Assembly: GCA_022846035.1 (NCBI GenBank)
Contig: AP025580.1
Coordinates: 2,108,001 to 2,172,000 of the forward strand
Direction: 5' to 3'
DNA from: Christensenellaceae bacterium
GTDB lineage: Bacteria; Bacillota; Clostridia; Christensenellales; Christensenellaceae
DNA length: 64,000 nt
This document shows, one piece after another, positions 1 through 64,000 of the stretch. The notes beneath the pieces were generated by a model. The model worked only from the letters and a program-made list of their open reading frames with translations. It was not told where the DNA came from and did not search any database. Position 1 is the stretch's first letter, and each line of letters opens with the position of its first letter. The position numbers and the translations under genes were made by a program.

Positions 1-1862
1 ACTGGGCAGGCGTCAGCCCGTATACTTCATCTCTCGATTTCGCACAGACCTGTGTTTTTGCTAAACAGTCGCTTGGGCCTATTCACTGCGACCTATGTTA
101 CTAGGCACTCCTTATCCCGAAGTTACGGAGTCATTTTGCCGAGTTCCTTAACAATGCTTCTCCCGATCGTCTTAGGATTCTCTCCTCGCCTACCTGTGTC
201 GGTTTGCGGTACGGGTACCTACAAAACTCCCTAGCAGCTTTTCTCGCCAGTGTGGATTCACAGACTTCCATACTTGTTTTCTGTCCCCATCACACCTCAG
301 CCTTTGTGGAAACCGTACTTCACTAATTTCCAGCCCCAGTGCTTGGACGCCCTCTACCATCAAGGCGCTTCTGCTATCCTCCTGTGTCACTGCGTCGGTC
401 AAACGCTTTGTCGGTAGTACAGGAATATCAACCTGTTGTCCATCGCCTACGACGATACTGTCCTCGGCTTAGGTCCCGACTTACCCTGGGCGGACGAGCC
501 TTCCCCAGGAAACCTTAGGCTTTCGACGGTGAGGATTCTCACCTCACTCTCGCTACTCATGCCAGCATTCTCTCTCGATTAAAGTCCACCACTCCTCTCG
601 GTATGGCTTCTGCCCTTAATCGATGCTCCTCTACCGCGCGCCTTTTGGCGCACCCATAACTTCGGTGGTAAGTTTTAGCCCCGGACATTTTCGGCGCACA
701 ATCACTCGACTAGTGAGCTGTTACGCACTCTTTAAATGAGTGGCTGCTTCTGAGCCAACATCCTAGTTGTCTCTGCAATTCCACATCCTTTTCCACTTAA
801 CTTACACTTTGGGACCTTAGTTGATGATCTGGGCTCTTTCCCTTTTGACAATGAAACTTATCTCACACTGTCTGACTCCCGAGTATGTAATATATGGTAT
901 TCGGAGTTTGATAAGATTCGGTAAGCCGTGAAGCCCCCTAGTCCATTCAGTGCTCTACCCCCATATATCTTCGCTCGAGGCTAGCCCTAAAGCTATTTCG
1001 AGGAGAACCAGCTATCTCCGAGCTCGATTGGAATTTCTCCGCTACCCACAAGTCATCCCCGCATTTTTCAACATACGTGTGGTTCGGTCCTCCACGGTGT
1101 TTTACCACCGCTTCAACCTGCTCATGGGTAGGTCGCCCGGTTTCGGGTCTACAGCATGCAACTTAACGCCCTATTAAGACTCGGTCTCCCTTCGGCTCCG
1201 CCACTCCAGTGGCTTAACCTTGCTACATACCGTAACTCGCTGGCCCGTTCTACAAAAAGTACGTGGTCACACTTTCTAATAGTGCCCCCACTGCTTGTAA
1301 GCACAAGGTTTCAGGTTCTCTTTCACTCCCCTCCCGGGGTGCTTTTCACCTTTCCCTCACGGTACTATTTCGCTATCGGTCATCAAGGAATATTTAGGCT
1401 TGGAAGGTGGTCCTCCCGGCTTCCCACGGGGTTTCACGTGCCCCGTGGTACTCTGGTGCTGTCTGCGCTGACTCGTATTTCGGTGACGGGGCTGTTACCC
1501 TCTTTGGCGGCACTTTCCAATGCTCTTTACCTATATTCGTCAGATCGCGTGCGACAGTCCTCAACCCCGGATGTCCGAAGACTTCCGGTTTGGCCTCTTC
1601 CCATTTCGCTCGCCGCTACTTTGAGAATCACTTTTGTTTTCCTTTCCTCCGGCTACTTAGATGTTTCAGTTCACCGGGTTCCCCCCATATACCTATGGAT
1701 TCAGTATATGGTAACGCAACGTTACTTGCGCTGAGTTCCCTCATTCGGATATCTGCGGATCAATGTTTGCTTGCAACTCCCCGCAGCTTTTCGCAGCTTG
1801 ACACGTCCTTCTTCGGTTCTTGATGCCAAGGCATTCACCCTGTGCTCTTGTTAGCTTGATCT
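1..1862 (-). rRNA. rrl: 23S ribosomal RNA, 5' part (cut by window edge)
   Basis: Highly conserved 23S sequence read on the minus strand. The 5' end lies near 1862, where the complement gives the typical 5' domain with GAATGCCTTGGCATC. The rest of the gene runs off the left edge of the window. It is the last visible gene of the rRNA transcript, after tRNA-Ile. Open frames inside it on both strands are artefacts of rRNA sequence. The exact 5' end is an estimate from the E. coli pattern. Confidence 0.97.
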
Positions 1863-2009
1863 TTCGTCTACTTTCTTTCTCCTAAGACATTCTCAAAACG
1901 AAATTATATCTCTTACCCTAATTTGATTAGTTTTCGTGATTTTTTATCGCTTCTCTTTGTCTTCTTCTACTATCCAGTTTTCAATGTGCTTTACATACTT
2001 TCGTATGTT

Positions 2010-2086
2010 TGGTGGGCTCAAGTGGACTCGAACCACCGACCTCACGCTTATCAGGCGTGTGCTCTAACCTGCTGAGCTATGAGCCC
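2010..2086 (-). tRNA. tRNA-Ile (GAT)
   Basis: Complement starts GGGCTCATAGCTCAG and ends GAGCCCACCA. The anticodon loop CTGATAA gives anticodon GAT, and the T-arm GGTTCGAGTCC is present. CCA is encoded. It lies in the 16S-23S spacer, directly before 23S in the direction of transcription. Confidence 0.97.
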
Positions 2087-2136
2087 ATACCTCTACAGTT
2101 AGCTGCCTTCGGTGTCCTCCGCTTTCTTCCCACTCT

Positions 2137-2212
2137 TGGTGGAGATGAGCGGAATCGAACCGCTGACCCCCTGCTTGCAAGGCAGGTGCTCTCCCAGCTG
2201 AGCTACACCCCC
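2137..2212 (-). tRNA. tRNA-Ala (TGC)
   Basis: Complement starts GGGGGTGTAGCTCAG and ends CATCTCCACCA. The anticodon loop CTTGCAA gives TGC, and the T-arm is GGTTCGATTCC. CCA is encoded. It lies between 16S and tRNA-Ile, so the spacer order is Ala then Ile. Confidence 0.97.
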
Positions 2213-2347
2213 ATTTTAAATCGCATATACTCCCGTATATGCTCTTCAAACGGCTTCTATGCAGTTTGCTGTTCTTTTCCCTTTAAAAACATCAGTACCC
2301 GAAAAGAAAATCCTCTACTTCGCTTTGCCTCTTTGTTTCTTACACCC

Positions 2348-3884
<1,537 letters not shown>

Positions 3885-4009
3885 AATCTTAAATGCATTG
3901 CTGCACTTTTTAACTAGATTGATCGTGGCTCCGCTTTTCAAGCATTTCCTTTTCGTTCTTGGTACTGTATGCTTTTTTCAAGGTTCGCCGCGTTTTTTGC
4001 GGCTTATTT

Positions 4010-4038
4010 ATAATACCAAACTACCTCTCCTGTGTCAA
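4010..4038 (-). promoter_or_regulatory. rRNA operon promoter
   Basis: On the minus strand a perfect -35 TTGACA (4033-4038) is followed after 17 bp by TATTAT (4010-4015). It sits about 125 bp upstream of the 16S 5' end, as expected for an rrn P1. A GC hairpin (CCGC/GCGG around an A run, about 3988-4002) lies near the predicted transcript start. The rest of 3885-4168 is AT-rich leader and upstream sequence without a gene. Confidence 0.8.
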
Positions 4039-4168
4039 CAGGTTTTTTTAATTTTTTATGTATTTTTTATTCACATGTTATCCACAAAAAAGACGCCTTT
4101 TTTATGACGCCTCATGTGGTGCTTTTTATCTGCGAAACCACTATATTTAGAAAAACTTCCGCTTTCTG

Positions 4169-5053
4169 TCAAAATAATGTCAGCTGTTCTATAGCAGGTT
4201 CCTTTTTCTTATAAGCCGCCACGATGTCCTCCATTTTGTAAAGCAATCCATATTTACGGCATCCGGATTCCAATAACGTTCTCAGTTTCTTTGCATTGGG
4301 CGATATGCAATAATAATTGCTTCTGTATACACTGCGGTATCTGCGTGCAAGCCCTGGGAAACGCTCATCGAGTTTCTGATAATAATAGTCACGCTGATTC
4401 TGCCGCAATGTTACACCGAACATCGAAAAGATAAACCGCGCGCCGTTTTCGTGGGCAAGGCGTACCATTTCCGTTACGTTTTCCTCCGTGTCCGTAATAT
4501 AAGGAAGCATTGGGGTAAATAACACGCCCGTGAAAATCCCCGCCGCCGACAGCTCACGCATAGCGCGGAACCGCTGCGAGGAAACGCATACATTCGGCTC
4601 GATGATCTTTGAAAGGGAATTATTTGTCGTTGTGATAGTCATTTTAACGTTCGCCCCGCTCTTGCGGGAGATCTCCCTGATCAGGTCAATGTCCCGCGTT
4701 ACCAACGAACTTTTTGTATCAAGCGCCGCCCCAAATCCGAACCGTTCCAGAAGCAAGAGCGCACCGCGCGTCACTTTCTGCTCTTTTTCAAACGGATTGT
4801 ATGGATCGGACATCGCGCCCATGCCCACGACTCCCTTTTTACGCTTTGTCTTAAGTTCGCGCTCCAATAGTTTAAGCGCATCCTTTTTTAGCCGGACACG
4901 GTCGAAATCATCTACATGGTAGCACTCGCTCCTGCTGTCGCAATAAATGCAGCCGTGGCAACACCCACGGTACAGGTTCATATTATAATCGTTGCCGAAC
5001 CACGAGTCGTCTTTGGGCCTTGTTAAAATCGTTTTCGCAGGCACGAGCTCCAT
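4169..5053 (-). CDS. SPL-family radical SAM protein
   Basis: A 294-residue protein with the radical SAM signature C31-x3-C35-x2-C38 inside YRGCCHGCIYC, which binds the [4Fe-4S] cluster that cleaves S-adenosylmethionine. The N-terminal pattern (W-F-G-x-D-Y-N-x-N-L-Y-x-G-C) and the overall length match the spore-photoproduct-lyase-like radical SAM family common in Clostridia, often annotated Rv2578c-like. The substrate of this subfamily is not established and nothing here reveals it. It is the last gene of a minus-strand run; its start is one base from the end of the acetyltransferase gene, so the two are probably cotranscribed. Confidence 0.85.
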   Translation of the reverse strand: MELVPAKTILTRPKDDSWFGNDYNMNLYRGCCHGCIYCDSRSECYHVDDFDRVRLKKDALKLLERELKTKRKKGVVGMGAMSDPYNPFEKEQKVTRGALLLLERFGFGAALDTKSSLVTRDIDLIREISRKSGANVKMTITTTNNSLSKIIEPNVCVSSQRFRAMRELSAAGIFTGVLFTPMLPYITDTEENVTEMVRLAHENGARFIFSMFGVTLRQNQRDYYYQKLDERFPGLARRYRSVYRSNYYCISPNAKKLRTLLESGCRKYGLLYKMEDIVAAYKKKEPAIEQLTLF

Positions 5054-5054
5054 A

Positions 5055-5804
5055 CTAGAAACCTTTTTCTTCCAGAAATTTGATGAATTTCTTTTCGCTC
5101 ATCATTTCGTTTGTCACAAACGCACCATTATAATATACGGCGTATGTCGTAAAAGGGCATGGGCAGGCCTGTGCTTCTTCCCGTGTGGCGATATGCATAA
5201 ACGCCGCTTTTATCCCCCGTTCCTTTGCTGCCTCTTTTAATAGCGGAACATATTTTGCGTTCCATGGGCAATGATCCGTATAGGAAATGACTATGCCTTG
5301 TTCATCCGTCTTACCCTCTTTTGCGTTTTCCAAAAAGCGCGGCGCTTCCGCCCTTTCTTCAAACGGCAGGTATAATAGTTCAAAATACGGCTGTGCCGTA
5401 TCCGCCACCAGAAAGCCGCGTTTCTTATAGAACTTCGGATCGGAAAGAAAGGGCCGTTTTTTATCGGAAGAAAGCGCAACCAGCCCCTTTTTTCCCATAC
5501 GCTTCGCTTCTTTGGTACAGACATTCAAGAGTTGCGTGCCGCAGCCCTTTTTGGCAAACGATCCGGATACCCAAAAGCAATCGATAAACAGGTAGCCGTC
5601 CGCGCTGATAGGCGCCCACGCGTTCTCCGCCGGAACGAATTCGATAAACGCCTTGCCCTGTCCGTCCATCTTGTAGAACCGGTAACCGTCTTTCACGCGC
5701 TCTTTGAGCCACGTGCGCTTTACCTGAGCGTTCTTTTTATCTGAAATTGCGCAGCACAAATGCTCGCTTTCTATATTGTCCGGCGTTATCGCAATGATAT
5801 TCAT
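5055..5804 (-). CDS. GNAT N-acetyltransferase with YoaP-like C-terminal domain
   Basis: A 249-residue protein. The N-terminal half is a GNAT acetyltransferase fold with the acetyl-CoA loop region GCGTQLL, preceded by the family start MNIIAITPDNIESEHLCC. The C-terminal third (EQGIVISYTDHCPW onward, then CPCPFTTYAVYYNG) is the thioredoxin-like YoaP domain. A longer frame opens at 5873, but it would run into the GyrI-like gene; the Met at 5804 falls just after that gene's stop at 5806 and matches the family N-terminus, so I use it. The acyl acceptor is unknown. Confidence 0.8.
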   Translation of the reverse strand: MNIIAITPDNIESEHLCCAISDKKNAQVKRTWLKERVKDGYRFYKMDGQGKAFIEFVPAENAWAPISADGYLFIDCFWVSGSFAKKGCGTQLLNVCTKEAKRMGKKGLVALSSDKKRPFLSDPKFYKKRGFLVADTAQPYFELLYLPFEERAEAPRFLENAKEGKTDEQGIVISYTDHCPWNAKYVPLLKEAAKERGIKAAFMHIATREEAQACPCPFTTYAVYYNGAFVTNEMMSEKKFIKFLEEKGF

Positions 5805-5805
5805 A

Positions 5806-6258
5806 TCAATCCTCAATCCCGATGTAAATATGTATCTCGCCCGTGACCCCATTGCTGCCGATGTATTCCTCAAAATCGCTTTTATAACACCGCTTTAGGG
5901 GCAGTTCCCAGACCGTCTTCCATATCGCGTCTACCTCTTTGTTCAAATCACCCTTGGCGACAAACTTCGCATATCTGCCGGCAAATATCTTTCTTGCGGT
6001 AAACGCGGGATCATGCTTTCCGTCTGTTTCACATCCCGCAATATATGCATATGGCGCTGAAAAATCATCCTCATAATCCGTATACAGGCCGATATAGTTT
6101 TCGCCGATACGTCCTTTGATCAATTCCGCTTTGCCCGATTCGAGAAAATCATTCCACAACGTATAGATGTCCCGTATTGCTTTACCGCCGGCATTTTCTG
6201 TATGGATCATGATCCCGTCCACCTGCTTTTCCGCTACATTTACGATTTCGTATTCCAT
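5806..6258 (-). CDS. GyrI-like / AraC effector-binding domain protein
   Basis: A 150-residue protein resembling the stand-alone effector-binding domain (GyrI-like, Cass2 type). It starts MEYEIVNVAEKQVDGI and ends with the characteristic EIHIYIGI strand. Proteins of this fold bind small hydrophobic or cationic ligands. I start at 6258 rather than 6297 because AAAGGAG lies 8 bp upstream of that ATG. It sits between a WYL-domain regulator and the acetyltransferase, an arrangement suggesting ligand sensing or sequestration, but the ligand is not visible from sequence. Confidence 0.75.
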   Translation of the reverse strand: MEYEIVNVAEKQVDGIMIHTENAGGKAIRDIYTLWNDFLESGKAELIKGRIGENYIGLYTDYEDDFSAPYAYIAGCETDGKHDPAFTARKIFAGRYAKFVAKGDLNKEVDAIWKTVWELPLKRCYKSDFEEYIGSNGVTGEIHIYIGIED

Positions 6259-6317
6259 ATTGCTTACTCCTTTAATAGTATATTGCAGAATAAGCATAGC
6301 ATCCTTAATATGACCTC

Positions 6318-7220
6318 TTATGTCATATTATCATATTGTTTTTTCATTGCGGCGATCCGTTTCCGGACTGCCGCTTTCACCCGTTCCGGACCTAAGACGC
6401 GCGCATGCGGCCCAAAAGAAAGGATATAGCCATACAGCCATTCATCTTCGTGCACTGTTAGCGTGACCTCGAAGCCTTGCTCTGCCCTGCGGATATTTTC
6501 TTCGCCGAATTCGTCATAAACGCGATAGGAAAACGATTGGTCGATATACATTTTTACCGTGACGCACGAATATGCCGCCGGCTTTTTCGCCACGCCAGGC
6601 ATACAAGAAGCATCCCTTATAAATGTTTCCTGCGTTATTTTAAGCTCTTTGATACGCGAGAGTTTGAAAATACGGTAATCTCCGCGATCCCGACAAAAGC
6701 CCTGCACATACCATGAGCGTCCCTTATAGAGCATGCGCAGGGGCTCCACCGTCCGTTTCGTTTTCTTTCCATTGGCCCCGAAATAATCAAAGAGGATCAC
6801 GCGTTTTGACAGTACCGCCTCTTTGAGGGATATAAACTTGTCCTTTTCCATACTGCCCCAGTCGGAAAAATCCACCTCAATCCAGTCTATGTCCTTTTGC
6901 CTAAACAGGCCGTTGAGTTTGGAAAGAATCTCCTCTGTCTCCGGATAACGAGCGGCCCGCAGGCTTTGCAGCCCGATCAGGATCTGGTTCCGTTCTTTTT
7001 CCGTGAGCAGCGATTTTTGCAGCACAAAATCATCCATGAGCGATACCCCGCCGCCTTTGCCCTTCGTCATGTATACGGGTATGCCTGCGAGACTCAGCGC
7101 GTCAATATCGCGATAGATGGTGCGCACGGAGACCTCAAATTTGTCGGCCAGTTCGCGCGCCGTTACTTTTTGTTTATTTAATAAGGTATAGAGAATATCA
7201 AACAGACGATTATTCTGCAT
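6318..7220 (-). CDS. YafY-type HTH and WYL-domain transcriptional regulator
   Basis: A 300-residue protein. The N-terminal helix-turn-helix (residues about 1-60) has TARELADKFEVSVRTIYRDIDAL, the DeoR/HTH_11 pattern. A central WYL region contains FDYFGANGKKTKRTVEPLRM and SWYVQGFC, and a C-terminal WCX-like extension follows. WYL proteins are ligand-responsive regulators, and this one probably controls the adjacent genes. Its start abuts the stop of the Fpg/Nei-like gene (3 bp apart), so it may also be expressed from that upstream transcript. Confidence 0.85.
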   Translation of the reverse strand: MQNNRLFDILYTLLNKQKVTARELADKFEVSVRTIYRDIDALSLAGIPVYMTKGKGGGVSLMDDFVLQKSLLTEKERNQILIGLQSLRAARYPETEEILSKLNGLFRQKDIDWIEVDFSDWGSMEKDKFISLKEAVLSKRVILFDYFGANGKKTKRTVEPLRMLYKGRSWYVQGFCRDRGDYRIFKLSRIKELKITQETFIRDASCMPGVAKKPAAYSCVTVKMYIDQSFSYRVYDEFGEENIRRAEQGFEVTLTVHEDEWLYGYILSFGPHARVLGPERVKAAVRKRIAAMKKQYDNMT

Positions 7221-7223
7221 ATG

Positions 7224-8051
7224 TCACAATCTCTGGCAGGCCGGACAGTAATAGATGCTCCCGCCGAGGTAAGCCTCTTTTTTGATCGCCCCGCCGCAGT
7301 TAGGGCATACCATTTCCTCGTTGTTCCTGCTCAGTACGGTTTTATACCCGCCCGCTTGGCCATACAAATCCTTTTCCGTATCGCGGCCGCCTTTTTCCGC
7401 CATATCCGCAAGTACGTTTTTGACCGCCATGTAAAGTTCTGCGGTCTCCTGTCCGCTCATATCGGCCAGCTTCTTTTTGGGATGTATCCTCGCCGTCCAC
7501 AGTATATCCTGCAGCACGCCGTTGCCCAGGCCCGGGATTCTTTGCTCCGTCGCCAAAAACGCCTTGGCCGAGGTTTTCTTCTGATCGACGCTGACCATAA
7601 GCAAACGAAAATAATCCACATCAAACGCATCCGATAAGGGCGACACCTTTTCGCGCGCCGCAAGGTAATAGGGATTATCGTTGGTTCCCTGAGGGAATGC
7701 CGACAGCGCGCCATACATCTGCACTCTCATACTGAGCGCGCTTTTATCGTCGAATAGGATATAAAGCTGGTGCTTTTTCGGTTCCGGCTCTCCGGACGCC
7801 AAAAGCTTAAAGGTGATCCCGTCGTTCAAATCCAGCCGGTAGTCTTCAAGCCCAATCTCCACATGTCCGCCGTAGGCTTTTGTTTCTCCAACGACTTTGC
7901 CGCGCAGCATCGCGTCATACGCGAGCGGATCTCCGCAGAAAAAGGCAAACCGATGCGGACTTTTTCCTGCCACCACCCGCTTGACGCGCTTTCCCTTGAG
8001 TTCCTTGGTCATTTGCCTCGCCAGCGTAATGCTTTCGGGTAATTCGATCAT
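7224..8051 (-). CDS. Fpg/Nei-family DNA glycosylase-like protein, catalytic proline missing
   Basis: A 275-residue protein with the overall Fpg/Nei plan: N-terminal ELPE, a helix-two-turn-helix core with PGLGNGVLQDILW, and a C-terminal zinc finger C-x2-C-x16-C-x2-C (CPNC ... CPAC). Fpg and Nei use the N-terminal proline exposed after Met removal as nucleophile (MPELPE or MPEGPE). Here the protein starts MIELPE, so residue 2 is Ile. The Arg usually found in the zinc-finger beta-turn is also replaced (GGSIYYC). It may therefore be a non-canonical or non-catalytic DNA-binding relative. It lies 77 bp downstream of mnmA, behind a small palindrome. Confidence 0.8.
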   Translation of the reverse strand: MIELPESITLARQMTKELKGKRVKRVVAGKSPHRFAFFCGDPLAYDAMLRGKVVGETKAYGGHVEIGLEDYRLDLNDGITFKLLASGEPEPKKHQLYILFDDKSALSMRVQMYGALSAFPQGTNDNPYYLAAREKVSPLSDAFDVDYFRLLMVSVDQKKTSAKAFLATEQRIPGLGNGVLQDILWTARIHPKKKLADMSGQETAELYMAVKNVLADMAEKGGRDTEKDLYGQAGGYKTVLSRNNEEMVCPNCGGAIKKEAYLGGSIYYCPACQRL

Positions 8052-8100
8052 ATTCCTTTGATCCTCCTGCCGGTTTTTCTTTTATGATACAAAGATAAAC

Positions 8101-8115
8101 TGACATGTACTGTCA
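8101..8115. promoter_or_regulatory. Perfect inverted repeat upstream of Fpg/Nei-like gene
   Basis: TGACA-TGTAC-TGTCA, a perfect 5-5-5 inverted repeat in the 77-bp gap between mnmA and the Fpg/Nei-like gene, about 50 bp upstream of the latter's start. This is the form of a dimeric repressor operator. It does not match the Gram-positive LexA box. The protein that binds it is unknown. Confidence 0.35.
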
Positions 8116-8128
8116 TATTCACCGATTT

Positions 8129-9223
8129 TTAAAATATCACTTCGTCGATCACGCCGCCGCCAAGGCAAATATCGTCCTCGTATAGTACGCAATACTGCCC
8201 GGGCGTGACCGCTCTTTGCTTTTCTGCAAATTCTATGCGGTATACACCGTCATCAAGCTTTTCAGCATGCGCCTGCTGGTCGCTTTGCCGGTAACGCGTT
8301 TTAGCCCCGCACGCAAATTCCTTTTTTCCGTCGCCGCCGGAAATAAAATTCATCCCACTCATTACCAGCGCCCGTGAATAAAGAAGCTCCGACTCCGCTC
8401 CCTGCGATACGACGAGTACATTATGTTCCATGTCCTTTTCCACTACGAACCAGCGCCCGCCGTTACCGTCCTTGCTGCCGCCGAGATTTAGTCCCCGCCG
8501 TTGCCCGAGCGTATAGTACATGAGGCCGTCATGCCTGCCGACCACCTTGCCGTCAACCGTTTTCATATCGCCTGGGTTCGCGGGCAGGTAGGTTTGCAGG
8601 AATTGCCTGAATTTCCGTTCCCCGATAAAACAGATTCCGGTGGAGTCTTTCTTTTTTGCAACCGCAAGCCCTGCCTCTTCCGCTATTTTCCGCACGTCCG
8701 CTTTCTGCATATCCCCGATGGGAAACATCGCCTGCCCCAGCTGCTGCTGGCTGAGCATACAAAGAAAGTAGCTCTGGTCCTTACCCGCATCCAGTCCTTT
8801 TTTCAGGCAGGTCACCCCGCCTGTACGCTCAAGACGCGCGTAATGCCCTGTCGCAAGATAGTCCGCGCCCGCTTTTTTCGCGAAATCCAGAAAAGCCGCA
8901 AACTTAATCTCTTTGTTGCACAGTACATCCGGATTGGGCGTTCTTCCTCTTTTATATTCTGCCAGAAAATATTGGAACACGCGTTCCCAGTATTCGTTTT
9001 CGAAATTAACGGTATAGTAGGGAATCCCGATCTGCCCGCATACGCTGCGCACGTCGTCGTAGTCTGCCTCTGCCGGACATACTTCATCCGGCGCGCTGTC
9101 GTCCCAATTTTTCATGAACACGCCGGCCACGTCGTATCCCTGCTCCTTTAAAAGCAAGGCCGCCACTGCCGAATCTACGCCGCCCGACATTCCCACGATC
9201 ACGCGTTCTTTTTTTTGTGTCAT
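8129..9223 (-). CDS. mnmA: tRNA-specific 2-thiouridylase
   Basis: A 364-residue enzyme that makes the s2U34 thiolation of tRNA-Lys, -Glu and -Gln from sulfur delivered by a cysteine desulfurase. The PP-loop GMSGGVDS is at residues 11-18. The two catalytic cysteines are C102 in NPDVLCN and C198 in STGICFIG. The C-terminal beta-barrel ends CLGGGVID. Length is normal for MnmA. It is transcribed away from the MBL-fold gene at 9298. No cysteine desulfurase gene is next to it here. Confidence 0.95.
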
Positions 9224-9297
9224 AACCCTTATCTCCCATATGGTCTTCTTATCTTTATTATAGTATAATCTTCTCTAGAATGATATAAGGAGTGCAT

Positions 9298-10257
9298 ATG
9301 GCCAGAAGAAAAAGAAAGTCATCCGCAGTTCCGTTGATCGTCGTCATCGTATGCCTGCTGATCCTCATAGCGTTCCTATCGTTTGGTTCACAGGGCACGT
9401 TTTTAGAAAATTTAGGCGATATCTGGAACAATACCATCAATTACGGCAATGCGCAGCAAAACGTTTCCCAGCTTGTCACACAGGAAGATGCGCAAACCGC
9501 CCTGATCCTATACGTCATGGACACGGGAAATTCGGACAGTATGGTACTGCATACGCCGGACGGGCATGCCGTCTTAGTGGACGCCGCCGAAAACGACGAC
9601 GCAAACCAGATCCTGGAAACGCTCAAGGCGCTAGGCATCAGTAAACTGGACGCGGCGGTCGCCACGCATCCGGACGCAGACCACATCGGCTCTATGGACG
9701 ACGTTCTTCTGGGGATTCCGGTGGATACCTTATACCGTACTTCCAAAACAGCCGCTACAAAAACTTACGACAACATGGTGAGGGCCGCCGAGGATGAACA
9801 GACTCCTGTCGTCTATGTAACGGCGGGCGATACCTTTACCGTAGGCGGTATCGATTTTACGGTGTTAAACCCGCAGGATAAAACCTACGACGATACCAAT
9901 AATTCCAGCATTGTGCTGCTTGTCCGCTATGGCAATACCTCCTTTTTGTTATCCGGCGATGCTGAAGAAGAGGCGATCGCCGATATGCTCAGTACATTCG
10001 CGCCGGAAATGGACATCGACGTACTGAAGATCGGCCATCACGGTTCGCACAACGGCACGACGGAAGAACTGCTCGAAGCGACCACGCCCGAGCTTGCCAT
10101 CATCACCTGCGGCGAGGACAACGACTACGGCCATCCGCATAAAGAAACGCTCGAACTGCTGCAGGAGGATCGTGTCACGACGCTGCGCACCGATCAGCAG
10201 GGCGATATTGCGGTCTTCTCTGACGGAAATGATGTTACATACAAAACGGCGGCATGA
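9298..10257 (+). CDS. Secreted/anchored ComEC-like MBL-fold hydrolase
   Basis: A 319-residue protein with an N-terminal transmembrane segment (about residues 12-32) followed by a metallo-beta-lactamase fold. The metal motif HPDADHIGS and later GDAEEEA and GHHGSHNGTTEELL match the stand-alone proteins related to the C-terminal MBL domain of ComEC. The fold probably acts outside the membrane as a phosphodiesterase or nuclease. I take ATG at 9298, since AAGGAG (9287-9292) gives the right spacing; a GTG at 9292 overlaps that site. A consensus -10 TATAAT lies at 9264-9269. The stop codon is inside the terminator hairpin. Confidence 0.8.
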   Translation: MARRKRKSSAVPLIVVIVCLLILIAFLSFGSQGTFLENLGDIWNNTINYGNAQQNVSQLVTQEDAQTALILYVMDTGNSDSMVLHTPDGHAVLVDAAENDDANQILETLKALGISKLDAAVATHPDADHIGSMDDVLLGIPVDTLYRTSKTAATKTYDNMVRAAEDEQTPVVYVTAGDTFTVGGIDFTVLNPQDKTYDDTNNSSIVLLVRYGNTSFLLSGDAEEEAIADMLSTFAPEMDIDVLKIGHHGSHNGTTEELLEATTPELAIITCGEDNDYGHPHKETLELLQEDRVTTLRTDQQGDIAVFSDGNDVTYKTAA

Positions 10258-10276
10258 TTGCCGCCGTTTCTTTTTT
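10244..10276 (+). terminator. Rho-independent terminator overlapping the stop codon
   Basis: AAACGGCGGC, a 6-nt loop, GCCGCCGTTT, then a T run. The stop codon of the MBL gene lies in the loop. The hairpin can also act on the opposite strand for the lipoprotein gene, which ends at 10284. Confidence 0.85.
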
Positions 10277-10283
10277 CCTGTCT

Positions 10284-11219
10284 CTATACTGCCATCACAT
10301 CAGCGATCACATATTTCCAGTCGATCCCATAGGCATTTGCCACCGCCTTGCGGATCGCGTCACTTACCTCGTCTATGCTTTGTCCACTGCTGCCATCCGC
10401 CCTCAACCCATCCATGATAATCTGATCCGTCTTATCAATATCGAACAAATTCAGGTCGATCTTCCCGTCCTGCTGATAGTCGATAGATACCTTCGCCGCA
10501 TAGGGAGAGGTGTCCATATAACAGCGCGAGCTGATAGGGAGCGTATCCTCTTTACTAAAGCAAAACACATAATCCGTACATTCCACAAACACATCCTGGT
10601 TGTGGTACTTCACGCGCAATTCATTTTCCAGCCTGGTAAACGCTTTCCGGTCAAGCCCTTTGACACTCTCATTTTCGCGTTTATAGTCATAGCCCATTTT
10701 CCGCGCGCCTTGTTCTGCGTTTTCGATCTCATCGATACGCGCAAGCTTTTTGAAGTTTTCTCTGTCCGTTTCGTATGCGTCGGTGATATTGCCCGCCCTG
10801 TCGCGTTCAATGATCACAAACGCGCCAATATCTGTATACGCGGAATTCGTTATGGTATTGCAGCCTGCATCATACATTCCGGCAAGGGGCTTGCCGCCGT
10901 ACCAATTCTCCCCGTTCACTTCGTCATAGGTAATGCCGACCGATTCGTACTCTTTCATGGTATCGCGCGCCAAACGCAGCTCGTCGCTGGCGCCTGCATA
11001 CACCTCTTCCACCGCAGCCTCGCCGATATTCACCGCTTCACTCAGTAAATTGCCTGCCTCTTCCACCGTTATTTCATGTTTCGCATGCTCCCGAACCCGC
11101 GCTACGCTGCGTATCATTTCGCCTACCCTGTTATAAAGCGGCGCACAACTGCACAGTATGCCCGCCATGACCGCGATTGCCGCTACGCACGCTACGATTT
11201 TACCTGTAACTTTCTTCAT
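10284..11219 (-). CDS. Putative lipoprotein, function unknown
   Basis: A 311-residue protein starting MKKVTGKIVACVAAIAV with a lipobox-like LCSC, so probably exported and lipid-anchored. After the signal comes a helical region (about residues 35-100), then a mixed region including GKPLAGMYDAGCNTITNS and a C-terminal SGQSIDEVSDAIRKAV with ADVMAV. I start at 11219 because GGGGAGG is correctly placed for that ATG and too close to the one at 11228. I do not recognise a family. It is monocistronic, between terminators on both sides. Confidence 0.6.
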   Translation of the reverse strand: MKKVTGKIVACVAAIAVMAGILCSCAPLYNRVGEMIRSVARVREHAKHEITVEEAGNLLSEAVNIGEAAVEEVYAGASDELRLARDTMKEYESVGITYDEVNGENWYGGKPLAGMYDAGCNTITNSAYTDIGAFVIIERDRAGNITDAYETDRENFKKLARIDEIENAEQGARKMGYDYKRENESVKGLDRKAFTRLENELRVKYHNQDVFVECTDYVFCFSKEDTLPISSRCYMDTSPYAAKVSIDYQQDGKIDLNLFDIDKTDQIIMDGLRADGSSGQSIDEVSDAIRKAVANAYGIDWKYVIADVMAV

Positions 11220-11263
11220 ATATACCATCCTCCCCGCATCTTGTTATTTTCATTATAAGCCGT

Positions 11264-11300
11264 AAAACAAAAAAGTGTTTTACAGCCTGATAAACACTTT
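11264..11300 (-). terminator. Terminator hairpin (distal of tandem pair)
   Basis: On the minus strand AAAGTGTTT, an 11-nt loop, AAACACTTT, then TTTGTTTT. It lies downstream of the 11328-11358 hairpin, so the M24 gene has two terminators in series before the lipoprotein gene. Confidence 0.7.
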
Positions 11301-11327
11301 CTTAAGAGTATATGAAGTTGGTATGCA

Positions 11328-11358
11328 TAAAAAAATGACGGCGGTACCGCCGTCATTT
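11328..11358 (-). terminator. Terminator of M24-like gene
   Basis: A perfect palindrome ATGACGGCGGTACCGCCGTCAT followed on the minus strand by a long T run, 10 bp after the stop codon. Confidence 0.85.
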
Positions 11359-11367
11359 CTTTCGTGT

Positions 11368-12726
11368 TCAGTTGGTGATAATCGTCTGTTTATCCGCCAT
11401 ATAAAGGAATATCATTCCCTGAATATCCGACGTAGGCAAAATCTCTTGCGCGAGATTTATTTTCAGTACGTCCCGCATGAACTTCCTGCGGTTTTGTATC
11501 CGCTCATAACATTGCGGGGCCATTTTTTTGATTTCATTACGCAGGCTTTCGTCCGCTATGATGATCCCGTCTTCGATATGCGCGCTCATAAACGGCTGCG
11601 ACGCTCCGGCGATAATATCGCACTGGACCGCCATACCGGACCTGATGGGATGCTGCGAGCCCTCGAAGAAAATACTGTTGATCCATTCGTTGGTATGGAT
11701 CTGGTGACCCATATTGAGCTGGATACCCATATGGTCGCGCAGCTTACCTACTTCCCGGTAAATATCGCCGCCGGTCCTGCCGATGCCAACCGTTTCGTAC
11801 CATTTGGTCACCAGCCGGAAATACTGATTGTAGAACTCCTTGCCCTTGCCCGCAGTATATTGCTGGAGCTCTTTTTCGTCCTTGACAAAAAACGCGCTCC
11901 GGTGGATCATGGCAAAACGGTAGCCGATTCCTACCGAAACGATGTCTCCTTCCTTAAGGACCGTATCGTAGGTGGAACTTGCAAGCCCCATGCCCACGTT
12001 CCTTTCGCCAAAGCTCATCGCAGGATACGTCGTCATCGGCTGGGCCCCGATCCCGAATGCACGCGCCGCGTCCGCTTCCGACATTCCCGTCTCCAGCCCC
12101 TGTATCGCCGCGTACACCTGCCGCGACGCGATGGCGTTTATGATCTCTGATTGTATGATTTCGGCGGCGCTCAAGGTGGACCGCACGCCGTAATCGCTGT
12201 CCGTAAATAGGTTACACGTGTTAACAATATAATTTTGAGTCACCTGCGATATTGCCTGAACGATGTAATGCGGGACATCCAGAATCGCTTCATCGGCGTA
12301 TGCTTTCCAGCCTGCAAGCCCTATTTTCATGCCCTCACAGATACCACAATCGCGCAATATATCGGTTAGCTTCTTGCCATCCGACGGCTGGCCCTCCAGC
12401 CCGAAATTCGTGTATACATGGCGCTGCACCTCATAAGGAATGATCTGCGAATAATCTTTTCCCTCAAGGGCGACTACCAGCCTGGGCGTTTGTCCCGCGA
12501 TCAATATGAGCAGCGCCTCTTCAAAGCGCGGGTCATATTTCGTCAAATACTCAAGATTGGAAAAGTGTTCCCTGTCCCCATAAACGATAAGCGCACCCAG
12601 CCCTTTTTGCCGCGCAAGTTCCGTCACCGTTTGCACGCGTCCCAAAAGCTCGCCGTCTACGCTGGGGTATTCGCTCAGGTCGATCTCCCCTGTGTTGATG
12701 GTTCCCCTGATCTTTGCCTCGTTCAT
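11368..12726 (-). CDS. M24 peptidase-family protein, metal site apparently lost
   Basis: A 452-residue protein with the two-domain plan of Xaa-Pro dipeptidase relatives: an N-terminal creatinase-like domain and a C-terminal pita-bread fold. In active M24 enzymes the GD-x-V strand is followed by Asp ligands. Here the stretch is GDIVSVGIGYRFAMIHRSAF, with no Asp in the expected places. The usual His motif GHGIG is MGHQIHTNEW. One Glu remains in HIEDGIII. It is therefore probably a pseudo-enzyme or binding protein rather than an aminopeptidase. AAAGGAGA lies upstream of the start, and the exonuclease III gene ends 13 bp upstream. Confidence 0.75.
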   Translation of the reverse strand: MNEAKIRGTINTGEIDLSEYPSVDGELLGRVQTVTELARQKGLGALIVYGDREHFSNLEYLTKYDPRFEEALLILIAGQTPRLVVALEGKDYSQIIPYEVQRHVYTNFGLEGQPSDGKKLTDILRDCGICEGMKIGLAGWKAYADEAILDVPHYIVQAISQVTQNYIVNTCNLFTDSDYGVRSTLSAAEIIQSEIINAIASRQVYAAIQGLETGMSEADAARAFGIGAQPMTTYPAMSFGERNVGMGLASSTYDTVLKEGDIVSVGIGYRFAMIHRSAFFVKDEKELQQYTAGKGKEFYNQYFRLVTKWYETVGIGRTGGDIYREVGKLRDHMGIQLNMGHQIHTNEWINSIFFEGSQHPIRSGMAVQCDIIAGASQPFMSAHIEDGIIIADESLRNEIKKMAPQCYERIQNRRKFMRDVLKINLAQEILPTSDIQGMIFLYMADKQTIITN

Positions 12727-12739
12727 GTCCTGTCTCCTT

Positions 12740-13492
12740 TTATTTTAATGTAAGCCCGACCGGGCAATGGTCGCTTCCGTAGACGTCTGCATAAATATCC
12801 GCGTCTTCAATCCTTTGTTTTAAATCATCGGATACCAGAAAATAGTCGATACGCCAACCTGCATTGTTTTTGCGCGCGTTAAAGCGGTAAGACCACCAGC
12901 TATACCGGCCCGTTTCATCCGGATGCAAATAGCGGAACGAATCAATAAAACCCGCGTCCAGAAGCTCCGTCATCTTTTCGCGCTCCTGCGGCGTAAAGCC
13001 CGCGTTTTTTACATTTGTCTTGGGATTTTTCAAATCGATCTCCGTATGCGCGACGTTTAAATCTCCGCATACAACAACGCCTTTTTCCGCATGCAGCGAA
13101 AGGAGATACGCACGAAAATCGTCTTCCCACCCAAGGCGGTACTCAAGCCGTTTTAGGCCCTCTCCCGAATTGGGAGTATAAACATTCACCAGGTAAAAGT
13201 CCTCAATCTCCAGCGTAATCACGCGCCCCTCATGACTATGTTCCTCGATATTAAAATCATAGCTTACGGAAAGCGGTTTTATTTTGCTGAACACAGCCGT
13301 TCCCGAATACCCTTTCTTATCCGCGCTGTTCCAGTATTCGTCGTAGTCCTTAAAATCGAACTCCGCCTGTCCCTTTTGCATTTTCGTTTCCTGCACGCAC
13401 ACAATATCCGCGCCGCTCGTATGCAGAAAATCCAGGAACCCTTTTCCCGCGGCCGCCCGCAGGCCGTTTACGTTCCATGAAATCAGTTTCAT
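12740..13492 (-). CDS. xth: Exodeoxyribonuclease III (AP endonuclease)
   Basis: A 250-residue Mg-dependent nuclease of the ExoIII/ExoA family, which cuts 5' of abasic sites and degrades 3' ends in base-excision repair. Catalytic positions are visible: E35 in VQETKM, the GDLNVAH motif at about residue 145, and D241-H242 in GSDHCPVG. The N-terminus [13 protein letters not shown] is typical. The start codon overlaps the stop of the upstream membrane protein gene (ATGA), implying translational coupling. Confidence 0.95.
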
Positions 13493-14280
13493 ATTTTCTC
13501 CGCCTTATGGTGTTTTGCGATCTTTGCCACTTCCTCCGCCTTGATACGCGCGCGCCGCGCGTCCGCTTCCATCTTCAGGTATTCCTTTTTAAGCTGCGCC
13601 ACCCGTTTTTCCAGCTTATCCGCCGTTTCCTTTGCTTCGTATACGTCCTTTTCCTTTAAGGACTGCACCGGATCAAAGGCGTCTTCCCTGTACAGCCACA
13701 ACAACATACAGAAAAGGAAAACGCTGGCGACAATGATTCCCGACATTTCCGTAATGCTTTTCGTACCGAAAATCGACATCTGGGCAATGAGCATCGCCCA
13801 GATGATGAGCACAAATACCAACGCCTTTTTGAATAGGATCGAATAATGATTGCGCAGTGTCAATGTAAAAAGCATCAGCGTCACGGCGAGGGATACCGAC
13901 GATATTTGCGCGAAAAGATTATGCAGTTCCGCAAATCCCGGCAGTGTTTCCGGCAGGAAAGGAAAGATGTTGCCCACCACCAATACGACCGTGGCAAACG
14001 TAACAAATCCGCGAATCTTGGAATGCGTATTTTTCGTGAGCATCAGAAGATAACCCATGAAGCTCGCAAAGTAAACGCAAAACACAATCGTCCAGACTAC
14101 GAACAGCAAATGCATGGAAACGCTCGTGTTGCCCATAGCAGACATGGAGACCGTGAGGATATTATCCTGTGTGCCCATATAAAGAGTAAAAACGGGGATC
14201 AGCCCCAGCGATAAGATTCCATACAGGATCAGCCCTCCAACAAGCCTCCTCCGGTAATTCGACATTCCTTTTACGTTCAT
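13489..14280 (-). CDS. Six-helix membrane protein with C-terminal coiled coil
   Basis: A 263-residue protein. About six hydrophobic helices span residues 10-210, and the C-terminal 55 residues are charged and coiled-coil-like ([19 protein letters not shown] and following), probably cytoplasmic. I use the Met at 14280; longer (14346) and shorter (14265) starts exist, and a purine-rich GGGTGG fits this one best. I do not recognise a characterised family. It is coupled by ATGA overlap to the exonuclease III gene, which may simply reflect shared expression. Confidence 0.55.
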
Positions 14281-14348
14281 ACCTACCACCCTTTGCACAT
14301 GCTTATTAACTCCCTCTAAGATACCATAGCTCAGGCTTCTTGACAATC

Positions 14349-14386
14349 AAAAAGGCCGTTTAGCGGGAAATAACCGCCGTCCGGCC
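14349..14386 (-). terminator. Terminator of sortase gene
   Basis: On the minus strand GGCCG...CGGCC with an inner GGCGG/CCCGC pairing, followed by TTTTT. It lies 18 bp after the sortase stop and closes the surface-protein operon. Confidence 0.75.
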
Positions 14387-14403
14387 CTGGATAGGTCCCT
14401 GCC

Positions 14404-15264
14404 TTATGAAGCTATATCCTCTATTTGGCGTGCAACCACCACGATTCTTCCGTTTTCCGTTGAATATTCGCAGGTGGAAAGCGTCAGCAGCTTATCCCCA
14501 AACATAGGCGTGATCCCCGTATCATAAAGCTCCAGCGCTTTGCAGTTATTGACGTAGTCGTCGAACTGCTCCCTGTCGCCGGCGTCATAAAACTGATAGA
14601 ACTTAAACACATCCGTCTCGCTCTTTTTATATACCTTTGACAAAAATACCGAGACGATCTCATATTCGTTTTCCTCGTACAGGGTATCGAAGCGAAATGT
14701 TTTATGCGCTTTATAAAATTCCTCATCCTTGTAATCGATCAGCGTATGCAGCATAGACCCGTTTTTCATATTATGCCCATGGATCAGAAGATTGGTGCCG
14801 CGTGGTTCTACACTGCAATTTTTGTCGATAAAAAGACATCCTTCCCTGCTGGGGTCTTCCTCTTTCTCAAAATTCCGGTACAGGTAGTATTCACCATCGT
14901 CCGGCGTATACATGACCGGATAGTCGACTACCGTGCCGTTTATCTTAAGCCATCCGGCAATATCCGGATTTTGCGCATGCAGGTTTGCCATATGGGGAAG
15001 CATCTGTTTTACTGCCGGCGACGTTGAAAGACTGGAGGACGGCAGCATGCTGGGAGCCGGCACAGGCGTCGCTTCAATGGGCGACGGCGGCAAAGGCACG
15101 GGCTGTGTCGCCAACGGGATGACGACCGCCAGGCATATCGCGGCTATACATACTGCTACAAGCCATTTCCACCGTTTTAAGAAAGCCGCCACGCTGCTGC
15201 CTGGTGACGGCGTGTTTTCTCCGCCGACCTTTCTTTTATATTGTCCGTTTTTCTTTTTGTCCAT
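14404..15264 (-). CDS. Class B sortase
   Basis: A 286-residue cysteine transpeptidase. A short basic N-terminus is followed by one membrane anchor (about residues 34-53), a Pro/Ser-rich stalk and the sortase B fold. Catalytic residues: H164 in IHGHNM, C265 in LSTCEYS and R273 in NGRIVVVAR. Sortases cleave a C-terminal sorting motif and join the protein to peptidoglycan. The gene is last in an operon with a cohesin-like protein bearing VPKTGD, its likely substrate. I start at 15264, where GGAGA is well placed. The upstream gap contains a strong hairpin that may lower sortase expression. Confidence 0.9.
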   Translation of the reverse strand: MDKKKNGQYKRKVGGENTPSPGSSVAAFLKRWKWLVAVCIAAICLAVVIPLATQPVPLPPSPIEATPVPAPSMLPSSSLSTSPAVKQMLPHMANLHAQNPDIAGWLKINGTVVDYPVMYTPDDGEYYLYRNFEKEEDPSREGCLFIDKNCSVEPRGTNLLIHGHNMKNGSMLHTLIDYKDEEFYKAHKTFRFDTLYEENEYEIVSVFLSKVYKKSETDVFKFYQFYDAGDREQFDDYVNNCKALELYDTGITPMFGDKLLTLSTCEYSTENGRIVVVARQIEDIAS

Positions 15265-15285
15265 ACTATTTCTCCGCAAAAGCAA

Positions 15286-15310
15286 GCAAGGCGGGAAATT
15301 CCCGCCTTGC
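15286..15310 (-). terminator. Intra-operon hairpin between cohesin-like and sortase genes
   Basis: A perfect 10-bp stem (GCAAGGCGGG/CCCGCCTTGC) with a 5-nt loop, 20 bp after the cohesin gene stop, followed on the minus strand by TTGCTTTT. The T run is poor, so it probably acts as a partial terminator or 3'-end stabiliser that sets a high cohesin to sortase ratio. Confidence 0.6.
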
Positions 15311-15330
15311 GTTTTATGTGTCCCTGATGC

Positions 15331-16059
15331 CTACTTGGAAAGCGCCTTTTTACCTGCCGCAAAAGCAAGTACGCCTGCTGCCGCAATACCGATCGCCGCA
15401 AACGGCCATACCGGTATGGATGTATCTCCTGTTTTCGGTACGTCGTCAAGATCGTCAGCGTCAGCGGATGCCGAAGGCTGCGCCGTCGGGTTGCTTGTCG
15501 GCTGCGTTGTCGGTTCGGTCGTGGGCTGCTGTGTCGGTTCTTCTGTCGGCGGGGCGGGTTCCTCTACCGTACCTGTCGCCGCAGGAGACGCGCTCCCCGT
15601 GTAGGACGCAGGCGTCGCTACTCCATCCACACGTCCGCCGCCGTGGATACTGGAAATTCCCAGCTTCACTGCTTCGCCAGGCTGCGCCGTTACTTTTGCC
15701 GTATACACGATCGTTACGCTCTGTCCTGCATTCACAATATTGGTATCGTTCGCCAGCACAATATTGCTGCTGTCGCAGGACTTCGTGAAGAACTGCTGGC
15801 CGGACGTCAGGCTTACATCCTGCACGTCGAGTCCACTGGTATTGACCGCCGCGTCAAACGCGCCCATTCCCTCACCGGAATTCACGGTAAATGTTACCGT
15901 ATATTTGACCGTCTCTCCCTGTTTCACGGACGACGGTCCCTCTACGCTTGCGGTAAAGGACGGTGCATCCGCCGCAAATGCTACGGAATACACTCCCATG
16001 ACCATTACGATTGACAATACCGCCGCGATGATCATCAATGCTTTTTTTGATTTTCTCAT
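15331..16059 (-). CDS. Cell-wall-anchored cohesin-like protein
   Basis: A 242-residue surface protein. It has a signal peptide (residues 1-30, SVAFA/A), then a cohesin-type beta-sandwich (about 33-155) with VKQGETVKYTVTFTVNSGEGMGAFDAAV and a SLTSGQQF strand. A Thr/Pro-rich wall-spanning linker covers about 160-205. The sorting signal is VPKTGD (207-212), then a hydrophobic helix and a KK tail. Cohesins bind dockerins, and the upstream gene encodes a dockerin-tailed protein. The start at 16059 has GGAGG 10 bp upstream. The cohesin assignment rests on strand pattern, so it is less certain than the sorting signal. Confidence 0.7.
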   Translation of the reverse strand: MRKSKKALMIIAAVLSIVMVMGVYSVAFAADAPSFTASVEGPSSVKQGETVKYTVTFTVNSGEGMGAFDAAVNTSGLDVQDVSLTSGQQFFTKSCDSSNIVLANDTNIVNAGQSVTIVYTAKVTAQPGEAVKLGISSIHGGGRVDGVATPASYTGSASPAATGTVEEPAPPTEEPTQQPTTEPTTQPTSNPTAQPSASADADDLDDVPKTGDTSIPVWPFAAIGIAAAGVLAFAAGKKALSK

Positions 16060-16098
16060 TCTTTCGTGTCCTCCAAAATTCTTATTCACATGAATGTC

Positions 16099-17949
16099 TT
16101 AGTGATTCGCCTTGACCAGCGCTACAACATCCATCAGATCAGCCGACGTGATCGCGTCATTTGCGCTTCCCGTCGTGTTTGCCGCTTTCAGGAACGCGCC
16201 TGTCAGCACGCTTGTTCCCTTGATATGTCCTACAATGTCCATCAGGTCTGTGGAATCCACTACGCCGCGCCCTGTTACGTCTCCCTTGACGACAACTATG
16301 ACTTCCTGGAAAACACCGTCGCCGTTTTTGAGCTGAACGACGCAACCCGTGCCTACCGTAGCCGCCGCATCGAGCGTATTGCCCCGCGCGTCAGTCACTA
16401 CGATCGCGCCGTCCGGATTATCAAACAACTGGGCTACATCCTGCGCCTTTACAGCGCCTGCGGACGTCCCGTCGCCGATTCCGTTCCCCGAGAGATACTG
16501 CTCGCCCGTGCTTGCGTCGGGAACAGAAATTTCCACTTCTTTACCAGGATCGGCCGGCTTTGGCTTCAATTCGCTTCCGCCGTAGGTCGCGCTCACCGTC
16601 TCAAGCGTCAGCTTTTCACCGGTGCCATCCTGTGCTGTAAGGGTAACCTTGTATTCGCCCTGCTGATCCGCTTTTGCAATGCCAAGAAAATCGTCATGGC
16701 CGTCAAACACCTGTTCGCCCATTGCCGCATTGAAAGTGAACTTGACCGTCTCCCTGGAGGGATCGTTCCACGCCTGGCTCTGTGTCAGGTCAAACGCGCG
16801 TTCAAACGTCGCCGCGCCCGCTTCATAGGTATTGCCCGTGGGAACCTGGCTGGTTTTATCTTTGGCGTCCGCCGATATTTTGTCGTTTTCCACTTTCACA
16901 GTATAATGGAAGTTTTCCGGATTTTTGATCTCGCTCTTATAAATCACAAACGTGGTTTCTACCCACGGCAGGTCGTTATGGTCAGGATCGAATTCCTCTG
17001 TATAATTGCTTTCATCCACGAAATGTATTTCCTGGTTTGCAATCAACGGATTCTTGACCGGCGGAGCCGCCAGCGTCAGGCCGTCCGTATTGAGCGTATA
17101 CGTCGTATCATTGATTTTTATCGAAACGGGTTTATGCGTTTCCGCGTTATTCCCCATGAATACGATTCCCGTCATATCGCTCTTATCGAGCGCAACATAT
17201 TCGCCCGTTCCTTTGAACGTTATATCGTCCTCCGCCTTTGCGCCGCTCAGCGTGAACGCGAGGTAATATCCGTTCTGTTCGTCCGCGTTGGAACTAAAGC
17301 CCGTATATCCCTCGATATAGTTAAGCGTTCCTGTTACGTTGAACTGGTTTGCCTCTGTTTCGTCCTTTGCAAATGCTACGCCAGTCATTAGGTCTGACGC
17401 GCTTTTTCCCAATAAGTCTATGTCCGGCGTCGTCAGCGAGACGTCCGCCGCTTCCTGAGCCGCCAGTGTCAGGTTGTCCGTATTGAGCGTATACGTCGTA
17501 TCATTGATTTTTATCGAAACGGGTTTATGCGTTTCCGCGTTATTCCCCATGAATACGATTCCCGTCATATCGCTCTTATCGAGCGCAACATATTCGCCCG
17601 TTCCTTTGAACGTTATATCGTCCTCCGCCTTTGCGCCGCTCAGCGTGAACGCGAGGTAATATCCGTTCTGTTCGTCCGCGTTGGAACTAAAGCCCGTATA
17701 TCCCTCGATATAGTTAAGCGTTCCTGTTACGTTGAACTGGTTTGCCTCTGTTTCGTCCTTTGTAAATGCTACGCCAGTCATTAGGTCTGACGCGCTTTTT
17801 CCCAATAAGTCTATGTCCGGCGTCGCCAGCGAGACGTCCGCCGCTTCGGGCGGCGTACCTCCGTTCCCATCCTGCGCCATCGCTACTGCGGGCAGCATGG
17901 TAACGATCATCAGCGCAGTCAAAAGTAAAGCAATCAGTTTCTTTTTCAT
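16099..17949 (-). CDS. Secreted dockerin-domain protein with 131-residue tandem repeat
   Basis: A 616-residue secreted protein. Signal peptide is residues 1-25 (AVAMA/Q). Two almost identical 131-residue repeats follow (36-166 and 167-297), each starting AADVSL and ending TLNTDxLTLAA, probably beta-sandwich modules. A middle region (about 300-555) has IANQEIHFVDE and related strands. A type I dockerin-like C-terminus (556-616) has two segments, GDVTGRGVVDSTDL and ANDAITSADL. No catalytic domain is recognisable, so it looks like an adhesin or scaffold component rather than an enzyme. GGAGGAG precedes the start. It is cotranscribed with the cohesin-like gene. Confidence 0.75.
   Translation of the reverse strand: MKKKLIALLLTALMIVTMLPAVAMAQDGNGGTPPEAADVSLATPDIDLLGKSASDLMTGVAFTKDETEANQFNVTGTLNYIEGYTGFSSNADEQNGYYLAFTLSGAKAEDDITFKGTGEYVALDKSDMTGIVFMGNNAETHKPVSIKINDTTYTLNTDNLTLAAQEAADVSLTTPDIDLLGKSASDLMTGVAFAKDETEANQFNVTGTLNYIEGYTGFSSNADEQNGYYLAFTLSGAKAEDDITFKGTGEYVALDKSDMTGIVFMGNNAETHKPVSIKINDTTYTLNTDGLTLAAPPVKNPLIANQEIHFVDESNYTEEFDPDHNDLPWVETTFVIYKSEIKNPENFHYTVKVENDKISADAKDKTSQVPTGNTYEAGAATFERAFDLTQSQAWNDPSRETVKFTFNAAMGEQVFDGHDDFLGIAKADQQGEYKVTLTAQDGTGEKLTLETVSATYGGSELKPKPADPGKEVEISVPDASTGEQYLSGNGIGDGTSAGAVKAQDVAQLFDNPDGAIVVTDARGNTLDAAATVGTGCVVQLKNGDGVFQEVIVVVKGDVTGRGVVDSTDLMDIVGHIKGTSVLTGAFLKAANTTGSANDAITSADLMDVVALVKANH
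17059..17451 (-). repeat. Tandem repeat copy 2 (393 bp)
   Basis: Encodes residues 167-297 of the dockerin protein. Nearly identical at the DNA level to copy 1 over its whole length, with only a handful of base differences, so the duplication is recent or kept alike by gene conversion. Confidence 0.95.
17452..17844 (-). repeat. Tandem repeat copy 1 (393 bp)
   Basis: Encodes residues 36-166 of the dockerin protein. Three residues differ from copy 2: A/T after SL, T/A before KDE, and N/G before LTL. Confidence 0.95.
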
Positions 17950-17984
17950 TTTCTCTCCTCCTCATAATATGTAATATCGTGACA

Positions 17985-18146
17985 TCATTGGTAAAATGGT
18001 CCCTTGCTCAAAAGAGCCTTATTTTTGGCTTGTTTCTCGGAATCTCGTGCCAGTTTTGCATAGGAAAGCATTTTTAATTTGTTTGTGATATTCAGCCGGC
18101 AGTAGATTTTCATCATTTCCCGGAACAGATATTCCCTGTTTTCCAT
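17985..18146 (-). CDS. Small 53-residue protein, first gene of surface operon
   Basis: An uninterrupted 53-codon frame from ATG at 18146 to TGA at 17985. The protein begins MENREYLFREMMKIY and ends SKGPFYQ; it is basic and probably helical, with no signal peptide. AAAGGG lies upstream, and a promoter with TTGACT and TAAAAT lies about 40 bp upstream. It ends 35 bp before the dockerin gene on the same strand and is divergent from the XRE regulator. I recognise no family. Its placement between promoter and surface genes suggests a leader gene or a small regulator. Confidence 0.5.
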   Translation of the reverse strand: MENREYLFREMMKIYCRLNITNKLKMLSYAKLARDSEKQAKNKALLSKGPFYQ

Positions 18147-18183
18147 ATCCTCGCCCTTTCATGAAAATGACCTATACAACGTT

Positions 18184-18211
18184 ATTTTATCACATATTAA
18201 TTAAAAGTCAA
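18184..18211 (-). promoter_or_regulatory. Promoter of the dockerin/cohesin/sortase operon
   Basis: Minus strand: TTGACT (18206-18211), 16 bp, TAAAAT (18184-18189) with an upstream TGA that makes an extended -10. It drives the small gene and presumably everything to the terminator at 14349. Confidence 0.6.
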
Positions 18212-18229
18212 ACTGTTTTAATTCGTTTG
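18209..18229. promoter_or_regulatory. Candidate operator between divergent promoters
   Basis: Inverted repeat CAAAC-N11-GTTTG overlapping the -35 of the surface-operon promoter. The word TTTGTGAT recurs at about 18081, 18226 and 18303 in the same gap. A binding site for the adjacent XRE regulator is the simplest reading. Confidence 0.4.
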
Positions 18230-18304
18230 TGATTATTAGTCGAAAAATTTGTTTTTTCGGCATGCAAATACACATTGGTTTCGCAATTGTTTCCGCCTGC
18301 GATT

Positions 18305-18313
18305 TGTGATAAT
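18305..18313 (+). promoter_or_regulatory. Extended -10 of XRE regulator promoter
   Basis: TG (18305-18306), one base, GATAAT (18308-18313), 34 bp upstream of the GTG start. The -35 is weak (TTGTTT at about 18287). This fits a regulated promoter. Confidence 0.4.
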
Positions 18314-18346
18314 ATTTAATTACACATATCGGAAAGGGTTGTTTGT

Positions 18347-18694
18347 GTGTATAAACGAATTAAGGAAATCCGCAGGGCCTTGGGCCTGAATCAAATGGAA
18401 TTTGCAAAGAGGCTTGGCTTAAGTCAATCCTCCCTTGCCATGATCGAGGTTGGACGGCGCAGTTTCAGCGATAAACATATCAAGCTGATCTGTTCCGCGT
18501 TCCATATCAATGAAGAGTGGCTGCGCAGCGGCCAGGGTGAAATGTTCCTGACAACATGTTATGACCAGGAATTTATCGACGTATTTGAACAGCTTCTGCC
18601 TGAAACGCAGGAGCTTCTTGTCGCAATCGCAAAGGAGCTTTTAGAGACGCAAACAAAGCTTCTGGATAAGTCTAAAAGGGAAAATAATGAATGA
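18347..18694 (+). CDS. XRE-family helix-turn-helix regulator
   Basis: A 115-residue protein. The N-terminal HTH (about residues 5-60) has LGLNQMEFAKRLGLSQSSLAMIEVGRR, the classical XRE/Cro pattern, followed by INEEWLRSGQGEMF, common in phage-like and stress repressors. The C-terminus is a short helical dimerisation region. It starts with GTG, with GGAAAGG well placed. It is divergent from the surface operon and ends at a shared terminator, so it is probably that operon's local regulator. Confidence 0.85.
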   Translation: MYKRIKEIRRALGLNQMEFAKRLGLSQSSLAMIEVGRRSFSDKHIKLICSAFHINEEWLRSGQGEMFLTTCYDQEFIDVFEQLLPETQELLVAIAKELLETQTKLLDKSKRENNE

Positions 18695-18700
18695 GTACAG

Positions 18701-18736
18701 AAAAAAGGCGCCGCCATGCATGGCAGCGCCTTTTTA
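18701..18736. terminator. Bidirectional terminator
   Basis: A long stem GGCGC(C)GCCAT / ATGGC(A)GCGCC flanked by A6 on the left and T5 on the right, between the convergent XRE and rubredoxin-glutamate synthase genes. Confidence 0.85.
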
Positions 18737-18743
18737 TTTTAGT

Positions 18744-20150
18744 TTATACATGACGGATATTGGTATGTTCCGCTATTTCTGAGCTCAGCGTCTCAATATC
18801 GTCCACCGAAAGCGCATGAATATCGCAATGGCCCATACACCGCGCAAACGCCCGCAGCTCCTCCGCCGATGCGTTTAAATAATTGGCTACGCGCTGCGCG
18901 CCTTTCTCCACCAACAGCCTCGCCCGCAGCTTGGGATCGTGCGTCGCGATCCCCATTGGGCAAGTACCCTTATGGCATACCCGATACCTCTGGCAGGCAA
19001 GCGCAATGAGCGCCCCCGAGGCAACCGCTACCGCGTCCGCCCCCATGGCGATCGCCTTGACGAAATCCCTGCTTGTCCTCAGGCCGCCTGTGATGACAAG
19101 ATCTATGTTCAACCCGTTTTCCCTGAGGAATTTCTTCGCGCGGTAAAGCGCATACACCGTAGGCACACTGCTCGCGTCCTTTAAAAATTTAGGAGAGCTG
19201 CCCGTTGCGCCGCCGCGTCCGTCGATCGTTACAAAGTCCGGTTTCGCGGGGATAAGGAACGCCAAATCCTTTTCGATATGTCCTGCCGCAAGTTTAACGC
19301 CCACCGGCCGTCCCTCGCTGCGCTCGCGCAATTCATCTACCATTTTCTTTAAATCGTCCGGCGTTTCGAGGCAGGTAAACCGCGACGGGCTCAATATATC
19401 CTCTCCTACCGGCTTATTGCGTATTGCCGCAATCTCCGGTCCGACCTTTTCACCCGGCAGATGTCCGCCCATTCCGGGTTTCGTACCCTGCCCGATCTTG
19501 ATTTCAATCGCATCCGCTTCTTGCAGATTCCGGTCCGTTACGCTGTAAAGGTTGGGCACATATTCGAAGATATACCGATAGGCTGCTTCTTTTTCCTCCG
19601 GCAGTATACCGCCCTCTCCGCTGCATACCGCCGTTTTTGCCATTGCGCTTCCTTTAGCAAGGGCCAACTTTGTTTCTTTGGACAGCGCGCCGAAGCTCAT
19701 ATGCGATACATAAACCGGACTCTCCAGCTCCATCGGCTTTTTTGCATTCTTGCCGATCACGGTTTTAAGATTCACCGCTTCGTCCTCTAAAAGCGGCGGG
19801 CGCGCAAGCTGAGCGCCCAAGACCACGATCTGCTCGAATCCCGGAACATCCATCTGCGTATTCATGGGCTCGGTGATCGATTTTCCCGTCTCCGCCAGTG
19901 TATGTATTTCGTCCAACAGACCGCCGTCGTGATGTACAAACTCCTCCGGCCATGCAAGCGGGTTTGCCGCTTTAGGCTCGTTTTTTGTGATGGGCGCGGC
20001 GGTCTGCTCCGGTTCTTCCGTCCCCTTATACATAGATTTTGGTCCCATGCATACGGGACACTCCCAATCATCCGGAAGATCCGCGAATAAAACGCCTTCC
20101 GCTTCCTCGTCGTACGTGTTGCCGCACAGTGCGCAGGTAAATGCCGCCAT
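18744..20150 (-). CDS. Rubredoxin - glutamate synthase (FMN domain) fusion
   Basis: A 468-residue protein. Residues 1-40 are a rubredoxin with iron ligands C6-x2-C9 and C31-x2-C34 (CALC ... CPVC). The rest is the FMN-binding glutamate synthase catalytic domain, with IGQGTKPGMGGHLPG, DGRGGATGSSP, VITGGLRTSRDF and a 3Fe-4S-type cysteine region ending CHKGTCPMGIATHDP. It lacks the glutaminase domain. The rubredoxin probably feeds electrons to the FMN/Fe-S core. Third gene after perR and rubrerythrin, 28 bp downstream of the latter, so it belongs to a peroxide-stress operon rather than to nitrogen assimilation. Confidence 0.85.
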   Translation of the reverse strand: MAAFTCALCGNTYDEEAEGVLFADLPDDWECPVCMGPKSMYKGTEEPEQTAAPITKNEPKAANPLAWPEEFVHHDGGLLDEIHTLAETGKSITEPMNTQMDVPGFEQIVVLGAQLARPPLLEDEAVNLKTVIGKNAKKPMELESPVYVSHMSFGALSKETKLALAKGSAMAKTAVCSGEGGILPEEKEAAYRYIFEYVPNLYSVTDRNLQEADAIEIKIGQGTKPGMGGHLPGEKVGPEIAAIRNKPVGEDILSPSRFTCLETPDDLKKMVDELRERSEGRPVGVKLAAGHIEKDLAFLIPAKPDFVTIDGRGGATGSSPKFLKDASSVPTVYALYRAKKFLRENGLNIDLVITGGLRTSRDFVKAIAMGADAVAVASGALIALACQRYRVCHKGTCPMGIATHDPKLRARLLVEKGAQRVANYLNASAEELRAFARCMGHCDIHALSVDDIETLSSEIAEHTNIRHV

Positions 20151-20178
20151 ACCGCCTTGCCCCCTTTATTGTAACAAA

Positions 20179-20721
20179 TTAATAGTTTTCCGCTTTGATC
20201 TGGAAATATGCCTGCGGGTGCGCGCACACCGGACAGATTTGCGGCGCTTTTTTGCCGATCACGATATGGCCGCAGTTTGCGCACTGCCAGATCATATCCC
20301 CGTCGCGCGAGAATACGACGCCGTTTTCAATATTTTCTGCCAGCTTGCGGTATCTTTCCTCGTGCTTCTTCTCGATTTTGCCAACCAATTCGAACAGGAA
20401 TGCAATTTTGTCGAATCCCTCCTCTTTCGCTTCCTTGGCAAATGTATCGTACATATCCGTCCATTCGTAATTCTCGCCGTCCGCAGCGTCCTTTAAGTTG
20501 GTAGCCGTATCCGGAATATCATCCTCATGCAAAAGCTTAAACCAGATTTTCGCATGCTCTTTTTCATTGCCAGCCGTCTCTTCAAAAATATCGGCAATCT
20601 GGTTGTAGCCCTCTTTTCTGGCCTTGGACGCATAATACGTATACTTGTTCCGCGCCTGGGATTCTCCCGCGAAAGCCGCCTGTAAGTTCTTTTCTGTTTT
20701 TGTTCCCTTTAAATCCGCCAT
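20179..20721 (-). CDS. rbr: Rubrerythrin
   Basis: A 180-residue non-haem iron peroxidase that reduces H2O2 in anaerobes. The N-terminal four-helix bundle carries the di-iron ligands ([35 protein letters not shown]). The C-terminal rubredoxin domain has CANCGH and [11 protein letters not shown]. Domain order is classical (di-iron first), unlike the reverse rubrerythrin at 23468. It follows the PerR-like gene by 3 bp. Confidence 0.95.
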
Positions 20722-20724
20722 TTT

Positions 20725-21117
20725 TTACATACCTCTTTTTTTAATTTTACAATCGGGGCAAACCCCGACAAAAACAATTTCATGCGCGTCAATATCAAAG
20801 CCGTGTTTGTCTGTGACTTGTTCTTCCAGTCCCTCAAGGTATGGCATATCGACGTCGTAAATCTTTCCGCATTCCCTGCATTTGATATGGTAATGCTTCT
20901 CAAGCGTTTTATCGAAGCGGTCCGCGCCGTCCGGCACTTTTACGCGCGCGATCAGGCCTCTTCTTTCCATATTGCCCAGGTTACGGTACACGGTCGCCTT
21001 GCTGATCGCCGGATGAATCCTCGCAACCGCGCCATAGACTTCGTCTGCGGTCGGATGGTGCAACCTTTGAACCTGTTCCAATATAATACTTTTTTGAAAT
21101 GTGTTCCTTGTTTCCAT
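20725..21117 (-). CDS. perR: Fur-family peroxide-sensing repressor (PerR-like)
   Basis: A 130-residue Fur-family protein. The winged helix includes HHPTADEVYGAVARIHPAISKATVYRNLGNMERRGLI. Regulatory metal ligands are expected among HYHIKCRECGKIYDVD, and a structural zinc site is formed by CREC and CPDC. Being first gene of an operon with rubrerythrin argues for PerR rather than Fur or Zur. A consensus promoter lies about 40 bp upstream, with a palindrome over the predicted transcription start, fitting autorepression relieved by peroxide. Confidence 0.8.
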   Translation of the reverse strand: METRNTFQKSIILEQVQRLHHPTADEVYGAVARIHPAISKATVYRNLGNMERRGLIARVKVPDGADRFDKTLEKHYHIKCRECGKIYDVDMPYLEGLEEQVTDKHGFDIDAHEIVFVGVCPDCKIKKRGM

Positions 21118-21135
21118 TTTGCAATCCTTATCGAT

Positions 21136-21148
21136 ATTAATTCTTAAT
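21136..21148. promoter_or_regulatory. Candidate PerR operator
   Basis: ATTAA-N3-TTAAT, an AT-rich inverted repeat starting 5 bp downstream of the -10, over the predicted transcription start. It resembles but does not equal the B. subtilis PerR box core (TTATAAT-N-ATTATAA). The position is right for repression. Confidence 0.45.
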
Positions 21149-21152
21149 TAGT

Positions 21153-21181
21153 ATTTTATATCAATAATATTCATATGTCAA
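21153..21181 (-). promoter_or_regulatory. perR-rbr operon promoter
   Basis: Minus strand: perfect TTGACA (21176-21181), 17 bp, TAAAAT (21153-21158). Confidence 0.75.
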
Positions 21182-21353
21182 GGATTATTGAAAATTTTTT
21201 AATGCACGTTTCCCGCCCAATCAACATCCTTTCCATATTGATCGGTTTCCTGTGCAAAATTAAATCCGTACGGTTTTTTATGCCCCTCATGCGTTTATAT
21301 AGTACGTAATCACATATTTCATAAAAACATTGTCGAAAGCGAGGGTATATAAC

Positions 21354-22685
21354 ATGAGCAAAATTGTATTGGTAGGAGCGAACCACGCGGGCACTGCGGC
21401 CGCCAACACCATCCTTGACAATTATCCGGACGCGGAACTGGTCATCATCGACCGCAACTCCAACATCAGTTATTTAGGTTGCGGTACGGCACTGTGGGTT
21501 GGAAGGCAGATCGACGGCACGGAGGGCCTCTTTTACTGTTCCCAGGACGTCTTTCAGCAAAAGCATGCCAAGGTGTATATGGAGACCGAGGTTACAGACA
21601 TTGATTATGCCGGCAAGAAAGTTTACGCGCGGACAAAATGCGGCGATCCGGTGGCAGAGGACTACGACAAGCTGATCCTGGCGACGGGCTCTTTGCCCAT
21701 CATCCCCAAAATCGGCGGGCTTGAACTGGAAAATGTGGACGTCGTCAAGCTGTTCCAGGACGGCGAGAAAATCAATAAGGCGCTGGATGACGAAGGTATC
21801 CGCAACGTCGCCGTGGTAGGCGCGGGATATATCGGCGTGGAAATCGCCGAGGCAGTACGCCGTCGCGGCAAAAACGCCATGCTGTTCGAGGCGCAGGACA
21901 CATCCCTTTCCGGATACTACGATCCGTGGTTTACGCAGGATATGGATCAGGTACTTAAAGATAACGGAATTGAGCTTCATTTTGGCGAAATCGTCAAGGA
22001 ATTAAAAGGCGAGGGCAAGGTGGAGTCTCTCGTAACAGACAAAGGCGAATATGCGGCGGAGCTTGTGATCCTCGCCATCGGCTTTGTGCCCAACAACAAG
22101 CTGGCCAAAGGCAATCTGGAGCTGTTTGCGGGCGGCGCGATCCTTGTGGACAAGCACCAGCAGACAAGTATGCAGGATGTTTACGCAGTCGGCGACTGCG
22201 CAACCGTATACAGCAACGCGCTGCGCGCGCCCGCTTATATCGCGCTGGCCACCAACGCCGTACGCAGCGGTATCGTCGCCGCGCACAACGCCTGCGGCAC
22301 GCCGCTTGAATCCATCGGCGTACAGGGCTCCAACGGTATCAGTATCTACGGGTACCACATGGTTTCCACCGGCCTCAACTTAAGGGCCGCGGAAAAAGCG
22401 GGGATGGAAGTATTGTATACTGATTATGAGGACCTGCAGAAGCCGGCTTTCATCCACGATAATCACCGCGTCAAAATACGTATCGTTTACGAAAAGAGCA
22501 CGCGCCGTATCGTGGGTGCGCAAATCGCGTCTTACGAGGACATCGCTATGGGTATCCATATGTTCTCGCTGGCCATCGAGGAGGGCGTGACCATCGATAA
22601 ACTAAAGCTTCTGGATATTTTCTTCCTGCCGCACTTCAACCAGCCGTACAACTACATCACCATGGCCGCCTTGGGCGCGGAATAA
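21354..22685 (+). CDS. nox: NADH oxidase / CoA-disulfide reductase family flavoprotein
   Basis: A 443-residue FAD/NAD(P) oxidoreductase. It has an N-terminal FAD Rossmann motif ([13 protein letters not shown]), the redox cysteine C43 in [10 protein letters not shown], an NADH motif [16 protein letters not shown] and an FAD motif AVGDCATVY. The single active Cys places it with water-forming NADH oxidases and peroxidases, which remove O2 or H2O2 in anaerobes. I start at ATG 21354 with GCGAGGG upstream; the frame also opens at a TTG at 21330. It is divergent from perR-rbr and may share PerR control. Confidence 0.9.
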
Positions 22686-22705
22686 TGAATGAGCGATAAC
22701 AAAAG

Positions 22706-22737
22706 ACGGACTGCCGCTATTGGCAGTCCGTTTTTTT
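22706..22737 (+). terminator. Terminator of nox
   Basis: ACGGACTGCC, a 6-nt loop, GGCAGTCCGT, then T6-7. Confidence 0.9.
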
Positions 22738-22749
22738 ATGACTTCGGGT

Positions 22750-23358
22750 TCATTCATCGCCGCTTTTGCTCCAGTCCATAAAATACGTCGCGTACATATC
22801 GGCGATCGCAAGGGCGGGCGCGAGTTTATAGGTTCCATAGGCGTTCGACTGCGTGCGGCCGCCGATATAGCTGCGCGCCGCGTCGTCATAGCCGCCCATA
22901 TGCCAACGGATAGCGATCGCTTCCTCATCCGTCAGCCTTACATGCCGCATTAAGAGATATACGGATTTTTCGCCGTGCCCTATCGGCAGCGTATCTTCGA
23001 TCACGTATATTTCCTTTTCCGTCCATTCGCGTTTGCCCGGCGTTTTGACGTTGCGCACGCCCTTTTGGTACATATTCACTTTACATACGTCGTGTAAAAG
23101 CCCCGCGATGATAAGCGAATCTTCATGCTCGCATTTGATCATTTTATTAAAATTATTCAGTATTTTATAAACGTTCATACTATGCACCAGCAAGCCGCCT
23201 TCAAAATCTCCATGATTGCTTGCGCTCGCGGGCGCGGTATAAAAATCCGTTTCCGTTTCCAGCCAATCAAGTAATCCCTGCATATTTTCCCGTCCACAGC
23301 CCAGCAGCAGTTCTTTGAATTCCGTTTTCAGTGCGTCCAGTTGTTCCTGCCTGTTCAT
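22750..23358 (-). CDS. HD-domain phosphohydrolase
   Basis: A 202-residue HD-superfamily protein. Metal ligands are spread as in the family: H in LLVHSMNVYKI, the HD pair in GLLHDVCKV, H in IGHGEKSVYLL and MRHVRL, and a later D in ALAIADMYATY. HD proteins hydrolyse phosphate esters of nucleotides or nucleic acids. The exact substrate cannot be told. It stands alone, convergent with nox and flanked by terminators. Confidence 0.75.
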   Translation of the reverse strand: MNRQEQLDALKTEFKELLLGCGRENMQGLLDWLETETDFYTAPASASNHGDFEGGLLVHSMNVYKILNNFNKMIKCEHEDSLIIAGLLHDVCKVNMYQKGVRNVKTPGKREWTEKEIYVIEDTLPIGHGEKSVYLLMRHVRLTDEEAIAIRWHMGGYDDAARSYIGGRTQSNAYGTYKLAPALAIADMYATYFMDWSKSGDE

Positions 23359-23408
23359 TTTTTCTTCGCCGCCCCATTTTTTCTTTTACTATATCATATA
23401 TTTGGGCA

Positions 23409-23444
23409 TAAAAAAATACGGACAGCCGCGAAGACTGCCCGTAT
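23409..23444 (-). terminator. Terminator of reverse rubrerythrin
   Basis: Minus strand: ATACGG-CAG ... CTG-CCGTAT stem with one bulge, then seven T. It lies about 25 bp after the stop. Confidence 0.8.
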
Positions 23445-23467
23445 CATTCAAAAATGCTATCAATAAT

Positions 23468-24007
23468 TTATTTTACAACCCTTGTAAGAAGACCCTGGAA
23501 CGCGCAGCCGTGACGCGCCTCGTCTTTCGCCATCTCGTGAACGGTATCATGGATCGCGTCGTAGCCGAGTTCTTTCGCACGCTTTGCAAGCGCCAGTTTG
23601 CCTGCCGTAGCGCCGCATTCTGCGTCTGCTCTTAGCTGCAGGTTCTTTTTGGTATCCGCATAAACAACTTCTCCCAGCAGCTCCGCAAACTTCGCAGCAT
23701 GCTCTGCTTCCTCATAGGCAGCGCGCTTATACGTCTCCGCTACTTCCGGATAACCTTCGCGATCAGCCTGACGCGCCATTGCCAGGTACATGCCAACTTC
23801 CGTGCATTCGCCCATGAAGTTCTCCCTTAAGCCCTGGACTACTTCTTCGTCAAGTCCCTGCGCTACGCCGATTTTGTGCTCGTCCGCCCATACGCGCTCG
23901 CCCGCGAACTCATCGAATTTCGAACCGTCCGCTCCGCACTGCGGGCATTTTGCCGGCCGTTCGCCCTCTACCGTGTAACCGCATACCTGACATACATACT
24001 TTACCAT
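23468..24007 (-). CDS. Reverse rubrerythrin
   Basis: A 179-residue protein with a short rubredoxin at the N-terminus ([20 protein letters not shown]), followed by the di-iron four-helix bundle ([36 protein letters not shown]). This reversed order defines the revRbr family, O2-inducible NADH-linked peroxidases of clostridia. I start at 24007 with GGGAGG 9 bp upstream; the frame is open to 24055 without a ribosome binding site. Single-gene unit between its own promoter and terminator. Confidence 0.9.
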
Positions 24008-24054
24008 TTCTTTATACCTCCCAATAATTGAATGAACATAAAGTCCGTCAATCA

Positions 24055-24082
24055 ATTATACACTCACGATACTATTTCTAAA
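24055..24082 (-). promoter_or_regulatory. Reverse rubrerythrin promoter
   Basis: Minus strand: TTTAGA (24077-24082), 16 bp, TATAAT (24055-24060). An imperfect inverted repeat (ATTGA...TCAAT, about 24025-24056) overlaps the transcription start and may be an operator. Confidence 0.5.
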
Positions 24083-24197
24083 CAGGATTTTTTAATTTTT
24101 AAAAAGAAATTTTTTGCCGCAGGCGTTTCCTGTTCCTGTTTATAACAAAGCGAACCAGTTATATTATATATATTATTAAGAAAACGAGGTTGCTACT

Positions 24198-25577
24198 ATG
24201 AGCAAAGCCGAACAGACCGTCCGTGCGCAGCGTGAATATTTTGAATCCAACGCCACGCGTTCCTATTCTTTCCGGTTAGGCGCGCTGAAAAAATTAAAAG
24301 ACGCGATCATTGCCCGCGAGGGCGAAATCTGCAACGCGCTGCAAAAAGACCTGGGCAAGAGTCACTTTGAGGCCTTTGAAACGGAGATCGGCATGGTGAT
24401 TGACGAGATCACCTACCAAATCAAGCATTTAAAACGCTTCATGAGGCCGAGCCGCGTACCTACGCCCCTTGCACAGTTTCCGTCAAAAAGTTTTGTTCTC
24501 AAAGAGCCTTACGGCGTGACTCTGGTCATGTCGCCGTGGAACTACCCTTTCCAGCTTACGATGGAACCTTTGGCAGGCGCTATTGCAGCGGGCAATACCG
24601 TTCTTTTAAAGCCCTCCGACTATTCGCGCAATACCTCGCAGGTCATGGCCGACATGATACATTCCATTTTCCCGCCCGAATATGTGGAAGTTATGCTCGG
24701 CGGGCGCGAAGCCAACCAGGATCTTTTGAATCAGCAATTCGACTATATTTTCTTCACGGGCGGCGTGACCGTAGGCCGTTTGGTAATGGAATCCGCCTCC
24801 AGGTTTGTAACGCCCGTGACATTGGAGCTCGGCGGCCAAAGTCCGTGCATTGTGGACAGCACCGCCGATCTAAAGGTTGCGGCAAAGCGCATCGCCTGGG
24901 GCAAGTTTTTAAACGCCGGACAGACGTGCGTCGCCCCCAATCACCTGTTCGTGCATGAAGCCGTCAAAGACGAGTTTCTTACCCGCCTGAAAGCCTGCAT
25001 TCGCGAATATTATACGGCCGATCCTTTATCGTGCGGATACCTGCCAAAAATAATCAACGAAAAACATTTCCGCCGCCTTCAAGGGCTTATGGACGGAGTG
25101 GAAATTTATTGCGGCGGGCGCATAGACGCCGCGCAAAACAGTATCGAGCCGACGATCATCGACCATGCGACCTACGAGCTTCCGGTGATGGGCGAAGAAA
25201 TCTTCGGGCCGCTCCTTCCCGTTCTTACCTACCGCAATACAGACGATCTGATCGCCCTTATCCGCTCACATCCACGGCCGCTTGCCCTGTATCTTTTCTC
25301 CACCGACAAAGCTATGATCGACCGCATACTCGGTACGGTTCCCTACGGTGGCGGATGTGTAAACGACGTGATCGTGCAGCTTGCCACCTCGCGCATGCCC
25401 TTTGGCGGCGTAGGAAATTCCGGCATGGGTAAGTATCACGGCGCGGACAGCTTTGACACTTTCTCTCACCATAAAAGCATTCTCCACAAATCGAACGCTA
25501 TTGACCTGCCCATCCGTTATATGCCTCCATCGGAGAAAAAACTGAGGCAACTGCGCCGGTTCATCGGCAAAAAATAA
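24198..25577 (+). CDS. Aldehyde dehydrogenase (class 3-like)
   Basis: A 459-residue NAD(P)-dependent aldehyde dehydrogenase. It has the substrate/cofactor motif MSPWNYPF, general base E210 in TLELGGQSP, nucleophile C244 in NAGQTCVAP, and the EEIFGPLLPV and PFGGVGNSGMG motifs. The short length and C-terminal membrane-proximal basic tail resemble fatty/aromatic aldehyde dehydrogenases of the ALDH3 group. It is monocistronic or paired with the small gene at 25661. Physiological substrate unknown. Confidence 0.92.
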   Translation: MSKAEQTVRAQREYFESNATRSYSFRLGALKKLKDAIIAREGEICNALQKDLGKSHFEAFETEIGMVIDEITYQIKHLKRFMRPSRVPTPLAQFPSKSFVLKEPYGVTLVMSPWNYPFQLTMEPLAGAIAAGNTVLLKPSDYSRNTSQVMADMIHSIFPPEYVEVMLGGREANQDLLNQQFDYIFFTGGVTVGRLVMESASRFVTPVTLELGGQSPCIVDSTADLKVAAKRIAWGKFLNAGQTCVAPNHLFVHEAVKDEFLTRLKACIREYYTADPLSCGYLPKIINEKHFRRLQGLMDGVEIYCGGRIDAAQNSIEPTIIDHATYELPVMGEEIFGPLLPVLTYRNTDDLIALIRSHPRPLALYLFSTDKAMIDRILGTVPYGGGCVNDVIVQLATSRMPFGGVGNSGMGKYHGADSFDTFSHHKSILHKSNAIDLPIRYMPPSEKKLRQLRRFIGKK

Positions 25578-25660
25578 GCTATACCCCGTCTACATACCAG
25601 GCGTGCAGATACCGCCGTCCTTTATTTGCGGGCGCCATATAGGAGGATGAAAGCGGAATC

Positions 25661-26128
25661 ATGTTGGGTACAAAAGAATTGGAGCGGCAAATCAGCAGGG
25701 CGGAAGAACAGTATTCCCGCGTTTACCTTGACTATCCTCGGCCTGATCGTTTGCGCGACCAAATGGAGGATTTGTGGACGCATGCTTATTTGTACCATCT
25801 TTCTCCTATTGTTTTGCTGGAGTTCCTGACAGAGCATATTAAGCTTGGCGCGCTGCGGGCAATTTATAAAGTAATCCAGGAAAATTATCATATTGGGCGA
25901 AGCGTACCTAAGCTTCTTCGCCATTCGAAAAACAGGTATAACCGCGAAATACAAAGACAGTGCGTACGGGCGGCTGAAGCTTTGATAAACAACGATCCCG
26001 ACGCTTTTGCAAAAGAGACCGCAAAAATGTTTCATGATACGCGCTACTTCATTATCGGCGAGTGTAAGCGTTTGAAATATTGGCAGCCCGCCATGCGGGT
26101 ATATGACGGTTCTCTTTTATGGAAATAG
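25661..26128 (+). CDS. Helical protein of unknown function
   Basis: A 155-residue, almost wholly helical, basic protein without signal peptide or membrane segment. The pattern QRQCVRAAEALINNDPDAFAKETAKMFHDT faintly recalls the ligand domain of GntR/FCD regulators, but no winged helix precedes it. An AGGAGG is present 14 bp upstream, a long spacing, but no better start exists because a stop codon lies just upstream in frame. It follows the aldehyde dehydrogenase by 83 bp without a terminator, so the two may be cotranscribed. Confidence 0.5.
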   Translation: MLGTKELERQISRAEEQYSRVYLDYPRPDRLRDQMEDLWTHAYLYHLSPIVLLEFLTEHIKLGALRAIYKVIQENYHIGRSVPKLLRHSKNRYNREIQRQCVRAAEALINNDPDAFAKETAKMFHDTRYFIIGECKRLKYWQPAMRVYDGSLLWK

Positions 26129-26138
26129 GCATGTTGTT

Positions 26139-28475
26139 TTATTCCGCTTCGGGCGAATTTTCGCCTTGTTCTTGCTCCCTGTACTCCGGAAAAGAGATAA
26201 TGACCTTGAATAAATCGCCGTCGATCTCGATGGAAAAAAGCCCGTTCATCAGCTGCATAAAGTTTTTAGCAATGGAAAGCCCCAGTCCGCTTCCTTCCGT
26301 ATGACGCGATTCATCCCCGCGCTTAAAGCGCTCCATGAGCTCGTCTTCCGTCATATTGAGCTCGTCGCGCGACACATTCTTCACGATAATGCAGATATTG
26401 CTGAGCACACGTTTGATGGTGATATATACGCGCGACTGCTCCGCCGCGTATTTCAGCGCGTTTTCCAGCACATTGCCGATCACGCGCCACAGCAGCCTCC
26501 CGTCCGCGCTCACATACATCTGTTCGTCCGGCAGTTCAGTAACAAACGTTAAAGTAGACGCCTCAATCTTATCCGAAAGCTCTCCTAAGGCCTGTTCCAT
26601 GAACTGTATAAGCTCGATACGTGTCATCTCAACGTTCATATCCCCGCTGGTTGCCTTAGCGGCCTCAAAAAGATCGTCTGTCAGGGACTTTAACCGTTTG
26701 GATTTCATATCCAGCACGTCTAAATATTTAGGTCCGTTGGGGCTTGAAAGCCCTTCTTTTTTCAGCAAGTCGACATATGTCAGGATAGAAGTCAGGGGCG
26801 TTTTTATATCGTGCGATACGTTGGTAATCAGCTCGGTTTTCATACGCTCTGCTTTTACCTCATGCTGCACCGCCGCATTGAGTCCTTCCGCAATATGCTC
26901 GATACCTGTCGCGATTTTATCGAGGTCCGCGCCGCCGCCTTTGCGGATCGGATAGGTCAGCTCCCCGTCCTTGATCTTTTCTACGCCAATGGAAATATCC
27001 CTGACCGCCGCCGCTTTTTTCAGGATATATTTCACCGAGGCGATCACATAAACCGTGAGCAATGCAAGGCCGATGATCACGCCGAACACGTTGATCACAA
27101 ATCCTAAGAATACCATCAGTAAAATGAGGAGCAGTCCGCCGATCAGATACCAGATGATCGCGCCGACGCCCTTGGAGCCAACTCCACTCCGGTCATAGGC
27201 ATTTCTGATTCCGCCAGCTACCGTTGCAACCAGCGTATAGCTTTCCTTTCGCTTAATCCTGCGCGCCAGCGACATGCTCCACATCAGGCACAGCGCCACC
27301 GCGATGGAGACAAGCGAACATATCTGCACCACCTGCAGCGCGCCGTACGTGCTGCCCGACCATTCCGCAAGCGCGTCCACTCCCGCGCCCAGAAAGATCA
27401 CGATAATGAGGAGAATGATCCCGCCAATATCGAGGTAGATGGAATCCATAAAGGTGACTTTGACCTGATTATTTTCCGGCGAACGTCCCGCCGTATACAT
27501 CAGCCACAAAAATGCCGCCGAGAAAACCGCGACGCATACCAGCACAAGGATAAACAGCCTTAAATAACTGGTATACAGGGCATTATATTCCGCCTGGTTC
27601 TGTTCGAAAGTCTCGTTCGACATCCCGATATAAACCTGCACGCCGTCCATATTCTGCTGGCGTGTAAATTCGGAAATGCCCGAGCCCTGCTCCGTGTTGA
27701 AAATCCCCGGCGTACCGCCGTCCCAATTATATTTTTGGTTTGCCTCTAGTTTCTGTATCAAATCGACGGCTGCCGCCGAATCGCCGGCCTGCGTGTTCGT
27801 ATAAAGCAAATTCCCGTTTTGCAGGACCGCAAAATAAAAATTCTTCTGCCCCTCCACGTCTGCTTTTGCCTGCTCGCCCTTTTGCTCCACGTTCCGCGCG
27901 ACATACGCCTCCGCGTTATTGAAAAGCTCCGCATATTTACTGTTGACCGTATCCAGCTGTTTTTTTACATACGGGTCCACGCCAGGCACGCTTTCGCCTG
28001 CTGTGTCGGCTGCTTCCGCAACGCTGCTGATTATAAAATCAGACAGGCTTTGATCCTCTTCTCCCACCGTTTCTGACGTTTCTGCGCCCGACGCATCTTC
28101 ATTGCCGCCCATTTGCGCTTCATATTCTTGCATATATTCATAATAATAACCTCCTAACCCTGCTGATTCCAGGATTTCCCTGATTTCTTGTTCGTGTCCT
28201 TGTTTGAGCTCTCCCAGATAATCCCTCAGCTCATCCTTGAGCGTTTCGTCTCCATACCCGAAATAGGCTTTTTCCACTTCGCCCAGGTATCCTTCCACCT
28301 GATACAAATAATCGCGCGAATCGATGTACTGCCCGCTCGTTACGACAGTGGAGACATTCTGCCGCATCATGCCCGACAAAATAAGCGTCGCGCCGCAGGC
28401 CGAAGCGATACAGAGAATCCAAGCTATGAATTTAAACCAAATGTTAAACCTTGAGCTTGTCGATTTTGTACCCAA
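26139..28475 (-). CDS. Membrane sensor histidine kinase
   Basis: A 778-residue kinase. A first helix (12-34) is followed by an extracytoplasmic region (about 35-305) rich in Glu and Ser. Several more membrane helices lie between about 305 and 490. Then come a HAMP-like segment, the phospho-acceptor box NVSHDIKTPLTS, the N-box GNVLENALKYAAE and the G-box GSGLGLSIAKN. The C-terminal half is VanS-like. The only start that keeps the first helix is a TTG at 28475, inside the end of the response regulator gene (32-bp overlap), so translation is probably coupled. Confidence 0.88.
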   Translation of the reverse strand: MGTKSTSSRFNIWFKFIAWILCIASACGATLILSGMMRQNVSTVVTSGQYIDSRDYLYQVEGYLGEVEKAYFGYGDETLKDELRDYLGELKQGHEQEIREILESAGLGGYYYEYMQEYEAQMGGNEDASGAETSETVGEEDQSLSDFIISSVAEAADTAGESVPGVDPYVKKQLDTVNSKYAELFNNAEAYVARNVEQKGEQAKADVEGQKNFYFAVLQNGNLLYTNTQAGDSAAAVDLIQKLEANQKYNWDGGTPGIFNTEQGSGISEFTRQQNMDGVQVYIGMSNETFEQNQAEYNALYTSYLRLFILVLVCVAVFSAAFLWLMYTAGRSPENNQVKVTFMDSIYLDIGGIILLIIVIFLGAGVDALAEWSGSTYGALQVVQICSLVSIAVALCLMWSMSLARRIKRKESYTLVATVAGGIRNAYDRSGVGSKGVGAIIWYLIGGLLLILLMVFLGFVINVFGVIIGLALLTVYVIASVKYILKKAAAVRDISIGVEKIKDGELTYPIRKGGGADLDKIATGIEHIAEGLNAAVQHEVKAERMKTELITNVSHDIKTPLTSILTYVDLLKKEGLSSPNGPKYLDVLDMKSKRLKSLTDDLFEAAKATSGDMNVEMTRIELIQFMEQALGELSDKIEASTLTFVTELPDEQMYVSADGRLLWRVIGNVLENALKYAAEQSRVYITIKRVLSNICIIVKNVSRDELNMTEDELMERFKRGDESRHTEGSGLGLSIAKNFMQLMNGLFSIEIDGDLFKVIISFPEYREQEQGENSPEAE

Positions 28476-29136
28476 TACCCCACACCACCTTCAAATATTT
28501 CGGTTCTTTCGGATTGATCTCGATCTTTTCACGTATTCTCCTGATGTGCACCGCGATCGTGTTCTCCGCGCCGACTGCCTTCTCGTCCCATACGCTTTCA
28601 TATATCTGTGTCGTGGACAAAACCATCTCCATGTTCTGCATGAGGTAGCGCAGTATCTTATATTCCATAGGCGTCAGCTTTACGCCCTCGCCGTCTACCG
28701 TAACGGTCTTTTTCATGTCGTCAAGGACAAGGCCGCCCGTCTGGTAAACCCCCTGCGTTTCCGTCATGCTTCCAAGGGACGTATACCGCCTTAGCTGCGA
28801 TTTTACCCTTGCCACAAGTTCAAGCGGATTAAAAGGCTTTGTCAGGTAATCATCCGCGCCCGCGTTGAGCCCCAGGATCTTGTCATTATCTTCCGATTTC
28901 GCGCTCAGCATAATCACAGGAACGTTCGCATATTCGCGCAGTTTCATTGTCGCCCGAATTCCGTCCATCCCCGGCATCATGATGTCCATGATGATGAGAT
29001 GTACTTCGTTTTCCTCAACAAGGCGGATCGCCTGCGCACCGTCATAGGCCTTTAAGATTTCATATCCCTCGTTCACAAGGTAGATTTCTATTGCCTCCAC
29101 GATTTCCTTGTCATCGTCGCAGACCAATATTTTCAT
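28444..29136 (-). CDS. OmpR/PhoB-family response regulator (VanR-like)
   Basis: A 230-residue response regulator. The receiver domain has an acidic pocket at VCDDD, phospho-acceptor D51 in IIMDIMMPGMDG, and K in LTKPF. The winged-helix effector carries LTPMEYKILRYLM and ENTIAVHIRRIREKI. Its partner is the kinase that overlaps its 3' end. The divergent lipoprotein gene at 29330, with repeated TTAAGA words between them, is a plausible target. Confidence 0.92.
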   Translation of the reverse strand: MKILVCDDDKEIVEAIEIYLVNEGYEILKAYDGAQAIRLVEENEVHLIIMDIMMPGMDGIRATMKLREYANVPVIMLSAKSEDNDKILGLNAGADDYLTKPFNPLELVARVKSQLRRYTSLGSMTETQGVYQTGGLVLDDMKKTVTVDGEGVKLTPMEYKILRYLMQNMEMVLSTTQIYESVWDEKAVGAENTIAVHIRRIREKIEINPKEPKYLKVVWGIGYKIDKLKV

Positions 29137-29218
29137 GGTGCATTACCTCCGCTTTTTATCAGGTACATTATATCATACCCACCTTGCTTTTACCTTAATC
29201 TTATGATATACAGGAATT

Positions 29219-29248
29219 ATTAAGATAAAAGGTCATAAAAAATTAAGA
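29219..29248. promoter_or_regulatory. ATTAAGA direct repeats, candidate response-regulator site
   Basis: ATTAAGA at 29219-29225 and again at 29242-29248, 23 bp apart (about two helical turns), with an inverted CTTAATCTTA just left of them. They lie between the divergent two-component operon and the DUF4349 lipoprotein gene. Confidence 0.4.
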
Positions 29249-29329
29249 CTTTATGAAGCGCCTGTGAAAACGGAACTTTTTTCATGAAATGGAAGTCTAA
29301 AAGATAACAAGTACTCGGAGGTATCGATT

Positions 29330-30427
29330 ATGAAAAAGACTTTAACCGTATTTTTATGTATTTTGATGTGCGTATGTCTGCTTTTGGGCGCATGCGCGGC
29401 CGCTCCGCAAAACACCTCTGCCGATTCGGCGCCCCAGGCTACCAGCGTACCTGCCGACACCAAAGCGGAAATTGCAGCCGGCGCGCAGGACGTCGAAGCT
29501 GCCGCCGCCGAGGAAGCGGGCACCGGCGACCTCGGCAACCTGACCAACGCCGCCCTGCCGGAGACAAACCGCAAGCTTACCTATTCCGCTTCCTTTGACA
29601 TCTCCACCAAGCAATACGACAGCGACTACAACATCATTAACGCCGAACTGGGCGCGGTCGGAGGGTATATCGAATACGAGTCATCCACCGCCGACGTTTC
29701 CTACAGCAGCAACGTCACCGGACGTTATACGACGATGACCATGCGCGTTCCAGTGGACAAATACAACGAGTTCTTAGACAAACTTTCGGGGATCGGCGAG
29801 GTGACCAGCAAGCAAAAAAACACCGAGGATTTTTCCGACCAATATTATGATACCGAATCCCGCATCGAGCTTTTGGAAGGCCAGAAAACAAGATTGATGG
29901 GCCATCTGGCAAACGCGACCAATACGGAAGACATCATCGCGCTCGAGCAGGAAATTACCGACGTAATCTACGAGTTAGACCAGCTCCAGGGCAACATGCG
30001 CAGGATGGATAACCTCGTTGAATATGCGACGGTTTCCATTACGCTTACCGAGCTTATTACGCCTGAAACGATCGGCAGCGACGGACAGCCCCTCGGCGAC
30101 CGCGCCAGCGAGGCTTTCTTGCTTTCCATGACGGGCGTAGGCGAATTCCTGGAAAACTTCGCCGTTGGCTTTATGGCGGCGCTGCCGGCCATCATCCTGA
30201 TCGTGATTGTCATCGTGGTCGTATTGCTCGTAATCAAACTGGCGCGCGTCCTGATGGGCAAGTACCGTATCAAACATCCCAAAACGGCAGCCGCGCCACA
30301 GTATCACGGCCAGACATACCATCCACAGCCGCCATACGCGCCGCAGTACCAGCAGCCGGCCGCACCCGAAGAAGAAGCAAACAATGCACAGGCGACGGAC
30401 ACGGAAAATAAGACGGATCAAAACTAG
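29330..30427 (+). CDS. DUF4349 lipoprotein
   Basis: A 365-residue lipoprotein. Signal peptide with lipobox LLGAC, an Ala-rich low-complexity stalk (about 25-75), then the DUF4349 region: RKLTYSASFDISTKQYD, MRVPVDKYNEFLDKL, TEDFSDQYYDTESRIELLEGQ. A coiled coil is followed by a membrane helix (about 285-310) and a Pro/Gln-rich cytoplasmic tail. Function of DUF4349 is not established, but it recurs beside envelope-stress two-component systems. GGAGG precedes the ATG. Confidence 0.85.
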   Translation: MKKTLTVFLCILMCVCLLLGACAAAPQNTSADSAPQATSVPADTKAEIAAGAQDVEAAAAEEAGTGDLGNLTNAALPETNRKLTYSASFDISTKQYDSDYNIINAELGAVGGYIEYESSTADVSYSSNVTGRYTTMTMRVPVDKYNEFLDKLSGIGEVTSKQKNTEDFSDQYYDTESRIELLEGQKTRLMGHLANATNTEDIIALEQEITDVIYELDQLQGNMRRMDNLVEYATVSITLTELITPETIGSDGQPLGDRASEAFLLSMTGVGEFLENFAVGFMAALPAIILIVIVIVVVLLVIKLARVLMGKYRIKHPKTAAAPQYHGQTYHPQPPYAPQYQQPAAPEEEANNAQATDTENKTDQN

Positions 30428-30433
30428 ACCAGT

Positions 30434-30461
30434 AAAAAAGGAGCCGCGCTGCGGCTCCTTT
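30434..30461. terminator. Bidirectional terminator
   Basis: AAAGGAGCCGC, GCT loop, GCGGCTCCTTT between convergent genes. The T run is better on the minus strand. Confidence 0.85.
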
Positions 30462-30468
30462 GATTTTC

Positions 30469-31365
30469 TCAAACCGTGTTTTTTTCACTTTTCTTTTTTG
30501 CATGGATCCATTGTTCGAAAGTGGATTCGATCGCGCCGTGCGGGCACGCCTTTTTACACGCGCCGCAACGAATACATTCTATGCTGTTCGGATTCTCAAA
30601 CACCTTAATATCCAGCTTGCACGCCTTTTCGCACGCACCGCAACGGACGCATTTGTTTTCATCCACATGCAGCCTGTAAAGCGATACCTTATTGAACAAG
30701 CCGTATACCGCCCCAAGAGGGCACACATAACGGCAAAACGGACGGTATACCGCGATGGAAAGGAAAATAAGGCCCGCTAGCAGGCTGACTTTCCACACAA
30801 ACAGGCCGCCTGCCGCCTGCTGTAATCCCGCATTTGCCGCCACCAGCGGCAGTCCCGCCATCAGCGTGCCCGACGGACAGATGTATTCGCAGAACCACGG
30901 CTGCCCCTGTCCGATAATATCCACCGCCAGCGAGGGCAACAAGATAACGAAGCCTATCAGGATACCATATTTTAAGAATTTTAACCATTTATCGCCCGGC
31001 AAAGCCCGCAGCTTTTTCACAAACGGTATTTTAAAAATCAAATCCTGCACCAACCCAAAGGGGCACAGCCACCCGCATACCAGCCGCCCCAGCAACGCGC
31101 CTGTGGCAAGCAAAAATCCGGCAATATAAAAAGTAAATTTGTGATCTCGGCTGCCCAGCACCGCCTGCAGCGCGCCAATCGGGCAGGACGCAAGCGCGCC
31201 CGGACAGGAATAGCAATTAAGGCCGGGAACGCACGCGAACTTTGTCGCGCCCGTAAAAATCGTTCCCTTGGTAAAGCCCGCCATGTATCCGTTTGTCAGC
31301 AATGTAAAAGCAACCTGCACCGCCAGCCTGACGTGCGTGGCGATCCACGTAAAAACCCTAACCAA
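30469..31365 (-). CDS. 4Fe-4S binding membrane protein (NapH/YccM-like)
   Basis: About 298 residues. Five or more membrane helices carry polyferredoxin-type motifs CGWLCPFG, CEYICPSG and CRYVCPLG, and two C-terminal ferredoxin clusters have C-x2-C-x2-C-x3-C (CVRCGACEKACK and CIRCGACKKACP). The protein passes electrons across or along the membrane. The frame opens at 31458, but that stretch overlaps the CD1871A-type gene in another frame. A TTG at 31365 or 31371, right after that gene with GGAG upstream, is a better start. The electron donor and acceptor are unknown. Confidence 0.8.
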   Translation of the reverse strand: MVRVFTWIATHVRLAVQVAFTLLTNGYMAGFTKGTIFTGATKFACVPGLNCYSCPGALASCPIGALQAVLGSRDHKFTFYIAGFLLATGALLGRLVCGWLCPFGLVQDLIFKIPFVKKLRALPGDKWLKFLKYGILIGFVILLPSLAVDIIGQGQPWFCEYICPSGTLMAGLPLVAANAGLQQAAGGLFVWKVSLLAGLIFLSIAVYRPFCRYVCPLGAVYGLFNKVSLYRLHVDENKCVRCGACEKACKLDIKVFENPNSIECIRCGACKKACPHGAIESTFEQWIHAKKKSEKNTV

Positions 31366-31504
31366 TTCCAATACACTCCAGACATATATTAACCGCCTTC
31401 GTAAAGACGACCTGCGCTTCTCCCCGCATGACACCCACCACAATAAATACAGCGCCAATGGCCAAAAGCATAATCCACCATTTACTTCGCGTTCCTCTTT
31501 TCAT
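31358..31504 (-). CDS. CD1871A family CXXC-motif small membrane protein
   Basis: A 48-residue protein from ATG 31504 to TAG 31358. It starts with a basic MKRGTRSK, then one hydrophobic helix, then MRGEAQVVFTKAVNICLECIGIG with the CLEC motif that defines the CD1871A family. These proteins occur next to NapH-like 4Fe-4S membrane proteins in Clostridia, exactly as here. GCGGAG lies upstream. The stop overlaps the likely TTG start of the 4Fe-4S gene, so the two are translationally coupled. The CXXC probably carries redox-active thiols or binds metal. Confidence 0.8.
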   Translation of the reverse strand: MKRGTRSKWWIMLLAIGAVFIVVGVMRGEAQVVFTKAVNICLECIGIG

Positions 31505-31604
31505 CTTGCCGATCTCCGCTTCCTTAAACTTTAGCTGATTTCCTCGCGCTCTTTATACCATAGTCTATAGAGTCATATAATAAGGGTCAAGTATTTTTCC
31601 ATAT

Positions 31605-31640
31605 AAAAACGGCATACCAGTAAATGATACGCCGTTTTTT
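31605..31640. terminator. Terminator of orphan winged-helix gene
   Basis: AAAACGGC(A)TA ... TA(C)GCCGTTTT stem with T runs on both strands, 7 bp after the stop of the minus-strand gene. Confidence 0.8.
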
Positions 31641-31646
31641 GATTTT

Positions 31647-31943
31647 TTAGGCAGTGAGTGAATATCCCTGTCTCCTGAAGGTTTTGATCAGTTTCTTCGT
31701 ATGCCCGTCGTCAATCTTGGCCCGAAGGAACCTGATATATACATCCACAACGTTGGAAAAGCAATCGTAATCGCAATCCCATACGTGTTCTAATAGCTCT
31801 GCACGCGAAACAATTTTATCCTTATGCAGCGCCAGATACTTTAATACCTCGTACTCTTTCGCGGTAAGAGTAATTTCCTCGTCGCCGCGAGATACGGAAC
31901 GGTTGTCGATATCCACTGCCAGGTTATCAACCATAATACGCAT
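31647..31943 (-). CDS. Orphan winged-helix (PhoB-type effector) protein without receiver
   Basis: A 98-residue protein consisting only of an OmpR/PhoB winged-helix domain: ITLTAKEYEVLKYLALHKDKIVSRAELLEHVW, then VVDVYIRFLRAKID and the wing FRRQGYSLTA. There is no receiver domain. The frame runs open to 32138, but the ATG at 31943 has AAAGGATGAG upstream and starts the domain directly. It is flanked by terminators and so monocistronic. It may be constitutively active or regulated by abundance; targets are unknown. Confidence 0.8.
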   Translation of the reverse strand: MRIMVDNLAVDIDNRSVSRGDEEITLTAKEYEVLKYLALHKDKIVSRAELLEHVWDCDYDCFSNVVDVYIRFLRAKIDDGHTKKLIKTFRRQGYSLTA

Positions 31944-32028
31944 ATGTGTCTCATCCTTTCTTTTTAATATTGGCCCATATCGTATATACGTCCGTATTAT
32001 TAATAAGCTATTTTCATGAATTGTAATC

Positions 32029-32075
32029 AAAAAAAGAGCATTCAATTTGTAAACAATGCATGAATGCTCTTTTTC
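32029..32075. terminator. Bidirectional terminator downstream of osmoprotectant operon
   Basis: AAAAGAGCATTCA ... TGAATGCTCTTTT, a 13-bp stem with A and T runs, about 105 bp after the ATPase gene. The region between (32076-32179) shows no gene. Confidence 0.8.
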
Positions 32076-32179
32076 TTTTATTTTGCCTTTTTTCGCCGGT
32101 TTAACATAATTTCGCCGATCCGCGGAACATCCCGTCAAAGGCCAGCAGCGCAGGCGGCGCCTGTTATCTTTTCAAACGC

Positions 32180-32914
32180 CTATTCGCAGGTGAGCTGTTC
32201 TGACAAACGCTCGACATACTCATCTGTCGGATGACGGACCACCTCGTCCGGATCTCCTTCCTGCACCAGCTTTCCCTCGTTAAGAATCACCAGCCGCGTT
32301 CCCAGCCGTACCGCTTCGCGCAGGTCGTGCGTGACAAAAACGATCGTCGTTCCCGTTTTCCGGAAAATATCGCTGATGGCGTCCTGAAGCTGCTTACGCG
32401 TGATACCGTCCACCGCGCCAAACGGCTCGTCCATGAGGATGAGCCGGGGCTGCGCCGCAAGCGCACGCGCAATACCGACGCGCTGCTGCTGCCCTCCGGA
32501 AAGCTCGTTTACGTTTCGTTCGCCGAGATCCTCGCTTAAGGCCACCAGGTCCATAAGTTCACGCAGGCGCTGCGCGCTCAGCTTTCTCTTTTGGAGCCTG
32601 GGAACATATTCGATATTCTCCCGCATATTCAGGTGCGGAAACAACGCTCCGCCCTGTATCACATAACCGATTTGCCGCCGCAGCGCAATCAGGTCCGTAT
32701 GCATGGTATCCTCGCCGTTTACGGTGACGCTGCCCTCATCCGGCAAAATCAGTCCGTTGATCAGCTTGAGCATCGTCGTTTTCCCGCCGCCGCTTCCGCC
32801 CACGACAGTGACGAACTCTTCTTCCCTGATCTTAAGGTCAAGACCGCCGAGCGCATATTTTTCGTCATAGCGTTTTTTTACGCCGTCAAAAACGATCATT
32901 TCCCCGCCGCTCAT
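32180..32914 (-). CDS. Osmoprotectant (glycine betaine/choline-type) ABC transporter ATPase
   Basis: A 244-residue ABC ATPase. Walker A GGSGGGKTT, signature ELSGGQQQRVGIARAL, Walker B LILMDEPFGAVD and switch His in VTHDL. Similarity is to OpuCA/ProV but without the C-terminal CBS domains that sense ionic strength in those proteins. Its start overlaps the binding-protein gene by 4 bp. It energises import by the permease at 33801. Confidence 0.88.
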   Translation of the reverse strand: MSGGEMIVFDGVKKRYDEKYALGGLDLKIREEEFVTVVGGSGGGKTTMLKLINGLILPDEGSVTVNGEDTMHTDLIALRRQIGYVIQGGALFPHLNMRENIEYVPRLQKRKLSAQRLRELMDLVALSEDLGERNVNELSGGQQQRVGIARALAAQPRLILMDEPFGAVDGITRKQLQDAISDIFRKTGTTIVFVTHDLREAVRLGTRLVILNEGKLVQEGDPDEVVRHPTDEYVERLSEQLTCE

Positions 32915-33804
32915 AAAAGACCTTTCTGCGCAAGGAAATCCCGCGCAACTTCTTTCTCGTCTTCCTTATTGTTTTCCACGCGGTAATTGAGTTTCGCCAT
33001 TTCCTCATCCGTCAATATCCCGTCCATCTTCATCAATACCGCTTCCAGCTCAGGGTGCTCCTTGAGCGTATCCTGGCGCACGATCGTACCGCAATAATAC
33101 GAAGGGAAGAAGTTTTTATCGTCCTTTAACGTTTTCAGGTCGTATACATTGAGCATACCGTCCGTGGTAAACGCATTAATCACCTGCACGTCTCCGTTTC
33201 CGATGGCCTGGTATTTCATACCGATGTCAATATCTTTCGTATCCTTGAAAGAAAGGCCGTATATTTCGGTGAGCGGCGTGTAACCATCCTCACGCTCATA
33301 AAAATCATACTCTGCGCCAAACGTGAGTTCAGGCGCGTAGGCGGCGAGATCTGAAAAACTCTGTATATTGTTTTGTTCCGCAAAATCGCTTTTCACCGCC
33401 AGCGTATATGTGTTATTGAAGCCATAAAGGCCTACCCATGTCATGCCAAACTGCTCTTCGTACTGCTCCTTGAGCTTCTCGTACATAACATCCGCGTCGT
33501 TTTCCATGTCGTTTTTCAGTACGTCCGACCACGCTGTACCCGTATATTCCGGATACAGATCGAACTCTCCCTTGACAATCGCAGGATGGATATTCCCTGT
33601 GCCGCCGGCAATACCTTTGGTGATTTCCACCTCAAGGTCCGTGTCTTTCTCGATGAGCGCCGCAAGCATTTCACTCAATATAAATTGCTCCGTCATCGGT
33701 TTGGTTGCGATCTTGATTGTATTGTCGCCGCCGCCTGCGCATCCTGTGAGGGCAAAGACCCCCAGTATACAAACTGCCATAACCAGTGCTATCATTTTCT
33801 TCAT
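32911..33804 (-). CDS. Osmoprotectant ABC transporter substrate-binding lipoprotein
   Basis: A 297-residue protein. Lipobox LTGC, then the OpuAC/OsmF-type fold: IKIATKPMTEQFILSEMLA, GGTGNIHPAIVKGEFDLYPEYTGTAW and VINAFTTDGML. The ligand cage of this family is built from aromatic residues and binds glycine betaine, choline or carnitine; the exact ligand is not decided by sequence alone. The permease is a separate gene, unlike fused OpuF systems. Confidence 0.88.
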   Translation of the reverse strand: MKKMIALVMAVCILGVFALTGCAGGGDNTIKIATKPMTEQFILSEMLAALIEKDTDLEVEITKGIAGGTGNIHPAIVKGEFDLYPEYTGTAWSDVLKNDMENDADVMYEKLKEQYEEQFGMTWVGLYGFNNTYTLAVKSDFAEQNNIQSFSDLAAYAPELTFGAEYDFYEREDGYTPLTEIYGLSFKDTKDIDIGMKYQAIGNGDVQVINAFTTDGMLNVYDLKTLKDDKNFFPSYYCGTIVRQDTLKEHPELEAVLMKMDGILTDEEMAKLNYRVENNKEDEKEVARDFLAQKGLL

Positions 33805-34451
33805 TTCGTTTTTCTCCCATTGATTTTTCGGTAAACGCGCTTTTCAAAGATTCCCGCTACAAAGTCCGCGAGCAGCGCCAAGGCGGCGATCAACAGGCTT
33901 CCCGCTACCGTCATCGCCAGATTGTTGGTCGTGATGCCGCGGTAGATGGCCACGCCAAGGCCTCCCGCGCCTACAAAGGAAGCGATACCGCACAACGCTA
34001 TGGTCATAACGATCATATTGCGAGCGCCCGCCAGAATAACGGGCAGGGCAAGCGGCATTTTTACCTTGAATAAAAGCTGCATATTCGTGCTTCCCATCCC
34101 CCGCCCCGCTTCGATGATAGACGGAGAAATATTCATGATCCCTGTATGCGTATTCCGTACCATCGGCAACAGGCCGTAGATCGTCAGCGCAATGACCGCC
34201 GTCAGGTCGCCGATACCCGTCGCCGGAATCAAAAAGCCAAATAAGGCGATCGATGGAATGGTATAAATAAGATTTGTCACCCCGAGCACAGGAAATGAAA
34301 GGCGGGCGTGCTCCGAAATGAGGATCCCAAAAAATATACCAATAACAGACGCTAATAGAATAGAGATCAGAGAAATTTGTAGATGCTGCCAGATTAGGTC
34401 CGCAAAGAAATCCCATCTGGTTGCATAAAGCTGAAATACTTCCGCAAACAT
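33801..34451 (-). CDS. Osmoprotectant ABC transporter permease
   Basis: A 216-residue permease with five to six membrane helices and the EAA-type coupling loop EAGRGMGSTNMQLLFKVKMPLALPVILAG, as in OpuCB/OpuBB. First gene of the operon; its end overlaps the binding-protein start by 4 bp. Only one permease is present, so the transporter is probably a homodimer. Confidence 0.9.
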   Translation of the reverse strand: MFAEVFQLYATRWDFFADLIWQHLQISLISILLASVIGIFFGILISEHARLSFPVLGVTNLIYTIPSIALFGFLIPATGIGDLTAVIALTIYGLLPMVRNTHTGIMNISPSIIEAGRGMGSTNMQLLFKVKMPLALPVILAGARNMIVMTIALCGIASFVGAGGLGVAIYRGITTNNLAMTVAGSLLIAALALLADFVAGIFEKRVYRKINGRKTK

Positions 34452-34512
34452 TATTTGCCTTTCCTTATACGCAAAAATTTACTTCGCATTTTTAATAAAC
34501 CAATTTAATGTT

Positions 34513-34541
34513 ACTATACCGTAAAATTTTTGAAGTGTAAA
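34513..34541 (-). promoter_or_regulatory. Promoter of osmoprotectant operon
   Basis: Minus strand: TTTACA (34536-34541), 17 bp, TATAGT (34513-34518), about 62 bp upstream of the permease start. Confidence 0.65.
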
Positions 34542-34722
34542 GCCGCAGGCTTTGCGGCGCCCTTTTTCGTATGCTAAAGGATATGGGCTACTGATCAGGC
34601 GTATCGCCTCAATTTGGATGGCAAAATCTAAAATCTGTTGGTTAAATTTTCAAATCCATCTGTACTATATAATATAACACAGCATGAAAAACAGCGATAA
34701 CATGGGCTTATCCGCTGTTTTT
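34542..34722. other. Divergent intergenic region with two hairpins
   Basis: The 374-bp gap 34452-34825 holds two promoters and, between them, two hairpins. GCCGCA/TGCGGC at 34542-34558 is followed by CCCTTTTT. A longer AACAGCGATAA/TTATC(C)GCTGTT at about 34688-34718 is followed by T6. Both look like plus-strand terminators lying upstream of the hydrogenase promoter. A 29-codon frame overlapping the second hairpin is too short to support. Confidence 0.5.
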
Positions 34723-34759
34723 TGTTTGCCTGCCGGTTTTGTCGCGCTTCCCGCTTTCA

Positions 34760-34788
34760 TTGACAGTTTTTAGGTAAACCAGTATGAT
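34760..34788 (+). promoter_or_regulatory. Promoter of [FeFe] hydrogenase
   Basis: Perfect TTGACA (34760-34765), 17 bp, TATGAT (34783-34788). AAAAAGGAG lies between it and the ATG at 34826. Confidence 0.8.
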
Positions 34789-34825
34789 ATAAGAGGTAGA
34801 TTTAAAAAGGAGAAACGGTGTTTTT

Positions 34826-36265
34826 ATGAACAATGGAATGTTTGATACAAGCGTTCAGGAACTAAAATATAAAATTTTGAAGGAAGTTGCCAATCTTGCG
34901 TATGACGATAAGCTGGAAGAGGGACTGCTGCACATCGCGGAAAAGATTATTCCCGGTCCCCAGCCGACCATGCGCTGCTGCATCTACAAGGAACGCGCCA
35001 TCGTAGGCGAACGCCTGAAGCTTGCGCTGGGCGGCAACCCGCAAAATGAGAATGTCGTCGAGGTTTTGGATATTGCCTGCGACGAATGTCCTGTCGACGG
35101 TATCCGCGTGACGCAGGCCTGCCGTGGGTGCATTGCCCATCGCTGTCAGAACGTATGCCCGACGGGCGCGATCCGTATTGAGAACCTGAAAGCGCGTATC
35201 GACACCAAAAAATGCGTGGAATGCGGCAAGTGCCTGGCAGCTTGTCCTTATAACGCGATCGCCAAATCCGTCCGTCCGTGTGAAAACGCCTGCAAGGTGG
35301 GGGCGATCAGCATGGACGACGACAAAAAGGCCGTCATCGACAACGAAAAATGTATTGCCTGCGGCGCATGCGTTTACCAATGCCCGTTCGGCGCGATTTC
35401 CGCGAAGTCGTATATGCTGGAAGCGATCCGCCTTTTAAAAGGTTCTGAAAACAACAGCAAATATAAGGTTTACGCGGTTGTCGCCCCCTCCATTTCCAGT
35501 CAGTTCGGACACGTATCCGTAGAGCAGGTGGTATCCGGCATTAAGCACCTTGGTTTTTTCAGCGTCGTGGAGGCGGCTCTCGGCGCGGACATGGCCGCAG
35601 ATAAGGAAGCGGACGAGCTTTATGAAAAAGGCTTTTTAACAACGTCCTGTTGTCCTGCTTTTGTAAATTATGTGAAGAAAAATTTCCCTGACCTTGCAGC
35701 GCATATCTCCCATAACGTATCGCCCATGGAACAAATATCGATTTATCTGAAGAAAGTAGACCCCACCGCAAAAGTCGTATTCATTGGGCCGTGTATTGCC
35801 AAAAAAATGGAATTTCAACAGCCTGAAGTCGCGGGGATCGTGGATTGCGTCATTACTTTCGAAGAACTTCTCGCCCTACTCGACAGTCGTGAGATCGACC
35901 TTTCGCAAATGCCGTTCGAGCCCCTTGACAACGCCTCTTATTATGGCCGCATCTTTGCCCGCAGCGGCGGCGTCGCAACGGCGGTCGGCCAGGCCTTGAA
36001 AGAGCACGGTAAGGACGACTTTGCATATAATCCCGTTTCCTGTAACGGTATCGAGGAATGCCGGATCGCCCTTTTGAAGAAAACTAAGGGCGTACTGCCA
36101 AACAACTTTATCGAAGGTATGGCCTGTATCGACGGCTGCATTGGCGGTGCGGCATGCCTGACGCACGGCCCCAAGGACAAAAGCCAGGTGGATAAATACG
36201 GAAACGAGGCCAAGGAAAAAACCATCGGCCAGGCGGTGGGTATCCTGCACCAATTCCGCGATTAA
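34826..36265 (+). CDS. Monomeric [FeFe] hydrogenase (group B type)
   Basis: A 479-residue hydrogenase that reduces protons to H2 or oxidises H2. N-terminal Cys-rich ferredoxin-like clusters (CRGCIAHRCQNVCP, CVECGKCLAACP, CIACGACVYQCP). H-cluster motifs: L1 TTSCCPAF at 272-279, L2 GPCIAKKME at 321-329 and L3 EGMACIDGCIGG near 430. L1 with CCPAF instead of CCPxW, and the additional Cys-rich region, suggest group B. No bifurcating partner subunits are adjacent. Group B physiology is poorly defined; ferredoxin-linked H2 turnover is likely. The HydE/F/G maturases are not in the window. Confidence 0.9.
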   Translation: MNNGMFDTSVQELKYKILKEVANLAYDDKLEEGLLHIAEKIIPGPQPTMRCCIYKERAIVGERLKLALGGNPQNENVVEVLDIACDECPVDGIRVTQACRGCIAHRCQNVCPTGAIRIENLKARIDTKKCVECGKCLAACPYNAIAKSVRPCENACKVGAISMDDDKKAVIDNEKCIACGACVYQCPFGAISAKSYMLEAIRLLKGSENNSKYKVYAVVAPSISSQFGHVSVEQVVSGIKHLGFFSVVEAALGADMAADKEADELYEKGFLTTSCCPAFVNYVKKNFPDLAAHISHNVSPMEQISIYLKKVDPTAKVVFIGPCIAKKMEFQQPEVAGIVDCVITFEELLALLDSREIDLSQMPFEPLDNASYYGRIFARSGGVATAVGQALKEHGKDDFAYNPVSCNGIEECRIALLKKTKGVLPNNFIEGMACIDGCIGGAACLTHGPKDKSQVDKYGNEAKEKTIGQAVGILHQFRD

Positions 36266-36275
36266 GCAAACGACC

Positions 36276-36311
36276 AATGCCAGTGGGCGATAAACCCCAC
36301 TGGCATTTTTT
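36276..36311 (+). terminator. Terminator of hydrogenase
   Basis: AATGCCAGTGGG, an 8-nt loop, CCCACTGGCATT, then T run. Confidence 0.9.
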
Positions 36312-36406
36312 ATTTGCCATGTTATAATGGACAAAAGCGGTTCTTTGTTAGCCTATGCCGTTTTTATGGTATCTTTATACTATAATATAAAAAACAGGAG
36401 GATATT

Positions 36407-37069
36407 ATGATGTCAATGTCGCCTTATCACTATTACAGCGCGCCTTTCTTCCTCGCAGGCGGACTTCTCGCCTTTTGGATTATTCTCGCGGCTGTATTCT
36501 ATGTTTTCTTTGCTTTGGGGCTATATACGATGGCCAAACGGCGCGGTCTGGAAAATCCCTGGCTCGCCTGGATTCCCGTAGTGTACCTGTACGTGATCGG
36601 CAAGCTCGCGGATACCTACGCCGCAAAGCATATGAACAAGAAAACGAACTATGCCGTTCTGCTTTTGGGTCTTATAATCGGCGTAGTCGTGCTCGCCATC
36701 GTCACTGTTTGCCTTTCAATATTCGGCGGGTTCCGTATGTATGCTATCTGGCCTGTTTTTATCGTTATCCTGATTCTCTTTATTGCGGCTATGATCGTAT
36801 ACGCAGTCTTCTATTATATTTCGCTGTACCGCATCTACAACTGGCACTCGGAGAGCGCAACCGTGCTTTTGGTGCTGTCCATCCTTTTCAGCGTGATCGT
36901 GCCTTTCGTTCTGTTTGCGCTGAGGAATGGCGATAACCGTTACCTTTATCCGCCGCAGCAACCGGGCGGCGGGCAGTACTATGCTCCTCAGCAGCCGTAT
37001 CAGCAGGCACAATATCCGCAGCAGCAGCCACCGCAGGATACCCCGCCTGGCAATGGAAACGCGCAATAA
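36407..37069 (+). CDS. Membrane protein with Pro/Gln-rich tail
   Basis: A 220-residue protein with four to five hydrophobic helices (residues about 12-40, 52-66, 80-105, 110-140, 150-172) and a cytoplasmic Pro/Gln/Tyr-rich tail (180-220) with repeated YPPQQ and QPYQQ words. The motif KRRGLENPWLAWIPVVYLYVIG is common in small clostridial membrane proteins of unknown function. AGGAGG precedes the start. No characterised homologue is recognised. Confidence 0.65.
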   Translation: MMSMSPYHYYSAPFFLAGGLLAFWIILAAVFYVFFALGLYTMAKRRGLENPWLAWIPVVYLYVIGKLADTYAAKHMNKKTNYAVLLLGLIIGVVVLAIVTVCLSIFGGFRMYAIWPVFIVILILFIAAMIVYAVFYYISLYRIYNWHSESATVLLVLSILFSVIVPFVLFALRNGDNRYLYPPQQPGGGQYYAPQQPYQQAQYPQQQPPQDTPPGNGNAQ

Positions 37070-37077
37070 CCAATACC

Positions 37078-37121
37078 AAAAAACAAGGGCCCGGGAGTTA
37101 TAGAAAATCTTCCGGGCCCCT
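37078..37121 (-). terminator. Terminator of sugar ABC operon
   Basis: Minus strand: GGGGCCCGGAAG ... CTCCCGGGCCC, then TTGTTTTTTGG. It is about 30 bp after the last isomerase-like gene. Confidence 0.75.
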
Positions 37122-37149
37122 GTCGGTTAAGGCTAATAAACAGGGATTT

Positions 37150-37923
37150 TTATTTTGCAGCGTTATAGCAATCCGTCATTACACCAATGCTCTTTACGAT
37201 CTCGCTTACCGGTCCCCGCGCGTACTCCAGTACCAGCCGCGCTTCCGGAGAATACTTTTTGTAATCTTCAAAAAATTTCGTCCAGTCTGTAGGGCCTTCC
37301 CCCACCTTCAGATGAGTATCCCCGTCCCCGAAATTATCGTGTACGTGATAAGCCCGTATCCTGTCTTTCAATGTGCCCAGCACCTCCGTCATATTCCATT
37401 TATTCAGGATCGCATGTCCGGTATCGATCAAAAATCTCAAATGCTTCTGCGGCTCAAAAGTTTTCAAAAAAGCTTCCTGATCCATCAATTGGTCTGTGAA
37501 AGGCATATTCTCCACCAACAATTCAATGTCTCTTTTTCGCGCCATTTCGTCCAGTTCCAGTGTCCGCTCCAGCGCCCGTTTATGGCCGTCCGCTAGATTG
37601 AAGCCGACATAATCCGGTATCCTCCCGTGCGGATGCAGTACGCAATGCACCGCATGGTAATGGTTTACTAGGTCAAATGTCCTGCAATAACTCTTTTTTA
37701 CTTCTTCAAAATCACACTCCTCGGATGCCAGGTTTATTTCGTTGAAAGGGCCGTGTACACTCAGCTTTCCCGATCGCCCCGTCATGATTTTTTTGAGTTG
37801 ACATTCCCAATAAAAATCGTCGCCGTATTCCGCAAAAATTTCCATACCGTATTGCTTCGGTACCTCCGCCATATTGTAAATATCGTATCCGATGTAAGGC
37901 AGATGACTGATAATAATATCCAT
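37150..37923 (-). CDS. Sugar phosphate isomerase/epimerase-like TIM-barrel protein
   Basis: A 257-residue AP-endonuclease-2/xylose-isomerase-like barrel. Conserved pieces: KLSVHGPFNEINL, HCVLHPHGRIPDY, ELLVENMPF, RFLIDTGHAILNKW and AYHVHDNFGDGDTHLKVGEG, giving His, Glu and Asp metal ligands in the usual places. It is paralogous to the next gene. Members isomerise or epimerise keto sugars or inositol-type compounds. Last gene of the sugar transporter operon, so it probably acts on the imported sugar or its phosphate. Confidence 0.85.
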   Translation of the reverse strand: MDIIISHLPYIGYDIYNMAEVPKQYGMEIFAEYGDDFYWECQLKKIMTGRSGKLSVHGPFNEINLASEECDFEEVKKSYCRTFDLVNHYHAVHCVLHPHGRIPDYVGFNLADGHKRALERTLELDEMARKRDIELLVENMPFTDQLMDQEAFLKTFEPQKHLRFLIDTGHAILNKWNMTEVLGTLKDRIRAYHVHDNFGDGDTHLKVGEGPTDWTKFFEDYKKYSPEARLVLEYARGPVSEIVKSIGVMTDCYNAAK

Positions 37924-37940
37924 GTTTTCTCTCCTCGTTT

Positions 37941-38714
37941 TTATGCCGATGCGACCATGCCGCGTATCCAGTCCGCGCTCTCTTCTATTTCAGCCGTCGG
38001 TACGTTCAGGTATTCGATCACCAGGCGTTTACCATTGCAATATCGGTTGTACGCGTCAAAGAACACCTCTGAGTCCAATATCCCGTCGCCCAGCTTTACA
38101 TGAAGGTCTGTAATCCCATCGTTGTCGTCAATATGAAAAGCGTCGATTTTATGTCCCATATCTTTCATCAATCGATGAAAATCCCACTTTTTAATCAGCG
38201 CGTGTCCTACGTCGATCAGCGATTGCACGTTCGGTATCTCGTCGAACAGGGCCACATATTCCTCCTGGTCGAACAGAATTTTAGGATAACACATATTTTC
38301 TACCAACAGGTTTGCATGGTATTCCTCCGCCAGCTCCGCAAGCCGATGTATGCGCTCAATGCATAAAGCCCTGCGGTCTTCCCTGCTTTGGCTTTCATAG
38401 TCTTTGATAAAGCCGTGCGGATGCAAAACGCAATGTTGCGCATTATACTTATTGTAATATTCAAAGGTCCACTTATAGTTTTCGATTACCTCGTCAAATT
38501 TACATTCCTTTGATGAAAGATCCATAAACAAGAAAGGGCCATGTATGGTAAACTGGCTCGGCCTGTCGTTAAGCAATACCTCGAACGCACGCCTCCAGCA
38601 ATGATCATTTGCATTTTCTATCAGAGCTTCCACTCCTAGGTCTCTCCTTAGATCCTGCATACCCACAATATTAAATGCGAGGTATGCCGATGTGCTTACT
38701 ACGATATCCACCAT
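37941..38714 (-). CDS. Sugar phosphate isomerase/epimerase-like TIM-barrel protein (paralogue)
   Basis: A 257-residue barrel, same length and layout as its downstream neighbour: QFTIHGPFLFMDL, QHCVLHPHGFIKDY, NLLVENMCYPKIL, QSLIDVGHALIKKW and AFHIDDNDGITDLHVKLGDG. Metal-ligand residues are kept, so both copies are probably active. Identity between the two is moderate, so the duplication is old and they may perform successive or distinct steps. AAGGAG precedes the start. Confidence 0.85.
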   Translation of the reverse strand: MVDIVVSTSAYLAFNIVGMQDLRRDLGVEALIENANDHCWRRAFEVLLNDRPSQFTIHGPFLFMDLSSKECKFDEVIENYKWTFEYYNKYNAQHCVLHPHGFIKDYESQSREDRRALCIERIHRLAELAEEYHANLLVENMCYPKILFDQEEYVALFDEIPNVQSLIDVGHALIKKWDFHRLMKDMGHKIDAFHIDDNDGITDLHVKLGDGILDSEVFFDAYNRYCNGKRLVIEYLNVPTAEIEESADWIRGMVASA

Positions 38715-38740
38715 ATTATTTTCTCCTTAAGCTTTCTGCT

Positions 38741-39814
38741 TTATGATTCCGGATAACCGATATTGTCCGATGTTTCCACATCAAAAAAATGCATCTTATC
38801 CCAGTCAAAGTTCATATACATATTGTCCGCCGTTTCAAAATGCGCCTCTGCCGTCGCCATCATCATCCTTTCCGCGAGCTGGAATGCGATTGATTTCTTA
38901 TCTCCATGATTTTCAACGTATACGATACGCGCCGCAGCGTCGCTTGGTTCCTTTTGCAAAAGAACATGTTCCGGCCGAATACCGAATTTGACCTTTTTTC
39001 TGTTGCCGATCCGCTTTAACCAACGTTCCGGAACCCTGATGCGGGACTGTCCGACAATGAGTTCATTCCCCTCGATCGCCGCAGCGTCCACATTCATACT
39101 CGGCGCACCGATAAACTTGGCCACGAATACATTCTTTGGCTGGTTATAAATCACGTCCGGCGAATCGTATTGCTGGATGATTCCGTCATGCAGCACAACG
39201 ATTTTTTGTCCGATTGTCATGGCCTCTACCTGATCGTGCGTCACATATACGAAAGTTGGCGAATACGCTTTGTGCATTTTTACTAGTTCCGCCCGCGCCA
39301 TTGTCCGCAGTTGCGCATCGAGATTCGATAGCGGCTCGTCTAAAAGGAAGAACGGCGCTTTTTTCACCAGCGCCCGACACAGCGCAACACGCTGCCTCTG
39401 CCCGCCCGACAGCTCTTTTGGATAACGCGTACGATAAGGCGTAAGTCCCAGCATATCCAGCGCCCAGATAAGCCTTTGTTCCCGTTCCTCTTTGGGAACT
39501 TTCGCAATTTCAAGACCGAACAAAATGTTTTTTTCGACTGTCATATGCGGGTACAGCGCATAATTCTGGAACACCATCGATACGTTCCTGTCGCCCGGTT
39601 CCACATCGTTTACAATCCGCTCGCCCATCCAAAGCTCGCCGCCCGATATTCGTTCCAGTCCCGATATCATCCGCAGCAGCGTCGTCTTGCCACAGCCGGA
39701 CGGTCCCAGCAGGATCGTCCTTTGCCCGGATGGAATCAGCAGGTTGATTCCTTTTATAATATCCGTTTTCCCATCATAACTTTTATGAACATTTTTAAAT
39801 TCAATTGCGTTCAC
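38741..39814 (-). CDS. Sugar ABC transporter ATPase (UgpC/MsmX type)
   Basis: A 357-residue ATPase. Walker A LGPSGCGKTT, signature ELSGGQRQRVALCRAL, Walker B FFLLDEPLSNLD, switch VTHDQVEAM, and a C-terminal TOBE/OB regulatory region (from about 240) with KFGIRPEH. Such ATPases can serve several CUT1 importers; this one has its own permeases. Starts with GTG at 39814, with AAAGGAG 9 bp upstream. Confidence 0.93.
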   Translation of the reverse strand: MNAIEFKNVHKSYDGKTDIIKGINLLIPSGQRTILLGPSGCGKTTLLRMISGLERISGGELWMGERIVNDVEPGDRNVSMVFQNYALYPHMTVEKNILFGLEIAKVPKEEREQRLIWALDMLGLTPYRTRYPKELSGGQRQRVALCRALVKKAPFFLLDEPLSNLDAQLRTMARAELVKMHKAYSPTFVYVTHDQVEAMTIGQKIVVLHDGIIQQYDSPDVIYNQPKNVFVAKFIGAPSMNVDAAAIEGNELIVGQSRIRVPERWLKRIGNRKKVKFGIRPEHVLLQKEPSDAAARIVYVENHGDKKSIAFQLAERMMMATAEAHFETADNMYMNFDWDKMHFFDVETSDNIGYPES

Positions 39815-39839
39815 TGTTTTGCTCCTTTCGACGTAGCTA

Positions 39840-40691
39840 TTATTCTTTCACGCCAGATTGCATAAACGTTCCTACAATCTTACGCTGTGCAATGATATAT
39901 AGGACCAGCGGCACCAATGTTGCAATCGTCGCCAGCGCCATAGAAGATCCCCATGCGCTGCCGGATTCCGCATCCAGGAAAGTCTGGAGGGCCAGCGTAA
40001 TCGTATACATCTCCTGCTGTTTTAAGATCAGCATCGGCCATACGAACTCGTTCCAGGAATTGATGAAGAAAAAGATGATCATAGCGATAATCGCTGGTTT
40101 CACCAATGGGATCACAATCTTGCGCATGACTGTAAAATGGCCTATTCCGTCGACGCGCGCCGCTTCCACCAGTGATTTATTGATCGTCCTCATGGACTGC
40201 CGTATCCTGTATATTCCCATGGCATCCGCAAGCTGCGGCAATGCCACGCCGATCAGGGTATTATTGAGGCCCATCGCGCTCAGCGAGAGATAGTTTGGTA
40301 TCATGATAACTGAAAAAGGAATAAACATGGATATGGTAAACAGGCTAAAAATCAGGGATGAATGCTTCATATCCATAAAGCACAACGCGTAAGAAGCCAG
40401 CACGCTTGTAACGATCTTGCTGACCGTAACAATGGCCGCAATGATCAGCGAATTCAGCAGGAAACGCCCGACTTCAAGGGAATCAAATACCGTCGTATAG
40501 TTGGATGTCATCGGTTCCTGCGGGATCGGGTTCACTCCGGAAGAAAAAATCTCCGGCAGCGTTTTGAAAGACGTTCCTACCATATAAATAAGAGGATAGA
40601 TCATGATCGCCAGCGCAAGCAGTAATATCAAATGATATTTCCATTCTCCCTTGCCGCCGATCGCCAATCTTTCGTGATTCTTAATTTTCAT
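39840..40691 (-). CDS. Sugar ABC transporter permease (MalG type)
   Basis: A 283-residue permease with six membrane helices and the EAA loop SLVEAARVDGIGHFTVMRKIVIPLVKP. CUT1 family, inner-membrane partner of the permease at 40681. The start overlaps the end of that gene by 11 bp. Confidence 0.93.
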   Translation of the reverse strand: MKIKNHERLAIGGKGEWKYHLILLLALAIMIYPLIYMVGTSFKTLPEIFSSGVNPIPQEPMTSNYTTVFDSLEVGRFLLNSLIIAAIVTVSKIVTSVLASYALCFMDMKHSSLIFSLFTISMFIPFSVIMIPNYLSLSAMGLNNTLIGVALPQLADAMGIYRIRQSMRTINKSLVEAARVDGIGHFTVMRKIVIPLVKPAIIAMIIFFFINSWNEFVWPMLILKQQEMYTITLALQTFLDAESGSAWGSSMALATIATLVPLVLYIIAQRKIVGTFMQSGVKE

Positions 40692-41592
40692 AATGAACCC
40701 TCTTTTCTAACCGTTTTTGTAAGAACAGAACGACCAGGAATATAATCAATGATATGATGGCGACAGCCGCCGCGCGTCCTGTTTGGAAAAATTGGAAACC
40801 ATATTGATAAATCAGATATACGAGGTTTGTACTCGCCATGTTCGGTCCGCCCTTTGTGATCATCTGTATGGGAGTAAATACATACTGCAGCCCGAATACA
40901 AAAGTAATAATAAAGACATACAGCGCCGTCGGCGAAGTAAGCGGAACGATAATTTTCCAGAATATCTTCCAGTTGGAAGCGCCCTCCAGTTTGGCCGCCT
41001 CAATCAGCTCCAACGGAACTTCCACAATCGCTCCCAGAAAAACAATCAGGTTGTATCCGAAGCATCTCCATGCCGTCATAATGGACAGCACGACAATGAC
41101 ATATCCTTCCGTGGTAAACCATTGCGGGGATTCCCTGCCAAAGGCCCGGAAAATTTCGGCCACAGGTCCCGCCACAGAATTAAACAGCCACATGAAAACG
41201 ATTGCTGCAACCGCCAGGGATAAAAGGCTGGGAAAAAACATCAGCGCCCGGTAGACCTTATCTCCTTTCGAAATAAGTTTGCCCATGATGTATGAAAAGA
41301 AATACGGTACCACAAAACAGAAAGCCATCATGAGCACAACATACAGCCCCGTGTTTCCTAACGCTTTCAGAAAAGCCGGTTCCTGAAGGACATTAATATA
41401 GTTATCAAAGCCTACAAACGTTTGGGTCGGCGATACCATATTCCATTCCATCGTGCTTAAATAGAGGTTATAAACAATCGGCCATACCATAAAGACGGAA
41501 AAAATAACGATCGCAGGCAATAAATATAAAAATTTCTCCAGTTTCTTCTTTTTTCGGAAAAATCCCGACTGTAGCGTACGTTCTTGCTTCAC
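40681..41592 (-). CDS. Sugar ABC transporter permease (MalF type)
   Basis: A 303-residue permease with six membrane helices and the EAA loop LIEAAKLEGASNWKIFWKIIVPL. The open frame reaches 41673, but the upstream part covers a perfect hairpin. A GTG at 41592 has AAAGGAGG 9 bp upstream, giving the N-terminus VKQERTLQSGFFRKKKK and a first helix soon after. I take GTG as the start. Confidence 0.9.
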   Translation of the reverse strand: MKQERTLQSGFFRKKKKLEKFLYLLPAIVIFSVFMVWPIVYNLYLSTMEWNMVSPTQTFVGFDNYINVLQEPAFLKALGNTGLYVVLMMAFCFVVPYFFSYIMGKLISKGDKVYRALMFFPSLLSLAVAAIVFMWLFNSVAGPVAEIFRAFGRESPQWFTTEGYVIVVLSIMTAWRCFGYNLIVFLGAIVEVPLELIEAAKLEGASNWKIFWKIIVPLTSPTALYVFIITFVFGLQYVFTPIQMITKGGPNMASTNLVYLIYQYGFQFFQTGRAAAVAIISLIIFLVVLFLQKRLEKRVHYEN

Positions 41593-41614
41593 AATTTGTA
41601 GCCTCCTTTCTTTA

Positions 41615-41641
41615 CCCTGCCCCTCAAAAGGAGGGGCAGGG
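41615..41641 (-). other. Perfect hairpin between binding protein and permease genes
   Basis: An 11-bp perfect GC-rich stem (CCCTGCCCCTC/GAGGGGCAGGG) with a 5-nt loop and no T run. In this position in sugar ABC operons such hairpins usually protect the binding-protein mRNA 3' end, giving excess binding protein over permease. Confidence 0.7.
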
Positions 41642-41676
41642 CTATTACCTTGCCTAAAAGCTTGCGTCAACACAAA

Positions 41677-43083
41677 TTATTTCAGCATGCCGTTAATCGT
41701 ATCTTGCGCGCCGCTTAACGCTTCCGTTGGGTCAACGTAATTGGAAATGATGGAATCACGCATATCGACGAGGATCTGGTCGATGTTCATGCCGTTGGGG
41801 CCCGGCCAGCTCGGCCATGCGCGCGCATCTGTCCACGTCTCGATCGAGGCCTGCATCAGTGAATTTTCATCCAGGAATTTTTTCAGTCTTTCATTGTCTG
41901 CGGCAGTCTTGGTCACGGGCAGGTATCCCGTTCCGATTACCCAGTCTGCCATATTTTCGTCCTCATACAGGAACTTCATAAATTCCCAGCAGGCACGTAC
42001 TTCGTCTTCCTTTTCGGCGAAGCACGCGAGCATATTGCCGCCTACGCATACCGTATAATCTTCTTCGCTTCCCGTTCTTGGGAAGGGCGCAGTCCGCAGG
42101 TCAAAATCGCAGCTATCCTGCATATATCCCAGTTTTCCGATCGTAACAATTTGCGTAGCCATCTTCCCTGCCGCAAAAGCCCCGAGGGCTTCTTCCGAAC
42201 CTAAACTGATGCAGGCGCCGTTTTTAAATCCATCCTGCCATTTCTGGAAGAGCTCCGCCACCTGCGGCGTATTAAAGGTCGCGGTCGCCTGACCGCTGCC
42301 ATCCACGGTATACATATTCGCGCCTGTCCCCATGATCATCGGACTCAGCGTATAAGTATTCGGTATAATCTCGTAATAAAGGCCTTCAAGTCCCGTCTTA
42401 TCCTTTATCGTCTGGCCGGCAGCCAACCATTCGTCAAATGTTTCCGGAGGATTATCCGGATCTAGTCCCGCCTGTTTGAATATATCTGCGTTATAGAACA
42501 CCACCGGCGTGGAAGCGGCATAGGGAAGCCCCAGCATTTCGCCGTTTACAGCCGTGCCCAGCTCAATAATATTCGGTTCCAGCATTTCTTCCAGATACCC
42601 CGCGTCTTCCGGCGCATACTGTTCAATAATCTTTTTCGGTCCCATATACTGCGGGAAGTTTTCCGCGAAATAGTTCAGATAGTTATATCCTACCTGTACT
42701 ACACCCGGATAGTTGCCAATCGCGAGCTCTGCCTGCAGATTCTGTGCAACGCCCTGATAGGCGTTTGCATTAAATTTGCCTACTACCGTGATATTTTTTC
42801 CATTTGTTTCATTGAATTTCTTAATCAGTTCTTCGACAACCGGTCCGCCCTGTGTTTCGCTGTTAATATGCCAATACTCTATCGTTACCGCCGGATATTC
42901 CTCCGCAGCCACTGCTTCTCCATCGGACGATACCGCCTGCGTCGCTTCTTTGCTTACCTGGACCGCAGGCGCCGTGCCTGAGCCGCAGGACACCAAAGCG
43001 ATGCACATCGCTATCATCAATACAACGCATACCATTTTTCTCATCATACTGCTGTGAGGCTTTTTACTCTTTTTCATTTTCAT
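41677..43083 (-). CDS. Sugar ABC transporter substrate-binding lipoprotein
   Basis: A 468-residue family 1 extracellular solute-binding protein. Lipobox ALVSC, then VTIEYWHINSETQGGPVVEELIKKFNETN, typical of CUT1 binding proteins, and later LGLPYAASTPVVFYNADIFKQAGLDP. I start at ATG 43083 with GGAGG 5 bp upstream; an alternative GTG at 43149 would add a basic extension. The sugar is not predictable from sequence. First gene of the transporter operon. Confidence 0.92.
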   Translation of the reverse strand: MKMKKSKKPHSSMMRKMVCVVLMIAMCIALVSCGSGTAPAVQVSKEATQAVSSDGEAVAAEEYPAVTIEYWHINSETQGGPVVEELIKKFNETNGKNITVVGKFNANAYQGVAQNLQAELAIGNYPGVVQVGYNYLNYFAENFPQYMGPKKIIEQYAPEDAGYLEEMLEPNIIELGTAVNGEMLGLPYAASTPVVFYNADIFKQAGLDPDNPPETFDEWLAAGQTIKDKTGLEGLYYEIIPNTYTLSPMIMGTGANMYTVDGSGQATATFNTPQVAELFQKWQDGFKNGACISLGSEEALGAFAAGKMATQIVTIGKLGYMQDSCDFDLRTAPFPRTGSEEDYTVCVGGNMLACFAEKEDEVRACWEFMKFLYEDENMADWVIGTGYLPVTKTAADNERLKKFLDENSLMQASIETWTDARAWPSWPGPNGMNIDQILVDMRDSIISNYVDPTEALSGAQDTINGMLK

Positions 43084-43114
43084 TATTACCTCCAATAACT
43101 TGACAAATTCAACT

Positions 43115-43128
43115 TCAAAGCGTTTACT
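43115..43128. promoter_or_regulatory. cre/LacI-type operator-like site
   Basis: TCAAAGCGTTTACT matches the Gram-positive LacI/CcpA consensus TGWAANCGNTNWCA at all but two edge positions. It lies 32-45 bp upstream of the binding-protein start, so a bound LacI-family protein could block initiation or elongation. The rest of the 635-bp gap to 43718 is very AT-rich, especially 43320-43690, and I see no gene in it. Confidence 0.55.
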
Positions 43129-43641
43129 TCGCGACCTTTTACTTTTCACCCCCTTTCATTTTCTGCAATTTTTTTGTGATGTTTCTATGGAAGCATCCTT
43201 TTCCGGATATTTGAGATTTATAATATTGGTGTCCAAATGTGCCGCACCGATAAGATACGTGATCCAAGTACGGTTCATAGATTTTTTCCAAAACCATTTA
43301 AGTAATAAAAATTTCGTATGATAATAAAAATCTGGTTGAATAATGGATAAATTTGTAGTTGTGCGATAAAAGCTAATTTTCGTTGAATTTTTTATTAATA
43401 TTATGATATATTAATTACTTCGCTTCGTCAAGTATTTTTGAATTCATTTTCATTTAAATAATATATTAATTAGTTCACATTTGTGCATTTCTTTTATTTT
43501 ATCTCTATTTAAAGCATTTTCTATTCATTTTATCTAAGTTTCCAATATCAATCATTAAAGTGTTATAAATAATATTATTAATATTTCATCATTATTTTAT
43601 TAATAATATTGTAAAAAATACTGGTATATTGTTTGATACAA

Positions 43642-43650
43642 TGATATAAT
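43642..43650 (+). promoter_or_regulatory. Extended -10 of lacI-family gene
   Basis: TGA followed directly by TATAAT (43645-43650), about 69 bp upstream of the ATG. No good -35 is visible. Confidence 0.4.
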
Positions 43651-43718
43651 GAATAAAATCTTTAAAAAATTATTGTATAATAAAAAGAATCTTAAACTAG
43701 AAGATAAGGGAAATTGAT

Positions 43719-44783
43719 ATGAAAAAAAGAATCACAATGGCAGACATCGCTGCCGAAGTCGGGGTTTCACAATCCGCCGTTTCCATTATATTAAGCGGGA
43801 GAAAAGACATCAGCTTTGCCGATGAGACGATAGACAAGGTTCATGCAGCATGCAGCAAGCTTGGATATAAGTCCGCCCGTTCTCTATCCCGTATCAATTC
43901 CAAAACGATTATGATCATGAGTGAGAATCTGACGATCCCTTATTATGCCCTGCTCACGCAGCAGATCGAGAATACTGCGCATCTTCACGGTTATAAATCC
44001 TTTATATGCAATACCAACCGGAACAAAGACTTTGAAATCGCCTACCTTGAGATGGCGACCAAAATGGATGTCGCGGGGATTATTTGCCTTACCCATCCGC
44101 ACTGCCCTGAGAAATTCAGCGAAGTCTCCAAAAAAATACCCGTGATCGCGGTATGCGACAGGGTTGAAAATCTTTCCGTAGACATTGTGGAAATGGATAA
44201 CTATAAGGCGTCTATCCTTTTGATCGATCATCTGGTGGAATTGGGGCATAAAAAAATCATGCTGCTTACCGCCTCGCCCGATATTAACATAGGCAGGCAA
44301 TTCCGCTTAAAAGGGCTTAAACACCAGATGACCCATTATGGGCTTGCCGATTCTTTTGCCATGCGGGTCAAGGATGTCGATTGGAAAAGCGAAATGGCGG
44401 GATTGGTGGACGACTACACAATCGGCTATGAGCTTATGCAGGATCCTGCCATTTTAAAGGAGGGTTTCACCGCCTTTATCGGCATGTCGGACCTTGTGTC
44501 CCGTGGAATTGCCGACGCCCTCATCGAAAAAGGCAAGCGGATTCCCGAGGATTTTTCGATCTGCGGGTACGATAATCTGCTTTACGCCCGTTTACTGCCC
44601 GTTTCTCTTACAACCATCGATCATCATATCGAACAAAAGGGGCTGTTGGCATTTGAACTCTTGCAGCGCCAGATGAAAATCCTCAACAACAGGGAAGATA
44701 TGGATTTTCAGGAAGCGCGCATTAAACTCGAGCATCCGCCCGTACTCGTGGTTCGTAAATCCACAGGTCCCGCGCCCAGATGA
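43719..44783 (+). CDS. LacI-family transcriptional regulator
   Basis: A 354-residue repressor. HTH (residues 1-55): ITMADIAAEVGVSQSAVSIILSGRK with hinge region ARSLSRINSKTI. Periplasmic-binding-protein-like sensor domain with FTAFIGMSDLVSRGIADALIEKGKRIPEDFSICGYDN. It is divergent from the sugar ABC operon, so it probably represses that operon and responds to the transported sugar. It ends 4 bp from the convergent pyrG gene with no terminator between. Confidence 0.93.
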   Translation: MKKRITMADIAAEVGVSQSAVSIILSGRKDISFADETIDKVHAACSKLGYKSARSLSRINSKTIMIMSENLTIPYYALLTQQIENTAHLHGYKSFICNTNRNKDFEIAYLEMATKMDVAGIICLTHPHCPEKFSEVSKKIPVIAVCDRVENLSVDIVEMDNYKASILLIDHLVELGHKKIMLLTASPDINIGRQFRLKGLKHQMTHYGLADSFAMRVKDVDWKSEMAGLVDDYTIGYELMQDPAILKEGFTAFIGMSDLVSRGIADALIEKGKRIPEDFSICGYDNLLYARLLPVSLTTIDHHIEQKGLLAFELLQRQMKILNNREDMDFQEARIKLEHPPVLVVRKSTGPAPR

Positions 44784-44787
44784 CAGA

Positions 44788-46978
<2,191 letters not shown>

Positions 46979-46991
46979 GACGCTTTCCTTT

Positions 46992-47705
46992 CTAATTTTG
47001 CGTATACAACAATCTATATGGATTTTTGCTGTCCGGCCTCAGCACATAAAAAGTACTGTCCATAATTTCCGCTTCCATATGCCCGAACATTTTGCAAAAT
47101 TCTTTTACGTAACCCCGTATATCCTGAAGATCCTTTTCTCCCGCCTTTTGCATGGCGACCTGCGGCGGCAGGTTTTGCGGCGCCTGATCGCATCTTAAGT
47201 ATATTTTGCCGCCGTGCATCCCTACCCCGCAAAAATTTCCGATAGGGTCCGCATGATAAAGGCCGAGCACAAGGATCGTTCCGCCCGCCTGGTATTCCCC
47301 AAGAAAGCTTCCCGCCGATCCGCCGACCACCAGCAACGGACTTTTTCCCTCGTATTCTTTCATATGGATACCCGCCCGATACCCCACGTCTCCGTTTACA
47401 AAAATCTTGCCTCCGCGCATGGCGTAACCAGTTGCATCGCCCGATGTGCCGGCGATATAGATCGCGCCGTCGTTCATGGTGTCGCCCGCCTGGTCCTGGG
47501 CGTTCCCGTTGACCAGGATCGTGCTCCCGTCAAGGTATGCCCCCAACGCGTTTCCCGGCGTTCCGTTGATCACGATATGCTTGCCGGAAAGGCCGCTCCC
47601 AATATAACGTTGTCCCATACAGTGGTCGATTATTACTTCTTGATCCGCTTCCCTGATCTTTTCGTTCAATGTCTTAAAGTGCATACCCCTTGCGTCTATT
47701 TTCAT
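46992..47705 (-). CDS. Glutamate synthase GXGXG-domain subunit
   Basis: A 237-residue right-handed beta-helix protein equal to the C-terminal GXGXG domain of large glutamate synthase subunits. Repeating strands: GQRYIGSGLSGKHIVINGTPGNALGAYLDGSTILVNGNAQDQAGDTM and following Gly turns. It is a structural domain that packs against the FMN domain; here it is a separate protein. Its start overlaps the FAD oxidoreductase stop by 4 bp. Confidence 0.88.
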   Translation of the reverse strand: MKIDARGMHFKTLNEKIREADQEVIIDHCMGQRYIGSGLSGKHIVINGTPGNALGAYLDGSTILVNGNAQDQAGDTMNDGAIYIAGTSGDATGYAMRGGKIFVNGDVGYRAGIHMKEYEGKSPLLVVGGSAGSFLGEYQAGGTILVLGLYHADPIGNFCGVGMHGGKIYLRCDQAPQNLPPQVAMQKAGEKDLQDIRGYVKEFCKMFGHMEAEIMDSTFYVLRPDSKNPYRLLYTQN

Positions 47706-48934
47706 ACCTTGCTTCCTCCCAGCTTCTGCTTTCTCTGCGCCCTCGAAAAAGCCATCAATTGCGGCTTTTGCCTGATCAGTTCATAATCGATGGTACTAAG
47801 CGGCGTCTGTTCCCTGATCAGGGCGGTATAAATTCCCGCACGCGCAATATCTCCGACAAGGATGTACCCTGCAAGCTTTCCGTCCTTTGAAACCAGCTTT
47901 TTGTAATCCTTGCCATCCTGCACTGTAAACGCCTCGCCTTCATAGCTTCCCGCCGTGATCATATGCAGGCCGAAAAAACCGATCGCATTCATGGGAATAG
48001 CCTTGCCATACGGCTTTACCCCGCCCGCCATATTGATTCCGGCACATTCTCCCTGCATATATGCGTTCGGCAGCAATGCAAGCGGCCGCTTTATTCCTGT
48101 CGTAATATCAAGGCTTTCGCTGCAATCCCCCGCCGCGAAGATGTCCGGCGCGGAGGTAGCGCACCGCTCGTCTGTTTCAATCCCTTTTTGTACTGCGATC
48201 CCCGCTTCCCGCGCGAGCTCGGTGTTCGGCCGTACGCCTATCGCAATGACCAATATGTCAAACCCAATGCGCCCGCCGCTTTCCAGTACCGCAACATTTC
48301 CTTCAAAGCGTTTCACTGCGTTGCGCAAATGCAATACGATCCCCTGATCCTCGATATGTTCCTGTACGATTTTGGCCGCAGCCTCGTCAAGAATGCTGGG
48401 CAGTATCCTGTCTGCAAGGTCTACGACCTCTATGGACTTTACCTTATGCGCGATTCCCTCCGCGCACTTTAAACCGATCAGCCCCGCGCCCATGATCAGC
48501 ACTCTGCTGTTTGCATGCAGCGCCTCATCCAGTTCTTTCGCGTCGTCAAGCGACATAAAGGTATATTGTTTTCCTACATTTTCAAGGCCCTCGATCTTTG
48601 GCACAAACGGGCGCGACCCTGTTGCGATCAGCAGCCTGTCGTAATCCACAACCGTTCCGTCATCAAGGAACAGCCACTTTTCGCTTTCTTCGATTTTGGT
48701 GACGCTTCTGCCAAATATCGTTTGACAGCGCATTTTTTTATAAAAATCATCCGGCCGGTATTTCATCTGCTGCTCCGTTGTCTTTCCGCATAGCAAATAG
48801 GAAATCGCAGGACGCGAATAGGTATGGTACGGTTCTTTTGAAATAACTGTGATTTTCCCGCTTGGGTCCTGCTGCCGGATTCCCTCGATACAGCCTATCG
48901 CGGCAGCCGAATTTCCGATGATTACATATTTCAT
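47702..48934 (-). CDS. NAD(P)H/FAD oxidoreductase of the glutamate synthase operon
   Basis: A 410-residue pyridine-nucleotide-disulfide-type flavoprotein. FAD motif VIIGNSAAAIGCIEGI, NAD motif VLIMGAGLIGLKCAEGIA, FAD motif DIFAAGDCSE. There is no redox-active Cys pair, as in NADH:rubredoxin/ferredoxin reductase-type members. It probably delivers electrons through the small Fe-S protein to the FMN subunit, replacing the canonical GltD. It overlaps both neighbours by 4 bp, implying a stoichiometric complex. Confidence 0.85.
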   Translation of the reverse strand: MKYVIIGNSAAAIGCIEGIRQQDPSGKITVISKEPYHTYSRPAISYLLCGKTTEQQMKYRPDDFYKKMRCQTIFGRSVTKIEESEKWLFLDDGTVVDYDRLLIATGSRPFVPKIEGLENVGKQYTFMSLDDAKELDEALHANSRVLIMGAGLIGLKCAEGIAHKVKSIEVVDLADRILPSILDEAAAKIVQEHIEDQGIVLHLRNAVKRFEGNVAVLESGGRIGFDILVIAIGVRPNTELAREAGIAVQKGIETDERCATSAPDIFAAGDCSESLDITTGIKRPLALLPNAYMQGECAGINMAGGVKPYGKAIPMNAIGFFGLHMITAGSYEGEAFTVQDGKDYKKLVSKDGKLAGYILVGDIARAGIYTALIREQTPLSTIDYELIRQKPQLMAFSRAQRKQKLGGSKV

Positions 48935-49365
48935 GCTTCCCTCTCCTCAAACACAATCGCCCGATTGGGGCAGCCTTTTACGCACGCGGGTTCTCCTTCC
49001 GCGTTTTCCATACACAATTCGCATTTTTGCATCACGCCTGTCCCCGCCGGCATAACCGCCCCGTAAGGACACATCAGGATACACGTGCAGCAGCCGACGC
49101 ATTTATCCTGATCAATGACGATCACGCCGTTCGTTATGCTGATCGCGCCCATAATACAACCACGGGCGCACAGTGGTTCGGCGCAATGCCTGCATGATAC
49201 TGCAAAGCATATGTCTCCCGCCTCTTCAATGCGGATACGCGGATTGATGTGCACGTCTTTCAACGCTTTTACCATGTCCGTTTCATCCGAATTAGAAAAC
49301 GCACAGTTATATTCGCACAAGTGGCATCCAAGGCACCATTTTTCGTCTACATAGATCCGTTTCAT
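48931..49365 (-). CDS. 4Fe-4S dicluster electron-transfer subunit
   Basis: A 144-residue ferredoxin of the HycB/DmsB type with four Cys groups: CLGCHLCEYNC, CRHCAEPLCARGC, CVGCCTCILMCP and CELCMENAEGEPACVKGCP, enough for up to four [4Fe-4S] clusters. It is expected to pass electrons between the FAD oxidoreductase and the FMN glutamate synthase subunit. Confidence 0.9.
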   Translation of the reverse strand: MKRIYVDEKWCLGCHLCEYNCAFSNSDETDMVKALKDVHINPRIRIEEAGDICFAVSCRHCAEPLCARGCIMGAISITNGVIVIDQDKCVGCCTCILMCPYGAVMPAGTGVMQKCELCMENAEGEPACVKGCPNRAIVFEEREA

Positions 49366-49369
49366 GTCC

Positions 49370-50875
49370 CTATTCTCCCGCGTATTTCACGCCCAATATG
49401 GTAAGTTCTTTCTCGTTAAGCCCGATACCGCGCAGCATGAGCCGGTTGCCCCGCAGCGCCTCGATGGAGTTGATCCCCATGCCGCCCATCATTTCCTTGA
49501 TCTCGTGTCCCCACGCGCGCACGAGATTGACAAGCCGCTCGCTTCCAATATCCGGATTAAGGCGTTTTACAAGCGTCGGCTCCTGCGTCGCAATGCCCCA
49601 GTTACACTTGCCCGTCTGGCAGCTTCTGCACAGATGACAGCCGAGGGCCAATAGCGCGCCTGTGGCGATATATACCGCGTCCGCGCCTAGGGCAATCGCT
49701 TTGACAACGTCGGCGCTGTTACGAATGCTGCCGCCGGCGATGATGGATACGCTGTTACGGATCCCCTCTTCACGCAGCCGTTGATCCACGCTCGCGAGCG
49801 CGAGCTCAATCGGGATACCCACATTGTCGCGGATCCGTGTGGGCGCTGCGCCTGTTCCGCCGCGAAAGCCGTCGATCGCAATGATGTCCGCCCCGCTGCG
49901 CGCAATCCCCGAAGCGATCGCCGCCACATTGTGTACCGCCGCAATTTTAACGATTACCGGTTTTTTGTAATCCGTCGCTTCCTTGAGCGAATAGACAAGC
50001 TGCCGCAAATCTTCGATGGAATAAATATCATGGTGCGGCGCGGGCGAAATCGCGTCGCTCCCCTCGGGAATCATACGCGTGCGCGAAACGTCTCCCACAA
50101 TTTTCTTGCCCGGCAAATGCCCGCCGATTCCAGGTTTTGCACCCTGTCCCATTTTGATCTCGATCGCCGCGCCCGCACTTAAATAGTCCTTGTGCACGCC
50201 GAACCTGCCCGAAGCTACCTGCACGATCGTGTTCGCGCTGTATTCGTAAAAGTCCTCGTGCAGGCCGCCCTCGCCTGTGTTATAAAGCGTATTGAGCTTA
50301 CGCGCCGCACGCGCAAGGCTCGCATGCGCGTTATAGCTGATAGAGCCGTACGACATTGCCGAAAACAGTATGGGAACATCCAGTTCCAACTGCGGTGGCA
50401 GGTTATTGATTATATTGCCATTCCTGTCCCGTTCTATGCATTCAGGCTTTTTCCCCAAATAGGTCCGCGTCTCCATCGGCTCTCGCAAGGGGTCGATGGA
50501 CGGATTCGTGACCTGGGAAGCATTGATCAGCAGCTTGTCCCAATATACGGGATAGGGCTTGGGATTGCCCATAGAGGAGAGCAGCACGCCGCCCGTTCCT
50601 GCCTGCCGGTAAAGCTCCTTGATGTTTTCTCCCGCCCAGTTCGCATTTTCCTTAAAAGTGTGGTCCGTCTTTATGATTTTCAGCGCGCGCGTTGGGCAAA
50701 GCGAAACGCACCTGTGGCAGTTGACGCACTTGCTGTCGTCGCTTTTCATCAGATTCAATTCCTCATCGTAACGATGTACCTCGTTTGCACACTGCCTTTC
50801 ACACACACGGCATGCAATGCATTTGGCGGTATCGCGCACCACCTCATGATCCGGATATATAAAATTGATAGGCAT
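49370..50875 (-). CDS. Glutamate synthase FMN/Fe-S catalytic subunit
   Basis: A 501-residue protein. The N-terminus has two ferredoxin clusters (CIACRVCERQC and CVNCHRCVSLCP), then the FMN glutamate synthase barrel: IKMGQGAKPGIGGHLPGKK, DGFRGGTGAAPTRIRDNVG, GGSIRNSADVVKAIALGAD and a 3Fe-4S-type CRSCQTGKCNWGIATQEP. It converts 2-oxoglutarate and ammonia from the glutaminase subunit to glutamate. I start at 50875 (AAAGGAG upstream; one base after the glutaminase gene); the frame is open to 51013. Confidence 0.93.
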   Translation of the reverse strand: MPINFIYPDHEVVRDTAKCIACRVCERQCANEVHRYDEELNLMKSDDSKCVNCHRCVSLCPTRALKIIKTDHTFKENANWAGENIKELYRQAGTGGVLLSSMGNPKPYPVYWDKLLINASQVTNPSIDPLREPMETRTYLGKKPECIERDRNGNIINNLPPQLELDVPILFSAMSYGSISYNAHASLARAARKLNTLYNTGEGGLHEDFYEYSANTIVQVASGRFGVHKDYLSAGAAIEIKMGQGAKPGIGGHLPGKKIVGDVSRTRMIPEGSDAISPAPHHDIYSIEDLRQLVYSLKEATDYKKPVIVKIAAVHNVAAIASGIARSGADIIAIDGFRGGTGAAPTRIRDNVGIPIELALASVDQRLREEGIRNSVSIIAGGSIRNSADVVKAIALGADAVYIATGALLALGCHLCRSCQTGKCNWGIATQEPTLVKRLNPDIGSERLVNLVRAWGHEIKEMMGGMGINSIEALRGNRLMLRGIGLNEKELTILGVKYAGE

Positions 50876-50876
50876 A

Positions 50877-51992
50877 TTACGCACTCTCCTTTGAGTTTTT
50901 TGCCTGGTCCTTGTCGTAAAGCGTAGCGATGACCGGTTCACCGCCCCTGGGAGACCATACCCTTTGCAGATCGTTTTGCACGGTACGTATCGCGCACTCC
51001 TCGCTTGCCACAAACAGCATATCGTCTTTTTCCGCCGCTACCATCGAGCGCAGCTTCAGCCTGTCGTTTAAGGCCATCATTCCGCCTTCAAAACCGAGCA
51101 ATATCGAAAAAGGCCCCGTCACCAGCATACTGGCGAACATATTGCGCAGGTAACTTGCCCGCGCTTTTTTTGCTGCGGGCATATGCTCGATCGTGCTCCA
51201 AAACGGCGCCGCGATCACCTGCGCGATCTCCTCAAAGCCGAGGCCCTGCCGCCTGTTCAGGTAATCGATCATATAAGTTATGACCTCCGTATCCGTCAGC
51301 AGCGTGCATTTATAACCGAACATCTCGATATACCGCCTGTTTGCGTCATAGGAAGATATTTCCCCATTGTGCACGACGGAATAATCCAGCATCGCGAAAG
51401 GATGCGCGCCGCCCCACCAGCCCGGCGTATTAGTCGGATACCTTCCATGCGCCGTCCAGCAATAGCCCTGATATTCCTCCAGCCTGTAAAACTCTCCCAC
51501 ATCCTCCGGAAAGCCCGCCGCCTTGAACACGCCCATGTTCTTCCCGCTGGAAAAAACATAAGCGCCCCTGATTTTCGTATTGATCCTGATTACGCAACGC
51601 GCTGTATACTCCCGTTCGTCAAGCTGGCTGTCCGTAAGCCTGACGTGCAACGGACTTAAGAAATACCGCCAGATAAGCGGCTCGTCCTTGATGCGCGGAT
51701 GTTTGCGCGTAGGAATCTTGGAAAGATTGATAATATCGAAATGGTTTTCCAGGAATTCCTCGCATTCCCGTTTTGCTTCCTTATCATCATAAAATACATG
51801 AAACGCGTAATAGTCCTTATACTCCGGATATATTCCGTATCCGGCAAAACCGCCGCCCAGGCCGTTGGAACGGTCGTGCATGACCGCGATCGACCGGATG
51901 ATCGCGCTTCCGTCCATCCTTTGTCCGCTTTTTGAAAACATACCTGAAATCGCGCAGCCGGACGGTATCCTTATTTGCCCCTCTTTTTGCAT
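50877..51992 (-). CDS. Glutamate synthase glutaminase (class II amidotransferase) subunit
   Basis: A 371-residue class II glutamine amidotransferase. The nucleophile is probably C13 in PSGCAISGMFS, exposed after removal of a 12-residue propeptide. Other class II motifs: AHGRYPTNTPGWWGGAHPF, VVHNGEISSYDAN and LLTDTEVITYMIDY. It makes ammonia for the FMN subunit. First gene of the operon, with a strong promoter 41 bp upstream. Start chosen at 51992 with GGAAAGGGAG; the frame extends to 52037. Confidence 0.9.
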   Translation of the reverse strand: MQKEGQIRIPSGCAISGMFSKSGQRMDGSAIIRSIAVMHDRSNGLGGGFAGYGIYPEYKDYYAFHVFYDDKEAKRECEEFLENHFDIINLSKIPTRKHPRIKDEPLIWRYFLSPLHVRLTDSQLDEREYTARCVIRINTKIRGAYVFSSGKNMGVFKAAGFPEDVGEFYRLEEYQGYCWTAHGRYPTNTPGWWGGAHPFAMLDYSVVHNGEISSYDANRRYIEMFGYKCTLLTDTEVITYMIDYLNRRQGLGFEEIAQVIAAPFWSTIEHMPAAKKARASYLRNMFASMLVTGPFSILLGFEGGMMALNDRLKLRSMVAAEKDDMLFVASEECAIRTVQNDLQRVWSPRGGEPVIATLYDKDQAKNSKESA

Positions 51993-52032
51993 TCTGTATT
52001 CTCTCCCTTTCCGCATCTTTTTAACATGGTTT

Positions 52033-52062
52033 ATCATACGCCCCCTTGATATTGCATGTCAA
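52033..52062 (-). promoter_or_regulatory. Promoter of glutamate synthase/ANTAR/pyrG operon
   Basis: Minus strand: perfect TTGACA (52057-52062), 18 bp, TATGAT (52033-52038). The leader is only about 35 nt, so this operon is not itself controlled by a leader hairpin. Confidence 0.75.
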
Positions 52063-52090
52063 GCATAAAATGAAATATTTTAATTATTTC

Positions 52091-52155
52091 TTGCAATTTA
52101 TTGCTATTTTTAACTTATTTAATGCCGTTTAAATCAAATTATTGCAATTAGCAAT
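52091..52155. promoter_or_regulatory. TTGCAATT repeat pair between divergent nitrogen promoters
   Basis: TTGCAATTTATTGC at about 52091-52104 and ATTGCAATTAGCAAT (inverted repeat ATTGC-N5-GCAAT) at about 52141-52155. They are 50 bp apart, on either side of the gap between the glutamate synthase and glutamine synthetase promoters. Candidate operators for a shared nitrogen or carbon regulator. Confidence 0.45.
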
Positions 52156-52186
52156 AAAAAACATTTCATTTTTTCATCAAAACCAC

Positions 52187-52215
52187 TTGACAATGTTTGT
52201 CCGTGATTTTATAAT
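52187..52215 (+). promoter_or_regulatory. Promoter of glutamine synthetase
   Basis: Perfect TTGACA (52187-52192), exactly 17 bp, perfect TATAAT (52210-52215). Predicted transcript start is near 52222, leaving a 120-nt leader. Confidence 0.88.
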
Positions 52216-52236
52216 TAAGGACATGGACAGCAAGGG

Positions 52237-52280
52237 CGCTGCGGAAACGAAAACCATTCCGGCAGCGTTCTTTCTATTTT
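52237..52280 (+). terminator. Leader terminator/attenuator of glutamine synthetase
   Basis: Stem CGCTGC-GGAA, a 10-nt loop, TTCC-G-GCAGCG with one bulge, followed by TTCTTTCTATTTT, all inside the 5' leader. This is an intrinsic terminator ahead of the gene. A second structured segment (52286-52324; outer GGCAT/ATGCC, inner CGCG/CGCG) follows. Hexamers AACGAA (52246) and AACGGA (52299) fit the A1-G4 loop rule for ANTAR targets, but their stems are not ideal. Confidence 0.6.
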
Positions 52281-52342
52281 ATCAAGGCATAGCCGCGCAA
52301 CGGACGCGTGGTGAAAGCAATGCCGGGGAAGGATGGATCACA

Positions 52343-54427
52343 ATGACAAAAACAACGGAACTGTTTGGCAGTATGGTGTTCGGCGATACCGTCATGAAAC
52401 AACGGCTTCCAAAGGAAACGTACCGCGCCCTAAAGAAGACCATCGAAGACGGTAAGGACCTCGATATTGGCGTGGCTAATGTCGTTGCCAACGCCATGAA
52501 AGACTGGGCCGTGGAGCATGGAGTCACACACTTTACCCACTGGTTCCAGCCCATGACCGGAACAACGGCGGAAAAGCACGACAGTTTTATTTCGCCCACG
52601 CCTGACGGACATGTCATCATGGAATTTTCCGGCAAGGAACTTATCAAGGGCGAACCCGACGCATCGAGCTTTCCGTCCGGCGGCCTGCGCGCGACCTTTG
52701 AAGCGCGGGGATATACCGCCTGGGACCCCACCTCTTACGCATTCATCAAGGACGGTATTTTGTGCATTCCCACTGCTTTCTGCTCATACGGCGGCGAAGC
52801 GCTGGACAAGAAAACGCCTCTGCTGCGTTCCATGGAAACGCTTTCGGACCAGGCTCTGCGCATTTTGCGGCTTTTTGGCAACACACAAGCGACGCGCGTG
52901 CTTTCTACAGTCGGTCCCGAGCAGGAATATTTTCTCATCGACCGCGGTCTTTATGAGCAGCGCAAGGATTTGAAATACTGTAACCGTACGCTCTTTGGCG
53001 CCCGGCCGCCCAAGGGACAGCAGCTAGACGATCATTACTTCGGCGCGATCCGTCCACGTGTTTCCGCCTTTATGAAAGAGTTGGACGAGGAATTATGGAA
53101 GCTGGGGGTGCTCGCCAAAACCAAACACAATGAGGTTGCGCCCGCGCAGCACGAACTCGCGCCCATCTTTACGACGACGAACATCGCGACGGACCATAAC
53201 CAGATTACGATGGAGTTAATGCGGCGTATCGCCTACAAGCACGGTCTTGCCTGCCTGCTGCATGAAAAGCCGTTTGCCGGCGTAAACGGGAGCGGCAAGC
53301 ATAACAACTGGTCTATTTCCACCAACACGGGAGAAAACCTGTTGGAACCGACCAGCGATCCGCACGGCAACCTGCAATTCCTCTTGTTTTTATGCGCCGT
53401 CATCAAGGCGGTGGACGAATACCAGGATTTGTTGCGCGTGTCTGTCGCAAGCGCGGGAAACGATCACCGCTTAGGCGCAAACGAGGCGCCGCCCGCGATC
53501 ATTTCCATGTTCCTGGGCGACGAGCTCACAGACGTGCTCACGTGTATCGAAACGGACAGCGACTATATCGACCGTGTGAAATGCGATATGGAAATGGGCG
53601 TGCATGTGCTGCCGAATTTTAAAAAGGATACCACGGACCGCAACCGTACGTCGCCATTCGCCTTTACGGGCAACAAGTTCGAATTTCGTATGCTGGGATC
53701 CGCGCTTTCCATCGCCGGACCGAATATCGTGCTCAATACGATCGTAGCCGAAGAATTGCGGCAGTTTGCCGACGTCCTGGAAAAAGGCGCGGACTTTGAA
53801 AAGGATGTGCTCGCCTTGATCAAAAAAACGCTCAAGGAGCACAAGCGCATTGTCTTTAACGGCAATAACTACTCGGACGAGTGGATAGAAGAAGCGGAAA
53901 AACGCGGCCTGCTGAACCTGAAATCGACTGCGGACTGCCTACCGTATTTTATCCATCCGAAGAATGTGGAGCTTTTCACCAGCCACCACATCTTTACGGA
54001 AAAGGAGATGCATTCCCGTTTCGAGATTCTTCTGGATTCATATTGCAAGACGATCAATATCGAAGCGGTGACCATGCTGCAAATGGCCAAAAAGAGTATT
54101 ATGCCCGCCGTCATCGCCTATACGCGCGAACTGACGGAAACGGCGCTTGCCAAAGAGCAGCTTGGCGTAAACGCAGATACGGAAAAGCGGCTCTCATCCG
54201 AGCTTTCTTCCCTGCTGTCGTGCTTTATCAGCGCCATCGACCGGCTCGACCAGGCGATGATCAATGTGAAAGATACCGGCGACATCGCCCAGCAGGCCAG
54301 CGATTACCGCGAGCATGTATTTGCCGCTATGCAAGAGGTGCGCGGCGTTTCCGACAGGATGGAGACCATCGTCAGCAAAAAATACTGGCCCTGGCCGACA
54401 TACGGCGACCTGCTTTTCAGCGTATAA
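52343..54427 (+). CDS. glnN: Glutamine synthetase type III
   Basis: A 694-residue enzyme, the length of GSIII (about 700) and far longer than GSI. Motifs: N-terminal [22 protein letters not shown]-like region, [33 protein letters not shown], the metal-binding [19 protein letters not shown] and the ATP motif [12 protein letters not shown]. It makes glutamine from glutamate, ammonia and ATP. The frame is open far upstream to 52142, but that runs through the promoter and leader; ATG 52343, with AAGGA upstream, begins the family N-terminus [14 protein letters not shown]. Confidence 0.95.
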
Positions 54428-54447
54428 CAAATTTCATACCGTAACAC

Positions 54448-54500
54448 AAAGGCGTGTATCCGATCTGATTAAACTGACAGGATACGCGCCTTTTAAATTT
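54448..54500 (+). terminator. Hairpin between glnN and amt
   Basis: AAAGGCG(T)GTATCC, an 18-nt loop, GGATAC(G)CGCCTTTT, then a T-rich tail, ending about 20 bp before the amt start. It can terminate the glnN transcript with regulated read-through into amt. No independent amt promoter is evident in the 92-bp gap. Confidence 0.75.
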
Positions 54501-54519
54501 TTATGAGGGGGCTTACATT

Positions 54520-56244
54520 ATGTTTTCAGCAGTTGACACAGTATGGGTTCTTCTGGGCGCAGCCATGGTATTCTTTATGCAGGCTGGGTTTGCTATGGTC
54601 GAGACGGGTTTGACCCGTGCAAAAAACGCCGGCAATATCGTCATGAAAAACCTCATGGATTTCTCGCTTGGTTCTATCGTTTTCTGGATCGTCGGATTTG
54701 GCCTGATGTTCGGCGTGTCCGCATCCGGCCTTATCGGTACGCCGGATTTCTTCGTGCAGGGAGATTACGCGACGGGGGACATCCCCTCTTATGCGTTCTT
54801 CATCTTCCAGACGATGTTCTGCGCGACGGCGGCGACCATCGTTTCGGGCGCCATGGCCGAACGTACTAAGTTTTCTTCCTACTGCATTTACAGTATTATC
54901 ATCAGCGCCGTCATCTACCCGATTTCCGGTCACTGGATTTGGGGCGGCGGCTGGCTTGCAGGCCTGGGCTTCCACGATTTCGCCGGTTCGACCGCGGTAC
55001 ATATGGTCGGCGGCGTGGCGGCGCTCGTAGGCGCAAAAATCCTCGGCGCGCGCATTGGCAAATACGACAAGGACGGAAAGCCCAAAGCCATCCTTGGACA
55101 CAGCATCACGCTGGCCGCGCTGGGCGTATTCATCCTCTGGTTTGCATGGTTCGGCTTTAACGGCTGTTCCACCCTTTCCGCTTCGGGCGACGCGACGCCC
55201 CTGATGGGCAAGATCTTCACGACTACCAGTATTTCCGCTGCAACGGCTTCCATCGGCGCCATGTTAATCACCTGGCTGCGCTATAAGAAGCCGGACGTCT
55301 CCATGACTTTGAACGGCGCGCTTGCCGGTCTGGTGGCCATTACCGCCGGTTGCGATATGGTGGAACCGTGGGCTGCTGCCATAATCGGGCTGATTGCCGC
55401 TTTCGTCGTTGTATTCGGTGTGGAATTCGTAGATAAGAAGCTGAAAGTCGACGATCCGGTAGGCGCGGTAGCCGTACATGGCTTCTGCGGCGCGGTGGGA
55501 ACCATACTGGTCGGTGTTTTTGCCACGGAGGGCGGTCTTCTTTACACCGGCGACGCATCTTTCCTCGGCGTACAGGCGCTGGGCGTCGTGTGTGTTGCCG
55601 CCTGGGTCGCCGTTACCATGGCCATCGTATTCCAGATCCTCAAGCATACGAACGGCCTGCGCGTTTCCAAGGAGGAAGAACTTGCGGGGCTTGATATTGA
55701 AGAACATGGCCTTGCAAGCGGTTATGCGGATTTCATGCCCGCCGTAAGCACAGATTTCATCGTAACCAACGACGTGGTTGACGGTCATGCGGCCATCGGC
55801 TATACGGACGCCGCGCACGTTACGCCTGCGCAGGCGGTACCCGTAAACCATATGCCGTCCGCCGCGTCGGAAACTGCGGCGTCCGACGTCAAGATGACCA
55901 AGCTAGTCGTCGTTGCCAACCAGAGCCGGTTTGGCGCTCTGAAAACCGCGCTTGAAAACATTGGTATCACCGGTATTACGGTAACACAGGTCATGGGGGC
56001 CGGTATGCAGAAAGGACATTCCAAATATTATCGCGGCATTCCTGTGGATATTAACCTGCTTCCCAAGGTCAAGATCGAGGTAGTGGTATGTAAGATACCC
56101 GTCGATACCGTGGTCGGGGCCATCAAGGAAGCCTTATATACAGGGCATATCGGCGACGGAAAAATATTCGTGTACGACGTTGAAAACGTTATCAAGGTCC
56201 GTACCGGTGAAGAGGGCTACGACGCTTTGCAGGACGAAGCGTAA
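54520..56244 (+). CDS. amt: Ammonium transporter fused to a C-terminal PII domain
   Basis: A 574-residue protein. Residues 1-400 form an Amt transporter of eleven helices with conserved AGFAMVETGLTRAKN, SGHWIWGGGW, DFAGSTAVHMVGG, and the pore His in AVHGFCGAVGTI. A linker (about 400-458) follows, then a full PII domain (459-574) with MTKLVVVANQSRFGALKTAL and VMGAGMQKGHSKYYRG. The T-loop position equal to the uridylylated Tyr51 of GlnB is Val (YRGIPV). PII normally blocks Amt as a separate GlnK; here it is covalent. GAGGGGGC precedes the start. Confidence 0.95.
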   Translation: MFSAVDTVWVLLGAAMVFFMQAGFAMVETGLTRAKNAGNIVMKNLMDFSLGSIVFWIVGFGLMFGVSASGLIGTPDFFVQGDYATGDIPSYAFFIFQTMFCATAATIVSGAMAERTKFSSYCIYSIIISAVIYPISGHWIWGGGWLAGLGFHDFAGSTAVHMVGGVAALVGAKILGARIGKYDKDGKPKAILGHSITLAALGVFILWFAWFGFNGCSTLSASGDATPLMGKIFTTTSISAATASIGAMLITWLRYKKPDVSMTLNGALAGLVAITAGCDMVEPWAAAIIGLIAAFVVVFGVEFVDKKLKVDDPVGAVAVHGFCGAVGTILVGVFATEGGLLYTGDASFLGVQALGVVCVAAWVAVTMAIVFQILKHTNGLRVSKEEELAGLDIEEHGLASGYADFMPAVSTDFIVTNDVVDGHAAIGYTDAAHVTPAQAVPVNHMPSAASETAASDVKMTKLVVVANQSRFGALKTALENIGITGITVTQVMGAGMQKGHSKYYRGIPVDINLLPKVKIEVVVCKIPVDTVVGAIKEALYTGHIGDGKIFVYDVENVIKVRTGEEGYDALQDEA

Positions 56245-56274
56245 GTATCAGTATCCATCCATACGTAAGACGCT

Positions 56275-56304
56275 AAAAAGGAACGGGTATCCCGTTCCTT
56301 TTTG
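56275..56304 (+). terminator. Terminator of amt
   Basis: AAAAAGGAACGGG, TAT loop, CCCGTTCCTTTTT; a perfect stem. Confidence 0.9.
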
Positions 56305-56330
56305 GCTTATACCTTTTGTTATGGTATACT
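56302..56330 (+). promoter_or_regulatory. Promoter of polysaccharide deacetylase gene
   Basis: TTGGCT (56302-56307), 17 bp, TATACT (56325-56330) with an upstream TG, about 30 bp before the ATG. Confidence 0.55.
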
Positions 56331-56359
56331 GGTAGCATTCAAATATACAGGAGTCAAGC

Positions 56360-57307
56360 ATGAAACGAATTTATTCCATAATAACCGCCGCCCTGCTTCT
56401 CGCGGCATTGCTGCTTGCGGGATGCGCCGCGCCGGCGGTACCGGCGCCTAGCGCTTCTCCGTCTGTGGCAGCTACCAAAACGCCGAGCCCCACGTCCGCG
56501 CCGACGATAGCGCCGTCTCCCAGCCCCACTCCCACGCCCGCGCCGACGATGGCGCCAACGCCGACTCCCGAGCCGACCAAAACGCCGATTGAGGAAATTT
56601 CAATTGATTACGCGACTCTCGAGGCCCTTGACGGCACAAAAGACGGATGGGGGCAGGGGTTGGAAAAAGACGCGCTCAACCGGCCGACCGGCTCTTTGGA
56701 CGCGCAGGAAAAATACGGGAAGTATGACGCCCTGTTCATTATGCCTGAGGAACAGAAATTCTATCTGACGCTTGACGAGGGCTACGAGAATGGTTGTACT
56801 GCCGATATTCTTAACGTCCTCAAGGAAAAAGAGCAGCAGGCAACGTTCTTCGTGACCTATTCTTATGTACATGAAAATCCGCAGCTCGTGCAGCGCATGA
56901 TCGACGAGGGACACGTGATCGGCAACCACAGCGTTACTCACCGCTCTATGCCGGACCTGACGCTGCAGGATGCGCGGGACGAAATCGTTAAACTGCACCA
57001 GTATATGCGCGATACTTACGGTATCGAAATGACGGTCTTCCGGCCGCCGATGGGCGAATATTCGGAGCAGACCCTGGCCTTAACGCAGATGCTTGGATAC
57101 AAGAGCGCGTTTTGGAGTTTCGCATATTACGACTACGAACCTGACGACCAGATGGCGCCAGACGACGCCCTCCAAAAAATCACGGCTAATATCCATCCCG
57201 GCGCGCTTTATCTTCTGCACGCCGTATCCAGCACCAATGCGCAAATTTTAGGCGGCTTCATCGACGCGGTGCGCTCTCAGGGATATGAAATTTTACCCCT
57301 GCGGTAA
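56360..57307 (+). CDS. Polysaccharide deacetylase lipoprotein (PdaA-like)
   Basis: A 315-residue lipoprotein. Lipobox LLAGC, a long Thr/Pro/Ser-rich stalk (about 25-78), then a NodB-type carbohydrate esterase 4 domain: TLDEGYENG (metal Asp/Glu), HSVTHRSMPDL (metal His pair), FRPPMGEYS and LLHAVSS. The EGYENG form is typical of PdaA-type peptidoglycan N-acetylmuramic acid deacetylases, which in spore formers prepare muramic delta-lactam of the cortex. Outside-membrane action. A spore role would require the organism to sporulate, which the window does not show. Confidence 0.88.
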   Translation: MKRIYSIITAALLLAALLLAGCAAPAVPAPSASPSVAATKTPSPTSAPTIAPSPSPTPTPAPTMAPTPTPEPTKTPIEEISIDYATLEALDGTKDGWGQGLEKDALNRPTGSLDAQEKYGKYDALFIMPEEQKFYLTLDEGYENGCTADILNVLKEKEQQATFFVTYSYVHENPQLVQRMIDEGHVIGNHSVTHRSMPDLTLQDARDEIVKLHQYMRDTYGIEMTVFRPPMGEYSEQTLALTQMLGYKSAFWSFAYYDYEPDDQMAPDDALQKITANIHPGALYLLHAVSSTNAQILGGFIDAVRSQGYEILPLR

Positions 57308-57311
57308 ATAT

Positions 57312-57346
57312 AAAAAAGCACATGCAGCTTGCACGTGCTTTTTTTA
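57312..57346. terminator. Bidirectional terminator
   Basis: AGCAC(A)TGCA, GCT, TGCA(C)GTGCT with A6 and T7 flanks, between convergent units. Confidence 0.85.
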
Positions 57347-57354
57347 TTGTTTTC

Positions 57355-57543
57355 TTAACAGCCGCGTTCTTCGGTTGCGCTGTCAATCAGCTTGATCAAC
57401 TCGAGCGCGCTCCGGAAGCTTCTGGCCTCGTTTTTCTCCGACCAGATCATTTGTCCCTGCCATGTGGCGTTTTGACGGTACTGTACCTTAACCACAAACG
57501 TCGCCTTTTTCCCAGAAGCATGTTTTTCAATCGCCTGCGCCAT
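57355..57543 (-). CDS. Small conserved protein, NATWQG family (copy 1)
   Basis: A 62-residue protein starting MAQAIEKHASGKKATFVV. Its body KVQYRQNATWQGQMIW, then FRSALELIKLIDSA, is closely similar to that of the 56-residue product at 57775-57945. No signal peptide or membrane helix; probably a small beta-alpha cytoplasmic protein. Start at 57543, 4 bp after the stop of the gene upstream. Similar small proteins occur next to BTAD regulators and pilus genes in other Clostridia (from memory, not searched). Function unknown. Confidence 0.7.
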   Translation of the reverse strand: MAQAIEKHASGKKATFVVKVQYRQNATWQGQMIWSEKNEARSFRSALELIKLIDSATEERGC

Positions 57544-57547
57544 GATT

Positions 57548-57775
57548 TTATCCCTTTTTTTCCTGTGTGCCGCTTTTTTTCTTTCTTTCGCCAAATACCC
57601 GTTGCTCCGTAGACGCAGCCGGATATTCGATCTTGTCAAAGATCTCCTCGATTTTCAATAACAGTTGGCTGATACTGAAAAACGGCGACGGTCCTGTAAA
57701 ACTCCCGTGGTATATCCTGCCGGAAATATCTGTGCCGTTGCGGTCATCGACGCATATGTCTATTGCATTTTGCAT
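57548..57775 (-). CDS. Small protein between the NATWQG paralogues
   Basis: A 75-residue protein: MQNAIDICVDDRNGTDISGRIYHG, then SPFFSISQLLLKIEEIFDKIEYPAAS and a basic tail RKKKSGTQEKKG. Its ATG overlaps the stop of the upstream paralogue (TGATG), so translation is coupled. Probably soluble; no known family recognised. The central helix LLLKIEEIFDKI may mediate partner binding. Confidence 0.65.
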   Translation of the reverse strand: MQNAIDICVDDRNGTDISGRIYHGSFTGPSPFFSISQLLLKIEEIFDKIEYPAASTEQRVFGERKKKSGTQEKKG

Positions 57776-57945
57776 CAGAATGCCTGCTCTTCCCGGTCGA
57801 GCGCGCTTTCCATTAGTTTGATCAACTCAAGCTCGCTGCGAAACCTCTGTGTTTCCTTTTTTTCCGACCAAACGATCTCTCCCTGCCATGTAGCGTTCTG
57901 CTTACACTGTATCTGGATGATAAACGTAGCCTTATTCCTCTCCAC
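57775..57945 (-). CDS. Small conserved protein, NATWQG family (copy 2)
   Basis: A 56-residue protein starting at GTG 57945 (GGAGG 10 bp upstream) and ending TGA at 57775. Sequence pattern ERNKATFIIQIQCKQNATWQ, then GEIVWSEKKETQRFRSELELIKLM, clearly paralogous to the protein at 57355. Its stop overlaps the next start. It lies 92 bp downstream of the BTAD regulator on the same strand. Confidence 0.7.
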   Translation of the reverse strand: MERNKATFIIQIQCKQNATWQGEIVWSEKKETQRFRSELELIKLMESALDREEQAF

Positions 57946-58037
57946 CGCCAATCATCCTCCGTTACTTATAATTTTTCTTTTATTGTACTATTTCGCAGTC
58001 ACAGTTGTGGTCACAAGTTTAGCTGCAAGGCCATTTT

Positions 58038-59279
58038 TCACCATTTTTCACTGTTTTGGGATTGCTGAGTGCCCATCATCTGGTCCATATCCGCCGCGGA
58101 GATACTTTTGCATACAAAGCGCATCTGGTTGTTGGCCTTGGAAGACTTATAAAAATTATAACGAAGGCGGTCCGCTACGATATTACAATTCTCCTGCTTG
58201 ATCTCCATCAGCATCACGAGAAACTGTGAGGGGCTGTACCGCGTATAGGCGTCGCCACGGCGCAGCGATTCCTTGATCGCTTTTTGGACGTTATCCATGA
58301 CCTTTTTCGTTTTATCCCCGTTTTCCGGCTTCGCGCCGTCAAGGTCGGTCACCGTGCACAGCATCAGAAAGACCGACTGTCCGCTGCGTTCCATGTGCCT
58401 GACCACGAACCGGTAAAGATTCTCAAATACTTCCAGATTGCAATAAAACGCGCCGTTTTCATATTCCGGTTCCCTGATTTCGCTGCGCACGTCCGCAATG
58501 GAAAGGTTCACCTCGTTCCTGCTTCCCGAAATCCGCCCAAATAACTCCCTCATTTGGTCCGAAGGCCCGATCCCCAGATCATCGAACAGCCGCGCCGTTA
58601 CCGCCTCATAGGCCTCGACAGCTTCTTTTACGCGGTTTAGCTCGTACAGGCTGTTGATATATATAAGCGTAAGGTCTTCTTCGTATGGGTAAACGGACAC
58701 CGCCTGGCTCAATTGATCGACCAGCCCGTCATACCGTCCTGTCCTGCCAGCAATATGGTATGCACGCCGGAAACAATTGCAGTATTGCTCCTGCAGGCGT
58801 ACCGCAAGCCCCATGACCCATGGCTCGCCCGTCGTTTTGGGCAGGAATCCCGTTTTGTAAATCCCGATTGCCTGCATGCAGGTTGCAAAAACGGCTTTAT
58901 CGCCTGGTTCATCCGTCATGGCCTGCTCCGTCAGCACGGCGAACTCCTCTATATCAATCCGGCACGGCATCTCCCCCGTAAATCCGTAAGCTCCTTTCCG
59001 GTAACCGATACATTCCCTGTCCACGCCGCTCGCTTCGAGCCGCGTGCGCAAGCGGTAAACAAGGTTTTTAAGGGTTCCTACCGGATTTTCGCATTCCTCG
59101 TCGTTTAAAAGCACGTGAATGAGCTCATCCTGCGACACCATCCTGCTACGGTTGCACAGCAAATATTCGAACAGCATCAATACTTTGCTGTTCCTGCTTT
59201 CCCGTGAGACAGCCACCTGGCCGCCATACGCTACCTGGAATCCGCCGAACATTTCAATTTCCAATGCCTTTTCTTCCAT
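58038..59279 (-). CDS. BTAD-domain transcriptional regulator
   Basis: A 413-residue protein. N-terminal OmpR-type winged helix (LEIEMFGGFQVAYGGQ ... NSKVLMLFEYLLCNRSRMVSQDELIHVL), then a bacterial transcriptional activation (BTAD) TPR-like domain, then a C-terminal region (about 280-400) with GDAYTRYSPSQFLVMLMEIK, recalling a degenerate cyclase/GGDEF fold without a catalytic motif. GAGGAAAA suits ATG 59279; ATG 59297 overlaps the PilT stop (ATGA) and is the alternative. Probably regulates the pilus-like operon or responds to its assembly. Confidence 0.8.
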   Translation of the reverse strand: MEEKALEIEMFGGFQVAYGGQVAVSRESRNSKVLMLFEYLLCNRSRMVSQDELIHVLLNDEECENPVGTLKNLVYRLRTRLEASGVDRECIGYRKGAYGFTGEMPCRIDIEEFAVLTEQAMTDEPGDKAVFATCMQAIGIYKTGFLPKTTGEPWVMGLAVRLQEQYCNCFRRAYHIAGRTGRYDGLVDQLSQAVSVYPYEEDLTLIYINSLYELNRVKEAVEAYEAVTARLFDDLGIGPSDQMRELFGRISGSRNEVNLSIADVRSEIREPEYENGAFYCNLEVFENLYRFVVRHMERSGQSVFLMLCTVTDLDGAKPENGDKTKKVMDNVQKAIKESLRRGDAYTRYSPSQFLVMLMEIKQENCNIVADRLRYNFYKSSKANNQMRFVCKSISAADMDQMMGTQQSQNSEKW

Positions 59280-59293
59280 GGTTTTTTCCTCAA

Positions 59294-60352
59294 TCATATA
59301 TTCAGCTTCTTTTTCATCACATCCGGCTGTATGCTGTGCATCAATACTTCTTCCGCCGTTACTGTTCCGCTTTCATACAGCTTTAACAGGCTGCTGTCCA
59401 TCGTGACCATGCCCTCGGCCGCAGATGAAAAAATAGCCGTTTCGATCTGGTGCGTTTTGGATTCCCGTATCATATTGCGGATGGCAGTGTTACACATCAT
59501 AATTTCAAAGGCCGGCGTGATTCCGCCGTCTGTCGTTTTTAAAAGCTGCTGAGAAACAACGGCCTGCAGCACCATTGAAAGCTGTACCCGTATCTGCGCC
59601 TGCTGGGTGGGCGGGAAAACGTCAATAATCCTGTCGATGGTATTGACGGCCCCTAAGGTATGCAGGGTAGAAATAACCAGATGTCCCGTTTCCGCCGCCG
59701 TCATCGCCACACTGATCGTTTCATGGTCGCGCATTTCCCCCAACAATACGACGTCCGGCGCCTGCCGCAGTGCAGCGCGCAGCGCAACCTCATAGCTTTG
59801 CGTATCCGTTGAAATTTCCCGTTGGCTGATAATGCTTTTATCATGCCTGTGCAGGTATTCGATGGGGTCTTCCAGCGTCACCACATGGCTGTTGCGCGTT
59901 TTATTGATCCGGTCTATCATGCAGGCCAGCGTCGTCGATTTTCCGCTTCCCGCCGGACCTGTCACCAGAATCAAACCCTTTGGCCTGCTCCCCAGATTAA
60001 GTATGATCTCGGGAATCCCCAGCTCGCCCGGGTCCGGAAGCTCAAACGCGATCACGCGCACGACAGCCGCAAGCGAACCACGCTGGCGGTATACGCTCGC
60101 GCGGTAACGCGACACGCCTTTTAAGGAGAACGAAAAATCGTCGTCGCCCGTTTCAAGCATACACTCCGGATTTCTCGCTCCCAGCGCGTATATCTCACGA
60201 ACCAGGCGGTCCGTCGTTTCCGGCTTTAAAAATTCTTCGCCCAGGCATTCAATCCTGTTGTTGATTTTGAACGAAACCGGCCTCCCGACTATGATAAAAA
60301 TATCTGATGCCTTAAGCTTTGTTGCTTCTCTTAAAATTTGTTCTGCGTCCAT
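59294..60352 (-). CDS. PilT-like type IV pilus retraction ATPase
   Basis: A 352-residue secretion ATPase. N-terminal PAS-like domain (KLKASDIFIIVGRPVSFKINN), Walker A GPAGSGKSTT, Asp box LEDPIEYLH, Walker B VVLLGEMRDHETIS (the GEMRD of PilT), and His box HLVISTLHT. The PilT-like length suggests pilus retraction or disassembly. No PilB/GspE assembly ATPase is visible; it may lie beyond the right edge of the window. Confidence 0.92.
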   Translation of the reverse strand: MDAEQILREATKLKASDIFIIVGRPVSFKINNRIECLGEEFLKPETTDRLVREIYALGARNPECMLETGDDDFSFSLKGVSRYRASVYRQRGSLAAVVRVIAFELPDPGELGIPEIILNLGSRPKGLILVTGPAGSGKSTTLACMIDRINKTRNSHVVTLEDPIEYLHRHDKSIISQREISTDTQSYEVALRAALRQAPDVVLLGEMRDHETISVAMTAAETGHLVISTLHTLGAVNTIDRIIDVFPPTQQAQIRVQLSMVLQAVVSQQLLKTTDGGITPAFEIMMCNTAIRNMIRESKTHQIETAIFSSAAEGMVTMDSSLLKLYESGTVTAEEVLMHSIQPDVMKKKLNI

Positions 60353-60365
60353 GCCTGTTCTCCCA

Positions 60366-60824
60366 TTATTTCAATACATGCAGCTCTTCATCCACCGCAT
60401 CATCCGTTTCCTCGAACTGTGTTTTCCAGCTCTCCGCTTCCCACGTTCCTGTCGGTACCCCGTCCTGATTTAGCGCCAGGTTTATCTGCGCGTACAAATT
60501 CCTGTTTTCGCTGACGCCGACAGCAAACGTTACCACCGCGCTGTTTTCCCCTTTTACTACCGTATATCCCTTGCCCGCCAGGTCGGCTTCAAAATCCGCA
60601 TTGCCTTTTGCAAGGGCAAGGATGTCCGCTACGGCATACTCGCAGCGTGTATCCGCCTCATAATACTGCTGCTGCGAAAGCGCTGCCTTTTGCGCGAGGC
60701 GGTAGTCCGCCTGCGCCGAAGTAAACGCCAGCGCCGCCAGCGTTGTCAGACACAATATGACAAAAACCGCCAAGATCGAGACGCCGCCTATTCCGATGCT
60801 CATTCCACCTTGTTTTCTATTCAT
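60366..60824 (-). CDS. Pilus-operon membrane protein (PilX-like minor component)
   Basis: A 152-residue protein. One N-terminal helix (about 11-38, GIGGVSILAVFVILCLTTLAAL) and an extracytoplasmic domain with ADYRLAQKAALSQQQYYEADTRCEYAVADIL, a pattern seen in minor pilin-like PilX proteins. It has no prepilin peptidase motif. Proximity to the pseudopilin and PilT genes suggests a role in assembly. Confidence 0.6.
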   Translation of the reverse strand: MNRKQGGMSIGIGGVSILAVFVILCLTTLAALAFTSAQADYRLAQKAALSQQQYYEADTRCEYAVADILALAKGNADFEADLAGKGYTVVKGENSAVVTFAVGVSENRNLYAQINLALNQDGVPTGTWEAESWKTQFEETDDAVDEELHVLK

Positions 60825-60834
60825 ATATCCTGCC

Positions 60835-61248
60835 TCAAACGCCCATGTATCGGGCCGCCTCCAGACTGTAAATCTGGTTTTGCGATTTGCTCATGGTAAT
60901 AACGGCGCTTTTTACGTCCCCTTGCTCCTCAAAAGAAATTTCCATCCGGTATACAGCCGCCGCGTCTTTTTCAGGCTTCTTGAATCCGTTTCCGTAATCG
61001 ATATACAGCTCATCTTTGGAGCGCGACGCGCCCAGCATATCCGCCATTACATCCTCGTCTCCGGCCGTACCCTTGAATATTTCCGCCGCCTGCTGGCACA
61101 GGGCGGCCGACACGGTGAGCTCCGTACTTTTTTTGCTATAGAGCTTCCCCTGCGCAAATATATTCATACAGACCGCGCTTGTGATCGCAAAAAACAGTAT
61201 GATGATAATCAGTTCGATTAAAAAAAGCTTGCTTTTTGACTGCTGCAT
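60835..61248 (-). CDS. Pseudopilin-like protein with unusual cleavage site
   Basis: A 137-residue protein. The N-terminus SKSKLFLIELIIIILFFAITS has the type IV pilin helix with Glu at +5, but the residue before the predicted cleavage point is Lys, where prepilins have Gly. The exported domain contains AALCQQAAEIFKG and DELYIDYGNGFKK. It is therefore either processed unusually or kept as a membrane-anchored minor subunit. Confidence 0.65.
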   Translation of the reverse strand: MQQSKSKLFLIELIIIILFFAITSAVCMNIFAQGKLYSKKSTELTVSAALCQQAAEIFKGTAGDEDVMADMLGASRSKDELYIDYGNGFKKPEKDAAAVYRMEISFEEQGDVKSAVITMSKSQNQIYSLEAARYMGV

Positions 61249-61251
61249 CCT

Positions 61252-61740
61252 TTATTTCCCGCTTTCTGTACTGCGCAGGAAAACCGCGCTTTCAAAGGTG
61301 TTCCCCTGTATGTCCGTTATTTCCATTTGAATCAGGCCCTCGCCCGTTTCCCTAAGCCGCAGGCGCGAAAGATCCATAATTTCCTGCCCGTCCCCCGGCG
61401 TAATCTTTTTGCCTGCCGCGACCGTCACCTCCCGCAGCTTTTTTCCCTGCGCATAGATCCAGGTTTCATAGCTGTCATCCTCTGCCTGCTGTGTCAGCAC
61501 CAGCGCGTCGTTTCCGCCAACATCGCGTATCTCCACACTGCCCGCGCCGTCGTTTTGCCGCACCTTTTCGCTCAGGTAGGCGACCGACGTACGCACATTG
61601 TAATTAGCGTCCATATCGCCGGCGATATTCCGGTATACGTTCGCTCCCAGTACTACGACGAAAAGCGCGAGCACCGCAAATACACAAAATAAGGACAGCA
61701 CAAATACAATGTCCGTAACATGCTGCTGTCCCCGCTTCAT
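61252..61740 (-). CDS. DUF4860-type membrane protein of pilus operon
   Basis: A 162-residue protein with an N-terminal helix (VTDIVFVLSLFCVFAVLALFVVVLGANVY) and an exported beta-rich domain ending IQMEITDIQGNTFESAVFLR. The N-terminal pattern matches DUF4860 proteins in clostridial type IV pilus/secretion operons. I choose ATG 61740 (AAAGGAG 6 bp upstream) over the GTG at 61743. Function unknown; likely a minor pilin-like component. Confidence 0.7.
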   Translation of the reverse strand: MKRGQQHVTDIVFVLSLFCVFAVLALFVVVLGANVYRNIAGDMDANYNVRTSVAYLSEKVRQNDGAGSVEIRDVGGNDALVLTQQAEDDSYETWIYAQGKKLREVTVAAGKKITPGDGQEIMDLSRLRLRETGEGLIQMEITDIQGNTFESAVFLRSTESGK

Positions 61741-61764
61741 CACGCTCTCCTTTCGCAGTGCCGA

Positions 61765-62100
61765 TTAATCGGCATGAAATATGAAAATTTCCGGCATCAG
61801 GTTTGCCCCCAGCCGTTCGTAGTGATAGACGTATTTCTCTTTATCCAGAATCAGGCCATAGTTGTCCGCCAGATAATCGAGGCTTTGAGGATACCTCCCC
61901 TCGATGGCATAGCACTGTACTACGGATCGTCGTACAGCTTGTTCCATGACTTTCAACTGCTCGTCCCTGCCAGATTGCAAGACGTTATTCACTCCCACGA
62001 GGATGACGGCCACGATCAGTATAAAGACAAGCACCGGTATTAAAACCTGCAGGAACGCTCTATTCCGTTTCGTTTGCCTTACAAACGCTTTTCCCCTCAT
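61765..62100 (-). CDS. Minor pilin-like membrane protein
   Basis: A 111-residue protein. A basic start (MRGKAFVRQTKRNRAFLQ), one helix (about 17-38), then AVRRSVVQCYAIEGRYPQSLDYLADNYGLILD, the segment typical of type II secretion/pilin globular heads (the YPxSLxxL word). It lacks a Gly/Glu prepilin cleavage motif. Fourth gene of the pilus-like operon, 13 bp after the platform gene. Confidence 0.7.
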   Translation of the reverse strand: MRGKAFVRQTKRNRAFLQVLIPVLVFILIVAVILVGVNNVLQSGRDEQLKVMEQAVRRSVVQCYAIEGRYPQSLDYLADNYGLILDKEKYVYHYERLGANLMPEIFIFHAD

Positions 62101-62113
62101 GCCGTTCCCCTTA

Positions 62114-63169
62114 TTATCCGATCGCGGACATCACGCCCATAAGCGGCAGCATGACCGACAGCAAGATCAGTCCCACGATCAGCGACAGCACCGCCACCAG
62201 CGTCGGCTCCAGCGCCGACAATATCCCGTTCATCTTGCGGTCCGCTTCTTCCTCATAATGCTGCGCGATACGCTTCATCACGCTTGGCAGCGTTCCTGTT
62301 CTGAATCCTATGGTGATCATTTTCCCGTAAAGGCCGGAAAACAAGCCCACGCCTGCGACCGCTTCCGCGAAGCCTTCTCCGCTTTCCATACGCTGCCTGA
62401 CCGCCGTTACTTTTTGTCGGGTGCTGTGGTTATCAATGAGTTCCAGCGTCATGTCGAGCGCCTGATCGACATCCATTCCGCTTCCCAACATCAACGCCAT
62501 CGCCGAGGCAAAACGGCCGGAAGCAACCGCGAGCGATGTTTTCCTGAACAGCCGCTCATAAACCGCCGCTAAAAAGCGTTTGCCGCCCCTGGTCCGGCGC
62601 AGGATAAAAAACAAAACAATGACCGCCGCCGCCACCGCCACGATCACCACCGCGTACCGGCTTACGGCGCCGCCGAATTGCATAACGCCTGATACAAAAC
62701 CCGACATTTCGCTTCCAAGCTGTGCAAATACGTTGGCAAATACAGGAAGAACCTCAATGATCACTACCAAGATGACCGCGATCATCATCGCGATCATCAC
62801 AAGCGGATAAGTCACCGCGCTTTTGATACTGCGGGCGATGTTTTCCTGCCGCTCGTAATAGGCGCACAGGGAAGAAAGTACGTCCTCAAGCTTTCCGGAC
62901 GCTTCGCCGATTTCCACCATATTCACCATATAGCGTGGAAAAGCATCCGTAGCGCGCAGGGCGCAGGCCAGCGACCCGCCTTGTTCCACCGTATCCAGCA
63001 GCGTGAGCGTAACCTGCGCTCCGATTTCGCTGCTTTCTTCCTCTCCCAGCAGCATCAAGCCTTCCTGAAGCGATATTCCCGACTTGATCATGTATGCGAG
63101 CTGCTCGCAAAAGGCTGAAAGCTCTGCATCGGAAAGTTTGTATTTCCCTTTAATAGACGTACATTTCAT
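62114..63169 (-). CDS. Type II secretion F / PilC-type inner-membrane platform protein
   Basis: A 351-residue protein with two T2SSF domains, each with a cytoplasmic helical bundle followed by a membrane helix: LAYMIKSGISLQEGLMLL ... MVEIGEASGKLEDVL, and SAMALMLGSGMDVDQALDM ... MITIGFRTGTLPSVM, plus a C-terminal helix pair around ALEPTLVAVLSLIVGLIL. It forms the platform on which the pilus ATPase works. I start at 63169, 20 bp inside the upstream gene's end; the frame is open to 63334. Confidence 0.92.
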   Translation of the reverse strand: MKCTSIKGKYKLSDAELSAFCEQLAYMIKSGISLQEGLMLLGEEESSEIGAQVTLTLLDTVEQGGSLACALRATDAFPRYMVNMVEIGEASGKLEDVLSSLCAYYERQENIARSIKSAVTYPLVMIAMMIAVILVVIIEVLPVFANVFAQLGSEMSGFVSGVMQFGGAVSRYAVVIVAVAAAVIVLFFILRRTRGGKRFLAAVYERLFRKTSLAVASGRFASAMALMLGSGMDVDQALDMTLELIDNHSTRQKVTAVRQRMESGEGFAEAVAGVGLFSGLYGKMITIGFRTGTLPSVMKRIAQHYEEEADRKMNGILSALEPTLVAVLSLIVGLILLSVMLPLMGVMSAIG

Positions 63170-64000
63170 GATATTCGCTTCCATCCCCCGTATATTTTTC
63201 CTGCTGCCTGCTTGTCGCGGCCATCGTTGGATCCATCCTCGTCCATTGCGTACCGTCAAAATAAATAATGTTGTCGATCCAGCCCTGCCCCTCGATATAG
63301 ACGCTGATCCATGCATGGTAGAGCTCGCCCACATAGCCGATCACAAGGCGGGTCGGCACGCCCTGGGAACGCAGCATCGCCGTCATAAGGGCCGCGTAAT
63401 CAAAACAGATTCCCTTTTTTGTCGCAAGCGTCTCGTCAACCACCGGCAGGTATCCTTTTGCTACATTGTCCGCCTTGTCGTAATCATAGCTGATATTGTC
63501 CACCACATAATTATATATTGTTTCCACCAAACCGAGGTCGTCCGCCGCATCCTTTGCCAGTTCCTCTCCTTGTTTTACCGCCGCGCTCGACGGTGTAAAG
63601 TTTACATATTGATTCGGATACAAAAAAGGCAGAAACTCATTTTCCAGCGTCCCGTCAAACCGTTCGCTGAAAAGCTCATGGTAAGAATCCCCCTGCGTGT
63701 TTTCAAACACGCCGATCCAGTAGTTTCCGTTACCTTGCGTAAGCGGAAAAACAGCCGCCGCGCCTTTTTGCAGATTGTAGGTATATTTTTCGCCGTCATT
63801 GCACGACATCTGTAATTTCACATTATCGTTATCACCGGAGTATGTGACCGTAACATAACCTCGCGAGGCATTGGAAATATCTATCATAACCGTATCGTTG
63901 CCCATTGTCTTAGTTCCCGGCGCTTCAGGCACCAAGACGCCCGCCGCAGAGTTTTGCGCGGACGTTTCTTCCGTCTCTGCCGACTTCTCCGGCACAATTT
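63150..64000 (-). CDS. Transglutaminase-like protein (N-terminus cut by window edge)
   Basis: At least 281 residues, open to the right edge. The visible part has an extracytoplasmic beta region, then a transglutaminase-like domain: VETIYNYVVDNISYDYDKA, nucleophile Cys in KKGICFDYAALMTAML, His in YHAWISVY and Asp in RMDPTMAA. The Cys-His-Asp triad is complete, so it is probably a peptidase or amidase acting outside the cell. First visible gene of the pilus-like operon; its end overlaps the platform gene. Confidence 0.85.
   Translation of the reverse strand, partial: IVPEKSAETEETSAQNSAAGVLVPEAPGTKTMGNDTVMIDISNASRGYVTVTYSGDNDNVKLQMSCNDGEKYTYNLQKGAAAVFPLTQGNGNYWIGVFENTQGDSYHELFSERFDGTLENEFLPFLYPNQYVNFTPSSAAVKQGEELAKDAADDLGLVETIYNYVVDNISYDYDKADNVAKGYLPVVDETLATKKGICFDYAALMTAMLRSQGVPTRLVIGYVGELYHAWISVYIEGQGWIDNIIYFDGTQWTRMDPTMAATSRQQEKYTGDGSEYHEMYVY

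Follow-up and report, generated by a model that had tools for sequence, protein, structure and literature searches.

Most of what is known about cohesin-dockerin joints comes from enzyme complexes. In Ruminococcus flavefaciens, the sortase-fixed wall cohesin ScaE is described as holding CttA, a non-catalytic protein for substrate attachment; this pair is part of a full cellulosome, in which ScaE also anchors ScaB (passages of PMC4081043). The Limousia mucinolysome likewise has a cohesin protein with a sortase signal, cSca5, as its cell anchor, but it is presented as an enzyme-bearing network with an LPxTG anchor (passages of PMC12997984). Cohesin and dockerin have been proposed for cell adhesion in ANME archaea and syntrophic sulfate reducers, which are other lineages, and the passages of PMC10553843 on these proteins name no sortase cassette. 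Non-cellulosomal cohesin modules of Clostridium perfringens include 2vo8, 2jh2 and 2w1n; the entry titles of 2vo8 and 2w1n assign these two to glycoside hydrolases. The SrtB of C. difficile, with (S/P)PXTG substrates, is reported to cleave SPKTG and PPKTG, not NPQTN (passages of PMC4155245).

Here we analyzed a 64,000-nt stretch of DNA (the window; all coordinates are positions within it) from a Christensenella species, genome G000. A set of four minus-strand genes at 14404-18146 encodes a 53-aa ORF, a secreted dockerin-like protein, a wall-anchor protein and a sortase:

14404-15285, minus strand: class B sortase (Pfam, NCBIfam, motifs by eye)
15286-15310, minus strand: 11-bp GC-rich hairpin with a T-rich tail, between the cohesin and sortase genes (folding against shuffles)
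15331-16089, minus strand: predicted wall-anchored cohesin-like protein, 252 aa (ORF, Pfam, alignment)
15331-15441, minus strand: sorting signal with VPKTGD, a hydrophobic helix and a GKKALSK tail (sequence, alignment)
15565-15975, minus strand: cohesin-like domain, 137 residues folded (structure prediction and structural comparison)
16099-17949, minus strand: secreted dockerin-bearing protein, 616 aa (ORF, Pfam)
16099-16296, minus strand: dockerin-like domain of two F-hand-like halves, calcium loops partly degenerate (Pfam, profile)
16291-16542, minus strand: pre-dockerin module with a GTG motif, kept in relatives, in an X-module-like position
17059-17451, minus strand: second of two tandem 131-aa units
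17452-17844, minus strand: first of two tandem 131-aa units
17985-18146, minus strand: 53-aa ORF (ORF; one relative)
18189-18233, strand not assigned: operator-like dyad with 18-nt arms and a 9-nt spacer, in the divergent gap
18347-18694, plus strand: divergent XRE-family regulator (ORF, Pfam)

All the genes named in the preliminary description were found, namely the 53-aa ORF, the dockerin-like protein, the cohesin-like protein with VPKTGD, the class B sortase and the divergent XRE gene. The span it gave the locus, 14349-18211, encloses the four minus-strand genes, but the XRE gene lies just outside. Judged by eye from the upstream bases, the likely start of the cohesin protein is ATG 16059, with GGAGG upstream, and that of the sortase is ATG 15264. 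We consider the locus likely to be a dedicated, non-cellulosomal surface display cassette anchored by sortase B. It differs from ScaE-CttA in being a private pair, the only cohesin and dockerin detected in the genome, and in having VPKTGD beside a class B sortase; unlike the C. perfringens hydrolase modules, its cohesin-like domain belongs to a wall-anchor protein accompanied by a sortase of its own.

The sortase matched PF04203 over the Pfam cut-off. Its match to the class B model TIGR03064 had an E value of 2.4e-41, but its 141.6 bits were under the model cut-off of 153.75. An N-terminal membrane helix was seen by eye, and the motifs HGH, STC and GR stand at residues 169-171, 270-272 and 279-280. 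A VPKTG-type signal with a class B sortase had been called less usual than NPQTN, a view contradicted by the C. difficile SrtB described above; VPKTGD with SrtB is ordinary in clostridia. Compared with the C. difficile substrates, the first motif residue in the window is V and the adjoining substrate is a cohesin anchor. PKTGD was invariant across 9 aligned rows, the window included, and 8 of the 10 PKTGD pattern matches in the window genome are C-terminal sorting signals, again including the window's. Since this genome holds seven other PKTGD signals and seven further sortase matches, the pairing of sortase and substrate rests on their adjacency. We infer from the sequence that the sortase would cleave the cohesin protein at VPKTGD and would link it there to peptidoglycan.

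Against PF00963, the cohesin-like domain scored 15.3 bits, below the Pfam gathering cut-off of 24.1, and the relatives' cohesins likewise fell below the gathering score. The predicted structure of the domain (137 residues, pLDDT 82.6, pTM 0.80) was most similar in VIA-align to the C. perfringens cohesins 2vo8, 2jh2 and 2w1n (Z 13.4, 13.3 and 13.0) and the cohesin 6kgf (Z 13.1), the match to 2vo8 having an rmsd of 2.4 over 124 residues. At Z 12.9 the cohesins were tied by 9ifr, the CLIPPER adhesin domain, which also took the top Foldseek rank; Thermus TTHA1873 followed at Z 11.9, and then pilins at Z 11.2 and below. The cohesin fold proposed earlier was thus predicted, with the CLIPPER domain as an equal. 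A search of PDB sequences with the cohesin profile was left unused, since at E 0.006 and above it gave antibody chains as well as cohesins.

The dockerin of the window scored 12.6 bits against PF00404, below the Pfam cut-off of 22.9, and because PF00404 at E≤1 also matches in 9 of 14 control genomes, such a sub-cut-off match alone carries little weight. However, the dockerin family profile A7 found solved dockerins in the PDB (4uyp at 2.5e-10, 1ohz at 1.3e-9 and others), which upholds the homology proposed for the C terminus of the 616-aa protein. Since both domains lie under the Pfam cut-offs, it is structure and family profile that carry their identification. The duplicated dockerin halves are visible by eye as STDLMDIV and SADLMDVV, and loop 2 has a 2-residue insertion. 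T and R occupy what we take to be usual calcium-ligand places, which are presumably partly lost in the window; by eye, these places are presumably retained in the dockerins of L112 and L113. In a joined-chain cohesin-dockerin model of the L112 pair, not the window's, made with an alignment of cohesin rows only, the dockerin part had a pLDDT below 50. The window cohesin and dockerin would bind each other, and the dockerin protein would be held by the wall-fixed cohesin.

No family exceeded its Pfam cut-off in the 616-aa protein, so that it has no enzyme domain over cut-off, in agreement with the earlier remark that the locus lacks an enzyme. The tandem 131-aa units are identical to each other at 126 of 131 residues and 384 of 393 nucleotides, and the pre-dockerin module gave one weak PDB match (dystrophin, E 0.17) and nothing usable. 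None of the seven dockerin proteins in the genus showed a convincing enzyme domain, and four are Ig/PKD-like; Ig-like Pfam families are over cut-off for the dockerin proteins at L090, L092 and L095, and PKD/Ig-like ones for that at L091. The dockerin protein would be a stalk or an adhesin. With a wall-anchored cohesin and a plug-in dockerin stalk, the two would form one adhesin split over two genes, a wall socket and its stalk. By analogy, the display pair is probably adhesive and works like ScaE-CttA; adhesion had been ranked above fibre degradation before, and the placing of the only dockerin found on a protein without an enzyme domain agrees.

We then counted both domains in six Christensenella genomes (G000-G005) and a sister genus (G006), using the cohesin profile at E 1e-6 and the dockerin profile at E 0.1. 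The cohesin/dockerin counts were 1/1 in G000, 2/2 in G001, 0/0 in G002, 1/1 in G003, 1/1 in G004 and 2/2 in G005, a one-to-one relation (7 and 7) in which all seven pairs are adjacent. The single pair in the whole window genome, where the dockerin is also single by Pfam, bears out the description of the locus as self-contained; a second cohesin-profile match there, at 7.9e-4, belongs to a DUF11/DUF7507 protein. With PF00963 at E≤0.5, the G001 and G006 cohesins went undetected, and sub-cut-off matches came up elsewhere in G002, G003, G004 and G005. The family profiles matched 31 dockerins and 13 cohesins in G006, where proteins that also bear dockerins carry up to four copies of the cohesin-like domain, a scaffoldin layout.

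Cohesin and dockerin distances were correlated across 13 loci (Mantel r 0.75, p 0.0002, a value limited by 5000 permutations). This set omitted G006b (no dockerin neighbour seen), the second L118 dockerin and the G006 multi-cohesin proteins, and L122 was represented by the dockerin that follows its sortase. Cohesin distances correlate with sortase distances too (r 0.69), and with the sortase distance, an imperfect stand-in for the species tree, removed, the partial r was 0.59 (n 11, p 0.0004), G005b and G006a being omitted for want of a full sortase sequence among the data used. This co-divergence supports binding of the pair only indirectly. The co-divergence is loose in close relatives, as the cohesins of G003 and G005a are 77% identical and the dockerins 46%. 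The two G001 copies have sortases 99% identical, cohesins 35% and dockerins 28%; 1.7 kb covering the anchor tail, the sortase and an Rrf2 gene is 98.1% identical, and no other alignable block was found within the 17-kb stretches compared.

It could be proposed that the cohesin-like protein, with an Ig-like fold, acts on its own as an adhesin or a pilin-like subunit, and that the dockerin-like protein is separate, their adjacency reflecting common regulation only. The tie with the CLIPPER domain, the pilin domains at Z 11.2 and below, the degenerate dockerin loops and a sub-cut-off RrgB-type pilin domain in NCBIfam (E 4.4e-4) would fit this, yet the one-to-one adjacency, the co-divergence beyond the sortase and the G006 scaffoldin layout argue against it, and we consider it unlikely. 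Its pilin form is further weakened by the lack of an invariant lysine for a pilus cross-link in the domain (best alignment column, 8 of 13 K). On the other hand, the cassette could be a decaying remnant, non-functional in the window species, of a larger network like the one in G006, with its 31 dockerin and 13 cohesin matches; degenerate loops and the absence of the cassette from G002 point that way. This is quite improbable given G004, where the three main genes are open (dockerin 89%, cohesin 74% and sortase 75% identical to the window's) and regulator, dyad and hairpin are retained.

The least probable reading, to which we give hardly any credence, is a minimal cellulosome recruiting polysaccharide-degrading enzymes from other loci of the genome. 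In its favor, cellulosomes are built with cohesins and dockerins, and the sortase-anchored ScaE is a precedent (passages of PMC4081043). As the genome yielded a single cohesin and a single dockerin, neither a multi-cohesin scaffoldin nor a dockerin-bearing enzyme among them, we rejected it in favor of the display cassette.

For the regulation of the display cassette, a dyad is present in the divergent gap, its 18-nt arms 83% complementary, and similar dyads with the same spacer occur in the matching gaps of two relatives (16-nt arms, 88%; 18-nt arms, 72%), in keeping with the operator-like gap noted before. Among the matches listed and neighbourhoods compared, two relatives have the XRE regulator (89% and 70% identical) and one has the 53-aa ORF (65% over 51 aa). 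As a regulator of the cassette, XRE stands at the loci of G000, G004 and G005a but is only partly general, a serine recombinase lying upstream at three other loci. The XRE protein may switch the operon through the dyad. The window hairpin stretch had a z of -4.72 against shuffles, while the terminator scan overall gave 6 terminator-like sites against 4.8 expected. A hairpin preceded the sortase gene in 7 of 7 gaps folded, the stretches having been cut round a hairpin already seen by eye except in L118 and L119 (whole gap or nearly). The hairpin at 15286-15310 is a candidate leaky terminator or attenuator, which would hold sortase output below that of its substrate. Promoter-like sites were set aside (5 found, 5.0 expected).

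The dockerin-cohesin-sortase order recurs in relatives, including other Clostridia and Bacilli MAGs; L114, L118 and L119 have the same order, and L122 and L124 have variants. In a class survey of 393 genomes, 45 gave profile matches at E 1e-3, mostly weak ones. When 40 neighbourhoods outside the genus, drawn from these matches but not covering every one, were rescored, the cohesin profile matched 26 and the dockerin profile 28, 17 of them within the 26. A SrtB profile built solely from G000 and G004 matched 0 of the 40 in the rescoring; it found the sortases of L114, L118, L119, L122 and L124. One scan of viral contigs found no relative.

Tentatively, and with somewhat less than even confidence, we suggest that in Christensenellaceae private cohesin-dockerin pairs may act in lock-and-key fashion as exchangeable sockets for adhesins, in which sortase and anchor stay fixed, the pair diverges as a unit and orthogonal pairs occur within one genome, while in the sister lineage these parts may have expanded into a scaffolded surface network, perhaps with adhesins and wall enzymes, not cellulases. 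A pared-down, sortase-B-anchored pair that recurs across Clostridia and Bacilli would show that the joint can serve as a plain surface-display handle, and the cassette would supply short natural pairs, including two distinct ones from a single genome, with which the divergence of binding specificity could be tested. It would also point to a candidate system for adhesion in the gut genus Christensenella.

All genes of the locus observed in the preliminary description were located, and their positions were as follows:

14404-18146, minus strand: cassette genes, in transcription order a 53-aa ORF, the 616-aa secreted dockerin protein, the 252-aa cohesin protein and the class B sortase (SrtB)
18347-18694, opposite direction to the cassette: XRE-family gene

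Read from the sequence, the cassette has signal-peptide-like N termini, a sorting signal consisting of VPKTGD, a hydrophobic stretch and a GKKALSK tail, and a sortase with the expected motifs. Inspection of the upstream bases by eye favored ATG 16059 over the listed GTG as the start of the cohesin protein, and ATG 15264 over the listed TTG as the start of the sortase. The dockerin protein also contains two tandem 131-aa units (window 17059-17844) with 384 of 393 nt identical, a pattern which suggests a recent duplication or length variation.

The Pfam scores of the two window domains were under their cut-offs (Cohesin, 15.3 against 24.1 bits; Dockerin_1, 12.6 against 22.9 bits), and at E<=1 the Pfam dockerin model also matched in 9 of 14 control genomes. 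The structure of the cohesin domain, folded with 13 rows, was predicted with a pLDDT of 82.6 and a pTM of 0.80. VIA-align placed cohesins in the top four rows (Z 13.4 to 13.0), followed by the CLIPPER adhesin domain 9ifr at Z 12.9, which the tool counts as tied, and then further cohesins; Thermus TTHA1873 (Z 11.9) and the first pilin (Z 11.2) stood lower. When ranked by Foldseek E-value, 9ifr was at the top and six cohesin chains came next. The dockerin family profile (12 rows) recovered solved dockerins, with 1ohz at 1.3e-9, and duplicated halves were visible in the window dockerin. At what we take to be the calcium-ligand places, the window dockerin is without some of the usual residues, and the dockerins of two relatives (L112 and L113) look canonical. 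The sortase matched TIGR03064 at 2.4e-41, yet under that model's cut-off.

Using the family profiles at E 1e-6 for cohesin and E 0.1 for dockerin, we found cohesin/dockerin counts of 1/1 in the window genome, and of 2/2, 0/0, 1/1, 1/1 and 2/2 in the Christensenella genomes G001 to G005, respectively. The cohesin adjoined the dockerin in 7/7 Christensenella pairs, and the sortase was directly next in five of the seven loci. At one G005 locus (G005a), a 118-base identical overlap connects the locus to a sortase-bearing contig, and at the other (G005b) the contig ends. Across the family, cohesin was present at E 1e-6 in 7 of 18 genomes. Looser limits added a weak cohesin-model match in the window genome (7.9e-4), which is a DUF11/DUF7507 protein, and sub-cut-off Pfam cohesin matches elsewhere in G002, G003, G004 and G005.

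Because the downstream neighbor P0006 and the exonuclease gene are kept together without an adjoining cassette in G001, G002 and G003, the cassette changes place between species. A serine recombinase (Resolvase PF00239) lies upstream of the dockerin gene in three of the seven Christensenella loci (L092:5868-6509, L095:12122-12856 and L090:5075-5881), and its presence may be connected with the cassette being moved or switched. The window genome has two more class B sortases (L210:7056-7883 and L211:6816-7664), by eye amid conjugative-element-like genes.

Cohesin and dockerin distances were correlated over 13 loci (Mantel r 0.75, p 0.0002), and remained so after the sortase distance was removed (r 0.59, n 11, p 0.0004). 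The cohesin-sortase correlation was 0.69, and the dockerin-sortase correlation was lower, at 0.49. Some close pairs were uneven, among them G003 and G005a, with cohesins 77% and dockerins 46% identical. The two G001 loci have in common 1.7 kb at 98.1% (L090:8973-10677 and L091:9316-11023), a stretch that takes in the anchor tail, the sortase and the gene of an Rrf2 regulator; outside it, no common block was found. Identity between the two loci is 99% for the sortases, 35% for the cohesins and 28% for the dockerins. Private pairs diverging jointly would be expected to leave such a pattern of co-divergence.

The XRE gene is kept in G004 (89%) and G005a (70%), and the 53-aa ORF in G004 (65%). The divergent gap of the window, G004 and G005a contains a candidate operator-like dyad with arms of 16 to 18 nt, 72 to 88% complementary, around a 9-nt spacer. 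The cohesin gene is set apart from the sortase gene by a GC-rich hairpin followed by a T-rich tail (window 15286-15310), and a hairpin was present in 7/7 such gaps folded, from the window and six relatives (z -4.3 to -6.1, for stretches mostly cut round the hairpin). This hairpin may act as a leaky terminator that holds sortase output low.

No convincing enzyme domain was found in the seven Christensenella dockerin proteins. Ig-like families were over cut-off in those of L090, L092 and L095, and PKD/Ig-like families in that of L091; the L093 and window proteins had sub-cut-off matches only, and the L094 protein had no Pfam family. FLAD1_M (FAD synthase middle domain) was over cut-off in L091, but since no single stretch passes, we read it as an effect of the protein's repeats.

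The sister-genus genome G006 had 31 dockerin and 13 cohesin matches to the family profiles, including four scaffoldin-like proteins with two to four cohesins and one or two dockerins each:

L214:269-2833, scaffoldin-like protein
L215:7039-8367, scaffoldin-like protein
L224:7098-9134, scaffoldin-like protein
L098:11926-13272, scaffoldin-like protein

The 14 G006 dockerin proteins scanned for cargo, covering 15 of the 31 dockerin matches, carried Ig-like, NlpC/P60, BspA leucine-rich, flavodoxin and carbohydrate-binding families (the flavodoxin-domain protein is at L222:1021-2046). None of the 14 had a glycoside hydrolase family over cut-off, and a chitinase N-terminal domain in L225 was under it.

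In Ruminococcus flavefaciens, as outlined in PMC4081043, the non-catalytic attachment protein CttA is held by the sortase-anchored cohesin ScaE, so that the combination of an anchored cohesin with a non-catalytic attachment partner is already known there. Cohesin/dockerin proteins are proposed as adhesins in ANME-SRB consortia, according to PMC10553843, and cohesin and dockerin matches in Christensenellales single-cell genomes are presented as cellulosome components in PMC10266427. Among the titles and abstract openings listed for cohesin/dockerin with Christensenella, Christensenellaceae, sortase or adhesin, and for Christensenella with sortase, no published description of this cassette was found.

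The order dockerin, cohesin with VPKTGD and SrtB was also found in Candidatus Parachristensenella avicola (L114), a Gemmiger MAG (L119) and a Bacilli MAG (L118), the last with a second dockerin gene 3' of the sortase. Another Bacilli MAG (L122), whose sequence begins within the cohesin gene, has the order cohesin, SrtB, dockerin, and in Pseudoflavonifractor (L124) the cohesin protein is without the signal, which is on the next protein instead. The earlier interpretation, in which an anchored cohesin would capture the dockerin protein, was largely borne out for the pair, but not in its supposition that a class B sortase with PKTG is rare. In the class survey, SrtB was found in none of the 40 other neighborhoods fetched; the cohesin profile matched once more in 26 of them, and 17 of these 26 also had a dockerin. 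Judged from these counts, cohesin and dockerin genes are often neighbors in Clostridia, with a scattered distribution of the SrtB-anchored form.
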